Below, in pieces: positions 1 through 55,222 of a stretch of 55,222 nucleotides of DNA. Source of the stretch: Phycisphaerales bacterium (lineage in GTDB: Bacteria > Planctomycetota > Phycisphaerae > UBA1845); NCBI GenBank assembly GCA_013140575.1, contig JABFSN010000084.1, positions 1 through 55,222 of the forward strand, in the 5' to 3' direction. Under the pieces are notes generated by a model that saw only the letters and a program-made list of their open reading frames with translations, ran no database searches and had not been told where the DNA came from. The position numbers and the translations under genes were made by a program. Every line of letters begins with the position of its first letter. Within the stretch, counting starts at the first letter, position 1.

Positions 1-2
1 AC

Positions 3-3000
3 ACCTCGGTCCGCCCCGTGGCGCCGCCGGCGCCGACGGGGCGGACCGCGGTGTTGAGCGTCGCGAAACTCGGTAACGGAACCGTCATGCGTACACCGAC
101 CGGTGCGGCGGTGATCGTCGCCGATGGCGATGGGTTTGAATATGCAATCAATACCGGCGTGCAACTGAACGCGGTGGATGCGGCGGATTCGTGTTTCCTG
201 CGATGGGGCGGTGACGTTTCATCGATGAATCGCTCGATCAACGTCACGCTGAACACGGCCAAGTTCGTGCTGGCGGAATTCGTGAACCGTTTCGCGCCGC
301 CGCCGGCGCCGATGCTGGACGGGCACGCGGTGCGAACTTCGGCGAATTCGATCTTGATGGGAGGCGGGGTTCAGACGTGCCAGAACGACGCGGCCGCGGT
401 GGTCGAGGTGGACGGACCGGCCGGGGTGGTGAACGCGCCGATCGTCAACGGGCGGTTCAATCTGAATGTGGCGTTGAGCGCGAACCGAACGAACACGTTG
501 TATTTCACGGTGGTCACGCGCGACGGGGTTCGGGGGGCGCCGGCGACGACAATCATCACGCAGGACGGTCAGGCGCCGGCGCTGTTCGTCGATTTTCCGC
601 CGGACGGATCGGAAGTGACGAACGATGTCACGGACGTGGCCGGTCGGGTGTCGGACATGCTGACCGGGTTTCTGGGACTGACGGTGACGGTGAACGGTCA
701 GCCGGCGATCGTCGATGCGGGAATCGGGACGAACGGGACGTTCGTGCGTTCCAGCGTGCCGCTGGCGATGGGGGCGAACGCGATTACGGCCGTGGCGATG
801 GACGCGCTGGGCAACACGCGGCAACGAATGGTCACGGTGACGCGGATCGCGGTGCCGGCGAACATGCCGCAAATGGCGGCGATGGCGGGCAACGGACAGA
901 TGGAACGGATACACGGGGTTCTGCCGGACCCGATCGCGGTGCAGGTGCTGCGGGCCGACGGGACGCCGTTCGTCGACAAGGTGGTGACGTTTACGGTGGA
1001 GCGCAGCGACGGGCAGTTGTTCGGCGAGACGGCCGTCGCGGGCGGTCCGGTCGGCGGATTGATGTTCCAGACGCGCACGGACGAGCAGGGCATGGCCCGG
1101 GCGCAGTGGCAGTTGGGATCGGACGCGGGGTGCGGCAACAACCGGGTGACGGTGACGTCGACGGGCATCGCGGGAACGACGTTTTTCTGCGCGTCGGCGA
1201 CGCCCGGGCCCGCGGCGCAGATCAACGTGGGGACGGGAAACTATCAGAAGGCGGAGGCGGGCGGGCCTGCGGCGCTGGCGTTGCGGGCGTGGGTCAACGA
1301 TGCATGCAACGGCGTGTCGGGCGTGCCGGTCACGTTCACGGTGACACGCGGGGGCGGACGGATCAACGACCGGACCAGCCTGACGGTGCCAACGAGTGAC
1401 ACCGGTCACGCGAGCGTGGATTTCGTGCTGGGACCGGACGCGGGGACGAACATCGTCGAGGCCGATTTCCCGACCAATCCGGGCGGACCGGCGCGGTTCG
1501 TGGTGTTCGGCGTGGAGCGGATGTTAGGCAGGTTTGAAGGGGTGGCCACGCGGTTTATCGGGGTGGTACACGACAATTCGGAACAGCCCCTACAGGGGGC
1601 GGCGATCACGTTGGGGGTCGGCGGACAAGGGTATTTCACGTCGACGGACGTGAACGGGTTGTTTGTGTTGGACGACATTCAGGAATCGGGGCCGGCGGAT
1701 TTGTTTATCGATGGCAGGACGGCGAATCATGTGGGCGGCGTGAACGGGGAGGACATTCCGGCGGGCAGTTTCCCGTCGCTGCATTTCGAGCCGGTGATAA
1801 TCCCGCGGGCGGACAACGCGCTGCCCATGACGGTGATGATGCCGCCGCTGAACCCGAACAACGCGCGGCTGTTCGACAACACGCAGGACGTGGAATTGAC
1901 GGTCGAGGGGATCGCGGGTCTGCGGATGATCGTGAAGGCCGGTTCGATGACGCGGGCGAATGGGACTGTTCCCAGCCCGGCGGATCCGGCGACGATTTCG
2001 CTGAATCAGGTGCACCACGACAAGGTTCCGATGCCGATGCCGGACGGTGCGGCGCCGCCGTTCGCGTGGACGTTGCAGCCGGGCGGCTCGACGTTCGACC
2101 CGCCGATCGAGATTCACTATCCGAATATGTCGGGACTGGCCCCGGGCAGCATCGCCTATTTTCTGAGCTTCAATCATGACACCATGCGATTCGAGATCGT
2201 GGCGTCGGGTTCGGTCGCGACGGATGGTTCGATCATCCGCACCGATCCGGGGGCGGGGCTGTCCATCGCGGGTTGGGGGTGCAACTGTCCGCCCTATTCG
2301 GTGACGGCGGATTGCGTCAATTGCACGCTGGAAGTGATCAACCTGGGTCCATCCGACACGGTGTTGGTGGGTGACGTGGTGTCGTTGCTCGGCAACGGCG
2401 AACCCGATCCCGGCACCATGACCTGGACCGGCGGCGGGACGCCCGCCAGCGGCGGCGGGGTCACGTTTTCTACGCAGTTCGCGACGCCGGGCGTCAAGAC
2501 CATTACGGCCGCGTGGGATCCGGATGACAGCGACGAGGATTGCGAATTTGAATACGAGATCACCGTGGTCGACGCGAAATTCAAGGAAGCGCCGGGAACG
2601 GCACACGGATTCGACGACCATACGGATGCGGTCAAGCCGCACAAATCGCTCGAAAAGGGCGGACAGGACGCCATCGTTGCGGATTTGGGCGCCAATACCG
2701 ACCAGGTGTTTTTCGTGAGCGCCAACGAGAATTTCTTCACCGCGCTGCCTGAAACATCGGGCGCCGCAATGGAAACGCTAACGCTGGACGGCGTGGATAT
2801 CGGATTCACGGAACTGACCGCAAACGTGGGCAGCGCGGCCGGCGACGAGGCCGCCGCGGCGCAGATTTCGGTTTACAACAAGGTCGGCAAGACGCTGATG
2901 ATCCGGCTGATCAACGAGCAGAACGACGACGTGGAGGTGGCGGCGCCGGGGGCGAACGTGGGCGCGGGGAGCACGTGCATCACGGCCGGGGGGAACACGT

Positions 3001-3608
3001 TTATTGATTCCATCATCAACGACACGCCCATCGGCGCCGGCGACGACGTGATCATGGGCATGACGGTGACGGCCGGTCCGGACGGCATCTGCGACACCAC
3101 GGTCAACAACGTGGACGTGCCGGGGACGGACGTGGCCGACGCGACGGTGCTCAATTACATGAACACGGTGGCCTACAACCAGGCGGTCGTCGAATGGACG
3201 ATTACGCGAATGCCGGCCGTCACGGTTAATTTCGATCTGAACCGCGACGGAAAGATTAACGTGGACACGGCGTTTCTGGCCAACCCGGAAATGCAGGCGG
3301 TCCGCGACGCGGCCAAGGACGACACGTTTGACCGCAACGTGTTTCTGGTGGACGGTCCGACGGACGGCAGCTACGGATTCGCGGGATTCAATCAGCGCTA
3401 CGCGTTCGTACACGGCGATACGCACATTTCGTCGCCTCCGCAGTCGATGGAAAACACCATCGCGCACGAAGTCGGGCACACGCTGGGCATGTGCCATCCC
3501 GACTCGGCCGCGTGCATCAGCGACGACGACATGATGAACCTGATGCACAGCGTGGCCACCAATCCGATGCGGCTGCGCAAGGCGCAATGGGACCAGTTGA
3601 ACCCGTAG
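3..3608 (+). CDS. Secreted multidomain protein with C-terminal metzincin-type zinc protease motif (5' partial)
   Basis: The frame is open to the left edge, so the true start and any signal peptide lie outside the window. GTG at 18 is only the first in-window start and residue numbers here count from it. Ig-like/Big-type beta domains cover about 150-510. A carboxypeptidase-regulatory-like domain covers about 515-570, with the pattern PLQGAAITL then VNGLF. A PKD-like stretch covers about 780-850. The C-terminus carries HEVGHTLGMCH (His1150, His1154, His1160, Glu1151), followed by a Met-turn-like NLMH. This matches the metzincin zinc site HExxHxxGxxH, so an extracellular metallopeptidase is likely. 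The upstream domains probably bind or space the catalytic end. The substrate is unknown. The next two genes on the strand are also secreted. Confidence 0.8.
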   Translation, partial: TSVRPVAPPAPTGRTAVLSVAKLGNGTVMRTPTGAAVIVADGDGFEYAINTGVQLNAVDAADSCFLRWGGDVSSMNRSINVTLNTAKFVLAEFVNRFAPPPAPMLDGHAVRTSANSILMGGGVQTCQNDAAAVVEVDGPAGVVNAPIVNGRFNLNVALSANRTNTLYFTVVTRDGVRGAPATTIITQDGQAPALFVDFPPDGSEVTNDVTDVAGRVSDMLTGFLGLTVTVNGQPAIVDAGIGTNGTFVRSSVPLAMGANAITAVAMDALGNTRQRMVTVTRIAVPANMPQMAAMAGNGQMERIHGVLPDPIAVQVLRADGTPFVDKVVTFTVERSDGQLFGETAVAGGPVGGLMFQTRTDEQGMARAQWQLGSDAGCGNNRVTVTSTGIAGTTFFCASATPGPAAQINVGTGNYQKAEAGGPAALALRAWVNDACNGVSGVPVTFTVTRGGGRINDRTSLTVPTSDTGHASVDFVLGPDAGTNIVEADFPTNPGGPARFVVFGVERMLGRFEGVATRFIGVVHDNSEQPLQGAAITLGVGGQGYFTSTDVNGLFVLDDIQESGPADLFIDGRTANHVGGVNGEDIPAGSFPSLHFEPVIIPRADNALPMTVMMPPLNPNNARLFDNTQDVELTVEGIAGLRMIVKAGSMTRANGTVPSPADPATISLNQVHHDKVPMPMPDGAAPPFAWTLQPGGSTFDPPIEIHYPNMSGLAPGSIAYFLSFNHDTMRFEIVASGSVATDGSIIRTDPGAGLSIAGWGCNCPPYSVTADCVNCTLEVINLGPSDTVLVGDVVSLLGNGEPDPGTMTWTGGGTPASGGGVTFSTQFATPGVKTITAAWDPDDSDEDCEFEYEITVVDAKFKEAPGTAHGFDDHTDAVKPHKSLEKGGQDAIVADLGANTDQVFFVSANENFFTALPETSGAAMETLTLDGVDIGFTELTANVGSAAGDEAAAAQISVYNKVGKTLMIRLINEQNDDVEVAAPGANVGAGSTCITAGGNTFIDSIINDTPIGAGDDVIMGMTVTAGPDGICDTTVNNVDVPGTDVADATVLNYMNTVAYNQAVVEWTITRMPAVTVNFDLNRDGKINVDTAFLANPEMQAVRDAAKDDTFDRNVFLVDGPTDGSYGFAGFNQRYAFVHGDTHISSPPQSMENTIAHEVGHTLGMCHPDSAACISDDDMMNLMHSVATNPMRLRKAQWDQLNP

Positions 3609-3701
3609 AAGGCGGCGAGGCAGGCGGAATGAACGGCATCAAGATGAATGAACCAAGCGAGTGTGACCGGCACGTGACAGCGTTCGGTGTGCGCGGCGAT
3701 C

Positions 3702-3751
3702 GTGGCACGGGCATCCTGCCGGTGACGGCATGGGCGGGACGCCCATGCCAC
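3702..3751. repeat. Dispersed repeat R1, copy 1
   Basis: Two short palindromic halves: GTGGCACGGGCATCCTGCC and then CATGGGCGGGACGCCCATG. Similar copies lie at 4879-4929, around 13063-13120 and, inverted, at 48735-48776. It sits between the metzincin gene and the next secreted protein gene. A further half copy (CACGCCCATGCCACG) lies near 3848-3862, inside the likely N-terminal coding region of that next gene. Confidence 0.75.
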
Positions 3752-3761
3752 GGTCACGCCG

Positions 3762-3783
3762 GTGCGAGAATCCCTTCTCGCAC
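3762..3783. repeat. Perfect inverted repeat next to R1
   Basis: GTGCGAGAA and TTCTCGCAC form a 9-bp stem with a 4-base loop (TCCC), directly after R1 copy 1 and about 50 bases before the likely start of the next gene. No T-tract follows, so a Rho-independent terminator is not supported. It may be part of a composite repeat. Confidence 0.6.
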
Positions 3784-3829
3784 GCCAACCGACAGGGATC
3801 CCCTCCCGCGGACCGTCCGCGTTCTGGCG

Positions 3830-4789
3830 GTGCCGAATCGGTCCGCACGCCCATGCCACGTTCTGGCGTCCATGGTCGCGATGTTGCTGATGCCGGCAAT
3901 GATTTCATTCGCCGACGACCGCCGGGCCGATGTTCGTTCAAGCGTCGCGGCGCACATGAACCGAATCCGTGGCGGCCATCCCGCGACGTCAGCCGCGGCC
4001 GACGCGATCCGCGGCGATGCCGCCGACATCGTCAAGGCCGCCGGCGAATTCGTTCTCGACGCGTCGCCGTCCGTTCGCCACGAGGCCTCAAAACTGATCG
4101 CGTCGACCGGTCTCGCGGAGCGCGACGCGACCGTTCGTCGGCAATCGGTCACGCTGCTGATCCAGGCCACGATTGACGCGGAGCCGCTCGTCTGGCAGCA
4201 CGCCTGCGACGATCTCCTGGAATTCCAGCCCACCGATTTCGATGACGCCGCCAAGACTGCGATGGCGACGATGCTGAACGGCGACGCGCCGAAACGGGAG
4301 ATCGTTCGCCTGGTCGGCGTTGCCGAATTGCGCGATGAAATGCCCCGGCTGGAATCACTGTTGATCGACGAATCGAAATTCGAAACCGGCGCGCAGGCCG
4401 GCCGGTGGTACGGAACCGTCGGTTGGGCCGCCCGATTGGCCCGGGCGCGAATGGGGTCGGATGCCGACCTGCGCCGCGCCATCGATCTGCTCGAAAACGA
4501 ATCCGAACACGTCACCCGCGTGACGGTTCTGCTCCGCGATCTGGCGTATATTCGCCGACCGGCCGCGTTCGCACACATCGGGAAATACCTCGACGACGAC
4601 GCGGAACTGCCCCCGACCAAGACCGGCGTCCCGGGCACGCCCTACGCCCAATACGCGATCGACGTCTTGGCCGGGACCGTTGGCGAATTCCCGGTGGCGC
4701 GTAAATACGTAGGCGCGTACACGAACGACGAGATCGCCGTTGGCCGGGCGTGGATGCAGCGGCATTTTCCGCCGGATGGGAATCGGTGA
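3830..4789 (+). CDS. Secreted HEAT-like helical repeat protein
   Basis: About 319 residues with an N-terminal signal peptide and then Ala/Arg/Asp-rich amphipathic helices (pattern SPSVRHEASKLIAS) resembling HEAT or PBS-lyase repeats. No catalytic motif is seen, so a scaffold or binding role is inferred. GTG 3830 gives a charged n-region (PNRSARPCHV) before the hydrophobic MVAMLLMPAMISFA. The alternative ATG 3872 leaves the signal peptide without a positive n-region. The RPCHV residues come from a half copy of repeat R1. The stop at 4787-4789 lies 4 bases before an ATG of the next gene, which suggests co-translation. The family is not recognised further. Confidence 0.65.
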   Translation: MPNRSARPCHVLASMVAMLLMPAMISFADDRRADVRSSVAAHMNRIRGGHPATSAAADAIRGDAADIVKAAGEFVLDASPSVRHEASKLIASTGLAERDATVRRQSVTLLIQATIDAEPLVWQHACDDLLEFQPTDFDDAAKTAMATMLNGDAPKREIVRLVGVAELRDEMPRLESLLIDESKFETGAQAGRWYGTVGWAARLARARMGSDADLRRAIDLLENESEHVTRVTVLLRDLAYIRRPAAFAHIGKYLDDDAELPPTKTGVPGTPYAQYAIDVLAGTVGEFPVARKYVGAYTNDEIAVGRAWMQRHFPPDGNR

Positions 4790-4793
4790 TCGG

Positions 4794-7700
4794 ATGCGAC
4801 GAATGGTGACGCAGATCGAATTCCTGTTGCCGCGAAGCGCCCAGCGGCGTCCGGCCATCCACGGCACGGGCGTTTCGCGTGGCACGGGCATCCTGCCCGT
4901 GCGAACATGGGCTGGAAGCCCATGCCACGGCGTTCGGTCCGTCCGCGCCGTTCTGCTGATCGCCGCGTTTACCGTCGTCGGCGGTCGAAGCGCATCCGCG
5001 CAGCTCGACGAGACGTGGACGGTCACGGTGAACGGGCAAAACGTGCAGGTCAATCCCGACGGCAGTTTCCGCATTCCGAACATCTCCGCCGCCGACCAGT
5101 TTGGTGCAGGCGGTCCGGGAACGTCACCCGATTTTCGGAGCGACGACATACTGATTCTGACAGGCCGCGGCCTGGTCAACGGCGTGCCCATGTACGTTAT
5201 CAGCGTGCCGTTCCAACTCGGTCGCGGCACGAATGTGCTCGGCCCGGACGATCTGTTCTATTCCACGTCACCGCCGCCGTTCCCCGATTCGATCCGCATC
5301 ACGGCCGACCCACCCGTCGTCGCGGCCGGACAAACGTCACAGATAACGGTCATCGGCACGCTGCTCGACGGCACCGAGGTAGACGTGACGCCGCGGACGG
5401 CCGGCACCATCTACCGGCTTAGTTCGTCGAATTCCGTGAATCTGATCAGCTCCAGCGGGCTGTTGTTCGCCAACGCCCCGGGAACCGTGTTCGTGACCGC
5501 GACGAATTTCGGCGCGACGGCCATCGCCCGGGTGGACATCGTCGTCGTCACCACCCCCACCACCGTCGAGGGATTCGTGCAACTGGCCGACGGGTCGCCC
5601 GTCGCGGGCGCCCAGGTCACCACCAATCTCGGCGACGACGGCGTCACGACCGCATCAGGCTTGTTTTCCATCCCCGCGGACGTGCCCGTGAGCGCCCAAT
5701 TGTCGGCCGACGCCACCGCCAACGTCGGCGGCGTCGATCTCGCGGGCACGTCGGTCCAGATGCCCGTGATTGCCAACGGCGTGACCGATCTGGGCATCAT
5801 CACGCTGTCCGGCTCGCCACCCGATGCCCCGCCCTATCTCTTCTCCACGCCGGCCATCCCGATTCTGAACGCGCGACCCACCGTCGTTCGTTCGGGCATT
5901 CTAAACGCCGACAATCGCACCGACCTGGCCGTGGCCACGGATGTCGGCTCCATCGACGTGTATTTCAATTCGCCCGGCGCCCGGTTCGGCTCCCCCGCGG
6001 GCATTCCGGTCGATTCCGTTTCGGATTTCGTCCTGGCCAATCTCGACACCGACGACGACCTCGACATCGCCGCCCTGTCGGCCACGTTCCCGAATTCGCA
6101 GGCGGTCATCGCCATCAACAACGGTAACGGCACGTTCTCCGGGCCGGTCTCGTTCCCGCTTCCGAATTTCTACGACTCCCTGCAGGCCGGCGATGTCGAC
6201 GGGAACGGAACGACCGACCTGGTGTTCGGCTCGACGGACAACGGCATTGAAATGGCCATACTGCCGAACAACGGCGACGCGATTTTCGGCGCCCCGCAAC
6301 TGATCCCGCTGAACAGCCAAGTCGCGAACATCCGTCTCGTGCACCTGAACGGGGACGACGATCTGGACATCGCCCTGCTGTTCGACGTCACCACCTGCTC
6401 CAAATGCGGCGGGCAGATCAACGGCGGCAAGTTCGGTGTGATGCTGAACGACGGCGCCGGCGGGTTCGAGCCGGTCGTCGAAATCAACACGCTCGGTTCA
6501 TCGCCGTTCGCGATGGAATTGGGGCACCTGAACGACGACGAATTCCTCGACGCGGTCGTGGCGCCGGGCGATAACGTCGTTCGGACCGTGCTCGGCAACG
6601 GCGACGGAACGTTTTCGCCGCCGGTGGATTCGCCGCTGAACGAATTCGCCCTGCTTTTTGTAATTGATGATTTCAACGGCGACGGCGACGGCGACGTGAT
6701 TGCCTTCAGCGACCGGCCCGACACCCTGCACCTGCTGACCGGCAACGGCGACGGTACGCTCGACGCCCCGCGACGCTTCCCCACCGGGGAGGAGCCCGCA
6801 TCGGCCGTCGCGGACGACTGGGACGGCGACGGCGACCGCGACCTGGCCGTGTGCAACCGCCGAAGCCAAAATGTCTCGTTGATGTTGAACAACGGTTCCG
6901 GCGGCTTCCCCCGCGATGCCTTCTACGCCACCGGCGGCACCTTCGATTTCGGGGAGGCCGAATTCATGACTGCCGCCGACTTCAACGGCGACGGCGACAT
7001 CGACATCCTGACCAACACCGGTCAGAACCTCGGCGTCTTCCTCAACGGCGGAAAGGGTTCGTTCGTCGGACCGGTGCCGACGGAACTCGATTGCCGCCCC
7101 TTCCTGCCCCTGTTCGCCGCCGACTTCGACGGCGACGGCAACAACGACGCCGCCTACGCCACCTCCTGCAACAACGCCTTCCGCGTCCTGTTCAACGCCG
7201 GCGACGGCCGCCTGGCTCGTCCGGTCGAGGCGTTTCACGTTGACGGCGGCATTCAGTTCTCCGCGGTGGGCGATCTGAACAACGACGGTCGCCCCGACCT
7301 GGTCGCCGCGGACCAATCCGGCGGCGGCGATACCGCGACGCAGCGCGGCAGTAACGGTCGACTGATCGCCGCGCTAAACCTCAGCGGCGGCGCGTTCTCC
7401 CCGGGGATTGAAACACCGCACAACCTGTCCGGCCTACAGGACATGGTCGTCGCCGAATTCACCGGCGACGCCGATCGCGACGTGGTTGCCATCGGCAATA
7501 ATGTTGCCAGCCTTTTCCCGGGCAACGGCGATGGCAGTTTCAGTGCCCGCACCGACTACGCATTGAACGGGTTCCCGCGTCGTGTGGGGGTCGGATTGCT
7601 GAACAACGACGCGTTCCTCGACCTGATCATCGCACTCGAAAATGGGATTATCATTTTCTTCAATGACGGGACCGGCGCCCCGGCCGCGGTGAACGAACTG

Positions 7701-9836
7701 CCCGACGATTTCGACATCCGCTACGAGCGCGTCTACGTCGCGGAAATGGACGGCGTGAACGGCGGCGACATCGTCGCCGTGCCCGGCGGCGAGCATTTCG
7801 ACGGCACCGTGGTCTGGCTGAACCTGGGAGGCGGTTCGTTCGGACCGCCCACCGTCTACGCCTCGCCGGCGTTCCAGAATTCCGACCTCGCCATCGCCGA
7901 TTTCGACGGTGACGGCGACCTCGATATCGCCCGCGGCCGCCAAGGCTCCCAATTTGACGGTCTCGCCGTCCTCCTCAACCGCACCGTCCCCAACGACTGC
8001 AACACCAACGGCATCGTCGACGACATCGACCTCGCCGCCGGCGGCGCCCTCGACTGCAACGAGAATGGCTTCCCCGACGCCTGCGATTCCGACTGCGACG
8101 CCAACACCACGCCCGATGACTGCGACGTGGCCGCCGGCGCCCCCGACTGCGACGGCGACCACATTCCCGACGAATGCGACACCGACTGCAACAAAAACGG
8201 CGCGCCCGACGACTGCGACTTGGCCGGCCTGGTGTCCATCGACTGCAACGAGAATCGCATCCCTGACGAATGCGAAATCGACGCCGGCTCGCCCGACGTC
8301 AACGCCGACGGCATCCTCGACGAGTGCGAACGCCGCTATTTCGTCGACGACGACGCACCCGTCGACGGCGACGGATTGACCTGGGCGACCGCCTTCAACG
8401 ATCTGCAGGTTCCGCTAACGCTCACCGACCGCTTCGGCGCCGGCAGTCGCACGGAAATATGGGTCGCGGCCGGCATCTACCGGCCGGCGACCGCAACGAC
8501 GTTCAACCGATTCGTCAGCTTCAACTTGCGCAAGGGCGCATCGTTGTTTGGCGGCTTCGCGGGGAACGAGGACCCGGCTGCGTTCGATCTTGCCGATCGC
8601 GATTTCGCGGCCAACGAAACCATTCTCAGCGGCGACCTGAACGGCAACGACACGGCCGATTTCGTCGGCTTCATGGGCTGTTTCAGCGGGCCGGGCAATC
8701 CCCACGCCCCCGGTTGCGAAGCGTTCGACCTGCACCCGTTCATGGTCGGCGACGGCGACGTCGACGCAGACGATCAGAATCTGCTACTGCTCGCTCAATC
8801 GTTCGACAACAGTTTTCACGTCGTCGCCGCCCGAAGCGTCGATCGTTCCGCGGTGCTCGACGGATTCACCATCACCGGCGGGAATTCGAACTCCACGAGC
8901 ATCGGGACCAACGAAACGCAAGGCGGCGGAATGTTCGTCGGGTTTTTCGCTGCACCCGCCAGCCCCACGGTGCGCAAGTGCCGGTTCGTGAACAATTTCG
9001 GCAACGTCCAGGGCGGCGCGCTCCACGTCGCCGAGAACACGTCCGAACCGTTGTTCGACGAGTGCGTGTTTGAATTCAACCGCGTGAACTCCGGCGGCGG
9101 GGCGGCCAGCATTGTGCGCAGTTCGCGACCCGTGTTCCGCCGCTGCCAGTTCGTCAGGAACAACGCCGGCGGATTCGGCGGCGGCGGCGTCAGCATCACC
9201 GACAGCGCCCGCCCCTTCTTCGCCAATTGCACATTCCTGCGGAACTTCGCGGGCAATGGCGGTGCCATCAACTCCCTCAACAGCACCGGCAGCAGCACGT
9301 TTGTCAACTGCCTGGTCAACGCGAACGTCGCCACGGGAACCGGCCGCGGCGGCGCCGTTCAGATCGGCGACGGCAGCCTTTCCATGATCAACTGTACGAT
9401 CGTCGACAATCGTGCCGACCAGGGCGGCGCAGCCCGAACCCATGCGTTCAGCCCGTTCCTGACGTTCACCAATTGCGTCATTCGCGGCAATGCGAGGCAC
9501 GACGGGACGCCCTCGTTATTCAGCATCGAGAACAACACCCCCGGTGTCGGCTTCTCCAACATTCAGGGCGGGTTCGCCGGAATGGCCAACATCGACGCCG
9601 ATCCGCTGTTCAGCGATTCCGACGGCCCCGACGACATTCCGAACACCCTCGACGACGACTTCCGCCTGCTGAACGGCTCGCCCTGCATCGACGCCGGCAA
9701 CAACGCTTCGCTTCGCCCCGACACCGCCGACCTCGACGCCGACGGCGACACGGCCGAAATCACCCCCCACGACCTCGACGACAACCCCCGCGTCGCCGGA
9801 ACAACCGTCGAGATGGGACCTTACGAACTGCCGTAA
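4794..9836 (+). CDS. Giant secreted adhesin-like protein: FG-GAP propellers, calcium-binding Cys repeats, beta-helix
   Basis: About 1680 residues. A signal peptide (RAVLLIAAFTVVGG, cleaved near SASAQ) is followed by a carboxypeptidase-regulatory-like domain at about 260-330. Fourteen FG-GAP/VCBS-type repeats follow (for example DFNGDGDIDIL), enough for two seven-bladed propellers. Then come seven DCNxNxxPDxCD-type acidic Cys repeats, like thrombospondin type 3 calcium-binding repeats. The last 450 residues look like a right-handed beta-helix (WATAFNDLQ, then EIWVAAGIYRP, then FxNCxFxxN-type rungs). An extracellular adhesion or carbohydrate-binding role is inferred. The start is uncertain: ATG 4794 or 4803 gives a 50-residue n-region containing translated R1, while GTG 4899 lies inside R1 and gives a normal signal peptide. 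It follows the helical-repeat gene closely. Confidence 0.85.
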   Translation: MRRMVTQIEFLLPRSAQRRPAIHGTGVSRGTGILPVRTWAGSPCHGVRSVRAVLLIAAFTVVGGRSASAQLDETWTVTVNGQNVQVNPDGSFRIPNISAADQFGAGGPGTSPDFRSDDILILTGRGLVNGVPMYVISVPFQLGRGTNVLGPDDLFYSTSPPPFPDSIRITADPPVVAAGQTSQITVIGTLLDGTEVDVTPRTAGTIYRLSSSNSVNLISSSGLLFANAPGTVFVTATNFGATAIARVDIVVVTTPTTVEGFVQLADGSPVAGAQVTTNLGDDGVTTASGLFSIPADVPVSAQLSADATANVGGVDLAGTSVQMPVIANGVTDLGIITLSGSPPDAPPYLFSTPAIPILNARPTVVRSGILNADNRTDLAVATDVGSIDVYFNSPGARFGSPAGIPVDSVSDFVLANLDTDDDLDIAALSATFPNSQAVIAINNGNGTFSGPVSFPLPNFYDSLQAGDVDGNGTTDLVFGSTDNGIEMAILPNNGDAIFGAPQLIPLNSQVANIRLVHLNGDDDLDIALLFDVTTCSKCGGQINGGKFGVMLNDGAGGFEPVVEINTLGSSPFAMELGHLNDDEFLDAVVAPGDNVVRTVLGNGDGTFSPPVDSPLNEFALLFVIDDFNGDGDGDVIAFSDRPDTLHLLTGNGDGTLDAPRRFPTGEEPASAVADDWDGDGDRDLAVCNRRSQNVSLMLNNGSGGFPRDAFYATGGTFDFGEAEFMTAADFNGDGDIDILTNTGQNLGVFLNGGKGSFVGPVPTELDCRPFLPLFAADFDGDGNNDAAYATSCNNAFRVLFNAGDGRLARPVEAFHVDGGIQFSAVGDLNNDGRPDLVAADQSGGGDTATQRGSNGRLIAALNLSGGAFSPGIETPHNLSGLQDMVVAEFTGDADRDVVAIGNNVASLFPGNGDGSFSARTDYALNGFPRRVGVGLLNNDAFLDLIIALENGIIIFFNDGTGAPAAVNELPDDFDIRYERVYVAEMDGVNGGDIVAVPGGEHFDGTVVWLNLGGGSFGPPTVYASPAFQNSDLAIADFDGDGDLDIARGRQGSQFDGLAVLLNRTVPNDCNTNGIVDDIDLAAGGALDCNENGFPDACDSDCDANTTPDDCDVAAGAPDCDGDHIPDECDTDCNKNGAPDDCDLAGLVSIDCNENRIPDECEIDAGSPDVNADGILDECERRYFVDDDAPVDGDGLTWATAFNDLQVPLTLTDRFGAGSRTEIWVAAGIYRPATATTFNRFVSFNLRKGASLFGGFAGNEDPAAFDLADRDFAANETILSGDLNGNDTADFVGFMGCFSGPGNPHAPGCEAFDLHPFMVGDGDVDADDQNLLLLAQSFDNSFHVVAARSVDRSAVLDGFTITGGNSNSTSIGTNETQGGGMFVGFFAAPASPTVRKCRFVNNFGNVQGGALHVAENTSEPLFDECVFEFNRVNSGGGAASIVRSSRPVFRRCQFVRNNAGGFGGGGVSITDSARPFFANCTFLRNFAGNGGAINSLNSTGSSTFVNCLVNANVATGTGRGGAVQIGDGSLSMINCTIVDNRADQGGAARTHAFSPFLTFTNCVIRGNARHDGTPSLFSIENNTPGVGFSNIQGGFAGMANIDADPLFSDSDGPDDIPNTLDDDFRLLNGSPCIDAGNNASLRPDTADLDADGDTAEITPHDLDDNPRVAGTTVEMGPYELP
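4879..4929. repeat. Dispersed repeat R1, copy 2, in frame with a signal peptide
   Basis: GTGGCACGGGCATCCTGCC, then CATGGGCTGGAAGCCCATG and CCACG. It is translated in the frame of the giant secreted protein as TGILPVRTWAGSPCHG, immediately before the hydrophobic signal core. No start codon lies between the repeat and that core except GTG 4899 within the repeat itself. Confidence 0.75.
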
Positions 9837-9920
9837 ACGTGCGGTCCCCGTGCCATCGACCCACGACGGTGTTCCACCACCATCGCAACATCGCCAGCGC
9901 CCATCGACCTGCAAACGCAA

Positions 9921-10799
9921 TCAGCCCGCGCCGAGATCGATCGCCTCGGCCACGAATGGCTTGTCGCCCGCGAAATCGACCCGCGCGCCCGCGATACGAT
10001 GGTCATGCGGGAACGCCAGCACCGCCCCGTTTTCTCGGCACCGCGCGTACATTCGCTTTTTCTCCTCCATCGTCGTCAGCGGGTGCAGGTCATACGCCAT
10101 CACCCACGGCACGCGTAGGTGGCTGCTCGTCGGAATGACATCCCCTGTGAAAATCAACTCCCGTCCCCCGCCGTGAAACACCGGCAGAAGCTGATACGGC
10201 GAATGCCCGTGGCAGACCATGAACTGCACGCCGTCCCACGGGGCGGCCGGCTCGTCGCCGTCGACCAATCGCAGCGCTTCCGAACCGGCCAGCACTTCGT
10301 AATCGCGTTTCAGAAACGACGCCCGGTCTTTTTCGTTGGGACGTTCGCGGTAATCCCAATGTTCGCGATGAATCCAATGGCGGGCCTTCGGAAACCGCAA
10401 ACGCGTCGGCCCGCCCGGCTCGCCGGCCCATTCCGTCAGACCGCCGTTGTGGTCGAAATGCAGGTGCGTCACAATCACGTCGGTCACGTCCGATTCGCCG
10501 ATATCGAACGCCCGCCGCAACCCGTTTTCAATGGCCGACCCGTCGGGTTCGATGGCGAACCGCGCGGCCTCGTCAGCCGGCCATTTCGGCCCGTTGCCCG
10601 TGTCCACCAGAATCACCGCTTTTCGGTCGCGGGACACGGCCGCCAGCGTTCGCGTGGCCAGCAACATGCGGTTTTGCCCGTCGACGTCCTCGTGCCCACC
10701 CCAGATAACCTTGGGCACCACGCCGAACATGGCCCCACCGTCCAGCCGAAACGTTCCGGTCTTGATGCCGATGATGTCGAACGAACCGATGGTGATCAC
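9921..10799 (-). CDS. MBL-fold metallo-hydrolase (lactonase-like)
   Basis: 292 residues with a metallo-beta-lactamase fold. The zinc motif is HLHFDHNGG, preceded by LVDTGNG. A later GHSPYQLLPVF supplies a metal-ligand His, followed by FTGDVIP and a final FPHDH. The layout fits the group holding quorum-quenching lactonases and related hydrolases, but the substrate cannot be read from sequence. The start is GTG 10799, with GGAG about ten bases upstream. The gene lies 68 bases downstream of ribD on the same strand and may share its transcript. The end is convergent with the giant secreted protein gene, 84 bases away. Confidence 0.85.
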   Translation of the reverse strand: MITIGSFDIIGIKTGTFRLDGGAMFGVVPKVIWGGHEDVDGQNRMLLATRTLAAVSRDRKAVILVDTGNGPKWPADEAARFAIEPDGSAIENGLRRAFDIGESDVTDVIVTHLHFDHNGGLTEWAGEPGGPTRLRFPKARHWIHREHWDYRERPNEKDRASFLKRDYEVLAGSEALRLVDGDEPAAPWDGVQFMVCHGHSPYQLLPVFHGGGRELIFTGDVIPTSSHLRVPWVMAYDLHPLTTMEEKKRMYARCRENGAVLAFPHDHRIAGARVDFAGDKPFVAEAIDLGAG

Positions 10800-10867
10800 G
10801 GGTCATGGCTCCGCAAATGCCTCGCGGGAATCATAACCTGCCGTCGCCGATGTCGCAGCGCGCATGT

Positions 10868-12010
10868 TCAATCGCGCCCCGCGCGAGTGGCAGCCGGGAA
10901 GCGGTACAGAAACGCCGCATCGCAGCCCATGCGGCACGTATCGACGGCGGCGGCGCTAAACGCATCGGCGGGCAATCGAACCGACGCCGTTGCCGCGCCG
11001 ACCACCATCGGCGAAATGAACACCACGGCCTCGTCGACGAGGCGGCCCGCCAGGAATCCCGCGATCACTTCCGCGCCGCCTTCGATCAGCAGGTTTGTCA
11101 TTCCGCGCCGCCCCAGCTTGTCGAGCGCGTCGGTCAGGTCGATCCGCCGGGCCCGCGGACGGCAGGTCACGATCTCGACGCTGGCCGACGTCAGCCGGGC
11201 CGCGCGTTTCGCGTGCCGCCGCATGGCGCCCTCGGTCGCCAGTAGTACAACGGGCGTCTGACCGGCCGAACGAACGAGTCGGGAACCGGGCGGCGTCCGC
11301 AGATTCGAATCCAATACAATGCGCGTCGCGACCCGGCGTATCGGCACATCCCGCGCGGTCAATTGCGGGTCATCGGCCAATACCGTGCCGATGCCGACGA
11401 TGATTCCATCCACCCGCGCCCGCAGTCGATGGACCCACCGCAGCGCTTCCGGCCCGGAAATCGTTGGCGAGCCGCCGCGCGGCGTCGCGATTCGCCCGTC
11501 CAGCGACTGCGCCCATTTCAGGATGACGTAGGGACGCCCCGTTTCGACGCGTTTCAGGTAGGGGGCGTTCAGTTCGCGGACGTCGGATTCCAGCAGCCCC
11601 ACGTCGACGCGGATCCCGGCGCGTTGCAACGCGCGAACGCCCTTGCCGGCCACCAGTGGATTGGGATCCTTCACGGCCGCGACAACGTGCGCAACCCCGG
11701 CGCGAATCAGCGCGTCGGTGCACGGCGGCGTCTTTCCGGTATGGGCGCAGGGTTCCAGCGTGACGTACACCGTCGCCCCGCGAGCCGCCCGGCCCGCATC
11801 GTGCAACGCCTCCACCTCCGCATGCGCTCTGCCGAATCGACGATGATACCCTTCTCCGACGACGCGGCCGTTCCGAACCAGCACGCAGCCGACCATCGGG
11901 TTTGGTTCGACGCGGCCCAACCCCCGCCGGGCCAGCGCCAGCGCCCGGCGCATGTGCCGTTCATCGGCCACGCAGCCGTCATCCGCGACACGCAACGACT
12001 GCGCCGTCAC
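10868..12010 (-). CDS. ribD: Bifunctional riboflavin deaminase/reductase RibD
   Basis: About 380 residues. The N-terminal cytidine-deaminase-type domain has His63, Glu65 (HAEVEAL) and Cys88/Cys97 (EPCAHTGKTPPC) as zinc and catalytic residues. The C-terminal reductase domain includes KWAQSLDGRIA and a late LLIEGGAEV. Together they carry out two successive steps of riboflavin synthesis, deamination and then side-chain reduction of the pyrimidine intermediate, in the cytoplasm. The start is GTG 12010, which overlaps the lspA stop as GTGA; this indicates translational coupling. The frame stays open further upstream, but that stretch lies over lspA. No other rib genes are in the window. Confidence 0.93.
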   Translation of the reverse strand: MTAQSLRVADDGCVADERHMRRALALARRGLGRVEPNPMVGCVLVRNGRVVGEGYHRRFGRAHAEVEALHDAGRAARGATVYVTLEPCAHTGKTPPCTDALIRAGVAHVVAAVKDPNPLVAGKGVRALQRAGIRVDVGLLESDVRELNAPYLKRVETGRPYVILKWAQSLDGRIATPRGGSPTISGPEALRWVHRLRARVDGIIVGIGTVLADDPQLTARDVPIRRVATRIVLDSNLRTPPGSRLVRSAGQTPVVLLATEGAMRRHAKRAARLTSASVEIVTCRPRARRIDLTDALDKLGRRGMTNLLIEGGAEVIAGFLAGRLVDEAVVFISPMVVGAATASVRLPADAFSAAAVDTCRMGCDAAFLYRFPAATRAGRD

Positions 12011-12759
12011 GTCGGTCCGCCCTCGTTCGCCGCGCGGATTTCCGCCCGGCGGTCCATCCAAAAATTGATCATCAGCAGCCCCACGCCCGCCACCAGCAGC
12101 GAATCGGCGACGTTGAACACCCACGGCCAAACGTCGCGACCGGCGACCCGCGGCTCGAATTTCAGAAAATCGCGTACGATGCCCACGCGGCGGATGTCCG
12201 CGATGTCGGAACGCCGGATGCGACGCACCGGCGGCAAGCCGTCCGGCGGCGATCCCACTTCCACGTAATCGGCATGCGCGTCGGACACCACCCGCCCATA
12301 GAATTCCGGCTGGCTCCTCCCGTCATTGTCCTTGAACGCGATTCGATCGGCGGAAATGAACGTCCGGTCGTACAGATTGCCCAGCGAACCGGCCAAAACG
12401 AACGACAACGCCACGTGCAACGATCGCCGATTCGGCCGACTGCCCGCGAACAGGTACATCACGAACGCCAGCGCCACGAACGACGCCACGATAAACAAGC
12501 CCACCAGACCGCGGCCCATGCCGAACAACGCACCCGGATTGATCGAACGGCGGAACGTCAGAATCGCGGGAATGGCGGTATGGACGTCGTTGGGGCCCAG
12601 TACGGCGAACGCCCACGACTTGGTCCACAAATCCAGCGCCAGCGCCGCCCCGGCTACAATCCACAGCCTGGCGTGCGCGCCGACATCGTAAAACGCCGAT
12701 CTTGCGCCGTCTTCGTGATGCGCGGCCTCGGCGATGGATGGGTCGGCGGCTGATGTCAT
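12007..12759 (-). CDS. lspA: Lipoprotein signal peptidase LspA with a large loop insertion
   Basis: 250 residues against about 160-170 in typical LspA. It is a membrane aspartic protease that removes signal peptides from prolipoproteins. Conserved parts are DLWTKSWA (about 43-50), NPGALFG (74-80), GSLGNLYDR (about 124-132) and FNVADS (215-220). The likely catalytic Asp residues are Asp197 (VRDFLKF) and Asp219. Between GNLYDR and VRDF there are about 60 residues where a few are usual, giving a charged periplasmic loop insertion. Four hydrophobic segments are visible. The stop overlaps the ribD start. Upstream lie repeat arrays R2 and R1 and then the dksA-like gene. Lipoproteins it could process are encoded at 37347-38423 and 47271-48575. 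Confidence 0.92.
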   Translation of the reverse strand: MTSAADPSIAEAAHHEDGARSAFYDVGAHARLWIVAGAALALDLWTKSWAFAVLGPNDVHTAIPAILTFRRSINPGALFGMGRGLVGLFIVASFVALAFVMYLFAGSRPNRRSLHVALSFVLAGSLGNLYDRTFISADRIAFKDNDGRSQPEFYGRVVSDAHADYVEVGSPPDGLPPVRRIRRSDIADIRRVGIVRDFLKFEPRVAGRDVWPWVFNVADSLLVAGVGLLMINFWMDRRAEIRAANEGGPT

Positions 12760-12822
12760 CGGCGACTACGAAGTTGGGCTGCCCGCGGCAGGAGCCGTGG
12801 CGTGGGCTTTCAGCCCAATACA

Positions 12823-13010
12823 TGTCTGGCGTCCCGCAGGGACGCGATGAATGTAGCCCAGCACTTCAGTGCTGGGATGACGCTGTTCATGAATCCGTTA
12901 GTCCCGAAGGGACGCCTGAAGCGGAACGCGGCGTTTCAGCCGTCCCTTGGGGACTCGGCGCTATCACGACGTCGGCGTACGCCATGTTGAAACACGGGGC
13001 TACATTCACG
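12823..13010. repeat. Composite dispersed repeat R2, copy 1
   Basis: A chain of small palindromes: GGCGTCCCGCAGGGACGC, CAGCACTTCAGTGCTG, GTCCCGAAGGGAC, a TTTCAGCCGTCCCTT block, then TGTTGAAACACGGGGCTACA. The same ordered modules recur at 23821-24082. It fills the gap between the dksA-like gene and lspA. No coding function is supported. Confidence 0.8.
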
Positions 13011-13062
13011 CCGGCCCGTGGACAACTCGCGGGCGGAGACGCCAAACACCTACTCAGCCCGT

Positions 13063-13120
13063 ACGCCCACGGGCGAGACGCCCGTGCCACCTGTTTTCAC
13101 GGGCAGGATGCAAGTGCCAC
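13063..13120. repeat. Dispersed repeat R1-type units
   Basis: Two R1-like half units: GCCCACGGGCGAGACGCCC plus GTGCCAC, then CACGGGCAGGATGCAAGTGC plus CAC. They lie just downstream of the dksA-like stop codon and adjoin the R2 array. Confidence 0.65.
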
Positions 13121-13126
13121 ATGTTG

Positions 13127-14056
13127 TCATGGCACGCGCCCAAGTTCCCGCAGCCGGGCGTAATCGATGCAGTATTTCGCCCACGGCTTGGCGGTCAGGC
13201 GGGCCTTGTCGATCGGCTTGTGTGTGGCCAGACAGACGCCATAGGTCCGCTCGCCGATGCGCTGCAGCGCCGCGTCGATCTCCCGCACCAGCACGCGCTC
13301 GGTTTGCAGCAGCTCGATGTTGAATTCCTGCTCCCAGTTGTCGGTGCCGACGTCGGCCATGTGCAACGGCATCGACGAATTGCCCGACTGCGCGAACGCT
13401 TCCGACGCCAGGTGGGTCACATCGCCCACCAGTTCCCGCCGTTTCTCGAGAAGCATTTTCATGAACTGGGCGAGCTCGCGCTTGGTCAGTTTGGACTTCG
13501 GAAGCGGCTGGTCTTCGTCGGCCAGTTCCACCGTGATCGTGCCGTAACGGACCACGCGCGGCAACGGCTCCAGCTCGCGCACCGGCGCCGCGCCCGATTC
13601 CTCGTCGCCGTCGTCGATCGTATCCATCTCGGCTTCGGACGGCGCCGCCGCGGCTCGCCGCCCATCACGATTGGATGTCCGGTGCGTTTCGGGTTTGCGC
13701 GGCGCGGGACCGGGCAACGGCAGACGTCCCGCCGCGGCGGAGCTGGTCGGAACCGCCCGCCGTGACGGCCGAGGCGACGGACCGGGCTCGCTGCCGCCGA
13801 CCGAAATGCCCTTCGGCGGTGTCGGGCTCCCGGGCGGCTCGCCGGTTACGGGCGAATCGGATTTGCGGGGTAATTTGGCGCCCGTCGGCGGTTTCGCCGC
13901 CGAAACAACGCCTAGACGTTTCGAACCGGCCGACCGTGATGGGCTCGCCGGCCGCGGAGCGCGGTTTTTCGAAGCGGCGCTGGCCAGCTCGCCGCCGCCC
14001 TGTTTTGGCTTGGCGTTGACCGGCTTTCGGTCCTGCGGAATGCGCTTTTTCGCCAC
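13127..14056 (-). CDS. DksA/TraR-type protein with long disordered N-terminus and incomplete zinc finger
   Basis: 309 residues. The first 180 or so are Pro/Arg/Ala/Ser-rich and probably disordered. The last 110 match the DksA/TraR layout: a coiled-coil (MKMLLEKRRELVGDV), a second helix (FNIELLQTERVLVREIDAALQRI), then YGVCLATHKPI and a late KYCIDYARL. A normal DksA zinc finger has two CxxC pairs. Here each pair keeps only one Cys (CLAT, CIDY), so four-Cys zinc binding is unlikely. The acidic DxxDxA tip of E. coli DksA is also absent. A role in RNA polymerase control is therefore only inferred. The start is GTG 14056. A near-consensus promoter lies at 14133-14161. The downstream gene on the strand is lspA. 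Confidence 0.8.
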   Translation of the reverse strand: MAKKRIPQDRKPVNAKPKQGGGELASAASKNRAPRPASPSRSAGSKRLGVVSAAKPPTGAKLPRKSDSPVTGEPPGSPTPPKGISVGGSEPGPSPRPSRRAVPTSSAAAGRLPLPGPAPRKPETHRTSNRDGRRAAAAPSEAEMDTIDDGDEESGAAPVRELEPLPRVVRYGTITVELADEDQPLPKSKLTKRELAQFMKMLLEKRRELVGDVTHLASEAFAQSGNSSMPLHMADVGTDNWEQEFNIELLQTERVLVREIDAALQRIGERTYGVCLATHKPIDKARLTAKPWAKYCIDYARLRELGRVP

Positions 14057-14132
14057 CGTGAACCCCGAACGCGATGCACGCAGCCTCGCGTAAGCTCATG
14101 CCTGCACGAGACTAACGTTTCTCGGACTCCGC

Positions 14133-14161
14133 AGTATAGCTAACCCCCGGTATCCTGTCAA
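14133..14161 (-). promoter_or_regulatory. Sigma70-type promoter for the dksA-like gene
   Basis: On the minus strand, TTGACA (14161-14156), a 17-base spacer and TATACT (14138-14133). This is close to consensus. Transcription would start near 14126, about 70 bases before the GTG start, so the dksA-lspA-ribD block need not depend on mutS2 transcription. Confidence 0.75.
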
Positions 14162-14246
14162 CCGCGGCGACATATCCTGACATCGCCCGGCACCGACGCG
14201 GCGATGACATGGCGGCGACACGAACTCCACGCGGCCGCGCGGGCCG

Positions 14247-16160
14247 TCACGGCTTCCCATCGGCCGGCGACAGCTCCGTCAGCCGCACTTCCAGGTCCAT
14301 CGAACCCGACGACACTGTCGCCGTCTGCCGTTGCAGGTGTACCCGCACCACGCGCCCCGTGCGCTCAAACGGCCGGACGTACACCTCGTCCCCGGAATTC
14401 AAACCGCTCACCCAATCCATCCACCGCTGGTGATCGAGACGCGCCTGGTTCAGGTCGGCCGTGCGCCGCTCCAGCTCGCGTTGCCGGACCAGCGTCTCCT
14501 GGATTTCCTGCAACGCCTGCGCCCGAGCCCGTTCCGCATCGCGCCGCGATTGCAGCGTGCCCGCGATGGCGTTGGTCAACGCCTGATGCCGCGTGTCCAG
14601 ATGGTGTTTCGCCCGCTCGATCATCGCGTGGGGCATTCCCAACCGCTCCGCGATGATCAGCGCGTTGCTGTTGCCCGGCTCCCCGATCACCAACCGATAC
14701 CGCGGACGCAGCGTCACCGCGTCGAATTCGACAGATGCGTTGTCCACCCTCGCCTCAGTAAACGCGACGGCCTTGAGCGCCGACAGGTGCGTGGTCACGA
14801 TGGCATGCGCCTGCTTGGCCAACAACGCCTCGACCACCGCACGTCCGATGGCCGCTCCCTCGTCCGGATCGGTGCCGGCCCCCAGTTCGTCGACCAACAC
14901 CAGACTGCCGCGATCGGCCCCCTCCAGAATCGGCAGGACGGCGGCCAAATGAGCGCTAAACGTGCTCAACGACTGCTCGATGCTCTGCTCGTCGCCGATG
15001 TCCACGAACACCCGCCGATACACGGGCACCCGCGACCCTGCCGCCGCCGGAATCGGAATGCCCGCCTGCGCCATCAGGACCAGCAGTCCCACGGTCTTGA
15101 TGGCCACCGTTTTGCCACCCGTATTGGGTCCGGTGATGACCAGCAGGTCGAAATCGTCCCCCAGCCGGACGTCGATGGGCACGACGTCTTCCCGCGAGCG
15201 CCCTTCCTGAACGGCCTCGTGCTGCATGGACAACAGAATCGGATGACGCGCCTGAATCAGCAGCAGCTTGCCGTCGGCATCGATTTCCGGCACATGGGCG
15301 TCGAAATCGCGGGCGAACCGCACCTTGGCGCCCAGCAGATCGAGAACCGCCATCGCCTCCAGCGACTTGCCGATCTCCCCGGCGTTCATATGCACCAGGC
15401 GCGACAGATCGGCCAGAATCCGCGTCACCTCCTTGTGTTCGTCAAGACCCAGTCGGACGATCGTGTTGTTCAGCTCGACGGCCTCGGTCGGCTCGACGAA
15501 CAACGTCGCCCCCGTGTCTGAACTGCGGTGAATGATCCCTGGCAGCCGCCCGCGATGTTCCGCCTTCAGCGGCAGAACCCGGCGATCGTTGTGAAACGTG
15601 GCGTTGGCGTACTGCAAGTAACGGGTAATCGACGATTGCCGCAGTATCCGTCGGAACACCACGTCGATCTGCGATCGCGCCTTCTCGATCGTCGATCGGA
15701 TCGACCCCAATTTCGGACTGGCGTCATCACGCACATGCCCCCGGTCGTCCACGACTTCATGAATTCGGTTGGCGAGCGGTGTGAAATCGCCCGCCCGTTC
15801 CACGATTCGACGCAGCCGCGTCGCCGATTCCGCCAACCCCGCCGCCCATCGCTGAACCAGACCGGTGGTCTGAAGCGTCGCGGCGATGTCGGCTAAATGG
15901 TCCGCCTCCAGACCCGCGGGCGTGCCCGATCGCTCCAAAAACGACCGAATGTCTCGTGCCCCGCCCAGCGGCGGCAGCCCGATCGTGTCGGCCGCGGTCT
16001 GCATCTCACGAACCTGGCCCAACCACCGCTCGACCATGTTCGCGGCGGCGTGCGGGGCGATCCGTTCGACCAGTTGCCGACCCAGCGTGCCGCCGCACCG
16101 TGCCGCCAACAGACCTCGCACGACGTCGAATTCAAGTTTTCGGAGCGTCACATCGTCCAT
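14247..16160 (-). CDS. mutS2: MutS2-family ATPase lacking the Smr domain
   Basis: About 637 residues from ATG 16160; an in-frame GTG lies at 16166. MutS2 proteins act in recombination control or rescue of collided ribosomes. A MutS-like core precedes the ATPase with Walker A GPNTGGKT (344-351) and Walker B LVLVDELGAGTDP (about 425). The coiled-coil clamp is around 505-570. The protein ends after a KOW-like segment (GDEVYVRPFERTGRVVRV). Typical MutS2 has about 780 residues and a C-terminal Smr nuclease domain, which is absent here with a clean stop and no Smr remnant visible in the 190-base gap. ATPase and DNA or ribosome binding are supported; nuclease activity is not. It is divergent from the htrA-type gene. 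Confidence 0.92.
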   Translation of the reverse strand: MDDVTLRKLEFDVVRGLLAARCGGTLGRQLVERIAPHAAANMVERWLGQVREMQTAADTIGLPPLGGARDIRSFLERSGTPAGLEADHLADIAATLQTTGLVQRWAAGLAESATRLRRIVERAGDFTPLANRIHEVVDDRGHVRDDASPKLGSIRSTIEKARSQIDVVFRRILRQSSITRYLQYANATFHNDRRVLPLKAEHRGRLPGIIHRSSDTGATLFVEPTEAVELNNTIVRLGLDEHKEVTRILADLSRLVHMNAGEIGKSLEAMAVLDLLGAKVRFARDFDAHVPEIDADGKLLLIQARHPILLSMQHEAVQEGRSREDVVPIDVRLGDDFDLLVITGPNTGGKTVAIKTVGLLVLMAQAGIPIPAAAGSRVPVYRRVFVDIGDEQSIEQSLSTFSAHLAAVLPILEGADRGSLVLVDELGAGTDPDEGAAIGRAVVEALLAKQAHAIVTTHLSALKAVAFTEARVDNASVEFDAVTLRPRYRLVIGEPGNSNALIIAERLGMPHAMIERAKHHLDTRHQALTNAIAGTLQSRRDAERARAQALQEIQETLVRQRELERRTADLNQARLDHQRWMDWVSGLNSGDEVYVRPFERTGRVVRVHLQRQTATVSSGSMDLEVRLTELSPADGKP

Positions 16161-16311
16161 TGTCACCGCGGTCTTGGGGTGTATTCGGACCGTGTCTGCG
16201 TCTGCATAAACCTGTGAAATCCTGCCGGCAACGGTTGTTTCGACCGTCCGGTCCGGCCGGCATCGTTCAAATGTCCCGGATTTTTCGGTACACGCCGCCC
16301 TTCCGCGGTTC

Positions 16312-16317
16312 TATAAT
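16312..16317 (+). promoter_or_regulatory. Candidate -10 box upstream of the HtrA-type gene
   Basis: A perfect TATAAT about 65 bases before the GTG start at 16383, in the divergent gap with mutS2. No good -35 box is seen at the right distance, so this is a weak call. Confidence 0.3.
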
Positions 16318-16382
16318 ACGGGGATCGGGTCGGCCTGCGAAGCCGCACGCCTGCCGGATTTGGGAAAGGATGTAACGTCATC

Positions 16383-17774
16383 GTGAATCGAAATCGCGTG
16401 CTTGCACTCGTCGCCATCGCCCTGTATCTCGTCACCGCGCCCACCGTCCGCGCTCAAATGCCGGACCACCTTCAGCGTGCCGATCTGAAACTCCTGCAGA
16501 ACAGCTTCGCCGATATTTCCGCGGAGGCCGCCCCCAGCGTGGTGGCTATCCGAACCTACATCAACGGCTTCGGCCGGGGCGAACGCTCCGTGCTGCGCCC
16601 GCTAAGCCAGGGCGCGGGGATGATCATCCGATCGAACGGGACTATCCTGACCAACTACCACGTGATCGAGGACGCGACCGACGTGACCGTCATCCTCCAC
16701 GACGGATCCGACCACGATGCCGGCATCGTGCAGGTCGATCCACGCAGCGACGTCGCCATTCTGAAAATCGCCGCCGAGAATCTCCGCCCGGTGAAGTTCC
16801 GCGATCTGTCCGCCGTCCGCGTCGGTCACTGGACCTTCGCCGTCGGCAATCCATTCGGGTTGGGCAACCAATCCGGCAAAACGTCGTTCACCGTGGGCAA
16901 CGTCAGTTCCATCGGGCGCAATCTGACGCCGTGGCTCGACGAAACCGACAACCGCTACTACGGCAACCTCATCGAATCGTCCGCGGCCATCAACCCCGGC
17001 AACAGCGGCGGTCCGCTGTTCAACCTCGACGGCGAGGTTATCGGAATCGTGACTGCCATCGAGACGCGCACCGGCGTGGCCGAGGGCGTCGGATTCGCCA
17101 TCCCCATCACCGCGCGCACGTTGACCGTCGTCAATCAGCTTGAACGCGGCGAGGAAGTGCGCTACGGTTATCTGGGCGTCACGGTCATGACCGACGCCCC
17201 GTCACGGTTCCATTCGGTCGGCGATCAACGCGTCCACGGCGCCCAACTGGGCGATATTTTGACCGACGGACCGGCCGAGCGCGCCGGGCTGCGCTCCGGT
17301 GACATCATCGTCGAACTGGACGGCAACGCCGTCACCGATGCCGACCATTTGGTCCGCCTCGTCGGGGCCACGCCGGTCGGTTCACCGGTGAGCGCGCGCT
17401 TCGTTCGCGACGGCGACCGCCGCACGGCGTCCGTCACCCTCGGCGATCGCCCCATCGCCGAGCGTCAGCGGGCCATGGTCGCCGGCGTCGAGGTGCCCAC
17501 CACCAATTGGCGGGGCGCCTTGTTCGCCGAAATCACCGACCCCGTACGTACCCAACTGGGCCTGGCCCCCGGCGATCCCGGGCTCGTTGTGATCAACGTC
17601 TACCCCGGTTCCGACGCCGCCAAACGCGGACTGGAAGTCGACCAAGTCGTGGTGGCCGTAAACGACAGGCCGATCCGCTCCCTCGAACAATTCGCCGACG
17701 CCCGCAACGTCGCGGCCGACACCCTGCGCCTGGCGCTGGAAAACAACCGCGTCATTCAGTTCGACGTTCGCTGA
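16383..17774 (+). CDS. HtrA/Deg-type serine protease with two PDZ domains
   Basis: 463 residues. A signal peptide (VLALVAIALYLV, cleaved near VRAQ) directs export. The trypsin-like domain has the full triad: His93 (NYHVIED), Asp123 (RSDVAILKI) and Ser208 (NPGNSGGPL). Two PDZ domains follow: about 255-345 (YGYLGVTVM, then AGLRSGDIIVELDG) and about 365-460 (LVVINVYPGSDAAKRGL). This fits envelope quality control of misfolded proteins. The start is GTG 16383, with GGAAAGGA about 13 bases upstream. Its position before a run of secreted protein genes suits a periplasmic housekeeping protease. No sensor or regulator gene is adjacent. Confidence 0.93.
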   Translation: MNRNRVLALVAIALYLVTAPTVRAQMPDHLQRADLKLLQNSFADISAEAAPSVVAIRTYINGFGRGERSVLRPLSQGAGMIIRSNGTILTNYHVIEDATDVTVILHDGSDHDAGIVQVDPRSDVAILKIAAENLRPVKFRDLSAVRVGHWTFAVGNPFGLGNQSGKTSFTVGNVSSIGRNLTPWLDETDNRYYGNLIESSAAINPGNSGGPLFNLDGEVIGIVTAIETRTGVAEGVGFAIPITARTLTVVNQLERGEEVRYGYLGVTVMTDAPSRFHSVGDQRVHGAQLGDILTDGPAERAGLRSGDIIVELDGNAVTDADHLVRLVGATPVGSPVSARFVRDGDRRTASVTLGDRPIAERQRAMVAGVEVPTTNWRGALFAEITDPVRTQLGLAPGDPGLVVINVYPGSDAAKRGLEVDQVVVAVNDRPIRSLEQFADARNVAADTLRLALENNRVIQFDVR

Positions 17775-18275
17775 CCGGCATTAGTCATCGCAGGTCGTGG
17801 ACGCCGTCGTCTTGGTTCACACGAAACCCCGTTTCGATCGCGTTCATTCCCGCGGCGACCGACTGTATCGGCGACCGTTCCTGCGCTCGGTCCGGAAAAC
17901 GGCGAGTGCCCGAATTACGGGCCAACGGCTGCTTGGTAGACGCGTTCGGACGGCGAGACAGCATTGTGCTCGTTGTCTGCCATTCACGTTTACGACATTA
18001 CCGGTCCATGATGCGGCGGATCGCGCCGGCGACCGCGGCATTCGGATCTCCACCCGGATTGACGCCGGTCTCAGCCTCAATCGATTATCGCCAATCAATT
18101 GAGTGGAACCACTGGAACGCGCGCGACAACAAGTGGATTCGCCCGACTTCGGTTGACTATGATGACTATCGGGGTGTGGGGGTTAGGGACCCTTCCAACG
18201 TCTATTCCGCGAAGCCGCGACCCGTGCATTCGGGACGCCGACGGCCTATCGCGCGGAGATGGGGAGTATAGCCGG
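17775..18275. other. Non-coding gap, no recognised element
   Basis: About 500 bases between the HtrA-type gene and the PEP-CTERM gene. The frames here give Arg-rich, unrecognised peptides without convincing ribosome binding sites. A GGAG at 18255-18258 and a second near 18263-18266 belong to the next gene. No tRNA, terminator or repeat was recognised. Confidence 0.5.
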
Positions 18276-19118
18276 ATGCCGCGATCGGTAGTTCCAGCGC
18301 GCCAACGCAACGCGGACGCTCGTCAATCCGTGGCGAAGCTGTGGCCACGAGCCGGATGGCCCGCGATGGTGGCGATGGCCCTCGTGCTGTCGGGCGCCAC
18401 GTACGTGCGGGCCGGCGTCGTCTGGGTCGACACGTTTGACGCGGGCGTCGGTCATTTTGATCAGACCATCGGCCTGGGTGACGCCCGATTCGCCCACTAT
18501 CCCGGGGGCGGCATCGACGCGGTGTTCATTCGCGACGGGGCCAATGACCGGCGCTACGCCGCGCTCGGGCACACGTTTAACGCCAATGTCGATGTCTTGG
18601 GTTATAGTTTCCACGCGGTGCCGTTCGCGTCGTCCCGCGGCGGCGGCGGCGAAACCAGCATCGGGTTCTGGAACAGCGCCAGCGACAACGCCGCCAACCG
18701 CATCGGGATCAATTTTGCGACGCCCGTCGGCAGTCCAACCGTCGTCAAGATCAGCGGTAATTACGCCGACGGCGGCTCGTTCACGAATTCCACGACCGTC
18801 CCGTTTTCGTTTCTGCGCAGCTACGCGGTTTCGGTCAACATGAACGGACCGGCGCACCAGATCACGGCCGACGTATTTCAACTACCTGACGAGTTCGGCT
18901 TGCCCGACATTCCGACCTACATCGGAACATTGGCCGTCAATCTGGACGCGGGTCGGACACTAAACGTCGATTCGATCGGGTTCGGCGGCGGATTCGGCGC
19001 CGGACAGGCCACGCTCGCGTCGATCGACAATGTCGCGTTTGTCATTCCTGAACCGACCACCCTTGCGTTGCTCACCGCCGCCGGCGCCGCGCTTGGTAGA
19101 CACCGTCGTCGGTCATAG
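18276..19118 (+). CDS. PEP-CTERM sorting-domain protein
   Basis: About 280 residues. A signal peptide (MVAMALVLSGATYVRAG) starts about 30 residues in. The body is beta-rich with no recognised catalytic motif; it has a lectin-like feel (GYSFHAVPF, IGFWNSASDN), but that is not proof. The last 24 residues are a PEP-CTERM signal: IPEPTTLALL, a hydrophobic helix and an RHRRRS tail. Such proteins are handled by an exosortase and go to the cell surface or extracellular matrix. No exosortase gene is in this window. The start is ATG 18276, with GGAG motifs 10-20 bases upstream. The next gene follows after 164 bases. Confidence 0.85.
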   Translation: MPRSVVPARQRNADARQSVAKLWPRAGWPAMVAMALVLSGATYVRAGVVWVDTFDAGVGHFDQTIGLGDARFAHYPGGGIDAVFIRDGANDRRYAALGHTFNANVDVLGYSFHAVPFASSRGGGGETSIGFWNSASDNAANRIGINFATPVGSPTVVKISGNYADGGSFTNSTTVPFSFLRSYAVSVNMNGPAHQITADVFQLPDEFGLPDIPTYIGTLAVNLDAGRTLNVDSIGFGGGFGAGQATLASIDNVAFVIPEPTTLALLTAAGAALGRHRRRS

Positions 19119-19282
19119 GCAGACCGCCGCGAATCGCCGCCGGGCGCTGCATAACCAGATATTGGGTCCGATAGTCTGTCCGATGGCAGCCACGGTCCGT
19201 GCCCGGGAAGTTTGTCGATCGTTTGCGCGTCCGATCGACTATACTCGTGCAGGCCGTGCTTGCGTCTGTTCTGGCCACTGGA

Positions 19283-20104
19283 GTGTTTGGCGTGTCTACG
19301 CGTCACACGTTGCTTCTATTTGTCTGCGCCGGATTGTTCCGTTCGGCGTCGGCGTCCACCGTGCTGCCCATGTCGTTGACGGAATTGGCCGACGCGGCCG
19401 AACAGGTCATGGAAGGCACGGTCGTGGCCCGGGAATCCGCATGGTCGCCCGATCGACGCACGATTTGGACGACCGTTCAATTCGCAGACGTCCGCTATCA
19501 CAAGGGGCAACCGGCCGATCCGGACGCTTCGTTCGAATTGGTCGTACCCGGTGGTCAGGTGGGCGACGCACGGATCAGCGTTACGGACGCGCCGCAATTC
19601 GAGCCGGGTCAGCGGTGGATTCTATTTTTGCATGGCCGTTTTCGCGTGCATCCGGTCGTCGGTCTGCATCGCGGCGCGTTTCAGATACGACAGATCGACG
19701 GTCTTGACTGCGTGTTGGACGCCGCCGGCCGGCCTATCGTCGAATTCGACGCGAACGGCAAAATACAAACCGACGATTCCGCGACGCCGAACACACCTTG
19801 GGAGACGGACAATGTGGACATACAGCTGGGCGCCATCTCGCCGTCCGTAGCCAACGTGTCAACAATACCGGCGACTGCCGCGACGGCACCGATGTCTTAT
19901 TCGACATTCATCGACGCGATCGCGCCGATTCTGGCCGCCAGCCGCGACCATTCGACGGCCCAATCGAGCAACAGACCGTCCCCATCGTCTTCCGCGGCCG
20001 GAAGACCATTAAATGTCCGCAACCGACCGGAACAGCATGGAACGCCGCGGGACAATCAAGGCGGACGGCAGACTGAATCCAGCGTTTTGCCACATGATGA
20101 ATAA
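19283..20104 (+). CDS. Secreted protein of unknown function coupled to a matrixin gene
   Basis: About 273 residues from GTG 19283; GTG 19292 is also possible. A signal peptide (HTLLLFVCAGLF, then SASAST) is followed by a compact domain of about 150 residues: MSLTELADAAEQVMEGTVV, a middle with TIWTTVQFADVRYHKG, then PGQRWILFL. The final 100 residues are Ser/Arg/Pro-rich and probably disordered. No family is recognised with confidence. The stop (20102-20104) overlaps the start of the matrixin gene (ATG 20094 or 20097), so the two are probably translated together. A partner, chaperone or inhibitor of the protease is a reasonable inference, but nothing in the sequence proves it. Confidence 0.75.
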   Translation: MFGVSTRHTLLLFVCAGLFRSASASTVLPMSLTELADAAEQVMEGTVVARESAWSPDRRTIWTTVQFADVRYHKGQPADPDASFELVVPGGQVGDARISVTDAPQFEPGQRWILFLHGRFRVHPVVGLHRGAFQIRQIDGLDCVLDAAGRPIVEFDANGKIQTDDSATPNTPWETDNVDIQLGAISPSVANVSTIPATAATAPMSYSTFIDAIAPILAASRDHSTAQSSNRPSPSSSAAGRPLNVRNRPEQHGTPRDNQGGRQTESSVLPHDE

Positions 20105-21926
20105 TCAATCCCGCCAAATGAACCATGCCGACGCCAATCGCCACGCTCGCCTGCGAACGCGGGCGGTTTTGACCGTCGCGCTCGCACTGCCGACGTTGGT
20201 CGCTGTGGTTCCGGCGCGTGGATTCAGTTGGTATACCGTGGGAGGCAGCATCGTCGTCTGGTTCAAGTCGACCGACACGCGCTGGCTATCCGCCACGACG
20301 TTTCCGTCCGGCTCGGAAACGGCGCTGTCCGTTCTGGCCGCGGCCGGGGCGTGGAACCTGACCGGCGGATCGGCCTGGTTCTATACCTATGGTCGAACCA
20401 CGGTGTCACCGCCCGATGGATTCGACGGAATCAGCTATACGGAAGCGGTGCCCGGCGACTATTTTGACGATCCGCAAGTTATCGCCATCACATTGCTGGG
20501 GAACCAGGGCGCCGAATGGGTGGACATGGACACGTTGATCAACGCCGACGCGCCGTTCAATTGGGGTTGGAACCTGTCCGTCGCCCCCGACAGCGAAATG
20601 TTGATGCACCCGGAAGAATACGGATTCGTCCTGTTGCAGGTCATGCTCCACGAATTCGGCCACGCGTTCGGACTGGGTCACGAAGACGGCCTGGTCTGCA
20701 CCATGAACGCGGCCTATCCCAGCGGCGGAACATTCGGACAGGACAACATCGTGGAACCACATGCAGACGACCGCCGCGGGCAGCGGACGATGTATCCCGG
20801 CGGCATTTTCACCGATCTGGGAAATGCCAATTTCTTTCGCCTGGGCAGCGGCGGGTCGGCGCCCATTCTGTTCACGCCGACGACCGCCGATTCCGGCGAT
20901 CAAGTTGCCTTTCGAATTCAGATCGAGAACTTGGGCACGACCATTCTGAACAATGTGCGGCAGGGTTTCTATCTATCACCGGATTCGACCATCGACACCG
21001 GCGATCGGCTGATCGGTTCATTAACTTGGGCGACTATGGGCGGCGGAGCGGCCGGTCAGTTCGATGTCTTGATGACCCTTCCGGATGTACTTTCGTCCGG
21101 CGAATACTACGCCGGAACGATTCTTGACGATACGCATCTGATTACCGAAGCGTTCGAGGACAACAACGCCATTGTCTATTGCAACACACTGACCGTGCCG
21201 TTTCAAACGCCCGAGATTCAAGACATGGCCAACGTCGTCGCCGCTTGCGGCCAACCCGTAACCGGTCCGTCGCCGTCACTTGTTCGGCCGCAGAACATGG
21301 CCCCCGTCGTCTGGTCGCTGGAACAAAAGCCGTCGGGAATGACCATTAACGCGACGACGGGTGTGGTGTCGTGGCCGATGGCGTCCGCGGCCGGCGCCCC
21401 GCACGTTGTCAGCGTCCGCGCCACCAACGGCGTCGGTCACGACGAAGCCTCGTTCATCGTTTCGGTGCAACCGCAATTGCCGGGGTTCGTGCCGATCACG
21501 GAGCGGCAGGCCGTCTGCGGTTCCACGTTCGTCGGCCCGGCGCCACAACTGGCCAGTCCCGCGTGCGGAGGCACGATTCTGCCGTGGGTATTGGAATCCG
21601 GTCCGTCGGGCATGACCATCAACGCGAACACGGGCGTGGTCCAATGGCCCGCACCGACTCGCAACGGCAGCCCGCACACGGTGTCGATCCGCGGGTACAA
21701 CGCCGCGGGCAGCTCCACGGTTTCATTTCAACTGCGCGTGCCCGTCGCCGACACCAACGGCGACGGCGTCGGCAACATGAACGATTTGCTGCACCTGATC
21801 CTGTGCACGCCCGCGTTTCACCAACCCATGCCCGCGAATTGCCCCTGCGCCAATCTGAACAACGACGCCACGGTCGATCTGCTCGATTTCGGCCGCTGGC
21901 AAATGGCCATATCCGCCGGCAGTTGA
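20094..21926 (+). CDS. Matrixin-type secreted metalloprotease with CARDB, Ig-like and dockerin-like regions
   Basis: About 610 residues. A signal peptide (VLTVALALPTLVAVV) precedes a metzincin catalytic domain at about 45-250 with HEFGHAFGLGH (His186, Glu187, His190, His196) and a following CTMNAAYP as Met-turn. A CARDB-like domain covers about 260-372. Two putative Ig-like domains follow (375-555), each with a PSGMTINA-type signature. The last 50 residues carry acidic EF-hand-like loops (DTNGDGVGN, NLNNDATVDL), as in dockerins. Secreted protein hydrolysis is likely. Start: ATG 20094 or 20097, overlapping the previous stop; a longer reading from 20013 would overlap that gene by 92 bases and is less likely. 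No cohesin was recognised in the window. Confidence 0.88.
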   Translation: MMNNQSRQMNHADANRHARLRTRAVLTVALALPTLVAVVPARGFSWYTVGGSIVVWFKSTDTRWLSATTFPSGSETALSVLAAAGAWNLTGGSAWFYTYGRTTVSPPDGFDGISYTEAVPGDYFDDPQVIAITLLGNQGAEWVDMDTLINADAPFNWGWNLSVAPDSEMLMHPEEYGFVLLQVMLHEFGHAFGLGHEDGLVCTMNAAYPSGGTFGQDNIVEPHADDRRGQRTMYPGGIFTDLGNANFFRLGSGGSAPILFTPTTADSGDQVAFRIQIENLGTTILNNVRQGFYLSPDSTIDTGDRLIGSLTWATMGGGAAGQFDVLMTLPDVLSSGEYYAGTILDDTHLITEAFEDNNAIVYCNTLTVPFQTPEIQDMANVVAACGQPVTGPSPSLVRPQNMAPVVWSLEQKPSGMTINATTGVVSWPMASAAGAPHVVSVRATNGVGHDEASFIVSVQPQLPGFVPITERQAVCGSTFVGPAPQLASPACGGTILPWVLESGPSGMTINANTGVVQWPAPTRNGSPHTVSIRGYNAAGSSTVSFQLRVPVADTNGDGVGNMNDLLHLILCTPAFHQPMPANCPCANLNNDATVDLLDFGRWQMAISAGS

Positions 21927-21973
21927 ACACGCGGCACTGTACGCCCGGCGCTTTCTCGCCTAACCTGCCGCCG

Positions 21974-22420
21974 ATGGCCCCCGATGTATCGGACACTACA
22001 CTTTCCGGCGATGAATCGACCGTTGAACGCCGATTCACGCTCGACGAGGCCAATCGCACCCTGCCGCTGGTGCGACGCGTAGTCACCGATATCGCCGCGA
22101 CCTATCGTCAACTGCAAGACCTGGACCGCCGTCGTGCCGAAGCCGCGACCGCCGGACAGACCGGCGACGCCGAAACCATCGAGGATCAAATGCACGCGAC
22201 GGGCGAGCGGTTGAACCGCCTGATCCGCGAACTGGAACCGGTCGGCTGCGTGTTGAAGGATCCGGCCGTTGGGTTGATCGACTTCCTCGCCGTCCATGAC
22301 GGGCGGGACGTATGTCTGTGCTGGAAGCTGGACGAGCAGCGCATTGAATTCTGGCACGACGTCAACGCGGGTTTCGCGGGCCGCCGTCCAGTATCGGAAC
22401 TCGCCGCCCGCACGTCCTGA
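21974..22420 (+). CDS. DUF2203 family protein
   Basis: About 148 residues. It carries RFTLDEANRTLPLVRRVVTDI, a long helical middle, then GCVLKDPAVGLIDFLA and VCLCWKLDEQRIEFWHD. This matches the DUF2203 pattern of small cytoplasmic proteins with no established function. ATG 21974 is chosen because the domain begins soon after it and the upstream frame lies over the matrixin gene. It sits 47 bases after the matrixin stop, on the same strand, but a functional link is not implied. It is convergent with ada. Confidence 0.85.
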   Translation: MAPDVSDTTLSGDESTVERRFTLDEANRTLPLVRRVVTDIAATYRQLQDLDRRRAEAATAGQTGDAETIEDQMHATGERLNRLIRELEPVGCVLKDPAVGLIDFLAVHDGRDVCLCWKLDEQRIEFWHDVNAGFAGRRPVSELAARTS

Positions 22421-22621
22421 AGCGTCGATCCGCGGTCAAGTCGATCCCGGGTCAAGTTGCCACGACACACGCGGCGATTTTCTCGTCCGCAGGACGCACG
22501 ATCTTGGCCAGGGACTTCAGTCCGTGGATCGCATTTCCATGTCGACTCCGCCCAGCGGGCGGACAAAGCCATCGCCGGAGATTGGCTCGTAGCGGCGCGG
22601 TACCGACTTTCCGCGCACGCT

Positions 22622-23743
22622 CTACGCTTTGCGTCGCGTCGCCAATAAACCTGCGGGCTGGTCCGATCGTCTTTGGGTAAACAAGACGTCCGACTTACGT
22701 TCCAGTTCCAGAAGAAACTGTTTACGCCACAATCCGCCGCCGTATCCGCTCAGCGATCCATCACGACGCACCACGCGATGACAGGGAACCACTATCGCGA
22801 TGGGATTATCGCCGCACGCACGTCCCACGGCCCGTTGAGCGCGCGGTTGGCCGATGGATTCGGCCACTTGTTCGTACGACTGCGTTCGGCCATACGGAAT
22901 CGCGGCCAGCTTGTTCCAGACCCGCGTCTGGAACGGCGTGCCCGGTCGGTGCAGCGGAACGGTAAACGTCGATCGCTCGCACGCGAAGTATTCGAGAATC
23001 TCCGTCTCCAGACGGCGCAACACGTCATTCACGCCCGGTGCGATGGCCGCATGCAGTCTCTTGTTCAGCGTCTGAATCTGCCGTTGCAGCCCGCGGCGGT
23101 CCGCGAAATCCAACAGACAGACCGCGTCGTCGGTCGCGCAGGCGACCAGTGGCCCGATTGGCGAGTCAATCGTCCGCGTCAGCACGCGAGTCAATTCGCG
23201 GCTCTTCACCGGCGTCGCCCCGAACGTCTTCTGAAACGCCTCGCGGAACCCGCTCAACGATTCATAGCCGTGGTCGCAGGCGGCCTCCGCGTCGGACCCG
23301 CCCGATTGAATGTGTTGCAGTGCCAGCCCCATGCGCCGGGCGCGATGATACGCCTGAAACGACAGTCCGAACCGCCGCTTGAAATACCGCCGCGCCGCGT
23401 GCGGGCTGACGTCGATGGCCGCGAGATCGGCGTCAGTGATGCGCTCATTCGGCGCGCTTTCGATCCGTTTCAGCACGCGATCGAGCCATTCGGGCGCGTC
23501 GCGCCCCGCGGCCAGCGGCCGGCAACGCAGACAAGGCCGATACCCCGCGAGCAGACATTCCTGCACCGACGTCTTGAACTCGACGTTTCGCTCCAGCGGC
23601 TTCCGCGCCGAACACGACGGCCGGCAGAAAATGCCCGTCGTCTTGACGCACGTGAAGAACACGCCGTCGTACGAAGTGTCCCGCTCACGCATGGCGCGGA
23701 GCATCTCCTTTTCGGTAAGCTGAATGGCGGTCATGGCGTTCAT
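22622..23743 (-). CDS. ada: Ada-type methyl-DNA regulator and O6-methylguanine-DNA methyltransferase
   Basis: 373 residues. The N-terminal zinc domain has TTGIFCRPSC with Cys40 (methyl acceptor from phosphotriesters) plus Cys44, Cys71 and Cys74. An AraC-type helix-turn-helix follows at about 85-190 (SPHAARRYFKRRFGLSFQAYH). The C-terminal domain has the suicide Cys321 in PCHRVV. The protein repairs alkylated DNA and, once methylated, would activate its own gene and other repair genes. The start is ATG 23743, with GAGGAGA about 8 bases upstream, which settles it over the more upstream in-frame starts. Repeat array R2 lies just upstream and would be next to its promoter. No alkA or alkB is seen in the window. 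Confidence 0.95.
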   Translation of the reverse strand: MNAMTAIQLTEKEMLRAMRERDTSYDGVFFTCVKTTGIFCRPSCSARKPLERNVEFKTSVQECLLAGYRPCLRCRPLAAGRDAPEWLDRVLKRIESAPNERITDADLAAIDVSPHAARRYFKRRFGLSFQAYHRARRMGLALQHIQSGGSDAEAACDHGYESLSGFREAFQKTFGATPVKSRELTRVLTRTIDSPIGPLVACATDDAVCLLDFADRRGLQRQIQTLNKRLHAAIAPGVNDVLRRLETEILEYFACERSTFTVPLHRPGTPFQTRVWNKLAAIPYGRTQSYEQVAESIGQPRAQRAVGRACGDNPIAIVVPCHRVVRRDGSLSGYGGGLWRKQFLLELERKSDVLFTQRRSDQPAGLLATRRKA

Positions 23744-23820
23744 TGTAGTGTCTCCTCGAGCATGCGGCGCGAGCGGTCCCACTTGTTGGCCGTGCGTATG
23801 GCGTCCCGATCGCGACGCCA

Positions 23821-24082
23821 TGAATGGAGCCCAGTACTTCGTTCGTTCTTAGCGTCCCACAGGGACGCGCTGCATGTAGCCCGGTACTTCGTATGTGTTT
23901 GGCGTCCCTTGGCGACGCTGTGAATGTAGCCCAGCACTTCAGTGCTGGGATGACGGCGCCGCCAGGAGCCCATAGTCCCGAAGGGATGGCTGAAGCGCCC
24001 TGCGGGATTTCAGCCGTCCCTTCGGGACTCGGTGCCATTGGGTCTCCGGCGTACCCCGCGTTGAAACGCGGGGCTACATTCA
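23821..24082. repeat. Composite dispersed repeat R2, copy 2
   Basis: Same ordered modules as 12823-13010, here longer. It has three successive GCGTCCC-type and TGTAGCCC-type units, then CAGCACTTCAGTGCTG, TAGTCCCGAAGGGA, TTTCAGCCGTCCCTTC and GTTGAAACGCGGGGCTACAT. It lies between ada and the HsdR-N-type gene. No coding function is supported. Confidence 0.85.
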
Positions 24083-24271
24083 AGCCTGCCTCCGGCAGGC
24101 CGCCATGGTGCGGGCGAATCGCGTCTCCGCGCGGTTCATTCGTGGAAGCATATCGTGCGGGGGCGATCGGGGTCCACCGGAATATTGGCGCGGAATTCCA
24201 AGCGCGAAGTTGACTTCGGCACACTCCAGCCGGATCATCGACGCGATCAGCGGCCATTCAGGAGTCAAGAC

Positions 24272-25093
24272 ATGGCGGTAACAAAGCGGGTAGCGGAACG
24301 AATCGCCCAGGGACTCAAGCAATTTCAAGGCATCCTGGAGCAGCAGCGAGCGCGGGATGTATCCGAGGCGGATACGGTGACCGTGGTCAAGGATATGTTG
24401 AGCGAGGTTTTTGGCTACGACAAGTACAACGAACTGACGAGCGAGCATAACATTCGGGGTACGTTCTGCGACCTTGCGGTCAAGATCGCCGGGAAAATGG
24501 CCTTTCTCATCGAGGTCAAGGCAATCGGCCTGGAGCTGAAGGAAAGCCATGTCAAGCAAGCCGTTGATTATGCCTCGAATCAGGGTTGCGAATGGGTGGT
24601 GCTGACAAACGGCATCGAATGGTATCTGTACCATGTGCTATTCAAGAAACCAATCGATAAGCAGGAAATAGCACGATTCAATCTGCTCACGGCGGACCCG
24701 AAGGACGATTCCGACATTGAGAGGATTCACCTGTTGACTCGCGAGGGGTTTATGAAAAGCGCGCTCGCGGAGTATCGCGACCGAAAGGACGCAACGAACC
24801 GTTTCATTCTGGCGGCGATCATTCTTTATTCGGATTCGGTGCAGAGCGCCATTCGTCGGGAGATTCGCCGGGTAAGTGAAATCCTCGTCGACGCAGAAGT
24901 TATTGACAAGATGTTACGCGACGAAGTGATCAAGCGCGAAACGATTGAGGGCGAACAGGCCGATCTCGCGGCTCGACGAGTTCGTCGGAGCGCGGAGAAG
25001 AGCATCCGAAAGGCCGCCGATAAGGAAACCGAACCGCTCGCCCCTGTCGCGGATGCAACGGTGCTGCCTTCGGTCGACTCGGACATCGCCTGA
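24272..25093 (+). CDS. Stand-alone HsdR N-terminal-type nuclease domain protein
   Basis: 273 residues. The first 125 or so match the type I restriction HsdR N-terminal (HSDR_N_2) fold: HNIRGTFCDLAV with Asp67, then LIEVKA with Glu81 and Lys83, forming a PD-(D/E)xK site. Later come GCEWVVLTNGIEWYLYHV and a charged, helical C-terminal half. There is no helicase domain, methylase or specificity gene nearby, so a classic restriction system is not present. Start: ATG 24272 with GGAG about 7 bases upstream. The gene is visibly less GC-rich than its neighbours and sits beside repeat array R2, so horizontal transfer is plausible. The function, whether defence, repair or other, is unknown. Confidence 0.85.
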   Translation: MAVTKRVAERIAQGLKQFQGILEQQRARDVSEADTVTVVKDMLSEVFGYDKYNELTSEHNIRGTFCDLAVKIAGKMAFLIEVKAIGLELKESHVKQAVDYASNQGCEWVVLTNGIEWYLYHVLFKKPIDKQEIARFNLLTADPKDDSDIERIHLLTREGFMKSALAEYRDRKDATNRFILAAIILYSDSVQSAIRREIRRVSEILVDAEVIDKMLRDEVIKRETIEGEQADLAARRVRRSAEKSIRKAADKETEPLAPVADATVLPSVDSDIA

Positions 25094-25244
25094 AACACAA
25101 CGCCGTAGACATTCTACCGAGGCGAATCGACTCCTCCACCGTTATCCCAGTCGGCCCCGGACTCGCGTCCGGGGTTCTGATTATCCGGCTCTCGTCCATT
25201 CCATCGACACGACCCGACCACAACCGTCGCCGCGCGCGAATTGG

Positions 25245-27581
25245 CTACCGCCGCTCCTCCTGCGTTTCCCCCACGCGCAACGCCCGGCCGCGGGTGTCTT
25301 CGGCCACGTAGGTGTGCTGGTCCCATGCGAACGTGGCGTCGATGCGGACGTTGATGGTCTTGCCGGTGTCGGTTTCCAGTTTGTGCAGGGCGGCGCGTTT
25401 GCGGTTGGTGAGCACGAAGGCCACGTCCGGCGAGACGGTCACGGTCAGCGTGGCGATGTCGTCCTTGAAGACCAGCGTCTGAATGCCGCGGAGCACGTGC
25501 AGGGTCATGGATTCCGGGTTCTTGACCAGACCGCTGCCCCGGCAATGCGGGCAGTCGGTGTAGACGCCGCGCTTGATCGACGGCCCCTGCCGCTGACGGG
25601 TCATCTCGATCAGCCCGAACTGGCTCATCCGCAGAATGCGGGCCCGCTCCTTGTGTTTCTTGAGTTCGTCGCGGAGCGTGCGCTCGACCTCGCGCTTGTG
25701 GCGGTCCATGCGCATGTCGATGAAATCGCACACGATCAAACCGCCGAGGTCGCGCAGGCGAAGTTGCCGGGCGATCTCCCGGGCCGCCTCCAGATTCGTC
25801 CGGTAGGCCATGTCCTCCTCGCCGTCGGCCGAACGGAATTTTCCGCTGTTGACGTCGATCGCCACCATCGCTTCCGTCGAATCAATCACCAGGCTGCCCC
25901 CCGACGGCAGCGGAACGTGCCGGGAATGAATGGCCTCGATCTGTTCCTCCACCCCGTACTGATGGAAAATGGGATCGTTGCCCTTGTACAGTTCGATCGT
26001 CTCCTGCTGCGTGCGGGGCATGACGATGCGCAGGAATTCGCGGGCGAGATTCTCCGCTTCGGCCGTGTCCACCACGATCTTGTCGAACTCGGCCGAAAAG
26101 ACGTCGCGTATGGTCCGGGTGATCAGGTCCGATTCCTGGTAGACCTCGACCGGGGCGCGTTCGCTGCGGACCCGTTCGACCACCAGCTTCCATAACCGTT
26201 GCAGATAGTTAAGGTCGCGTTGCAGGTCGCGTTTGTTGCGGTCGATGCCCGCGGTGCGGAGGATGAACCCGATGTCCTTGGGCAGCTTCAGTTCCTCGAG
26301 AATGTCGCGCATCCGCCGCCGTTCGGCCTCGTCCTCGATCTTCCGCGACACGCCCAGCCGCGACATCCCCGGCATCATCACCAGGTAGCGCCCGGGAATG
26401 GACAGATAGGTGGTCAGCGTCGGCCCCTTGGTGCCCACGCCTTCCTTGGTGATCTGAACGATGACCTCCTGACCCCGGCGGAAGCATTTCTGAATCGGCG
26501 GGCGGTCGCGGCGCGGCGTCTTTTTTCCGACGCCTTCCGGCTCGTTCGACCGGCCGGAAAAATACTGCGGCTGCACGTCGGAAATGTGCAGAAAGCCGTG
26601 CTTGGGCAGACCGAAGTCGATAAACGCCGCCTGAATGGCCGGCTCCACGTTGGTGATGATGCCCTTGTAGATGTTGCCGACGTGGGACGCGGAGCTGCGC
26701 CGTTCGATGAACAGTTCTTCCAGCCGGTTCTCGAACACCACCGCGATGCGGCATTCGTCGCCGGATATCGCGTTCACCAGCAACATGCGTCCCGCCGTTT
26801 TCGGCGATCGACCGGGAGTCGGGGGCGACGCGACCGGTCGCTGCGGAGGTTCCGGGCGGCGGTCCTGCCGGGCCGCGGGTTCGGTTCGAGGCAGCGGTTT
26901 CCGCCCGTCAAAGCGCCCTTCGGACGGCCGGCGGTCCGCCTCCGGAGCCTCGTCATCGCGTTGATCGGAGTATCGTTCAGAACGCCCGGTGCGGAGATCG
27001 ACCGGAGGCTGTCCGCGGTGCTCGATGGCCTCCAGGACCGATTCGATCTTGCTTTCGAATTCGCTGATCGGCTCCTGCATCTCCAATGGCGCCGCAATCA
27101 GCGACGGTTCAATGCCGCTCGCGAAATCGTCGTCCCAATCCAGCGGCGCCGAGTCGTCGACGGGCTTGACGGTCGACGACGGAACGACGCCGTGCTTGAC
27201 CACCGACGCAGACGCATGGCCGGGCTTCGCCGGTACCGAAACGCTCGCGGGCCGTGTCGGCGCAACCGTGCCTGACTTGACTGCCGACGGCGTTGCGACC
27301 GCGTCCGATTCGTCCTTCTGGCTTGATCGGCGCTTACCGCGTCGCCGGGGCGCCGTCTTGGCCGGCGCAACGACCGGAACTGCCGCGGATCGACCAACCG
27401 CGGCGGCGGGGGTGCGCGGTGATGCGTCGGCGTCGTCCGGTCGTCGGACCGGGCGGCGACGGCGCGGCCGCGGAGGTCCGGTCTTGTCCGACGCCGCTTT
27501 TCCCGCGCGGGCGTCGCCCGATGGTGTGCCCGGGTTTTCCGGTGAACGATTTACGAGTGATTCGTCGAATGAAATTGCCAT
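25245..27581 (-). CDS. Ribonuclease E/G with long N-terminal extension
   Basis: 778 residues. The first 260 are Pro/Arg/Ala-rich and probably disordered. An S1-type RNA-binding domain follows (GNIYKGIITNVEPAIQAAFIDFG). The RNase E/G catalytic core has Asp576 and Asn578 (DVNSGK) and Asp619 (DFIDMRMD), spaced exactly as Asp303, Asn305 and Asp346 of E. coli RNase E. The zinc-link CPHCRGSG provides Cys677 and Cys680. It would cleave single-stranded RNA in rRNA maturation and mRNA decay. The usual C-terminal degradosome tail is missing, and the disordered extension is at the N-terminus instead. The start overlaps the end of the DUF2344 gene by 31 bases, so the pair is co-expressed. Confidence 0.93.
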   Translation of the reverse strand: MAISFDESLVNRSPENPGTPSGDARAGKAASDKTGPPRPRRRRPVRRPDDADASPRTPAAAVGRSAAVPVVAPAKTAPRRRGKRRSSQKDESDAVATPSAVKSGTVAPTRPASVSVPAKPGHASASVVKHGVVPSSTVKPVDDSAPLDWDDDFASGIEPSLIAAPLEMQEPISEFESKIESVLEAIEHRGQPPVDLRTGRSERYSDQRDDEAPEADRRPSEGRFDGRKPLPRTEPAARQDRRPEPPQRPVASPPTPGRSPKTAGRMLLVNAISGDECRIAVVFENRLEELFIERRSSASHVGNIYKGIITNVEPAIQAAFIDFGLPKHGFLHISDVQPQYFSGRSNEPEGVGKKTPRRDRPPIQKCFRRGQEVIVQITKEGVGTKGPTLTTYLSIPGRYLVMMPGMSRLGVSRKIEDEAERRRMRDILEELKLPKDIGFILRTAGIDRNKRDLQRDLNYLQRLWKLVVERVRSERAPVEVYQESDLITRTIRDVFSAEFDKIVVDTAEAENLAREFLRIVMPRTQQETIELYKGNDPIFHQYGVEEQIEAIHSRHVPLPSGGSLVIDSTEAMVAIDVNSGKFRSADGEEDMAYRTNLEAAREIARQLRLRDLGGLIVCDFIDMRMDRHKREVERTLRDELKKHKERARILRMSQFGLIEMTRQRQGPSIKRGVYTDCPHCRGSGLVKNPESMTLHVLRGIQTLVFKDDIATLTVTVSPDVAFVLTNRKRAALHKLETDTGKTINVRIDATFAWDQHTYVAEDTRGRALRVGETQEERR

Positions 27582-28204
27582 GTTGTTTCCACGCGGCGGA
27601 TCAGGTGATTTACGTTCTGACCGCCGAGGCCAAGGATGTCGCAGATCTCCGCGGGCCGGGCGCTGCCCTCGCCGGTAACCACCAGCGAGAACGCAACGGC
27701 GTCGTCGGTTACGTCGATCGCGTCGATGTAGGGTCGTAGATCGATGCGCCGGGTCTTCTGCAGTTTATGAATAAAACGGTCGTACCAGATGGGTTCCGCG
27801 CGCAACGCGTTCGCGGCGTGCGCGCGCACCCGCTCGCCGTCGAACCCGTTCATCATGACACGGTAGCGGACCCGGTCGGGCAGCGACCGATCGCCGGCAG
27901 GCAATACATGGGCGCCATGCACAACGATGTCCGCCGGCATCTGCCCGGCCAGGCGACGAGCGACGTCGCCGGGATCCATCGGCCGGTCAAGTTCGATGAT
28001 CAGGCGTTCGTCGGCCGAGGTGATGCCCACCGGACGCGGAAGCGGAATCGAAATACGGGGTTTGGGGTTGAATCCGCGGCTGGCGCGTACCGGCAACTCG
28101 GCCCGGGCGCACGCGCGGGCGAACAGACGCAACATCTCCTGATGGGCCAGGAAACGCAGATCGCCCTCCACGGCGAAACCGACCGCGACGCGCTGCGTCG
28201 TCAC
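27551..28204 (-). CDS. TIGR03936/DUF2344 radical-SAM-associated protein
   Basis: 217 residues. It begins with RVAVGFAVEGDLRFLAHQEMLRLFARA, then the basic RASRGFNPKPRISIPLPRPVGI, typical of DUF2344 proteins, which are often fused to or beside a radical SAM protein and next to an RNase E/G gene. No radical SAM gene is beside it here. The gene overlaps the RNase E/G gene by 31 bases and sits upstream of it on the strand. A role in RNA or ribosome modification is inferred from this habitual pairing only. Start: ATG 28204. Confidence 0.85.
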   Translation of the reverse strand: MTTQRVAVGFAVEGDLRFLAHQEMLRLFARACARAELPVRASRGFNPKPRISIPLPRPVGITSADERLIIELDRPMDPGDVARRLAGQMPADIVVHGAHVLPAGDRSLPDRVRYRVMMNGFDGERVRAHAANALRAEPIWYDRFIHKLQKTRRIDLRPYIDAIDVTDDAVAFSLVVTGEGSARPAEICDILGLGGQNVNHLIRRVETTWQFHSTNHS

Positions 28205-28543
28205 TTTTTCAGCCGCGCAAACCTGATTCAGACGTCACCCCGCGGGTGCCGACGCTTGACGCTCGTTACGCGCAGCGCCGAGGCCAATGGGCCTGAATTC
28301 CATGCCCAAGGCGTCAAGGGGAGACCTCGGATCGCGAAACCCCGGAAACCCATCCCGCAATAATCGAAGGCGTTTCAACGTGGCGCCGCGCCCCCCGCAC
28401 CGAACCCGTCGGGCATCGCAATCGGGGCGCAATCGGCGACCATCGAATGGCTACGATTTATGAAAGGGGGTTCGCGATTCGTCTCCTGTCCGTCAACCTC
28501 GATCGCCCGTGTACCATATCCGCCAAACCGGTCGCATCCGACC
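28205..28543. other. Non-coding gap between ptsI and the DUF2344 gene
   Basis: About 340 bases with no convincing gene, tRNA or terminator. It must hold the promoter for the DUF2344 and RNase E/G pair, but no clear -35/-10 pair was found on the minus strand. Confidence 0.45.
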
Positions 28544-30283
28544 TCAAATCGGATCGTCCGGCAACAGTTTCTTCGTTTCCGATCGCAGGTAGTTCGTCAC
28601 CTGCGTCTCGGTATCCAACGTCAACGCCCGCCGCGCCACCCGCTGGGCGCGGGCCATCGTCGCCGCCCGGATCAGTTTCTTGATCTCCGGTATATTGTGC
28701 GGCGACATGGACAACGACCGCAACCCCAGCCCGATCAACAACAACGTGTAGATCGGCTCCCCGGCCATTTCCCCGCATAGGCTACAGTCTACCCCCGCCT
28801 TGGCACAAGCGCGAATCACATCTTTCAGCGTCTTGACCACCGCCGGATGGCTGGGGGTATAGTACCGGGCCACCCGCTCGTTGCCCCGGTCGGCGGCCAA
28901 CAGGTACTGAATAAGGTCGTTCGTGCCGATGCTGACAAACGCCACTTCCTTCACAAAATCGCGGCATTGACTGGCCGCCGCCGGCGTTTCCAGCATCATC
29001 CCGATCTCGATGTCCCGCTTGAACGGCACCCCGGCCTCCTCCAGGTCCTCCATGGCGTCGCGGATCGTCATTTTTGCCTGCCGAAGCTCGATCAGCGATG
29101 TTACCAGCGGGAACATCACCCGCGTCGGACCGGCCGTCGCCGCCCGCAGTATCGCCCGCAACTGCACCTTGAACATTTCCAGATTCTGCAGGCTGTAACG
29201 CAGCGACCGGTTGCCCAGCATGGGGTTTCGCTCCGGTTCGATCGTCTTTTCCTGTGTAAACTTGTCGGCCCCGAGGTCGAACGTGCGAATCGTGACCGGT
29301 CGGCCCTCCATCCCCTCGATGGCTTCGCGATAGGCCTCGTACTGCTCCTCCTCGTCCGGCGACTGACCCGCCAGAAACAGGAACTCGCTCCGGTACAGCC
29401 CCACGCCGTTGGCCCCCTTGTCCAGCGCCGTCGTGACCTCCCGCGGGTACTCGATGTTGGCCATCAAGCTGACCGTCACCCCATCGTCCGTCGCCGCCGG
29501 AAGCTCGCGGAGCGACCGCAGATCGTCAGTCAGCCGGACGTAGTTGTCCCGCCGGGCGCTGTACTCGGCCAACGTCTCCTCGTCGGGGTTCACGATGACC
29601 AGGTGGTGAACCCCATCCACGATCAACAGGTCACCCCCGCTGACCGCGCCGGACAACGTGTTCAACCCGACCACCGCCGGCCTGCCCCACGAGCGCAGCA
29701 GAATCGCCGTGTGCGACGTCGGCCCGCCCAGGTCCAATGCCACCCCCGCGACCATGGTTTCCGACAGTTTTGCCGTCTGCGATGTCGTAAGGTCATGGGC
29801 GACGAGTACGATTTCCCTCGTTAGGTGGGCCAAATCTTCCCCGCTCGCGCCCAACAGATTGCGGAGCAGTCGTCGCTCGATATCCTGCACGTCGCGAATA
29901 CGCTCGGCCAACAGCGGATCGGTCATCTGCTGAAATCGCCGCTGCTGATTACGCATCACGGTGCTGGTCGCGTAGGCCGCCGAATAGCGCTTCTGTTCGA
30001 TCAACGCCACGATCTGCCGATTGAGCGACGCATCTTTCAGCACGCCAATATGCCAACTGAACACGTCGGCCGCGTCGTGCCCCAATCGCTCCCGCACACG
30101 GTCGCGCTGCTCCTCGAGGTCGGACACCGAAACGCCGACGGCTTTTTCGAGATTATCCAGTTCCGCTGTTACGCTTTTCTGGGGGATCATCCGCTGCGGG
30201 ATGCGCAGTTCCTCGGCATCGAGAACCACCGCTTCCGCGATGGCCACGCCCGGTGAAACCGCGATGCCGGTAAGAATCTGCAT
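28544..30283 (-). CDS. ptsI: Phosphoenolpyruvate-protein phosphotransferase (enzyme I)
   Basis: 579 residues, the usual length. The phosphohistidine site is GGPTSHTA with His191. The PEP-binding TIM barrel includes GLYRSEFLF and the active-site Cys503 in CSLCGEMAGEP. It moves the phosphate from PEP to HPr at the start of the sugar phosphotransferase chain. No HPr, EIIA or sugar permease gene lies in the window, so it may serve a regulatory or partial PTS. A TACAAT lies only about ten bases upstream of ATG 30283 (30299-30294), hinting at a very short leader. It is downstream of the M42-type peptidase gene on the same strand. Confidence 0.95.
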   Translation of the reverse strand: MQILTGIAVSPGVAIAEAVVLDAEELRIPQRMIPQKSVTAELDNLEKAVGVSVSDLEEQRDRVRERLGHDAADVFSWHIGVLKDASLNRQIVALIEQKRYSAAYATSTVMRNQQRRFQQMTDPLLAERIRDVQDIERRLLRNLLGASGEDLAHLTREIVLVAHDLTTSQTAKLSETMVAGVALDLGGPTSHTAILLRSWGRPAVVGLNTLSGAVSGGDLLIVDGVHHLVIVNPDEETLAEYSARRDNYVRLTDDLRSLRELPAATDDGVTVSLMANIEYPREVTTALDKGANGVGLYRSEFLFLAGQSPDEEEQYEAYREAIEGMEGRPVTIRTFDLGADKFTQEKTIEPERNPMLGNRSLRYSLQNLEMFKVQLRAILRAATAGPTRVMFPLVTSLIELRQAKMTIRDAMEDLEEAGVPFKRDIEIGMMLETPAAASQCRDFVKEVAFVSIGTNDLIQYLLAADRGNERVARYYTPSHPAVVKTLKDVIRACAKAGVDCSLCGEMAGEPIYTLLLIGLGLRSLSMSPHNIPEIKKLIRAATMARAQRVARRALTLDTETQVTNYLRSETKKLLPDDPI

Positions 30284-30612
30284 TCGAAGTCCGATTGTAG
30301 CGGCTGGGACGCCTGTTCGTACCGCGACGCTGGAACCCCGTCCCTGGGGCCCGGTTCGGGAGCCGGGCGATCATATTTCAACCCGCTCGCGGACACAATT
30401 GTCGCGTGTTTTGACTCGCCGAGCCGACCGGCCATCAACGTGGTGAACCAAACTACTTCGCCGCGCGCCACGGCCAATGGAACCACTCCGGCCGGTGCCC
30501 CATCCCTTTCGCCACAAGGGGGGAATCCCGTCCCGCGACCGCGGTGGCATGGCTGCGGCTTCGGGCGGTCATGCTTCGTCGGCGGCGGCATCCCGCCGCC
30601 ATGCCAATTCGA
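30284..30612. other. Non-coding gap with GC-rich inverted repeats
   Basis: About 330 bases between ptsI and the M42-type gene. Just beyond the M42 stop there is a GGCGGC/GCCGCC palindrome near 30586-30606. It could fold in the transcript, but no T-tract follows, so a terminator is not claimed. Confidence 0.4.
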
Positions 30613-31749
30613 TCAATCGCCCGCCATCACCATCGACCGCGTACGTTTCAGGATCGGATTGTATTCCCTCTGCAGCCGGTCGAGCTTGGCGTCGAGCGCC
30701 CCGTCGCGACCGTCGTAACGCCGTTTCGTCGTGACCAGCGCCGTGAACCACCGCACCAAGTTGATCCAGTCCTCGACGTTGACGTATTCCGCGCCCAGCT
30801 TCTTCGTCCGCGTGTTCATGTTGTGGTAGTTGCCCAGCGCGATGCACAGCCCGGTGGCGTCGTACCCCAGCCCGCAATACGCCGACGATTCGCACATGCC
30901 CCCGTCCATCAGCCGCCGCTGATAGTGGAACGACTTGTCCGACGCGGCCAGGTCCTTGGCCACCAGCTCGCAGAACTGCGTGGCCGGCGACGTGAACGTC
31001 GTCGCCCGGTCGCCCACCCGCAGAATCGGTCCGTCCCCCTGTTTCGCGTTGACCCGTTCGGCGCTGTTCTCGACGGCCGCGAGCAGGCAGCGCCGGGGAA
31101 TGGAATTCGACTTGCACGCGGCCATCGCCCCGACGAACCCTACCTCCTCCGCACGGGTGAACAGAAAATAGGCCTCGCCCGTCGCCCCGCGGGTCGACAG
31201 ATCATCGAGACACGTCAGCATGGCCGCGACGCCCGCCAGGTCGTCGCACGCCCGCCCGACGATCCGTCCCGCGCGGACATCCGTGTCCGGGAAATCCCAC
31301 ATTCCCGGACTGCCCGGCTCGACGGCGCCGCCCACCGCGATCTCCGCCGATTTGACCACCGTCTGCGTGCCGCGTTTTCCGGTCTCAATGCCGGTCACGC
31401 GGCCCGGAATCCACGCCCCGCCGGAATGAAACCGCACCCTGGCGTTTTTCACGTATTCCGGCATCACCCCGCCGTGCCAGATCGCGCGCACGACGCCGAC
31501 CGACGCCATGCGTTCGGCGCGAAACCCCGGGTGATCCATGTGCGCCGCCAGGCAGATCGGCCGCGCGATCCGCCCGTTCCCCTTGCGATAATGCGCCACC
31601 ACGTTGCCGTGTGCGTCGCATTTCACGGTTACATGCTTGCGGTTGGACGTAAACGACCGGACGTAGGCGATCACGCCGGCTTCCGCGAAGGGCGCCGTCG
31701 GCAACGACACCACTTCGCGCACGATTTTGAGTGCACGTTGACGATTCAC
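30613..31749 (-). CDS. M42/M20-type metallopeptidase
   Basis: 378 residues. Metal-binding motifs are AAHMDHPGF (His70, Asp72), GRACDDLAGVAAML with a bridging Asp, and FTRAEEVGFVGA with the general-base Glu pair, in the order typical of M42 aminopeptidases. Between the first and second comes an inserted beta-domain (RVRFHSGGAWIPGRVTGIE), also an M42 trait. A late LGNYHNMN supplies a His. A cytoplasmic aminopeptidase is likely, and an M20-like or cellulase-annotated hydrolase of the same fold is an alternative. It is the third gene in a minus-strand run with the terpene-cyclase-fold gene and a membrane protein gene. Confidence 0.85.
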   Translation of the reverse strand: MNRQRALKIVREVVSLPTAPFAEAGVIAYVRSFTSNRKHVTVKCDAHGNVVAHYRKGNGRIARPICLAAHMDHPGFRAERMASVGVVRAIWHGGVMPEYVKNARVRFHSGGAWIPGRVTGIETGKRGTQTVVKSAEIAVGGAVEPGSPGMWDFPDTDVRAGRIVGRACDDLAGVAAMLTCLDDLSTRGATGEAYFLFTRAEEVGFVGAMAACKSNSIPRRCLLAAVENSAERVNAKQGDGPILRVGDRATTFTSPATQFCELVAKDLAASDKSFHYQRRLMDGGMCESSAYCGLGYDATGLCIALGNYHNMNTRTKKLGAEYVNVEDWINLVRWFTALVTTKRRYDGRDGALDAKLDRLQREYNPILKRTRSMVMAGD

Positions 31750-31839
31750 GTATTTTCTTCCGTTGGTTGAAACGACGAACGAGCCCGCCGGTCCGCGCCG
31801 CCGGTCGTCACAGCCCGCCCGGGGGCATTATAGCCGCCG

Positions 31840-32214
31840 CTATCCGGTAGGCGACCCGCTCGTCACCGCCATCCGCAGGGACATGAATGCGGCCAGCGCG
31901 ATTAGCGACAACGACAACACGGCCGTTCCCATGAAAAAACCGGCCCACGACAACCCCTGCCGGTCGTTGCGCCGCTGACCCGCGCTGTTAAAACCCAGCA
32001 CCACCGCGACCGCCGCCATCAAACCCGTGACCCCGATGGTCGCCAGGAATCCCGGCAAAAACAGGCCTTGACGGCTGTACGAAATGGCCCCCAATTGACC
32101 GTCGTAGCGGCGTAACAGCGACCAAACGGCCACCCCCAACGGCGCCAACGCGGTCACCGCCACCCCCACCGCCCACCGCGCCTGAACGTCATACCGCCGA
32201 AAACTCAAAAACAC
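31840..32214 (-). CDS. Small membrane protein, three predicted helices
   Basis: 124 residues. Three hydrophobic segments (WAVGVAVTALAPLGVAVW, ATIGVTGLMAAVAVVL, GTAVLSLSLIALAAF) are joined by basic loops. No family is recognised. Start: GTG 32214, 24 bases after the stop of the terpene-cyclase-fold gene. The next gene on the strand, the M42-type peptidase, follows after 90 bases, so an operon is likely. Confidence 0.7.
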   Translation of the reverse strand: MFLSFRRYDVQARWAVGVAVTALAPLGVAVWSLLRRYDGQLGAISYSRQGLFLPGFLATIGVTGLMAAVAVVLGFNSAGQRRNDRQGLSWAGFFMGTAVLSLSLIALAAFMSLRMAVTSGSPTG

Positions 32215-32238
32215 TGCCGCATCTCCGTCCCTTCGTCC

Positions 32239-33429
32239 CTACGTCCCTTGGTCCCTTCCGACGACCGTCTCCAACGCCAGCACCGCATACGCCGTCACCA
32301 GATACGGGTTCCCCTCGTACCAGCGGTCCTTCGGATTCACCCAGCTTCCGTCGTCGTTCTGCAGGCCCGCCAGCTTCGCGCATAACTCCTCGCGCCACCG
32401 ATGCGACCGGCCGTGTCCGTCGACAACGACCTCCTCTCCCCAGGCATCCAACGCCCGCGCGAACACATGATAGAAATAATACAACCCTTCCTGCGATTGC
32501 GCGCCCGGCATGTTGGGATTCTCGTCCAGCGTGTAATGCTCGCGAATCCACTCCCACGCCGACTTGACCCGCGCGTCGTCCCGATTCACGTTTGCGTACA
32601 GCAGGCTCTTGAATCCCGCGTAGGTCATCGAGCCGTAACTCCGCAGCATCGGCCGACCCTCGATCACCACCTCACCGGCCTTGCTTTCGCCCCCGTTCGC
32701 GGGTGAATAAATGAATCCCCCGTCGTTCGCCCCCCGCGCGAACGCCTGATCGTTCGTGCCGCTGGACATCTGGCTGCGGGACACGAACACCAGCGCCTGC
32801 TGATAGACCGGATCGTCCGCCGGCAGCCCGCTCTGCTTCAATGCCTCCAGCATCAACTGCGTGTTCGACAGATCGGGCCGTTTGCTTTTGCCGTAGCCCG
32901 CCCCGCCGAACCACACGCTTTCACGATCGTGATCCTCGTTCTCGTCCCATTGCCCCTTCTTCAAAAACGCCTGGGCCCGCGCCCGCATGTCCGCATGCCC
33001 CGGATCATTCAACGCCGCCAGCGCCATCAGACAGACGCTGGTCTGGTAGTTGCCATACCCCGCATCGGGCACGTAGATCCCGCCGTCCGGCTGCACGTAC
33101 GCCGTCATGAATCGGATCGCCCGGCCCACGACGGGATGCTCCCGTCCGTAGCCCGGCGACTGAATAAACCCCTGAACGGCCAACGCGGTGATCGCCGGAT
33201 CGCTGCGGTCCGTCAGCAACCATCCCCCGTCCGTCTGCTGCGTCGCGGCCAGGAATCGCAGCCCCTTCTCGATGACCGCCGCCGACCGCCCGCACGCCTC
33301 CCCGGATGACACCGGCGCCGGGTCTTGCGCATTCGCCGGCGACACCACCCCCGTCCACAGGCCGGCGGCGAACACCACCACGAACGGCGCCACTGACCGC
33401 GTTGATTGCCTTCGTTCGGGTTGATTCAT
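32239..33429 (-). CDS. Secreted prenyltransferase/squalene-oxidase repeat protein
   Basis: 396 residues. A signal peptide (PFVVVFAAGLWTGVVSPANAQ) is followed by an alpha/alpha-barrel of the squalene cyclase type with QW-like repeats (QQTDGGW, VQPDGGIY, QNDDGSW). The cyclase catalytic DxDD motif was not found, and the export signal also argues against a hopanoid cyclase. A binding or scaffold use of this fold is inferred, and the substrate is unknown. Start: ATG 33429; in-frame codons further upstream run into repeat R3. It is the first gene of a minus-strand run with a small membrane protein and the M42-type peptidase. Confidence 0.85.
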   Translation of the reverse strand: MNQPERRQSTRSVAPFVVVFAAGLWTGVVSPANAQDPAPVSSGEACGRSAAVIEKGLRFLAATQQTDGGWLLTDRSDPAITALAVQGFIQSPGYGREHPVVGRAIRFMTAYVQPDGGIYVPDAGYGNYQTSVCLMALAALNDPGHADMRARAQAFLKKGQWDENEDHDRESVWFGGAGYGKSKRPDLSNTQLMLEALKQSGLPADDPVYQQALVFVSRSQMSSGTNDQAFARGANDGGFIYSPANGGESKAGEVVIEGRPMLRSYGSMTYAGFKSLLYANVNRDDARVKSAWEWIREHYTLDENPNMPGAQSQEGLYYFYHVFARALDAWGEEVVVDGHGRSHRWREELCAKLAGLQNDDGSWVNPKDRWYEGNPYLVTAYAVLALETVVGRDQGT

Positions 33430-33486
33430 TATCCGCTCATCATAACCGTTTTTGTCGAACAGTCCGACTGCCGCGTCAGGTTCTTG

Positions 33487-33576
33487 GGGTAGCCCCGCAG
33501 GGGCGACAGTCAATAGCCGGGGGCGTCAGCCCCCGGGAACGATCACCACGCGACGATTAGCCCCGAAGGGGCGGAA
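33487..33576. repeat. Dispersed-type palindromic repeat R3
   Basis: Three small hairpins in a row: TAGCCCCGCAGGGGC, CCGGGGGCGTCAGCCCCCGG and TAGCCCCGAAGGGGC. The style matches R1 and R2, but only one copy is seen in this window. It lies just upstream of the terpene-cyclase-fold gene and downstream of a membrane protein gene. Confidence 0.7.
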
Positions 33577-33686
33577 GATTCGCAGCGCATGCGACACTTT
33601 CGTCACCCGAAAACACAACCCTGATCGCCCAATGGTCCCATCGCCATACCGCGGTCGATTCTGTATCCGCGTGCGAATCCGTTCCG

Positions 33687-34277
33687 CTATCCATGCCCGC
33701 GTCGCCGCTGCGCATGCGCTTCCAGCCACGCGTCATCCACCACATTCTGATCGGCAGGCGGCGGGAATTCTTTCAGTATCGACCGGCTATGCCCGGCCAA
33801 CAAAAACAGCACGCCATTGGCGCAGCCGTGCCCGATCGCCAGGATCGCCCGACCCCATGCCGACCCCGGCATCGCGAACAACACCGCACTCCCCAACCCG
33901 ATCCCCGCCAACAGTCCGCTTGCCACCATGCCCCATCGGGCGCTGCCCGGCCGTTCCCCCTGCATGCCTACACCCAGCGCCGCCAACGCCATTCCGCCGG
34001 CCAAAACCGCCAGCGTGCCCACCGTCGTCACCGTCGCGCTTATCTTCAACGGCTCGGCGGCGTCGCCGGTCGCGACGGCTCGCGTCCCCGAATCGCCGCC
34101 GTACAACCCGCTCGCCAACAGATACACAACCCCCATCGCCACATGAACGCCGCCCGCCGCCTGAAACACGAACCCCGTGGCCGTCACGAATGCCCGTGGA
34201 TGGCCATCCCGGTCGCCGCCGTCCGTCTCCCGATCAGCCCCCGACACGAACCGGCTCCTTCGCAACGGAAACGGCAA
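33687..34277 (-). CDS. Membrane protein, four predicted helices
   Basis: 196 residues with four hydrophobic segments (FVFQAAGGVHVAMGVVYLL, VGTLAVLAGGMALAAL, MVASGLLAGIGLGSAVL, ILAIGHGCANGVLFLLAG) and a basic tail. No family is recognised. The start overlaps the end of the glycosyltransferase gene by 44 bases, so it is translated from the same mRNA. A later in-frame start is possible and would remove most of the overlap. Confidence 0.65.
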   Translation of the reverse strand: MPFPLRRSRFVSGADRETDGGDRDGHPRAFVTATGFVFQAAGGVHVAMGVVYLLASGLYGGDSGTRAVATGDAAEPLKISATVTTVGTLAVLAGGMALAALGVGMQGERPGSARWGMVASGLLAGIGLGSAVLFAMPGSAWGRAILAIGHGCANGVLFLLAGHSRSILKEFPPPADQNVVDDAWLEAHAQRRRGHG

Positions 34278-35478
34278 CTTCGGCGACCCGCGCGCCCCGA
34301 TACGATCGCCCCCGCCAGATCGTGACTCCGATCCCCATCACCTTCAAAAACGCGTTCACCAGTATGCCCAACGACGCCGCCGCGCCCAAAACGTACGTCA
34401 ATGCCATCGCCCGCCGCGCGCCCATCATCGGGTACGCCCGAATCGTCGCCCACTGCTGCACCCCGCACGCCGATCCCCAGACGATGATCCACGCCGGCCA
34501 CCACCACCCGTTGCCCGACGACCTCGACCATGCCGCGACGCCCGCAATCAGCGCCGCCCACGGCAGCAGGCTCGACACCGACAACAACACGATCGCCGCC
34601 GCCACTCGTCCCGGCGTGCGCAGGCTTCCCTGCATGATCCGCGTCCACCCCCGCCACGCCTCGCCCGGCGTGTCGTACATGCGCGTGCCGTACAACCCCT
34701 GCGACCGCACCATGCCCAGCCGCACCCCCATCGACTTGGCCCGCCGCGCCAACTGCATGTCTTCGCAGATCGCGTCGCGGACGGCCGCATGTCCCCCGAC
34801 GCGCTCGTACGCGTCCCGTCGAATCAACATGAATGCCCCGTTGGCGTACGCCGCGCGGTGTTTGGGGTCGTTCACTTTTTCGGGCGGGTGCCAGATCATC
34901 AGAATGCCCGTGCATACCGGCAGTATCGCCGCCGGCCAGAAACCGCCCACCGACGTCTCCGGCGTGACCGTCAAGAACTCGATACCATGGTCCGACGCGT
35001 ACGCCATCGCAATCGAAACAGCTCCTGTCGATTGAAACTCGCAATCCGCATCGGTGAACAGGAAGAATTCGCCCCGCGCATCCGACAACCCCGTCTGCAG
35101 CGCGTTCGTCTTGCCGAACCAGCCGGCGCGGACCTCGGTCACGTGATGAACACGCATGCGCCCGCCCGCGTCGCGCCCGCACCGTTCCAGGATCGACGCC
35201 GTTCCGTCGACGCTGCGATCGTTCACCACGATCAATTCCAATGACGGATAATCCTGACTCAGCAGCGACCGCACGCAACATTCGATGTTGCTGGCCTCGT
35301 CCCGCGCCGCCACGATCACCGATATACGCGGCGCGACGCCCGATCCTGGCGAACCGTCACCGTCCGGCGTCAGAATGAACCCGCTCCGCTGCGCCCGCGA
35401 AATGTCCACGTGACGGCGCAGCCACAACAACGTGATGACCGACCCCAGCGCCAACCAGATAATGGTCAGGACGTTCAT
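34234..35478 (-). CDS. Family 2 glycosyltransferase, membrane-bound
   Basis: About 414 residues. An N-terminal helix (LTIIWLALGSVITLLWL) is followed by a GT-A domain with SVIVAARDEASNIE, the metal motif DADCEF and the acidic CEDMQLARR. Hydrophobic segments end the protein. GT2 enzymes of this shape transfer a sugar to a lipid carrier or a growing polysaccharide. The donor and acceptor are unknown. A hopanoid-type glycosyltransferase was considered, but no hopanoid gene is in the window. Start: ATG 35478. The next gene on the strand overlaps its end by 44 bases. Confidence 0.88.
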   Translation of the reverse strand: MNVLTIIWLALGSVITLLWLRRHVDISRAQRSGFILTPDGDGSPGSGVAPRISVIVAARDEASNIECCVRSLLSQDYPSLELIVVNDRSVDGTASILERCGRDAGGRMRVHHVTEVRAGWFGKTNALQTGLSDARGEFFLFTDADCEFQSTGAVSIAMAYASDHGIEFLTVTPETSVGGFWPAAILPVCTGILMIWHPPEKVNDPKHRAAYANGAFMLIRRDAYERVGGHAAVRDAICEDMQLARRAKSMGVRLGMVRSQGLYGTRMYDTPGEAWRGWTRIMQGSLRTPGRVAAAIVLLSVSSLLPWAALIAGVAAWSRSSGNGWWWPAWIIVWGSACGVQQWATIRAYPMMGARRAMALTYVLGAAASLGILVNAFLKVMGIGVTIWRGRSYRGARVAEVAVSVAKEPVRVGG

Positions 35479-35623
35479 GCGACCGCCCGGCAAGTGGATT
35501 TTCCCAAACCGTTCGCATCGAACCATGGCCGCAAGCCCATGCTCGCGGATTCCGCCTTCGCGATCACGCGAGATTCAGCGAACGGTGTCCCCGCCCATTG
35601 AATGCACGGATTCGAACCCGCAA

Positions 35624-37066
35624 TCAACGCATCGTCGGCGGTTCACTGGGCTTGTCATCGGGCATGGCCGTTTTGAAGGTTCCCGCCTCGGGATTCTCGA
35701 TCGGCGCGGGCGGACTCAACTTCGCGCCTCCGCCCCCGCTGGCCGCCGCCGTCCTCGGATGGGGGGCTGCCGCGGACACCGTGCTGGATGCTGATTCCGT
35801 GTCGCCGACCTCCTCCTCGTAGAACAGCTCGCTCCATTCCGTCCCGTCCACGTCGAATCGCAGCAGGAAATAGATCGCCGTGCTGGCGCACAAATAGAAC
35901 GACGCCAAAAACGCCCACGGCAACGCGATTACCGGCAATACCCACAATCCGATCACTGCCGCCGCCGCGAATCGCACGCCCCCCCCGGCAACAGCCTCAC
36001 CGGCCATCCGATACATCGACTCGACGGTCGGTGCGTCCCACAGATGGCTCAATTTCGTGCCGCTCCCGAAATCCACGAACAGATGGGTCGACGCCAACGC
36101 CAGCCACAACACGAATCGCACCAGCATCCACCCAAAACTGCCCACCGTGATCGCCGCCGTCGCGTACCACAACGCCCGCACCGGTCGGGCGAACACGTAA
36201 CTGAAACTACGCGAAATCGCGTCGAATCCGTCCGACCCCTCCACCGCAATCGTCGGCCAGAACAAACTGCCGCCCGCCACGCCCCCCACCAGAACCATGG
36301 CGATGATCAGCCCCCCGAACAGCGCCAGGAAAAACGCCAGCCCGCCCACCAAATCGCCCAAATACGGAATCCGCAGAAACAACCCCCCGGCCGCGAGGAA
36401 CAACCCCACAATCAGGCAGATGACCAGCGGAATCACCGGCGCCATGAAAAACCCGCCGAACAGCTTGTCCCGCGCGTAAAGCAGCGCAGGGGTCAGCCCC
36501 AGCGTTTCGCCCCGCGCCAATTGAACCGCGGCCGTGCGGCAGATCGCACCGCCGAAAAACCCCCAGATCAGTATCGCGACGCCCCAGAAGAGCGCCGCAT
36601 ACACGAAATGGTGCGAAATCATCCACACCATCCCGCGACCCATCAGCACCACGTTCGCGAATACACCCCGCGCGGAATCGGACGAAACCATCCCCGCCGT
36701 TATCACCGTCGGACCCCCCACGTCCGTCGTTCCGATCAGTCGTCCGAACCGCACCGACAGAATGGCGTTATGAATGCATTCAACCTCGAACCCGCGCCAC
36801 GTCGCGAAAACACCCGCCTTCCCCGAAACGTCGCCCGCGGACCGCGACGACCACGCCAGGTACCGCTGCACCGCGTCCGGCCGGACGCCGCGATCCATCG
36901 CCGTCCACGTCCAATCCAGCATCGTCCCCCACGAATAGGTCAGAAAAATCGCCGCCAGCGCCAGCACCAGTCTGTACGGGTGCACCGCCATCTTGAACGT
37001 GCGTAGAACCGAACCCACGCCCAAACCGTCAATCCACGCCCGCGGTTGTTGCGTTTCCGATGACAT
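35624..37066 (-). CDS. Multi-pass membrane protein of unknown function
   Basis: 480 residues. At least six hydrophobic segments span about 30-400 (for example VLALAAIFLTYSWGTML, PVIPLVICLIVGLFLAAG, GLAFFLALFGGLIIAMVL). A Pro/Ala/Ser-rich cytoplasmic tail of about 70 residues follows. No catalytic motif is recognised. ATG 37066 is chosen because GGAGG lies 5-6 bases upstream; an in-frame ATG at 37111 has no such site. It is followed by the glycosyltransferase gene on the same strand after 145 bases. Confidence 0.8.
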   Translation of the reverse strand: MSSETQQPRAWIDGLGVGSVLRTFKMAVHPYRLVLALAAIFLTYSWGTMLDWTWTAMDRGVRPDAVQRYLAWSSRSAGDVSGKAGVFATWRGFEVECIHNAILSVRFGRLIGTTDVGGPTVITAGMVSSDSARGVFANVVLMGRGMVWMISHHFVYAALFWGVAILIWGFFGGAICRTAAVQLARGETLGLTPALLYARDKLFGGFFMAPVIPLVICLIVGLFLAAGGLFLRIPYLGDLVGGLAFFLALFGGLIIAMVLVGGVAGGSLFWPTIAVEGSDGFDAISRSFSYVFARPVRALWYATAAITVGSFGWMLVRFVLWLALASTHLFVDFGSGTKLSHLWDAPTVESMYRMAGEAVAGGGVRFAAAAVIGLWVLPVIALPWAFLASFYLCASTAIYFLLRFDVDGTEWSELFYEEEVGDTESASSTVSAAAPHPRTAAASGGGGAKLSPPAPIENPEAGTFKTAMPDDKPSEPPTMR

Positions 37067-37346
37067 GACCGCCTCCGTGACGTCCCCACGACGGACGCCG
37101 CGATGTTTCAATGGACGAATTCAACGTGGTCGCGCCGTCGCATGATAACCAACCCGCCCGTGACCACAATCCCGCCGCGGCTTCGACACGCCGCGGTTCG
37201 CGGAACCGCCCGATCACGGACCGACTATCAATCCGCCGGCTGAACCCGAACCGGAAATGATGCGCCACGCCGATGAAGTTGACGGGACGCTTCGAACTCA
37301 TCCACCAACCAGCGGGTTTCGCCGGCCCCGGCGGGCTTCAGTCCGT

Positions 37347-38423
37347 TCACCGCCCGGCGTTCGCAATGGCTACGTCGCTCGGCGGCGATTCCGACGCCGT
37401 CAGCGCCCCGCCCGCCCAATGCTGATGCCGGCCGCCCACCCGCACAACGGCCACCACGTCGCCCAATTCGGCCGCCTGGGCGACGGTGTCATGGAATGGC
37501 AGTTGCAAGTCCGGCGTCGCCAGAACCAGCGCCCCGTCACGGTTCACGATCGTCAACGACCGCAACAGCGTCGCCCGCCGACCCCGCTCCGCCTCCAGTT
37601 CGTCGCGTTTCAACAGCAGCGACTCCCGTTCGGTCGCCAGCGCCTGACGCTTGCGCGACAGCCGGACGAACGGCTCCTCGATCCCCCATGTGTCGAAACG
37701 GTCCTGGGCGACGCGATCCTCCACGCTCCATTCCGCGTCGCGCTGCAACGCCCGCAGCCGCGCCTCTTCATAGCGCCCGTCGAGGTACACCTCGCGATCC
37801 GACAACACCGTCAACTGCCGGTCGGTTTCATTGATCGCCTGATAGTAATCCTCGTCGTATTCACGTTTCACCCGTTCCAGGTCCGCCACGAAATACACCT
37901 TGCTGATCACGTCGCCCTGCTTCAGATGCTCGAACTGTCGATGTTCCAACCCCACGGTATACGACAGATCGCGCCCGGGATTCAGATGCGCTTCCTCCTG
38001 AACCTGTTCGCTCGGCAGCGTGATCGGAACGAACGCGTGACGGCAATAGCGTGCGGCCGCGGGGCTGCTTCCGGAACGGATTTCCATTTCCCCGTAGATG
38101 ATCGCATCCGGCGACCCCGTCGCCCCCGTGTAGGCAAATTCGTATCGCCCGGAATCCAGATCGTACACCGCCAGTTCCGGCGTGGACCGCTCCAGCCGAT
38201 CGCTCAACGGACCGCGCGAGGTGATCTCCCGCACCTGTTGGCCGCCGGCTTCGCGAACCACCAGGCGCGCCCCCTGCGGTGCGTAAAACTGAACCTGCAC
38301 GCTCGCTCCGCGCCCGGGGCCCGTGGCGCACCCCGACGTCGAGGCCAACACCAGCAACGATGCCGCGCCAGCGACAAAACCGCCGATGTTCCGGTGAATC
38401 AAAACCCGTGAACCCACGTGCAT
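37347..38423 (-). CDS. Lipoprotein with beta-rich body and coiled-coil
   Basis: 358 residues. The signal peptide ends in a lipobox, LASTSGC, so it should be lipidated and processed by LspA. The first half is beta-rich (VQVQFYAPQGARLVVREAGG, with LDSGRYEFAYTG). A coiled-coil rich in Glu, Arg and Leu lies at about 215-300. The end is a short hydrophobic-charged region. No family is recognised; an envelope structural or cargo role is inferred. Start: ATG 38423, with AGGAG about 9 bases upstream. A good promoter lies at 38494-38521. Neighbours on the strand are a membrane protein gene and a PQQ-type propeller gene. Confidence 0.82.
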   Translation of the reverse strand: MHVGSRVLIHRNIGGFVAGAASLLVLASTSGCATGPGRGASVQVQFYAPQGARLVVREAGGQQVREITSRGPLSDRLERSTPELAVYDLDSGRYEFAYTGATGSPDAIIYGEMEIRSGSSPAAARYCRHAFVPITLPSEQVQEEAHLNPGRDLSYTVGLEHRQFEHLKQGDVISKVYFVADLERVKREYDEDYYQAINETDRQLTVLSDREVYLDGRYEEARLRALQRDAEWSVEDRVAQDRFDTWGIEEPFVRLSRKRQALATERESLLLKRDELEAERGRRATLLRSLTIVNRDGALVLATPDLQLPFHDTVAQAAELGDVVAVVRVGGRHQHWAGGALTASESPPSDVAIANAGR

Positions 38424-38493
38424 GACCTCGCTCCTGTTGACTGCTCCGGCCGCGCTGGCGTGTCCGGTCGCCCGAAAACGCAAACCCGGCACA

Positions 38494-38521
38494 ACACTAG
38501 CGTACGACGGTAGCCTGTCAA
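38494..38521 (-). promoter_or_regulatory. Sigma70-type promoter for the lipoprotein gene
   Basis: On the minus strand, TTGACA (38521-38516), a 16-base spacer and TAGTGT (38499-38494). The -35 is perfect and the -10 matches at the key first and last bases. The leader to ATG 38423 would be about 65 bases. Confidence 0.55.
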
Positions 38522-38586
38522 CGAACGCGCCGACCGCCGCTCGCGTTCGCCGCGCCCCTCGACCAAACACCCATTCCGCCGATTCA

Positions 38587-39864
38587 CTATTGCGATCGCC
38601 TGCCGCTTCGCAACGGGTCGGGAACCGCCCCTCGCGCCCCGTCGGCGCCCGGCGCGTCCGCCCGCGATGGCGTCTCCCCCGACGCCCCCGGCCCCGGTGG
38701 CTTGTGCAACCCCAATCGCGCGTCAACCAGTTGCTCCCGTCGCAGATACGGGAATCCCGACGGCTTCGCGCACATCACCCGTCCGTCGGGCATGGCCAGG
38801 TACAACACCGCATCGCGCCCGTTCTCGGCCGCCATCGCGCTTTCCGGCAGCGCCATCGAACCCCGCAGCGCACCCGTGTCATTGTCCAGAAACACCAGAT
38901 CGCCGCCCGCGTCCATCGCCACCAGCTTCTCCGCCGCGCGGGCCACGAACCGTGTCACGTCCGCCAAGTTCCACATCGCGTCGCGCGTGTCCGTGTCGTA
39001 CGCGAACATCCCCGCCCCCCGGCAATACTGATACACCGTTCGCTGCACCACCACCGGAGTGTCAAACAGCGGCCCGGGCAACAGATAGCGGCTGATCGCG
39101 TCGCCGGTCTGCTCGTCCAGAACGTACAGGCGATGATCGGACGACGCCACATAAACCCCCGATTCGTCCACGTGCAGCCCCCCCGACACCGTTGCGCACC
39201 GGCACGACTGCCACAGCAACGCCTTGTCCGCGCCGCGTATGCAATAAACGGACCCCTTGTCGGTGGCGAAAAACACGCGCCCATCGTGTGAGATCACCGG
39301 CGCCGACGTGACCAGCCCGTCCAGCGTCGCGTGCCACCGAACCAGACCGCCCGCCCGCGGATCACCGCACCACCGCAACGAATAGAACCGGCTGTCCCCC
39401 CCGCCGATGTACATCGACTCCGCATCGGCCGCCGCCGCCGCCGAGGCGGGCAGCGGCAATTCGATGTCCCGCACCAGTTCCCCGCGGTACCGGTCCAGTA
39501 CCTTCACCCAACCGTGCGTGGTCAGCACCACCGGACCGTCCGCGGAATCCGACCGCAAGTGCGTCGGCGGATACAACACCGCGACGTGTTCCCCGGCCGA
39601 CGCCGCCCAACGGACCAGTCCCGTGTCCGCCTGCAGCGCGAACCACAACCCGCTGCTCGTTCCCGCGTACAGGTTTTCATCCAGCAAGTGCAACGCGACC
39701 ACCCTGTCGCCCCCGACCAGCGGAACACGCGCAGTCCAGTACTCGCCGTACCCCGACCCCTGTAGTTCGCGCGCCGACACGATCGCTTCGGAACGGACCT
39801 CCGCAACGCCAACCGCGAATACCGCGGCCGCGATCCAACGGGTGCGTGTCATGATCGGTTCCAT
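38587..39864 (-). CDS. Secreted PQQ-type beta-propeller protein
   Basis: About 425 residues. A signal peptide (RWIAAAVFAVGVAEVRSEA) precedes repeated blades with patterns such as LYAGTSSGLWFALQADTG, YIGGGDSRFYSL, VFFATDKGSVYCI and VYVASSDHRLYVLDEQTG, typical of PQQ/BamB-like propellers. No catalytic residues for a dehydrogenase are seen, so it is probably a binding or assembly scaffold. The tail is Pro/Gly-rich. Start: ATG 39864, with ATG 39852 also possible. Repeat R4 lies about 70 bases upstream and may overlap the promoter region. Confidence 0.85.
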   Translation of the reverse strand: MEPIMTRTRWIAAAVFAVGVAEVRSEAIVSARELQGSGYGEYWTARVPLVGGDRVVALHLLDENLYAGTSSGLWFALQADTGLVRWAASAGEHVAVLYPPTHLRSDSADGPVVLTTHGWVKVLDRYRGELVRDIELPLPASAAAAADAESMYIGGGDSRFYSLRWCGDPRAGGLVRWHATLDGLVTSAPVISHDGRVFFATDKGSVYCIRGADKALLWQSCRCATVSGGLHVDESGVYVASSDHRLYVLDEQTGDAISRYLLPGPLFDTPVVVQRTVYQYCRGAGMFAYDTDTRDAMWNLADVTRFVARAAEKLVAMDAGGDLVFLDNDTGALRGSMALPESAMAAENGRDAVLYLAMPDGRVMCAKPSGFPYLRREQLVDARLGLHKPPGPGASGETPSRADAPGADGARGAVPDPLRSGRRSQ

Positions 39865-39931
39865 GTTTCCCCGGCGGTCCGCCGAACCCCGCCATTCGGA
39901 TGGCACCGGCAGGCGTACGTGTGTAGCGTGG

Positions 39932-40033
39932 GAAACCCGAATCAGAGCCGCGGGGCGCAAGCCCGCGGTTTCTTAAGACGCGGGGCGCCTCCGATGCTCC
40001 GATCACCGGGCCTACGCCCGGTACTTTGAAACA
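39932..40033. repeat. Dispersed repeat R4, copy 1
   Basis: Modules: GAAACCCGAATCAGAGCCGC, then GGCGCAAGCCCGC, and CACCGGGCCTACGCCCGGT with a final TTTGAAAC. A second copy in the same orientation lies at 48614-48713. Each lies just upstream of a minus-strand gene for an exported protein. Confidence 0.8.
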
Positions 40034-40419
40034 GGTGGAATACGCTAAACACGTACAGCGTACTCGCTTGCCGGCGGTTTCAGTTCCGCGCGTTCGCTTT
40101 GCTTTATCGTAAACACCGACGGTACCCGGGCACCGGCGGCGCGTCGCTCTCGTCACCAGCGCGGGGGCAACGACCGTGTAGAATCACCGACCCCCACACC
40201 GAGTTCACGGACCAAACGACATCATCGCCCCGTACCACCCCACGGTCAATCGCCGGGCAAGCGAGTTTCCGCAGAAACCGTCAATTGATGGCCGCCAATA
40301 ACACCACGCCCGATCAGTCCGACAGCGCCATTGCGATTCTTGCGTCCCATCGCGAATTCCCGACAGCGGCCGTACCGTCCACCTCCCGGTCAGGCCGGCC
40401 CGATGGCTCGTCAATTCGC

Positions 40420-40449
40420 TTGCATCCCCCCGATCGGAATGTCTATGAT
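40420..40449 (+). promoter_or_regulatory. Candidate promoter for the cystathionine beta-synthase gene
   Basis: TTGCAT (40420-40425), an 18-base spacer and TATGAT (40444-40449), ending about 50 bases before the GTG start at 40500. The rest of the gap (39865-40499) holds repeat R4 and nothing else recognised. Confidence 0.45.
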
Positions 40450-40499
40450 GGAGCGTCGGCGTGGCACACAACCGGTCCGATCTCAATTGAGCGCAGCCT

Positions 40500-41879
40500 G
40501 TGAAGTACCTTGACAGCATCCTCGAAACCGTCGGCCACACCCCCCTGGTCCGGCTCAACCGCATGGCCGAACCCGGCATGGCCACTGTGCTCCTCAAGAT
40601 GGAGCAACTGAACCCCGGCGGCTCGGTCAAGGACCGCATGGCGCTGCACATCGTCCGCCGCGCCGAGGAACGCGGGCTGATTAAACCCGGCTGGACCCTC
40701 GTCGAAAGCACCTCGGGCAACACCGGCCTGGGGTTGGCCATGGCCGCCGCGGTCAAGGGCTACCGTTGCGTCTTCACCATCCCCGACAAAATGAGCAAGG
40801 AAAAAATCGACATGCTGAAGGCCTTCGGCGCCGAGGTGTTGGTCACCCGCACCGATCTGCCCCACGACCACCCCGAAAGTTACGTCGAAATCGCCAAACG
40901 CCTCGCCCGTGAAACCCCCAATGCGTTCTACACCGACCAGTACTACAACATGGACAACCCCGAGGCCCATTACCTGACCACCGGACCGGAAATCTGGGAC
41001 GACACCGACGGCAAGATCGACTGCCTCGTCGTCGGCATCGGCACCGGCGGCACCGTATCCGGCGTCGCCAGGTATCTGAAAGAAAAAGCCTCTGAAACCG
41101 GCCGAACCGTCCGCGTCGTCTGCCCCGACCCCATGGGCAGCATCTACGAAGACGTGTTCCACCGCCGCGCCGTCTGCGCCCCCAGCGTCTACATGGTCGA
41201 GGGCATCGGCCACGATTTCATGGTCGGCACGCTGGACATGTCCGTCGTCGACGACGTGCGCCCCGTGTCCGACCGCGATTCGTTCCTGATGGCTCGCCGC
41301 CTGGTCCGCGAGGAGGGAATCTTCGCCGGCGGATCGGCCGGCACGGCCATGGTCGGCGCGCTTCAGGTGGCCCGCGAACTCGGCCCCGGCAAACTGGTCG
41401 TGGTCATCGTCCCCGACGGCGGCAACCGCTACATCAGCAAGTGTTTCGACGACGAGTGGATGAAGGATATGGGCTACCTGGGCATCGAGGACCGCCTGGG
41501 CACGGTGCGCGAACTGTTGCAGTTCAAGGGCGGCGACGTGGTGTACGCCGAGCCCGACGAATCCCTGGGCAGCGTGGCCCATCGCATGAACGAGCTGGGC
41601 TATTCGCAGATGCCCGTCCGCAACACCAACGGCGAACCGATGTTCATGATCCACGAGATCGACCTGCTCCGCACCCTCGCGACCGGGCGCTGCAAACAAA
41701 TCGACCCCGTCATGCGCGCCGCCGCCCGGCTCAACGGCGTCGTCCGCCCCGACGACCCCATGTCCAAAGTGCAGCACGTCTTCGACGACAACAACGTCGC
41801 CGTCGTGGTCGACGGCGGCACGGTCCGCGGCATCATCACCAAGATCGACCTCATCGAATTCCTGGCCTCCCGAAGCTGA
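40500..41879 (+). CDS. Cystathionine beta-synthase with C-terminal CBS domains
   Basis: 459 residues. The PLP fold has Lys44 in GGSVKDRM, the substrate loop STSGNTG and the phosphate loop GIGTGGTVSG. It is a fold-type II PLP enzyme that condenses serine (or O-acetylserine) with homocysteine or sulfide. Two CBS domains at about 345-459 (YSQMPVRNTNGEP, then VAVVVDGGTVRGIITKIDLI) are typical of cystathionine beta-synthase rather than cysteine synthase and suggest a regulated enzyme. The start is GTG 40500 without a strong ribosome binding site. No cystathionine lyase gene is adjacent. It is convergent with the secreted Cys-rich gene, whose terminator lies between them. Confidence 0.9.
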   Translation: MKYLDSILETVGHTPLVRLNRMAEPGMATVLLKMEQLNPGGSVKDRMALHIVRRAEERGLIKPGWTLVESTSGNTGLGLAMAAAVKGYRCVFTIPDKMSKEKIDMLKAFGAEVLVTRTDLPHDHPESYVEIAKRLARETPNAFYTDQYYNMDNPEAHYLTTGPEIWDDTDGKIDCLVVGIGTGGTVSGVARYLKEKASETGRTVRVVCPDPMGSIYEDVFHRRAVCAPSVYMVEGIGHDFMVGTLDMSVVDDVRPVSDRDSFLMARRLVREEGIFAGGSAGTAMVGALQVARELGPGKLVVVIVPDGGNRYISKCFDDEWMKDMGYLGIEDRLGTVRELLQFKGGDVVYAEPDESLGSVAHRMNELGYSQMPVRNTNGEPMFMIHEIDLLRTLATGRCKQIDPVMRAAARLNGVVRPDDPMSKVQHVFDDNNVAVVVDGGTVRGIITKIDLIEFLASRS

Positions 41880-41965
41880 GATCAATTCCATTCGCTGCGC
41901 AAGTTGCTTGACAAGTTCATTGTCACGATGCCCCGGCCGGACCACGCCAGTCCAACGGATCGCGC

Positions 41966-42013
41966 AAAAAAAGACGGGGTCGACCCCGGCGGTTTCGCCG
42001 GAACCGACCCCGT
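41966..42013 (-). terminator. Rho-independent terminator of the secreted Cys-rich gene
   Basis: On the minus strand, ACGGGGTCG pairs with CGACCCCGT around an inner CCGGCG/CGCCGG hairpin with a 4-base loop, and a run of seven T follows at 41972-41966. It begins 68 bases after the stop of the gene at 42081. This is the clearest intrinsic terminator in the window. Seen from the other strand there is no T-tract, so it acts in one direction. Confidence 0.85.
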
Positions 42014-42080
42014 GATGGACGTCACGAATCGCGTCGCAACCGCCCGTGGTCTTCACCACCGGCGGCACACGAATCGCTCA

Positions 42081-43628
42081 CTACGCAACAACCGGGCGAC
42101 GCGTGCGCAGAACGAGCAGCGCTCCGCCGCCGACCAGCATCATGCCCAGCACCGCCTTGGCCCAGACGGCCAGCGCCGGCGCGTTCAAATAGCAGATGCA
42201 GTTCTTCCGCGGGCTCCAGTCGCCCAGGCCCTGCGGACCGAACGAATAGTCGCCGAAGTTGCACACCTGGCCGGCTTGCGGTCCCTGCGCGCCGTGCATC
42301 GACACCGACAACGCTGGAATGGTCAGACCCGACGCCGCCAGCGTGTCGGTGAATCCGTTGACCTTCACGGACAACAGACCGGTCGCCGTTTGACCCGGGA
42401 GCAGGCCTGCTCCCGCATGCAGGCAGCGATACATCGCATGTCCGCCCAGCCAACCCGTGCAGTTGGTGCAGTTCCAGCCCGCCGGTGCGGTCAAACCGAT
42501 GCAGGCGCCTCCGTTGTCGCCGCCCGTCCCCGCCTCGATGTCCACGAGGAAATCCGTGAACGCATCGTTCAAGTTTTCATTGCGGATCGACCACTGGAAG
42601 TCGCAGCAACCGTTCGCGTCATCCCGGCCGATGGTGATGCAGTCGATGGACGGCGCCAGGATCGAGGGGATCTCGACCGCCGTCACCGAAACGTCGTCCC
42701 AGTAGATGGACGACGCCGCGTTGCTGAAATAGTCCTCACCGCCGAAATACCGGTGAAGCACTTCGTTGTTGGTGAATGGGTTGGACGCATCGCCGATGGT
42801 CCAGATGCCCGAGTAAAAGAACACGTCGTTGTAGAACACCAGCGCCGCGTCGTCCCGCAGGTTGATGAACACGTCCAGCAGCGCCCACTGATTGGTCACC
42901 ACCGGAAGCGTCAGACCCGTGACGTGCTGATCGACCACCAAACCCGTGCTTGCGTTGAAGCTGGTCTGCACGTTCCACGCCGTGTCACCGCCGCCGTCGT
43001 AGTCGGACATCAGGATGATGAACGAATCGCCGCTCTGGGTCGACGGCACGAAGTTCCATGCCTTGTACGACCACGCCGCGGACACGTCGAAGTCATAACC
43101 CACGCCGTCACTGTCGGCCATGCACTGCTCCGCGCCCGGGCAATCGGAATGTTGCGTACAAGCTATTCCGAAGGGCAGACAGTCATCGTTAAGGACCGGA
43201 TCACAACAGTGAGCCGTCGCGATATTTCCGAAGTTCGGACCGCCGTTGGTCGCCGGACCGCCCTGACCGCCCTGGTTTACGTGTACCTGGTCGTCGTTAA
43301 GGTCGATCCGCAACGACTTGGTGCCGCCCAGCGTGTGGTTCTGCTCGGTCGTGATCTGTCCGGTCACGTTCACGCCCGACGTCCGCCAGTTCTCCCACCC
43401 GTTCACCGGCGCCGCCGCCGTGCCCGGCATCTGCCCCACCGCGTAGCTCTCGAAGGTGTCGAGACGATCGCAACCGCAGTTCGACCCCGGCCCCGGCACT
43501 GCGGGGCAGTTGGGGGGCCGGTTGCCGGCTACGCAGCATGTGGCCGCGGTGCATTGCGCCATCGCCGTTTGGGGCCAACAATACCCCATCACGCCGGCGG
43601 CAAGGGCCAAGACGTACATTCTCCGCAT
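42081..43628 (-). CDS. Secreted Cys-rich protein with C-terminal membrane sorting-like tail
   Basis: 515 residues. A signal peptide (MYVLALAAGVMGYCWPQTAMA) leads into many Cys residues (CTAATCCVAGNRPPNC). A lectin-like beta region follows, with SYKAWNFVPS and IYWDDVSV resembling LamG or concanavalin-type folds. The end has a 20-residue hydrophobic helix and a basic LRTRRPVVA, like a PEP-CTERM/IPTL-type surface-sorting tail but without the Pro-Glu-Pro motif. A surface-anchored protein is inferred, with the function unknown. Start: ATG 43628, with AAGGAGG about 9 bases upstream. A Rho-independent terminator at 41966-42013 follows it. It could pair functionally with the small membrane protein just upstream. 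Confidence 0.8.
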   Translation of the reverse strand: MRRMYVLALAAGVMGYCWPQTAMAQCTAATCCVAGNRPPNCPAVPGPGSNCGCDRLDTFESYAVGQMPGTAAAPVNGWENWRTSGVNVTGQITTEQNHTLGGTKSLRIDLNDDQVHVNQGGQGGPATNGGPNFGNIATAHCCDPVLNDDCLPFGIACTQHSDCPGAEQCMADSDGVGYDFDVSAAWSYKAWNFVPSTQSGDSFIILMSDYDGGGDTAWNVQTSFNASTGLVVDQHVTGLTLPVVTNQWALLDVFINLRDDAALVFYNDVFFYSGIWTIGDASNPFTNNEVLHRYFGGEDYFSNAASSIYWDDVSVTAVEIPSILAPSIDCITIGRDDANGCCDFQWSIRNENLNDAFTDFLVDIEAGTGGDNGGACIGLTAPAGWNCTNCTGWLGGHAMYRCLHAGAGLLPGQTATGLLSVKVNGFTDTLAASGLTIPALSVSMHGAQGPQAGQVCNFGDYSFGPQGLGDWSPRKNCICYLNAPALAVWAKAVLGMMLVGGGALLVLRTRRPVVA

Positions 43629-43771
43629 GATCCAACCTCCTTCGGATTCCGCCCCGACACTCCGCCGGGAGCATCACGTACGATTCGTCCGTTGTGCCGC
43701 CCGTTCGCGCTCAACGTGGCGAACGGAAATCAATCGGCCGACGAATCGTTTCAAAACTCGGTCGCGTTCAT

Positions 43772-44224
43772 TCAAAACTCCGTCTCGGCGCGACGCGCCA
43801 TCGCCAGCAGATGCGCGATGAATGCCACGATCGCACCGGCGCCCAAAACCCTGCCGATGTCAGGCGCCGACCACGTGCGCCCGATCATCGGCAGGCTCAA
43901 AATCACCCCGGCCAGCAGCGCCTCAACGCCGCCCAGCACCTTTAAGTAAAGCTTGCCATCGATCAGCGCCACCCGCCCCCCCTGGCCGAGCGGAGACAGT
44001 TCCGACGCATTCCGCGCGGACTGTATTCGTCGTTGAAACACGAAGTAGATGACCGAGAGGGAACCCACCAACAGCAGGGGTACGATCACTTCCCAAGGGA
44101 CCCTTATCGCGCCGCCGGGCGCCGAACGGCGGGCAAACGCGCCCATCGTCGATTCAATCAACCCCAGCACGCTGCCGACGACGATGGCCAGCGCCCCTAC
44201 GATAAACGCCCTGTTAAGTGACAT
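43772..44224 (-). CDS. Small membrane protein, four predicted helices
   Basis: 150 residues with four hydrophobic segments (AFIVGALAIVVGSVLGLI, VIVPLLLVGSLSVIYFV, VLGGVEALLAGVILSL, GAGAIVAFIAHLLAM). No family is recognised. The stop is 143 bases upstream of the secreted Cys-rich gene on the same strand, so they may share a transcript. Start: ATG 44224. Confidence 0.68.
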   Translation of the reverse strand: MSLNRAFIVGALAIVVGSVLGLIESTMGAFARRSAPGGAIRVPWEVIVPLLLVGSLSVIYFVFQRRIQSARNASELSPLGQGGRVALIDGKLYLKVLGGVEALLAGVILSLPMIGRTWSAPDIGRVLGAGAIVAFIAHLLAMARRAETEF

Positions 44225-44504
44225 TCGACAGCCGACCGAACGGCGTAATCCGGCCGTTCCGATTCCCGTTTTCGGGCCCTGAATGTGAAGCTCGTCCGGC
44301 GACCACTCCGGAACAACCGGAGTTTCTTGTTAGCAAAGCCTGTGCCAACACATTACCCGGACCGAACATGCATGGTGCACTGCGGAGGATTATCATAACT
44401 ATATGCCATACAGCATGTTACGTCGTTTCAAATCGCCCCCGACCATACACCACGATCCAGCAAAGTCCGACGAAAACCCAGCGCGTCCGACATTCGGGCG
44501 CTCA

Positions 44505-44530
44505 ATTGTACGAAAATTGTACGGAATTGT
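44505..44530. promoter_or_regulatory. Three helically phased ATTGT elements
   Basis: ATTGT occurs at 44505, 44516 and 44526, spaced 11 and 10 bases. The first two extend to ATTGTACG, and the third continues as ATTGTTTG. They lie on one face of the helix, about 220 bases upstream of the ExeA-type gene in the most AT-rich gap of the window (44225-44745). This looks like an operator or a curved-DNA site, but the binding protein is unknown. Confidence 0.45.
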
Positions 44531-44701
44531 TTGGTGCCGAAGCGCGATGTCAGTCGTTGCGATATAAATATATGCTTCAAAATACAGCCGAGCAAGCGGA
44601 GTCGCGATGGTCCAACGTCAACTTCATCATCTGGCAGGTATCGAATCAGCCGGCTCATCGAAATCCGGAGCCAACCTCCGCATGGCGTTGGGAATGACCG
44701 A

Positions 44702-44707
44702 TATAAT
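44702..44707 (+). promoter_or_regulatory. Candidate -10 box of the ExeA-type gene
   Basis: TATAAT about 40 bases before ATG 44746. No matching -35 box is seen 16-18 bases upstream, so the promoter may need an activator or use another sigma factor. The rest of the gap, about 500 bases, holds no gene. Confidence 0.3.
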
Positions 44708-44745
44708 CGGCGATCGGGGACGCGGCGCGTCGTTGGGTGAGACGA

Positions 44746-45993
44746 ATGTACCTGAAATTCTTTCAACTCGAACGCATGCCGTTTGAGACCGTGCCCGATC
44801 CTCGCTTTCTCTTCGCCACGCCCGAGCATCAGGAGGCGATGGCCGCGCTCACATTCGGCGTCCAACACGCGCGGGGCCTGACCGTGGTCACCGGGCGCGC
44901 GGGCTGCGGGAAGACCCTGCTGGCACGAAGACTGCTCGAAACACTCGGATCGCAAGCGCGAACGGCCGTCCTTCAGCATCCGCCGGAATCGGGTCGTGAG
45001 CTCATCGAGGGCGTCTGTCGCGGATTCGGGGTGCGTTTCGTCAAGACGCACGCCACGGGCGAATTGATCGAGCGGTTGCAATCGCTCGCGCTCTCCACGT
45101 CACCGTCCGAGCACGCCTTGGCCGTGGTGATCGACGAGGCCCATCGATTGTCCCCGGAAACGCTCGAATGGGTGTGCGCGCTGGCGACGATGGAGACACC
45201 GACGGCCCGCCTGATGCAACTCGTGCTGTTGGGACAACCGGAGCTGCTGGTGACCCTGAACGAACCCGGTCTGGAAGCGCTTCGCCAGCGCATCTTCTGC
45301 GTTCGTCGCGTGTCGCCGTTGGACGAGAGCGGAACGCGTGGCTACATCGACCACCGATTGCGATGCGCCGGCGCCCGAACGGAGCTGTTCACCAACGACG
45401 CCGTCGGGCGCATCCACGTTATTTCCGGCGGAATTCCACGCGTCATCAACCAAGTCGCCGACAACGCACTCATCACCGCATTCGCGGCCACCGTGCCGCT
45501 GATCCATGGACCGGTGGTGGACGAGGTGTGCGGCCACATGATGAATCTGGGGCTGAACCAGCACGCCCAGGTTCCGATCGCAGACGGACACGGCGGGCCT
45601 CGAATGGACGATTTGGGTTCACCGGGCTCCATCAGACATCGCGAATACGATTTCCGATCGGGCGATGCGGTGCGTGTGAAAACGGCCGACCAGCAGGATT
45701 CACGGACGCGGTCTTCATCGCCCGCTTCCGCCGCGCCCGCCCGCGCGACCGCCTCCCGTGTGGATGCCGGCGCCAAGCGGCGTCGGAACGGGGCGCCGGC
45801 GCGCGAACCGTTCGTCGCCGCACGCGATGGAAAGGCACGATCACGCAGGGTCGCAGCCGCTCATCCGATCGACGGTCGACTGGACGTGCTGGCTCGCGGT
45901 CAGCGAACGCTGGCCGACGCGATCGCCGAAGCGCGGCGATTGCTCGAACCCGGAGACAATTCGGCGGGGGCGACGGTCGCGGGCGACGAGTGA
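44746..45993 (+). CDS. ExeA/GspA-type AAA ATPase
   Basis: 415 residues. The start LKFFQLERMPFETVPDPRF is characteristic of the ExeA family (pattern MYLKFFxLxxxPF). Walker A is GRAGCGKT (50-57) and Walker B is VVIDEAH (about 123-129). The C-terminal 150 residues are basic, Ala/Arg-rich and probably disordered; no peptidoglycan-binding domain is seen. ExeA proteins energise type II secretion pore or polysaccharide export assembly at the inner membrane. No general secretion genes are in the window, so its partner lies elsewhere. ATG 44746 is preferred to GTG 44737 from family alignment of the N-terminus. The next gene on the strand follows after 109 bases. Confidence 0.88.
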   Translation: MYLKFFQLERMPFETVPDPRFLFATPEHQEAMAALTFGVQHARGLTVVTGRAGCGKTLLARRLLETLGSQARTAVLQHPPESGRELIEGVCRGFGVRFVKTHATGELIERLQSLALSTSPSEHALAVVIDEAHRLSPETLEWVCALATMETPTARLMQLVLLGQPELLVTLNEPGLEALRQRIFCVRRVSPLDESGTRGYIDHRLRCAGARTELFTNDAVGRIHVISGGIPRVINQVADNALITAFAATVPLIHGPVVDEVCGHMMNLGLNQHAQVPIADGHGGPRMDDLGSPGSIRHREYDFRSGDAVRVKTADQQDSRTRSSSPASAAPARATASRVDAGAKRRRNGAPAREPFVAARDGKARSRRVAAAHPIDGRLDVLARGQRTLADAIAEARRLLEPGDNSAGATVAGDE

Positions 45994-46102
45994 AATCGAA
46001 CGCCGTCGGCGGCGCGCCCTAGCGGTGGATTCGTGTTGAAGCACGCGGACCAGTGCCGAACGGTGGGCGGTGTCCGTGCGCTTGCTATCATTGGCGTAAA
46101 CC

Positions 46103-46795
46103 ATGTCACGAATCGGCATGATCGCCGTCTATGCGGCCGCCGCCCTGGCGATGGCGGTCGCCGCCGCGATCATCGTGTTCCCCGGCGAGGCCATCTGGTT
46201 GGCGGTGGCGTTGGTGCCGGCGGCCCTTCTGGCGATGCTCCTGGTCAATTTGCGGGCGCCGGCGGACCAGTCGCTGCGGCTCTCGCAACCGTCCTGGCAA
46301 CCGCCGTCCCCTTCCACAAGCGTTGTTCCCGTCGAACGGCAGGGCGAACATCGGCAGCCGGGCGGCGGCGGCCGCGGAGGCCGCGGCGCCGAAGTCTGGA
46401 CCGGAACGATTCGCATTCGTCCGTCGCTCGGCCAACCCATGTGCATGGTGCCGCTCCGCGTGGCATTGGGAGGCGAGCCCCTCACCGTCCACCTGCTACC
46501 CATTGAAACCACGTCCACGCGGCCGCCGCGAATCACCGCGATCGATCTCGTCGACCACGACCCGATTCACGATGCGATTCACCTCCGCGTCATCGTCCGG
46601 CAGCCCGGTCACGCCGCCGCGACCTGCCTTACGCTGGGCCTCCGTAGAATCGACGATAAGTGGGTGCCATTAGATGACACCGATACGGTAACCGCGGAAC
46701 TGCGCCGTCCGGACTGTCCGGCGATGCCCGCGTTCCCAGACGGCGATCGGTGGAGCGACCCCCGGCCATGGTCACCCACGGCCACCGCACGGTAG
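46103..46795 (+). CDS. Membrane-anchored protein of unknown function
   Basis: 230 residues. Two hydrophobic helices (MIAVYAAAALAMAVAAAIIV and IWLAVALVPAALLAMLLV) are followed by a Pro/Gly/Arg-rich linker and a soluble beta-rich domain of about 130 residues. No family is recognised. The position 109 bases after the ExeA-type gene, on the same strand, suggests a shared transcript and a possible envelope function. Start: ATG 46103. Confidence 0.7.
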   Translation: MSRIGMIAVYAAAALAMAVAAAIIVFPGEAIWLAVALVPAALLAMLLVNLRAPADQSLRLSQPSWQPPSPSTSVVPVERQGEHRQPGGGGRGGRGAEVWTGTIRIRPSLGQPMCMVPLRVALGGEPLTVHLLPIETTSTRPPRITAIDLVDHDPIHDAIHLRVIVRQPGHAAATCLTLGLRRIDDKWVPLDDTDTVTAELRRPDCPAMPAFPDGDRWSDPRPWSPTATAR

Positions 46796-46950
46796 CGCCC
46801 GTTCCGGTTGCAACGGCGGAAACCACGGCGCCCGCGAGGAAGTCACTCCGATATACGCCGGACATCCCCCGTCCCTTGCTTCGCAAGAAACCGGGCGCGA
46901 CCCGAGAATGCCATATAGTGACACTAAATAGGGAATGAAACCCGGCGTGG

Positions 46951-47274
46951 TCAGTCCGCACGCGCCGACGACCGTCGGGCATGTGCCGCGTGCGCTTCGG
47001 CGGCCGCGCGGCGCTGGTCCGCGCCGGACGGAACCGGGTCGATGCCCCCGATGGCGAACGGGTGGCAGCGGGCCAATCGCCGCAGCGCCAGGCCGGCGCC
47101 GCGGAGGAAACCGAATCGCGACAAGGCCTCGATCGCGTACGCGCTGCACGACGGGCAGTATTTGCACGTCCCGATCAGAAACGGCCGGACGATGGCCTGG
47201 TACACCAGCACGGCGGCAATCGCGATTCGTGCCGGAACCGGTGCGGCGCCCATCATCGCGCGACGAATCATCAC
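46951..47274 (-). CDS. yidD: YidD-family membrane protein insertion efficiency factor
   Basis: 107 residues. It has YQAIVRPFLIGTCKYCPSC, then SAYAIEALSRFGFLRGAGL and RRLARCHPFAIGGIDPVP. This is the full YidD signature, including the conserved Cys residues and the RCHP motif. YidD aids insertion of inner-membrane proteins by YidC. Neither yidC nor rnpA nor rpmH is adjacent, which differs from the usual cluster. The start (ATG 47274) overlaps the stop of the lipoprotein esterase gene as ATGA, so it is translated by coupling. The C-terminal 30 residues are Ala/Arg-rich. Confidence 0.93.
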   Translation of the reverse strand: MMIRRAMMGAAPVPARIAIAAVLVYQAIVRPFLIGTCKYCPSCSAYAIEALSRFGFLRGAGLALRRLARCHPFAIGGIDPVPSGADQRRAAAEAHAAHARRSSARAD

Positions 47275-48575
47275 CGCGGTCCCTGCGCCCCCGTGACCGC
47301 GACGGTGGTCGTGGCGCGATAGTCCCGACCGTCGCGGGCCGTCACCAGCAGCTCGATGGCGTGTTGGCCGGGGTCGTCGAGCACGGTCTGTCCATTCAGA
47401 CCGTTGGAAAGCGGAACGCCGTTTTCAAACCACGTCGCCGTCGCGTGCGTACGCATCCACTCAGGCACGATTGCGGAATAGCGCACGACGAGCGGCGCGG
47501 CGCCGTTCATCGGGTCGATCTTGATTCGCACCGCGCCGTCGGGCGGTCGCCGGTCGGTCCCCACGCGCAGGGACGATTCGGGCGGGGGCACCGGCGTGGA
47601 ACGCAAGACCGCGGCCCGGCCGGTGGCCGGGGTGGACGGCGAACGCGGCGCGGTCCGCATGGAGGAACCGTCGGATCGCGGTACGACATCGGCGTTGATC
47701 GGACGCGGGGGCGCGTTGGCCGCGGGCGGCGGCGCGAAATTCGCGGCCGGCGGCGGGGTTCCATCGGGACCATGGGGCACCGGTTGGGGAATGACCTGCA
47801 TGCGGGCCAGTTCGATCGGCGGCGTCTTCGGCTCGGCGCCGATGACGCGGGCGAAGAACTCGGCGGCCACGCCCGGCGTGCGTTCGTGACCCTGCTTTTC
47901 GAACACGGCGAACGTCAGATCGAACCCCTGCCGGGCGTACCATTCGGCCGCCTGATGCGATTCGCGGCGGCAGATTTTGAAATCGTTTTCCGTGTAGAAA
48001 ATCCCGATCTTGCGATCCCGGTAGCGCGGCACATTGGCCGGCTCGAGAATGTCCGCGTTGAAATTGGACTGCTTGACGGCCAGGCAGGTGAACCGTTCAG
48101 GATGGCGGTTGAACATAAAGTGGGCGACGTAACCGCCGTAGGACCAGCTGGTGGCCAGCACCTTATTCGGATCGACGTCGGCGATGCGGTTGACCTCGTC
48201 AAGAATGGCCAGCGTGGCCTGTTCGTCGCGCTTCAACGCTGCGTTGTTCGGATCCTCCAGCGGCAGGGGCGCGGAGAACGCGGCCACGCGCAGCGTGGGG
48301 GCGCAGACCACAAAGCCGTAACGGTCGGCCTCCTGCTGCCATTCGCGAATCTGCTTGCCGTCGTCGTCGAACGGCTTCATGCCGTGGAAAGTGACGACGA
48401 GCGGATACCGCGTGCGCAAATCACCGGGCGGGCGCTGGTCGTAGCCCTCGGGCAGGTAGAGCCAGTAGGCGGCATCCATCGTCGGCTCACGCAGGTGGTG
48501 AACCTGCCCGCGGCCCGGCTGCTGTCCGACGACGCAGCCGGTCAGGAACGGCAACGCGGCGATGCAGGACAGCAC
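47271..48575 (-). CDS. Lipoprotein alpha/beta hydrolase (esterase-like) with C-terminal Ig/PKD-like domain
   Basis: About 434 residues from GTG 48575. The signal core IAALPFLTGC holds a lipobox, so the mature enzyme should be lipidated. The hydrolase domain has YPLVVTFHGMKPF and the nucleophile Ser in SWSYGGY, typical of PHB-depolymerase/feruloyl-esterase-type enzymes. A Pro/Ala-rich linker and an Ig-like end (THATATWFENGVPLSNG) follow. GTG 48575 leaves no charged n-region and no ribosome binding site, and the frame stays open upstream through repeat R4 and R1, so the true start may have been altered by the repeats. The stop overlaps yidD as ATGA. The substrate is unknown. Confidence 0.82.
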   Translation of the reverse strand: MLSCIAALPFLTGCVVGQQPGRGQVHHLREPTMDAAYWLYLPEGYDQRPPGDLRTRYPLVVTFHGMKPFDDDGKQIREWQQEADRYGFVVCAPTLRVAAFSAPLPLEDPNNAALKRDEQATLAILDEVNRIADVDPNKVLATSWSYGGYVAHFMFNRHPERFTCLAVKQSNFNADILEPANVPRYRDRKIGIFYTENDFKICRRESHQAAEWYARQGFDLTFAVFEKQGHERTPGVAAEFFARVIGAEPKTPPIELARMQVIPQPVPHGPDGTPPPAANFAPPPAANAPPRPINADVVPRSDGSSMRTAPRSPSTPATGRAAVLRSTPVPPPESSLRVGTDRRPPDGAVRIKIDPMNGAAPLVVRYSAIVPEWMRTHATATWFENGVPLSNGLNGQTVLDDPGQHAIELLVTARDGRDYRATTTVAVTGAQGPR

Positions 48576-48613
48576 CCACCATGGGCGACCGGTCCCGTAT
48601 GTGTATCGCGTGT

Positions 48614-48713
48614 GAAATCCGAAATCAGAGCCGCGGGCGCAAGCCCGTGGACGCCTGAAACGCGGAACGCCTTCGATCCGCCAATCACCGGGCCTGCGCC
48701 CGGTGCTCTGAAA
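48614..48713. repeat. Dispersed repeat R4, copy 2
   Basis: Modules match copy 1: GAAATCCGAAATCAGAGCCG, then GGCGCAAGCCCG and CACCGGGCCTGCGCCCGGTG with a final CTGAAAC. It lies 40-140 bases upstream of the lipoprotein esterase start, and its reading frame continues in frame with that gene. Confidence 0.8.
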
Positions 48714-48734
48714 CGGACGGCATGAGCGCGACAG

Positions 48735-48776
48735 GCGCCCAACCCATGTGTTCACGGGCAAGATGCCCGTGCCACC
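48735..48776. repeat. Dispersed repeat R1, inverted copy
   Basis: Read on the minus strand it is GGTGGCACGGGCATCTTGCC, then CGTGAACACATGGGTTGGG. It is directly adjacent to R4 copy 2 and upstream of the lipoprotein esterase. Translated in that gene's frame it again gives TGILPV. Confidence 0.7.
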
Positions 48777-48905
48777 GTCGGTCGGGCGCGATGTTCGAGC
48801 GTTCGGGATCATCGAGGAAACTCCCGGCGCGGACCGCGCCGCGCCCGGACCATGCTAGCCGCCGTTTGGATTGATGCCAACCCGAACCGACGGAGTCCTG
48901 CCGTT

Positions 48906-49079
48906 TTATCGACCGAAGGGGAATGCAGGCCTTAGCGAAGGGGCGGAACCCATGAACGCATCCGCGGATTTCGCGGGTTGCCTGCCGCACGCAGTCGTGA
49001 TGGTGGCCCCGCGTTCCCACACGGTACACGCGGCCACGCTGATGGCGCTGTTCAGGCCCCCAGACATAGGAAACCCGAA
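48906..49079 (-). pseudogene. Possible truncated 3' end of a SpoU-type RNA methyltransferase gene
   Basis: A 57-codon open stretch with FGFPMSGGLNSAISVAA at its start, resembling the C-terminal knot motif of SpoU-type RNA 2'-O-methyltransferases (general pattern PMxGxxxSLNVSVAA). The rest of the gene is missing: within a few bases upstream the sequence becomes repeat R5. It may be the scar of a gene cut by repeat insertion. The match rests on about 17 residues and is tentative. Confidence 0.3.
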
Positions 49080-49085
49080 CAGGAT

Positions 49086-49178
49086 GTGTCATCCAGCGCG
49101 CGGCGAACGATCTCGCGCGGCGAAGCATCTCGATCCGACGCGATTCTTCGGTCGTCTTCGGCGACCTCAGAATGACCG
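49086..49178. repeat. Dispersed repeat R5 (CHPERSEG-type)
   Basis: Begins GTGTCATCCAGCGCGCGGCG, includes GCATCTCGATCCGACGCGAT and ends with CCTCAGAATGACCG. Translated, it gives the SRAAKHLDPTRFF and LRRPQND motifs known from artefactual small proteins (CHPERSEGSRAAKHLDPTRFF-type) in many bacterial genomes. Any small protein called here should be rejected. It abuts the possible methyltransferase remnant. Confidence 0.85.
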
Positions 49179-49218
49179 CCTGTTGTCGATTTTCCTTCCG
49201 CAAGCTCCTGTTAAGCTT

Positions 49219-49590
49219 CTATCGTGACATGGTCACGCCGAATTTTTTCAGGGCCTCGTTTTCCGTGTCGGCGAACTGCAGCAGTTTGTCCAGCCGGGTG
49301 ATCTTGAACAACTTCATGATGCCGTCCGAAGCGCCGACCAGAAACATCTGCCCCTTCGCCTTGCGATAGGCCTCCTGCAGTGGAATCAGCACGCCGAGGG
49401 CGGCCGACGACAGGTGCTTGACCTTGGTGATGTCCAGGATCAGCTTCCGCTTGTCCTGTTTCTCGATCAGGTTGAACAGCGCGACCCTCAACTCCTCGAT
49501 ATGCTGGGGGTCGATCACCGACGAATCCTCGACGGTGGCCACGGTTACGTCCTGTATGGTCTGAATCACAATCCGCGTTTTCTGGAGCAT
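49219..49590 (-). CDS. STAS-domain anti-sigma-factor antagonist-like protein
   Basis: 123 residues, the full length of a stand-alone STAS protein. Landmarks are TVATVEDSSVIDPQHIEELR, LILDITKVKHLSSAALGVLI and KLFKITRLDKLLQFADTENEAL. The Ser pair in KHLSSAALG is where SpoIIAA-type proteins are phosphorylated. A partner-switching role, releasing a sigma factor or regulating stress signalling, is inferred. No anti-sigma kinase or sigma gene lies nearby, so its partner is elsewhere. Start: ATG 49590. It is divergent from rplM. Confidence 0.9.
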   Translation of the reverse strand: MLQKTRIVIQTIQDVTVATVEDSSVIDPQHIEELRVALFNLIEKQDKRKLILDITKVKHLSSAALGVLIPLQEAYRKAKGQMFLVGASDGIMKLFKITRLDKLLQFADTENEALKKFGVTMSR

Positions 49591-49664
49591 GGGCGGCCAT
49601 CCTACGGCCCATGCGACCGGATTTCCAGCCTGAAAAACGGCAATTGCCCCGCCCGGCGAGCCCC

Positions 49665-49692
49665 TTGACGCGGCCGGGCGGGCGGCTATGCT
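49665..49692 (+). promoter_or_regulatory. Sigma70-type promoter for rplM-rpsI
   Basis: TTGACG (49665-49670), a 16-base spacer and TATGCT (49687-49692). The predicted start is near 49699, giving a leader of about 50 bases before ATG 49751. No L13-binding leader structure could be judged by eye. Confidence 0.65.
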
Positions 49693-49750
49693 GGCCGATC
49701 CCGATGCGTCCGCGTGGCGGCCATGGGAATTTACGTCGAAGGTGTTGGGT

Positions 49751-50194
49751 ATGGCAAAAAGCGTAATGCGAACGACGTTCCTAAAGTCGGCCGAGATCGA
49801 GCAGGACTGGTACCATGTGGACGGGGCCGGCCAGATTCTGGGGCGGCTGTCCGTCAAGATCGCCAACGTGCTGATGGGCAAGCACAAGCCGACGTACGCT
49901 TCCTACGTGGACACCGGCGATTTCGTCGTGGTGACCAACGTCGGCAAGTTGAAGATCACCGGCAACAAGCTCGAACAGAACGAATACGCCCGCTATTCCG
50001 GCTATTGCGGCGGGTACAAGACCACGCCTATGAGCGAGGTCTTTGAAGAGCGGCCCGAGCGCGTTCTGCACGCGTCCGTCCGGCGCATGCTGCCCAAGAA
50101 TGCCTTGGGACGGCGGATGTTGAAGAAGCTGAAGATGTATCGCGAGGACGCGCACCCGCACGCGGCCCAGCAGCCCAAGGAATGGAGTTTCTGA
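49751..50194 (+). CDS. rplM: 50S ribosomal protein L13
   Basis: 147 residues, the usual size. Family landmarks are WYHVDGAGQILGRLSVKIA, LMGKHKPTY, GDFVVVTNVGKLKITGNK and the late VRRMLPKNALGRRMLKKLKMY. It binds 23S rRNA early in large-subunit assembly. Start: ATG 49751; the frame is open further upstream, but homology begins here and the promoter lies before it. rpsI follows after 93 bases, the standard pair in bacteria. Confidence 0.97.
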   Translation: MAKSVMRTTFLKSAEIEQDWYHVDGAGQILGRLSVKIANVLMGKHKPTYASYVDTGDFVVVTNVGKLKITGNKLEQNEYARYSGYCGGYKTTPMSEVFEERPERVLHASVRRMLPKNALGRRMLKKLKMYREDAHPHAAQQPKEWSF

Positions 50195-50287
50195 TCTACG
50201 ACGACCGCGTCTGGATCACGCATGCGTGGCGCGGTGCGAAATGGGGCGAGGGCGAACTGACAGGTACTGATTGAGGAGCCATCATCC

Positions 50288-50797
50288 GTGACCGAAGAAA
50301 CGACACCGACGCCCGCAACGCCGCATACGCCGCCGCCGACGGCCGCATCGATTATGTCCGGTGAACCGACGGCCGCTCCGTCGCACGCGGCCGCTCCTCC
50401 GCGGGCGGCGCATCAACCGATCTGGGGCACGGGCCGGCGCAAGACCGCCGTCGCCCGGGTTCGCCTCGTTCCGGGCACCGGTGAAATCCGCATCAACGAC
50501 CGCAAGCTCGACGAATTCTTCCATATCGAGGACCACCGCTTGGCCGTCATGCAGCCGCTGCTGGCTGCGGGCGCCGAAAAACACGTCAACGTGTTCGTGA
50601 ATGTCGTCGGCGGGGGCATCACCGGTCAATCCGGCGCCGTCCGCATGGGCTTGGCCCGGGCTTTGTGCAAGTGGAACGCCGACTGCGAACCCAAAATGCG
50701 CGAAGGTCGCTACCTGACCCGCGACAGCCGCAAAGTCGAGCGCAAAAAATACGGCCGCTCCGGCGCAAGAAAGCGCTTCCAGTTCTCGAAACGGTAG
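50288..50797 (+). CDS. rpsI: 30S ribosomal protein S9 with N-terminal extension
   Basis: 169 residues against about 130 usual. The first 45 residues are a Pro/Ala/Thr-rich extension before the conserved body starts at GTGRRKTAVARVRLVPGTG. The C-terminal tail RYLTRDSRKVERKKYG and final GARKRFQFSKR place it near the ribosomal P site. Start: GTG 50288, with GAGGAG about 10 bases upstream. The extension looks real, since no start codon with a ribosome binding site lies nearer the conserved body. Confidence 0.96.
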   Translation: MTEETTPTPATPHTPPPTAASIMSGEPTAAPSHAAAPPRAAHQPIWGTGRRKTAVARVRLVPGTGEIRINDRKLDEFFHIEDHRLAVMQPLLAAGAEKHVNVFVNVVGGGITGQSGAVRMGLARALCKWNADCEPKMREGRYLTRDSRKVERKKYGRSGARKRFQFSKR

Positions 50798-51404
50798 CAG
50801 TCCGGCAGGTGCGAATCGGATTGCAACTTCCGCTACGGGCTCGCGCAGGGTTTCCAGAATCTTGGGCGGAGTCCGTCCTTTTTCCGAGCCGCTGCCGTGA
50901 ATGCGCCCGAAAAAGGAGCAGACCAAGAGAACCGATACTCCAGCTCCGTTCCGAGTATCGCAAAAAAAGCGCATTGAGTTAGAGACGCGACACTTGCTCC
51001 TGTTCCCGCAAGGGGTCGAGCGGCATCGTCACCGCGTCAAGTGACAACTCGGTCCGCGTTTGGGACAGCGTCCCCGGGCGCGTTCGCTATCGACAACTCA
51101 AAAACCTCGGACTGCGCTGACCCCAGTCCCCGGCCCGGTCCGATTCCGCTTCCTCGGCTTTCACCGCGCGACCCACCGCCTCGCCCCGGGCTTCCACGAT
51201 CTCGATTACTCCGGCCTCGAGGCCGAACGGGCAACCCCCTGTAGTAGCGTTCACAACAGATTCGCAGGAGAACTTCGTTGCTTCACGATCGGTGAATCTT
51301 CGTTCTTCGGATTTCACCCTGCGAACGTAGGGGTACCGTCGGCGACGTCTGAGTCGGTTGACTTTTTTGACCGGGGGCCTTGCCCGGCGATACCCTGTCC
51401 ATCC
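50798..51404. other. Gap with an inverted repeat and a possible decayed rtcB 5' duplication
   Basis: About 600 bases without a clear gene. CGATACTC (50933-50940) and GAGTATCG (50953-50960) form an 8-bp stem, followed by a run of A, so it is not a plus-strand terminator. Around 51237-51285 the rtcB frame encodes SVHNRFAGELR, similar to the true rtcB start SVDKRFEGKLE, which may be a decayed duplicate of the gene's 5' end. This is tentative. Confidence 0.4.
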
Positions 51405-52865
51405 GTGGACAAGCGGTTCGAAGGAAAATTGGAGCGCCTCGACGCCTGCCGTTGGCGCATTCCGAAATCGCACAAGCCGGGCATGCGCGTCGACGGCATC
51501 GTCTACGCCGACGATCGCCTCGTCGAGTCGATCCGCAACGACTATTCGCTCGAACAGGTGGCCAACGTCGCCTGCCTGCCGGGCATCGTGCGGCACAGTC
51601 TGGCCATGCCCGACATCCATTTTGGTTACGGCTTCTGCATCGGCGGCGTAGCCGCCACGAACCCGGCCGACGGCGGCGTCATCAGCCCCGGGGGCGTCGG
51701 TTACGACATCAACTGCGGCGTTCGGTTGATCCGCACCAACCTGACCGAGGCCGACGTCCGCCCGCGATTGAACGACCTGGTCAATCAGCTATTCCGCGAC
51801 GTACCCACCGGCGTGGGCGCAAGGAGCCCGGTGCAATTCACCCGGCAGGAATTGAAACAACTGATGCGCGAAGGTTCGAAGTTCGTGGTCGATCGCGGCT
51901 ACGGGCTGGCCGACGATGTTGAGGTCACCGAGGGTCATGGTCGGCTCGACGGCGCCGATCCCGACGCCGTCTCCGAACGGGCCGTCGAACGCGGCATGGG
52001 GCAATGCGGCACGCTCGGCTCGGGCAATCATTTCATGGAAGTGCAGGTGGTGCAGAAGATATTCGAACCCACCGCCGCGGAGGTCATGGGACTGCGCGAG
52101 GGGGGCGTCTGCGTGATGATCCATTCCGGATCCCGAGGCCTGGGCTATCAGGTCTGCGACGATTACGTGCGGGAGCTCAACGACACGCCGCGCAAGTTCG
52201 GCATTGATCTTCCCGACCCGCAACTGGTCTGCGCCCCGGTGCACTCCAACGAAGGGCAGCGCTACCTGGCGGCCATGCGCGCGGCCGCCAACTACGCCTG
52301 GTGCAACCGGCAGATTCTGACGCACCTGGCCCGCGGGGCGTTCGAACATCTGTTCAAACTACGCCCGCCGCAACTGGGCATGACCATGATATACGACGTG
52401 GCCCACAACATCGCCAAAATGGAGCCCTACGACGTGGACGGCAAATCGTGCCAACTGTGCGTGCATCGCAAGGGGGCGACGCGGGCCTTTCCGCCCGGAC
52501 ATCCCGAAATTCCCCGGCGCTACCGCGACATCGGCCAACCCGTTTTGATCCCCGGCGACATGGGCCGCAACAGTTACGTGCTCGTCGGACGCGAGGGGTC
52601 GATGAAGGAAACGTTCGGCAGCAGTTGCCACGGCGCCGGGCGGTTGATGTCGCGCGGGGCGGCCATCCGCGACGCCAAGGGACGGTCCATCCGCAACGAG
52701 CTTCTCGAAAAAGGCATCGTCGCCCGGGCCCGCGGCCGCACCGGTCTCGACGAAGAACAACCCGCCGCCTATAAGGACGTGAACGAAGTCGTCCACGTCG
52801 TCGACGCCGCGGGCCTCAGCCAGCGCGTCTGCCAACTCCGCCCCATCGGCGTCATCAAGGGATGA
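51405..52865 (+). CDS. rtcB: RNA-splicing ligase RtcB
   Basis: 486 residues from GTG 51405, matching the RtcB family length. The metal site includes GGVGYDINCGVR (Asp101, Cys104), later SGNHF and IHSGSRGLG, and the nucleophile His409 in CHGAGR. It joins a 2',3'-cyclic phosphate or 3'-phosphate RNA end to a 5'-OH end using GTP and manganese, for RNA repair. The frame is open 345 bases upstream, but nothing there matches the family except a possible partial duplicate. No rtcA or archease gene is in the window. It is convergent with a secreted alpha/beta hydrolase gene. Confidence 0.95.
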   Translation: MDKRFEGKLERLDACRWRIPKSHKPGMRVDGIVYADDRLVESIRNDYSLEQVANVACLPGIVRHSLAMPDIHFGYGFCIGGVAATNPADGGVISPGGVGYDINCGVRLIRTNLTEADVRPRLNDLVNQLFRDVPTGVGARSPVQFTRQELKQLMREGSKFVVDRGYGLADDVEVTEGHGRLDGADPDAVSERAVERGMGQCGTLGSGNHFMEVQVVQKIFEPTAAEVMGLREGGVCVMIHSGSRGLGYQVCDDYVRELNDTPRKFGIDLPDPQLVCAPVHSNEGQRYLAAMRAAANYAWCNRQILTHLARGAFEHLFKLRPPQLGMTMIYDVAHNIAKMEPYDVDGKSCQLCVHRKGATRAFPPGHPEIPRRYRDIGQPVLIPGDMGRNSYVLVGREGSMKETFGSSCHGAGRLMSRGAAIRDAKGRSIRNELLEKGIVARARGRTGLDEEQPAAYKDVNEVVHVVDAAGLSQRVCQLRPIGVIKG

Positions 52866-52869
52866 CCCG

Positions 52870-53772
52870 TCACCGTGACTTGGTTCCGCTGCAGAGTTCC
52901 TTGACCACATCCGCGACGTGTCGGTTGAATTCCTCCGGCCGTTCGAGCATCGGGTAATGGCCAGTATGTTTCATAACCACTACGTCGAAATCGGCAAGCA
53001 CCTTCCTGACCGAGTCGACGTCCGTTTGATAAAGGTCACCGTTGATCGCCCGTAGTGGAACCGCGAGCTTCCGGGCGGAGGGTGCCGGGCTGTATCCGGC
53101 CACGGAAAGGAACATGGCATGGGCCGCGTCGGGCGGAGTCTTCTGCATGCGGTTTTCGACGTCGACCAGCAGCGCGGGATTCACATCGGAGTGGAGGAGC
53201 ATCTTCACCATGCTCTTCACGCTGCCGGAATAGTCAGCTCGAAACGCCGCGGCTCGTTGGCCCGCTTCCTCGGCGGTCATCGAGTAGTCGAGGCTTTGGA
53301 AGGTGTCGATGCCGACGACGCCGATGACGCGGTCGGAAACGAGCAAGGCGGCTTCGATGGCCGTCGGCCCGCCGAGCGAATTGCCGAAGAGAATGACCCG
53401 CGTCAGCTTCTCGGCATCGACGACGGCTTTGACATCGCCGCCGAACTCCGCAAGCCCCCATTTCACGCGGTTCGCGCCGGACTCGCCGTGTCCGGCAAGG
53501 TCCAAGGCCACAACGCGGTAGTTGCCGGCGAAGGCCCTGATCTGTCCGTCGTAAAATGCCCGGTCGGCTAATCCGCCGTGGACGAAGACGAGCGCAGTCT
53601 CACCGGTCCCGGCCACGGAGTAGACAAGGGTCACCCCGTCGGGCGCCTGGCACGTTTTGCGTTCAACGGTCGGCGACGTTGAATCGGCCCATCGTTCCGC
53701 GGCGCCGCATGTCGCCACACACGTCGCGATCGCGATCGCTCCCATTTTGATTACGCTTGATTCGTCTCGCAT
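52870..53772 (-). CDS. Secreted alpha/beta hydrolase
   Basis: 300 residues. A weak signal peptide (MGAIAIATCVATCGAAERW) is followed by the alpha/beta fold: oxyanion loop LVFVHGGLADRAFYDGQ, ALDLAGHGESG, nucleophile Ser132 in GNSLGGPTA and catalytic His272 in KHTGHYPMLE. A catalytic acid is expected around the segment AINGDLYQTD. The family holds esterases, haloalkane-type and lactone hydrolases, and the substrate cannot be told. Start: ATG 53772, with AGGA upstream. The gene is convergent with rtcB (4 bases apart). Confidence 0.88.
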   Translation of the reverse strand: MRDESSVIKMGAIAIATCVATCGAAERWADSTSPTVERKTCQAPDGVTLVYSVAGTGETALVFVHGGLADRAFYDGQIRAFAGNYRVVALDLAGHGESGANRVKWGLAEFGGDVKAVVDAEKLTRVILFGNSLGGPTAIEAALLVSDRVIGVVGIDTFQSLDYSMTAEEAGQRAAAFRADYSGSVKSMVKMLLHSDVNPALLVDVENRMQKTPPDAAHAMFLSVAGYSPAPSARKLAVPLRAINGDLYQTDVDSVRKVLADFDVVVMKHTGHYPMLERPEEFNRHVADVVKELCSGTKSR

Positions 53773-53933
53773 GATCCTGCAGGGGACCGTCTGTCGCGAC
53801 GAACAGGCGATCAAGACGCGCCGGGCCGCGGAGTACTCCGCACGCTCGTATCGCGGTTCACATGGCGGGACCATGCTCCCGCCGGCGAAACGTGCGCTCG
53901 CGTCCGACGCACCGACGTCGCGAGATGGGGATA

Positions 53934-54137
53934 CTACTCCCTTGTATTCGGCGACGGCATGGCCGAGACCGGGGTTGCCTGAACATCCCCCATCGTGAGC
54001 GCCGCACCGGGTTCGTCCGATTTATTCTCGCGGCGGGCGCGTTTGACGGCCGCTTTTTGAGTTTTCTTGATGTCGCGATCCCGCTTCTTCTGCTCCCGTT
54101 CGCGTTTCATAACCGACGGACGATTCTTCTTGGCCAT
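53934..54137 (-). CDS. Tiny basic conserved-type protein
   Basis: 67 residues. It begins AKKNRPSVMKREREQKKRDR, and the first 45 residues are highly basic and probably one long helix. Similar Lys/Arg-rich small proteins occur widely in bacteria, with no established function. RNA binding is inferred from charge only. Start: ATG 54137, with GGAG about 8 bases upstream. It is on the opposite strand to the RRM-protein gene further on. Confidence 0.68.
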   Translation of the reverse strand: MAKKNRPSVMKREREQKKRDRDIKKTQKAAVKRARRENKSDEPGAALTMGDVQATPVSAMPSPNTRE

Positions 54138-54708
54138 GATGACTCCATTCCGCGGCTCGCTGTTTGCGAAGCCGATCCCTGTAGCGCCACGCTGCGATGC
54201 CGTCCAACGGGATTTGCCGGAGCCGTGGTGATCCGTGGATGTGGGCAAGTCCAATCGGTGCGGCCACCCTAACCGCATTCGGCGCCCCGCACAAACCCAA
54301 TCGCGGGCTTTCTTATCGCATGGGCGTTCCGGGAAGGCGCCATAGCTGCACGCCCAAGCCCCGACCGCCCTGGCGAGCGCCACGGGCGGTTCCCCGCACG
54401 GAGAGTAATGGGCATGGCGCCACTTCCCGAGCACACGAATTCTTGCGCGGTCGGCCATCCACGGGGAACCGTGTCCGCGATCGGTGCATCCCCGGTCGTA
54501 TTAGTGCTGAAAACGACGATTCAGGAGATGTCTCGACCCGCAACACGAGCCTTGATCCGTCAGCGGGTTGAATGCCGGGCGCGACCGGAAACGCCGCCGC
54601 TACAAGAATCGAAGAAATTTTTTTGGCTCCAATCACGCTTTTTATGGCGTTTCCAGCAAATAGGGGCCGATTTTATGCGATGTTCAGCCGACGATGCGAG
54701 AATTCGGC
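54138..54708. other. Non-coding gap before the RRM-protein promoter
   Basis: About 570 bases. The frames here give Arg/Pro-rich peptides with no recognised motif. The last 110 bases are AT-rich (a run of seven T near 54620, TTTTTATGG near 54640), typical of upstream promoter DNA. No terminator or repeat was recognised. Confidence 0.45.
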
Positions 54709-54736
54709 TTGACACGGTTCCCGGACGTGGTAAGAT
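54709..54736 (+). promoter_or_regulatory. Sigma70-type promoter for the RRM-protein gene
   Basis: TTGACA (54709-54714), a 16-base spacer and TAAGAT (54731-54736), preceded by AT-rich DNA. Transcription would begin near 54743, leaving a leader of about 167 bases before ATG 54910. Such a long leader could hold a temperature- or protein-responsive element. Confidence 0.72.
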
Positions 54737-54909
54737 TTGGACAGTTGGTGCGTCGAACGACAACCCGTCCCATGATCTTCGTCAATCAAGCGCGGATCCC
54801 AAAGCCGGAATCGTCCACATGCCCACGAGGCCGTAACGTCGGCCGCTTTCACACACGACCCTGAAAGTTTATTGACGCGGGTCGAAGATGCCATCGACAG
54901 GAGATTGCG

Positions 54910-55222
54910 ATGGGTAAGAAACTGTATGTTGGGAACCTGGGCTACAATGTGAGCAGCTCCGATCTGGAGACGCTGCTCTCTTCGCACGGAACCGTCCAAA
55001 GTGCGGAGGTCATTACGGACCGTACCACCGGTCAGAGCAAGGGGTTCGGATTCGTGGAGATGGGTTCTGACGCGGAGGCCCAGGCGGCCATCGCGGCGCT
55101 GAACGGCAAGGATCACGGCGGTCGGGCCATGACCGTCAACGAAGCCAAGCCTCGTGAGCCGCGTTCGGGCGGCGGCGGCGGCGGCGGTCGTGGCGGCTAC
55201 GGCGGCGGCGGCGGTCGTGGCG
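54910..55222 (+). CDS. RRM-type glycine-rich RNA-binding protein (3' partial)
   Basis: At least 104 residues, cut by the window end. One RNA-recognition motif spans about 4-80, with RNP2 LYVGNL (5-10) and RNP1 KGFGFVEM (about 44-51). A Gly/Arg-rich tail (RGGYGGGGGRG) then starts. Small one-RRM, glycine-rich proteins of bacteria are often cold-induced RNA chaperones; that role here is inferred. Start: ATG 54910, with AGGAG about 8 bases upstream. The leader of about 167 bases and strong promoter fit a highly expressed, post-transcriptionally controlled gene. Confidence 0.92.
   Translation, partial: MGKKLYVGNLGYNVSSSDLETLLSSHGTVQSAEVITDRTTGQSKGFGFVEMGSDAEAQAAIAALNGKDHGGRAMTVNEAKPREPRSGGGGGGGRGGYGGGGGRG

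Follow-up and report, generated by a model that had tools for sequence, protein, structure and literature searches.

GTGG-tagged REP dimers near the 5' ends of genes for exported proteins in a Phycisphaerales genome

Systems of GTAG-tagged REPs, BIMEs or REPINs and their RAYTs are said to have been described by Nunvar in 2010 and by Bertels and Rainey in 2011. GTAG REPs occur in the PVC superphylum, with GTGG replacing GTAG in most GTAG-20 elements of Opitutus terrae, according to the available passages of Di Nocera et al. 2013 (PMC3733652), and GTGG as a REP foot also appears in the available text of PMC6006769. The same passages of PMC3733652 describe intragenic REP dimers or groups that are read in frame as 20-30 residues, some of them at the NH2 terminus, and mention, for the Rickettsia palindromic elements (RPE), that proteins with an N-terminal RPE-1 are said to be expressed in vivo. 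Adjoining coding sequences take their initial four residues (MQQS) from MITEAba12, an element of another type than the one studied here; fusion to signal peptides is not described for it in the available part of PMC6382973.

We analysed a stretch of 55,222 nucleotides from a Phycisphaerales bacterium (the window), which holds two copies of a palindromic repeat, R1 (Table 1). R1 is dispersed and belongs to a class of elements known to be mobile: it resembles GTAG-tagged REPs, BIMEs and REPINs in its tetranucleotide foot with a short hairpin, its inverted dimers, its high copy number and its mostly intergenic location, and its genome resembles REP/RAYT systems in encoding a RAYT that is flanked by similar hairpins. 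It differs from other GTAG-type REPs in that its stem and loop letters occur in few of the genomes searched and in that the dimers of one of these (G016) lie inside an element of ~107 nt. Unlike the intragenic REPs and RPE, R1 contributes residues that land in signal-peptide n-regions, which the available passages of PMC3733652 do not single out. Titles and the opening parts of abstracts on REP, RAYT, palindromic or transposable elements and signal peptides gave no REP-signal peptide link; the R1 core letters returned only papers unrelated by title and abstract, and the core with other terms returned none. R1 is a GTGG-tagged REP dimer that was probably spread by a RAYT and, in the most likely reading, entered the 5' regions of genes already possessing signal peptides.

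Table 1. Features of the window (positions counted from its first nucleotide)
Feature	Position	Strand	Remark
Gene 1, ORF of 1196 aa, upstream neighbour	18-3608	+	58% identical to its G003 homologue
Gene 2, exported protein, candidate ORF from ATG 3629	3629-4789	+	
Candidate gene 2 start, ATG	3629-3631	+	20 nt past the gene 1 stop, matching the G003 start (21 nt)
R1 copy A, REP dimer	3701-3753	+	units 3702-3724 (+), 3729-3751 (-); between genes 1 and 2, where the gene 2 frame is open
Second dispersed palindrome, GGTGCGAGAATCCCTTCTCGCAC	3761-3783	+	between R1 copy A and the half copy
Alternative gene 2 start, GTG	3830-3832	+	VPNRSARPCHVLAS...; precedes the half copy
R1 terminal fragment (half copy)	3847-3860	+	exact 14-mer ACGCCCATGCCACG; reads as RPCH in the frame of gene 2
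Alternative gene 2 start, ATG	3872-3874	+	MVAMLLMPAMISFA, no charged n-region; choice of the gene caller
Giant exported protein	4794-9836	+	FG-GAP repeats, beta-helix region
Favoured giant start, ATG	4794-4796	+	4 nt past the gene 2 stop (4787-4789)
R1 copy B, REP dimer	4878-4930	+	units 4879-4901 (+), 4906-4928 (-); within the giant ORF
Alternative giant start, GTG within R1	4899-4901	+	gives a signal peptide of 34 residues
Signal-peptide core and c-region, AVLLIAAFTVVGGRSASA	4947-5000	+	QLDETW from 5001
Further REP pair of the R1 family	13068-13120	.	intergenic
Single REP unit	48753-48775	-	in frame with a lipoprotein-like core 174 nt further on; DNA scores non-coding

Anatomy, copies and relatives of R1

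The two full copies of R1 in the window are 87% alike and consist of two inverted GTGG-tagged hairpins each, which is the anatomy of a REP dimer, BIME or REPIN. On folding, every unit leaves its GTGG foot unpaired before an 8-bp hairpin, as in the GTAG superfamily (foot and hairpin of about 6-9 bp). The R1 family is present beyond chance, its unit pattern having 244 matches in the window's own genome (G000) against 4 for a reversed control pattern; of 128 repeat candidates, 40 had been scored at first look.

We took a census of sampled loci, drawn from 100 of the 244 unit matches in G000 and from 100 of 174 in G016 (60 of 63 regions taken in). The 76 loci sampled in G000 hold 184 units in 94 clusters (93 with the slightly different unit pattern of another analysis), of which 58 are unidirectional, 12 divergent and 9 convergent, while 8 lie at ends and 7 overlap a called gene; such overlap was found for 2 of 67 clusters in the G016 sample, so both sets are mainly intergenic, and with its 244 matches the family has a high copy number in G000. 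In these samples GTGG is the foot of 150 of the 184 units in G000, and of the 128 units in G016 it is carried by 74 and GTAG by 32. Inverted dimers are frequent in both samples: 43 of the 94 G000 clusters and 55 of the 67 G016 clusters consist of exactly two units, and 34 and 55 neighbouring pairs, respectively, are inverted at dimer spacing. The second palindrome has 26 matches with at most 3 substitutions in sampled G000 loci (both strands, overlapping loci kept), and the 14-mer of the half copy recurs in the window only at 3739, in a full R1 copy. Five Rfam matches within 3500-5500, all to microRNA families, were taken as chance because their scores lie far below gathering, and a search for tRNAs across the window found none.

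The original prediction had called for a search of related genomes for R1. R1 was found in 2 of 10 other genomes searched (40 of 227 candidates scored in G030 and 40 of 71 in G006) and, among 114 genomes of the order, a flexible dimer pattern matched exactly in 3 (control pattern in 0); in named genomes the exact pattern hits three loci, which belong to a single planctomycete MAG. In G016 the dimers are embedded in the ~107-nt element, an inverted repeat with GTGG or GTAG feet, so that the mobile unit is perhaps not a plain REP. One RAYT is encoded in the window's own genome, at C164 (NCBIfam NF047646, 85.2 bits, cut-off 80), with GTGG hairpins on both sides, two of which begin GTGGCACGGGC. 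The flanking GTGGCACGGGCAAGCG... hairpins share the foot and stem base of R1 but have a longer stem, and a zero-mismatch R1-type unit lies ~0.8 kb off. RAYT homologues were found in 11 of 12 genomes searched, including relatives in which R1 was not found, and around two RAYT loci of G016 a hairpin finder returned no GTRG hairpins. These observations in relatives weigh against the reading we prefer, in which R1 was probably spread by a RAYT, the REP-associated tyrosine transposase that would mobilise it.

Gene 2, the giant gene and their REP-free homologues

The order of gene 1, gene 2 and the giant gene is kept at C27 of a relative, G003, whose homologues are 58%, 42% and 49% identical (the latter over the aligned N-terminal part) and whose genome gave no match to R1. 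There gene 1 and gene 2 are 21 nt apart, the giant ATG overlaps the gene 2 stop (TAATG), and both gene 2 and the giant gene encode ordinary signal peptides free of REPs; ATG 3629 and ATG 4794 of the window sit where the G003 starts do. Since both exported proteins of G003 have signal peptides without R1, the element is not needed to make them. The leaders of several relatives of two further REP-adjoining genes, in C243 and C108, are likewise without REP, and neither these relatives nor G003 lack signal peptides. The proposal that R1 might be a route for the birth or relocation of secretion signals is not supported by these homologues. R1 would have been gained by the window genes; since G003 is the one relative in which the three-gene order was seen, R1 may instead have been lost there, which we regard as less probable.

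Copy B, 18 nt upstream of the hydrophobic core, falls within the giant ORF's open frame, just as the original prediction had placed it, in frame before the signal peptide. That prediction also named GTG 4899 as the only start codon between repeat and core. It is indeed the sole in-frame ATG, GTG or TTG from the R1 start to the core, and since none lies between R1 and the core, a standard start must be at or upstream of R1; the frame, however, is open from 4713 and offers ATG 4776, 4794 and 4803, GTG 4806 and TTG 4740 and 4827 upstream of R1, the gene caller picking ATG 4803. A codon model from whose training the window was left out gives an in-frame score per codon of +0.23 for 4803-4877, +0.12 for 4794-4877 and -0.14 for R1 itself. 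By comparison, called genes average +0.18 over their initial 28 codons, and the 28 codons that precede called starts average -0.29 (1 of 232 above 0.1, 7 of 232 above 0), a contrast that is partly built in because called starts were picked with the same score. The length of the leader from ATG 4794, 69 residues, counts against an upstream start, as homologue leaders have ~21-41 residues (counted by eye), a range into which the leader from GTG 4899 falls. ATG 4794 adjoins the gene 2 stop, matching the arrangement in G003, and the sequence ahead of R1 has a coding score. The likeliest account of R1 in this gene is therefore insertion into a pre-existing n-region, and the role of start donor that it had been given here is disfavoured. 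With translation from a start beside the gene 2 stop, R1 would lie in the coding n-region and lengthen the leader, which cleavage removes anyway, by ~17 residues, RGTGILPVRTWAGSPCH; the longer n-region would be tolerated.

The situation is less clear for gene 2, to which Pfam and NCBIfam profiles gave no match. About 260 nt ahead of its signal core hold R1, the second palindrome and the R1 fragment, where G003 has its 21-nt gap. The claim that its likely n-region, RPCHV, stems from the half copy agrees with the exact 14-mer in part, but GTG 3830 precedes the half copy and the in-frame starts include ATG 3629, 3644 and 3872 as well, among others. The leader 3755-3871 scores -0.19 to -0.27, as would be expected if R1 were wholly extragenic, translation starting downstream (at ATG 3872 in gene 2 and at a non-standard start in the giant gene) and the open frame being a by-product of high GC. 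Similarly, the 59 codons after the unit at 48753 score -0.30 and the gene there scores well only from GTG 48575, and, as stated in the available passages of Di Nocera et al. 2013 (PMC3733652), many or most of the REPs placed in NH2-terminal coding regions may be extragenic and owe this placement to misannotation. We nevertheless regard an extragenic R1 as very improbable, given the lack of an ATG, GTG or TTG between R1 and the core of the giant gene and of a charged n-region in a gene 2 product starting at ATG 3872. Open frames through REPs of the R1 family are common and can be non-coding, which calls for caution in annotation.

REPs beside signal-peptide cores in the two genomes

The absence of a signal-peptide bias among R1 copies had been named in advance as an outcome that would count against the original idea, and no bias was found. 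Signal peptides, called by a crude hydrophobicity rule on genes and starts from our own codon model, occur in 68 of 133 genes downstream of REPs and in 366 of 805 background genes (P 0.26), the core window being slightly wider for REP genes, the background including REP genes and some genes being counted for two clusters. Counted as distinct genes these are 40 of 79 in G000 and 25 of 48 in G016, and under a different form of the rule the two counts were 32 of 81 and 171 of 468. REPs beside signal cores are about as frequent as neutral chance gives: REP ends adjoin cores 6 times in G000 and 4 times in G016, random positions (including positions within genes) giving 4.25 and 4.30, and they did so in 0 of 18 cases at 9 loci of G002 and 0 of 33 at 15 loci of G006. 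Besides C9, three hits of this random-position test were dropped, C25 11893 and G016 C13 64245 (nearby called genes on the other strand) and G016 C12 43109 (nearby called gene in that direction absent).

Leaders apparently supplied by a REP numbered 7 in G000, where uniform insertion upstream of the core would give 7.46 (P 0.67), and 4 in G016, where it would give 1.81 (P 0.10). Five of these 11 were judged non-genuine or non-comparable, namely C9 59316 (a single degenerate unit with 3 mismatches and an ATG just before), C96 48753 (REP 174 nt off, leader scoring as non-coding), G016 C44 208211 (a stop within the REP) and the prepilin-like leaders of C75 26158 (single unit) and G016 C44 77947. 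In the six kept, the giant gene (C96 4878), C108 50681, C171 25130 and C243 23954 in G000 and C13 94335 and C27 in G016, a REP of at least 2 units ends 0-24 nt before the core, in frame and with no start between. The idea of an element repeatedly feeding the leaders of exported proteins holds in so far as a dispersed repeat read in frame recurs at these loci, but without the bias towards signal peptides, and the related genomes G016, G002 and G006 showed no clear excess upstream of them.

All six loci use one and the same frame, which accounts for 205 of the 547 readable frames (P ~0.008 for any frame); this statistic is post hoc, because the loci were chosen after the hits had been seen, and a frame bias appears only among loci so picked. 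One could suppose that R1-type REPs repeatedly supply a start codon and a basic n-region (GTG or ATG, often with K or R next, and codons like WAGSPCH) to signal peptides whose own start the insertion destroyed. The six positions and their shared frame fit this, as does the frame upstream of the REP, which scores as non-coding at C171 (-0.51), C108 (-0.39) and G016 C13 (-0.38) and weakly so at C243 (-0.18, where the gene body itself scores only 0.09). All 60 genomes searched, G000 among them, gave matches to the C108 protein (paralogues counted), and some of its relatives have a basic n-region of their own by the core, where G000 has REP codons. We nevertheless consider repeated supply of starts unlikely: neither insertion test showed enrichment, the stretch before R1 in the giant gene looks coding, uncharged or TTG starts lie within the core at C108, C171 and G016 C13, and G016 C27 is ambiguous, with +0.02 upstream of the REP and in-frame starts there. 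Five further loci in two genomes with a REP directly before the core in the shared frame suggest that capture as start and n-region may have occurred occasionally.

A more tentative thought, less likely than not, is that REP dimers are ready-made leader cassettes, one frame carrying GTG or ATG, usually a basic residue close after, and WAGSPCH-like codons, which could at once rescue insertions that destroy a start next to a signal core; n-regions of exported proteins would then turn over by transposition. The reading we prefer, insertion close to the starts of genes with pre-existing signal peptides, would require no preference for such genes. Weak constraint on the n-region and the frequent lack of in-frame stops in the element would let the insertions persist. 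The data suggest that signal-peptide n-regions are so loosely constrained that a mobile palindrome can sit inside one and perhaps replace one. The giant gene, C108, C171, C243 and G016 C13 bear on N-terminal coding by REPs, a matter left open in the available passages of PMC3733652. Among the leaders that REPs adjoin are Sec-type ones, a lipoprotein-like one (C171) and, in looser form, prepilin-like ones (C75 of G000 and C44 of G016).

Anatomy and probable mobilisation of R1

The palindromic repeat R1 consists of two inverted units, each combining an unpaired GTGG foot with a hairpin whose stem is 8 bp long, and its two copies in the window are 87% alike. With up to three mismatches allowed, the unit pattern gave 244 matches in the 5.05-Mb genome to which the window belongs (G000), against 4 for the reversed control. 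In 76 sampled loci of this genome we found 184 units, which grouped into 94 clusters, including 43 exact pairs; by our own gene calls, 58 clusters lay between same-direction genes, 12 between divergent genes, 9 between convergent genes and 8 at stretch ends, and 7 overlapped a gene. This anatomy and distribution are those of REPs and BIMEs.

G000 has eight Y1 transposase matches, one of which (on contig C164) scores above the NCBIfam threshold for REP-associated tyrosine transposases (RAYTs; 85.2 bits, cut-off 80). GTGG-footed hairpins flank this match on either side, and two of them start GTGGCACGGGC, the same as R1. Because of this hit and its flanking hairpins, R1 is likely mobilised by a RAYT; this falls short of proof, since RAYT homologues occurred in 11 of 12 relatives searched and R1 in only 2 of 10 tested. 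In the related genome G016 the same kind of dimer, with GTGG or GTAG feet, is nested in a longer inverted-repeat element, so the mobile unit may differ from genome to genome.

Positions of repeats and of leaders adjoining them
Feature	Position	Sequence or size	Remark
R1, between gene 1 and gene 2	3701-3753
R1, in the giant gene	4878-4930
Second short palindrome, mobile-looking	3761-3783	GGTGCGAGAATCCCTTCTCGCAC	26 matches with at most 3 substitutions in sampled G000 loci
GTAGCCC...GGGC hairpins	12848-12876, 23921-23949, 24054-24082	e.g. GTAGCCCAGCACTTCAGTGCTGGG
89-nt dispersed repeat	39953-40041, 48635-48723	89 nt	copies 78% alike
Element enclosing the REP dimer in G016	locus L236, about 12129-12235	about 107 nt, inverted ends CTAGCAGCCYGTGGCRAAA	consensus of 55 dimers
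Prepilin-like leader of G016	locus L263 (C44), about 4029-4150 of reverse complement	LHRVGRFSPRAAERAG	before LTLLEVML
REP right before a signal core, six loci	giant gene, C108, C171, C243 (G000); C13, C27 (G016)		all in one frame

Leaders of gene 2 and the giant gene

Contig C27 of the related genome G003 carries homologues of gene 1 (58% identity over 1196 aligned positions), gene 2 (42%) and the giant gene (49%, aligned N-terminal part only) in unchanged order, and a search for R1 in G003 gave no matches. There, gene 2 has a possible start 21 nt past the gene 1 stop, reading MKRNMILKDTGRRACKSLVITIIVTCVSAPSMGQE, and the ATG of the giant gene overlaps the gene 2 stop, its frame continuing via MRKTGRLMVLMLAVLVTPSLG to QLDDSW. 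By eye, R1-like residues were also absent from the leaders of more distant giant homologues, namely those in G010, G013, G017 and G020 and a further G003 homologue. The open frames of G014, G029 and another G000 copy (C185) instead continued upstream for 449-934 codons, and the N-terminus of the G032 homologue was not distinct. Gene 2 had matches outside its own genome only in G003 and G030 (60 genomes). As these homologues have leaders without R1, the signal peptides of gene 2 and the giant gene, judged by sequence, do not need R1, and are most simply explained as older than the repeat. The idea that R1 was the source of the two secretion signals is thus not borne out.

For the giant gene, ATG 4794 lies 4 nt past the gene 2 stop, in a place matching the G003 start, and its frame is open through R1 as far as the signal core. 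A codon model whose training set excluded the window gave in-frame scores of +0.23 for codons 4803-4877 and +0.12 for 4794-4877, compared with means of +0.18 for gene starts and -0.29 for stretches upstream of other called starts, only 1/232 of which exceeded 0.1; R1 itself scored -0.14 and the core stretch +0.13. A start at GTG 4899, inside R1, would be the alternative and would give a 34-residue signal peptide, a more usual length. Since the stretch before R1 scores like a gene start and ATG 4794 is placed as in G003, the simplest reading is that R1 was inserted into a coding n-region of the giant gene.

In gene 2, ATG 3629, a possible start (20 nt past the gene 1 stop, again matching the possible G003 start), likewise opens a frame that runs through R1 to the signal core. 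Its first part, 3629-3700, scored near zero (-0.07) and 3755-3871 scored as non-coding (-0.19 to -0.27); the leader holds a fragment of R1 together with a copy of another palindrome family.

Intragenic REP dimers, some of them NH2-terminal, have been described, with the caution that many or most NH2-terminal cases are possibly misannotated (Di Nocera et al. 2013, PMC3733652); expressed proteins with N-terminal palindrome-encoded parts in Rickettsia are cited there, and a MITE is reported to encode the four initial residues of adjacent genes (PMC6382973). Among titles and abstract beginnings of one open-access collection, we found no paper on REPs in signal peptides.

REPs and signal peptides across genomes

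By a crude signal-peptide rule, 43/85 genes located downstream of REPs looked exported in G000, against 210/468 of all called genes, and 25/48 against 156/337 in G016; pooled, the two genomes showed no enrichment (P 0.26), and an alternative rule gave 32/81 against 171/468. Under a model of uniform insertion from the upstream gene to the signal core, REPs that were in frame and had no start between them and the core were not in excess in G000 (7 observed, 7.46 expected, P 0.67) and numbered 4 in G016 (1.81 expected, P 0.10); random positions in the same loci gave 4.25 and 4.30, where 6 and 4 were observed. Of the REP ends in loci of G002 and G006, 0/18 and 0/33 were so placed. The bias of R1 copies towards signal peptides, whose absence the original prediction had itself named as counting against it, was therefore not found.

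At six loci a REP pair or cluster lies 0-24 nt ahead of a signal core, and the interval holds no start. Their sharing one frame has a probability of about 0.008, calculated post hoc; readable frames with a start inside the REP number 205, 117 and 225 by frame. The frame upstream of the REP scored as non-coding in C171, C108 and C13, more weakly so in C243, and was ambiguous by score in C27 of G016. The C108 protein has matches in 60/60 genomes searched (own genome and paralogues counted), and relatives such as those of G029 (MVGRRLARLISVACVALASSARAGG) and G020 (MTRRNAILIPLLCLTVAHPLSA) retain their own basic n-region, whereas the G000 gene takes its pre-core codons from the REP (MRTRAGCPCH). 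The picture is similar at two prepilin-like leaders adjoining REPs (C75 26158 in G000, C44 77947 in G016). These cases suggest that a REP can now and then turn into a start and n-region, with no sign in G000 and G016 of a frequency above the neutral-insertion prediction.

In G016, the prepilin-like leader in locus L263 is apparently read largely from the mobile element, within which a GTG is a possible start. Two further repeats occur in the window: the GTAGCCC...GGGC hairpins, by eye a canonical GTAG REP, and the 89-nt repeat, which by eye has no relation to R1 and whose second copy lies within the open, non-coding-scoring leader frame of a minus-strand lipoprotein-like gene.
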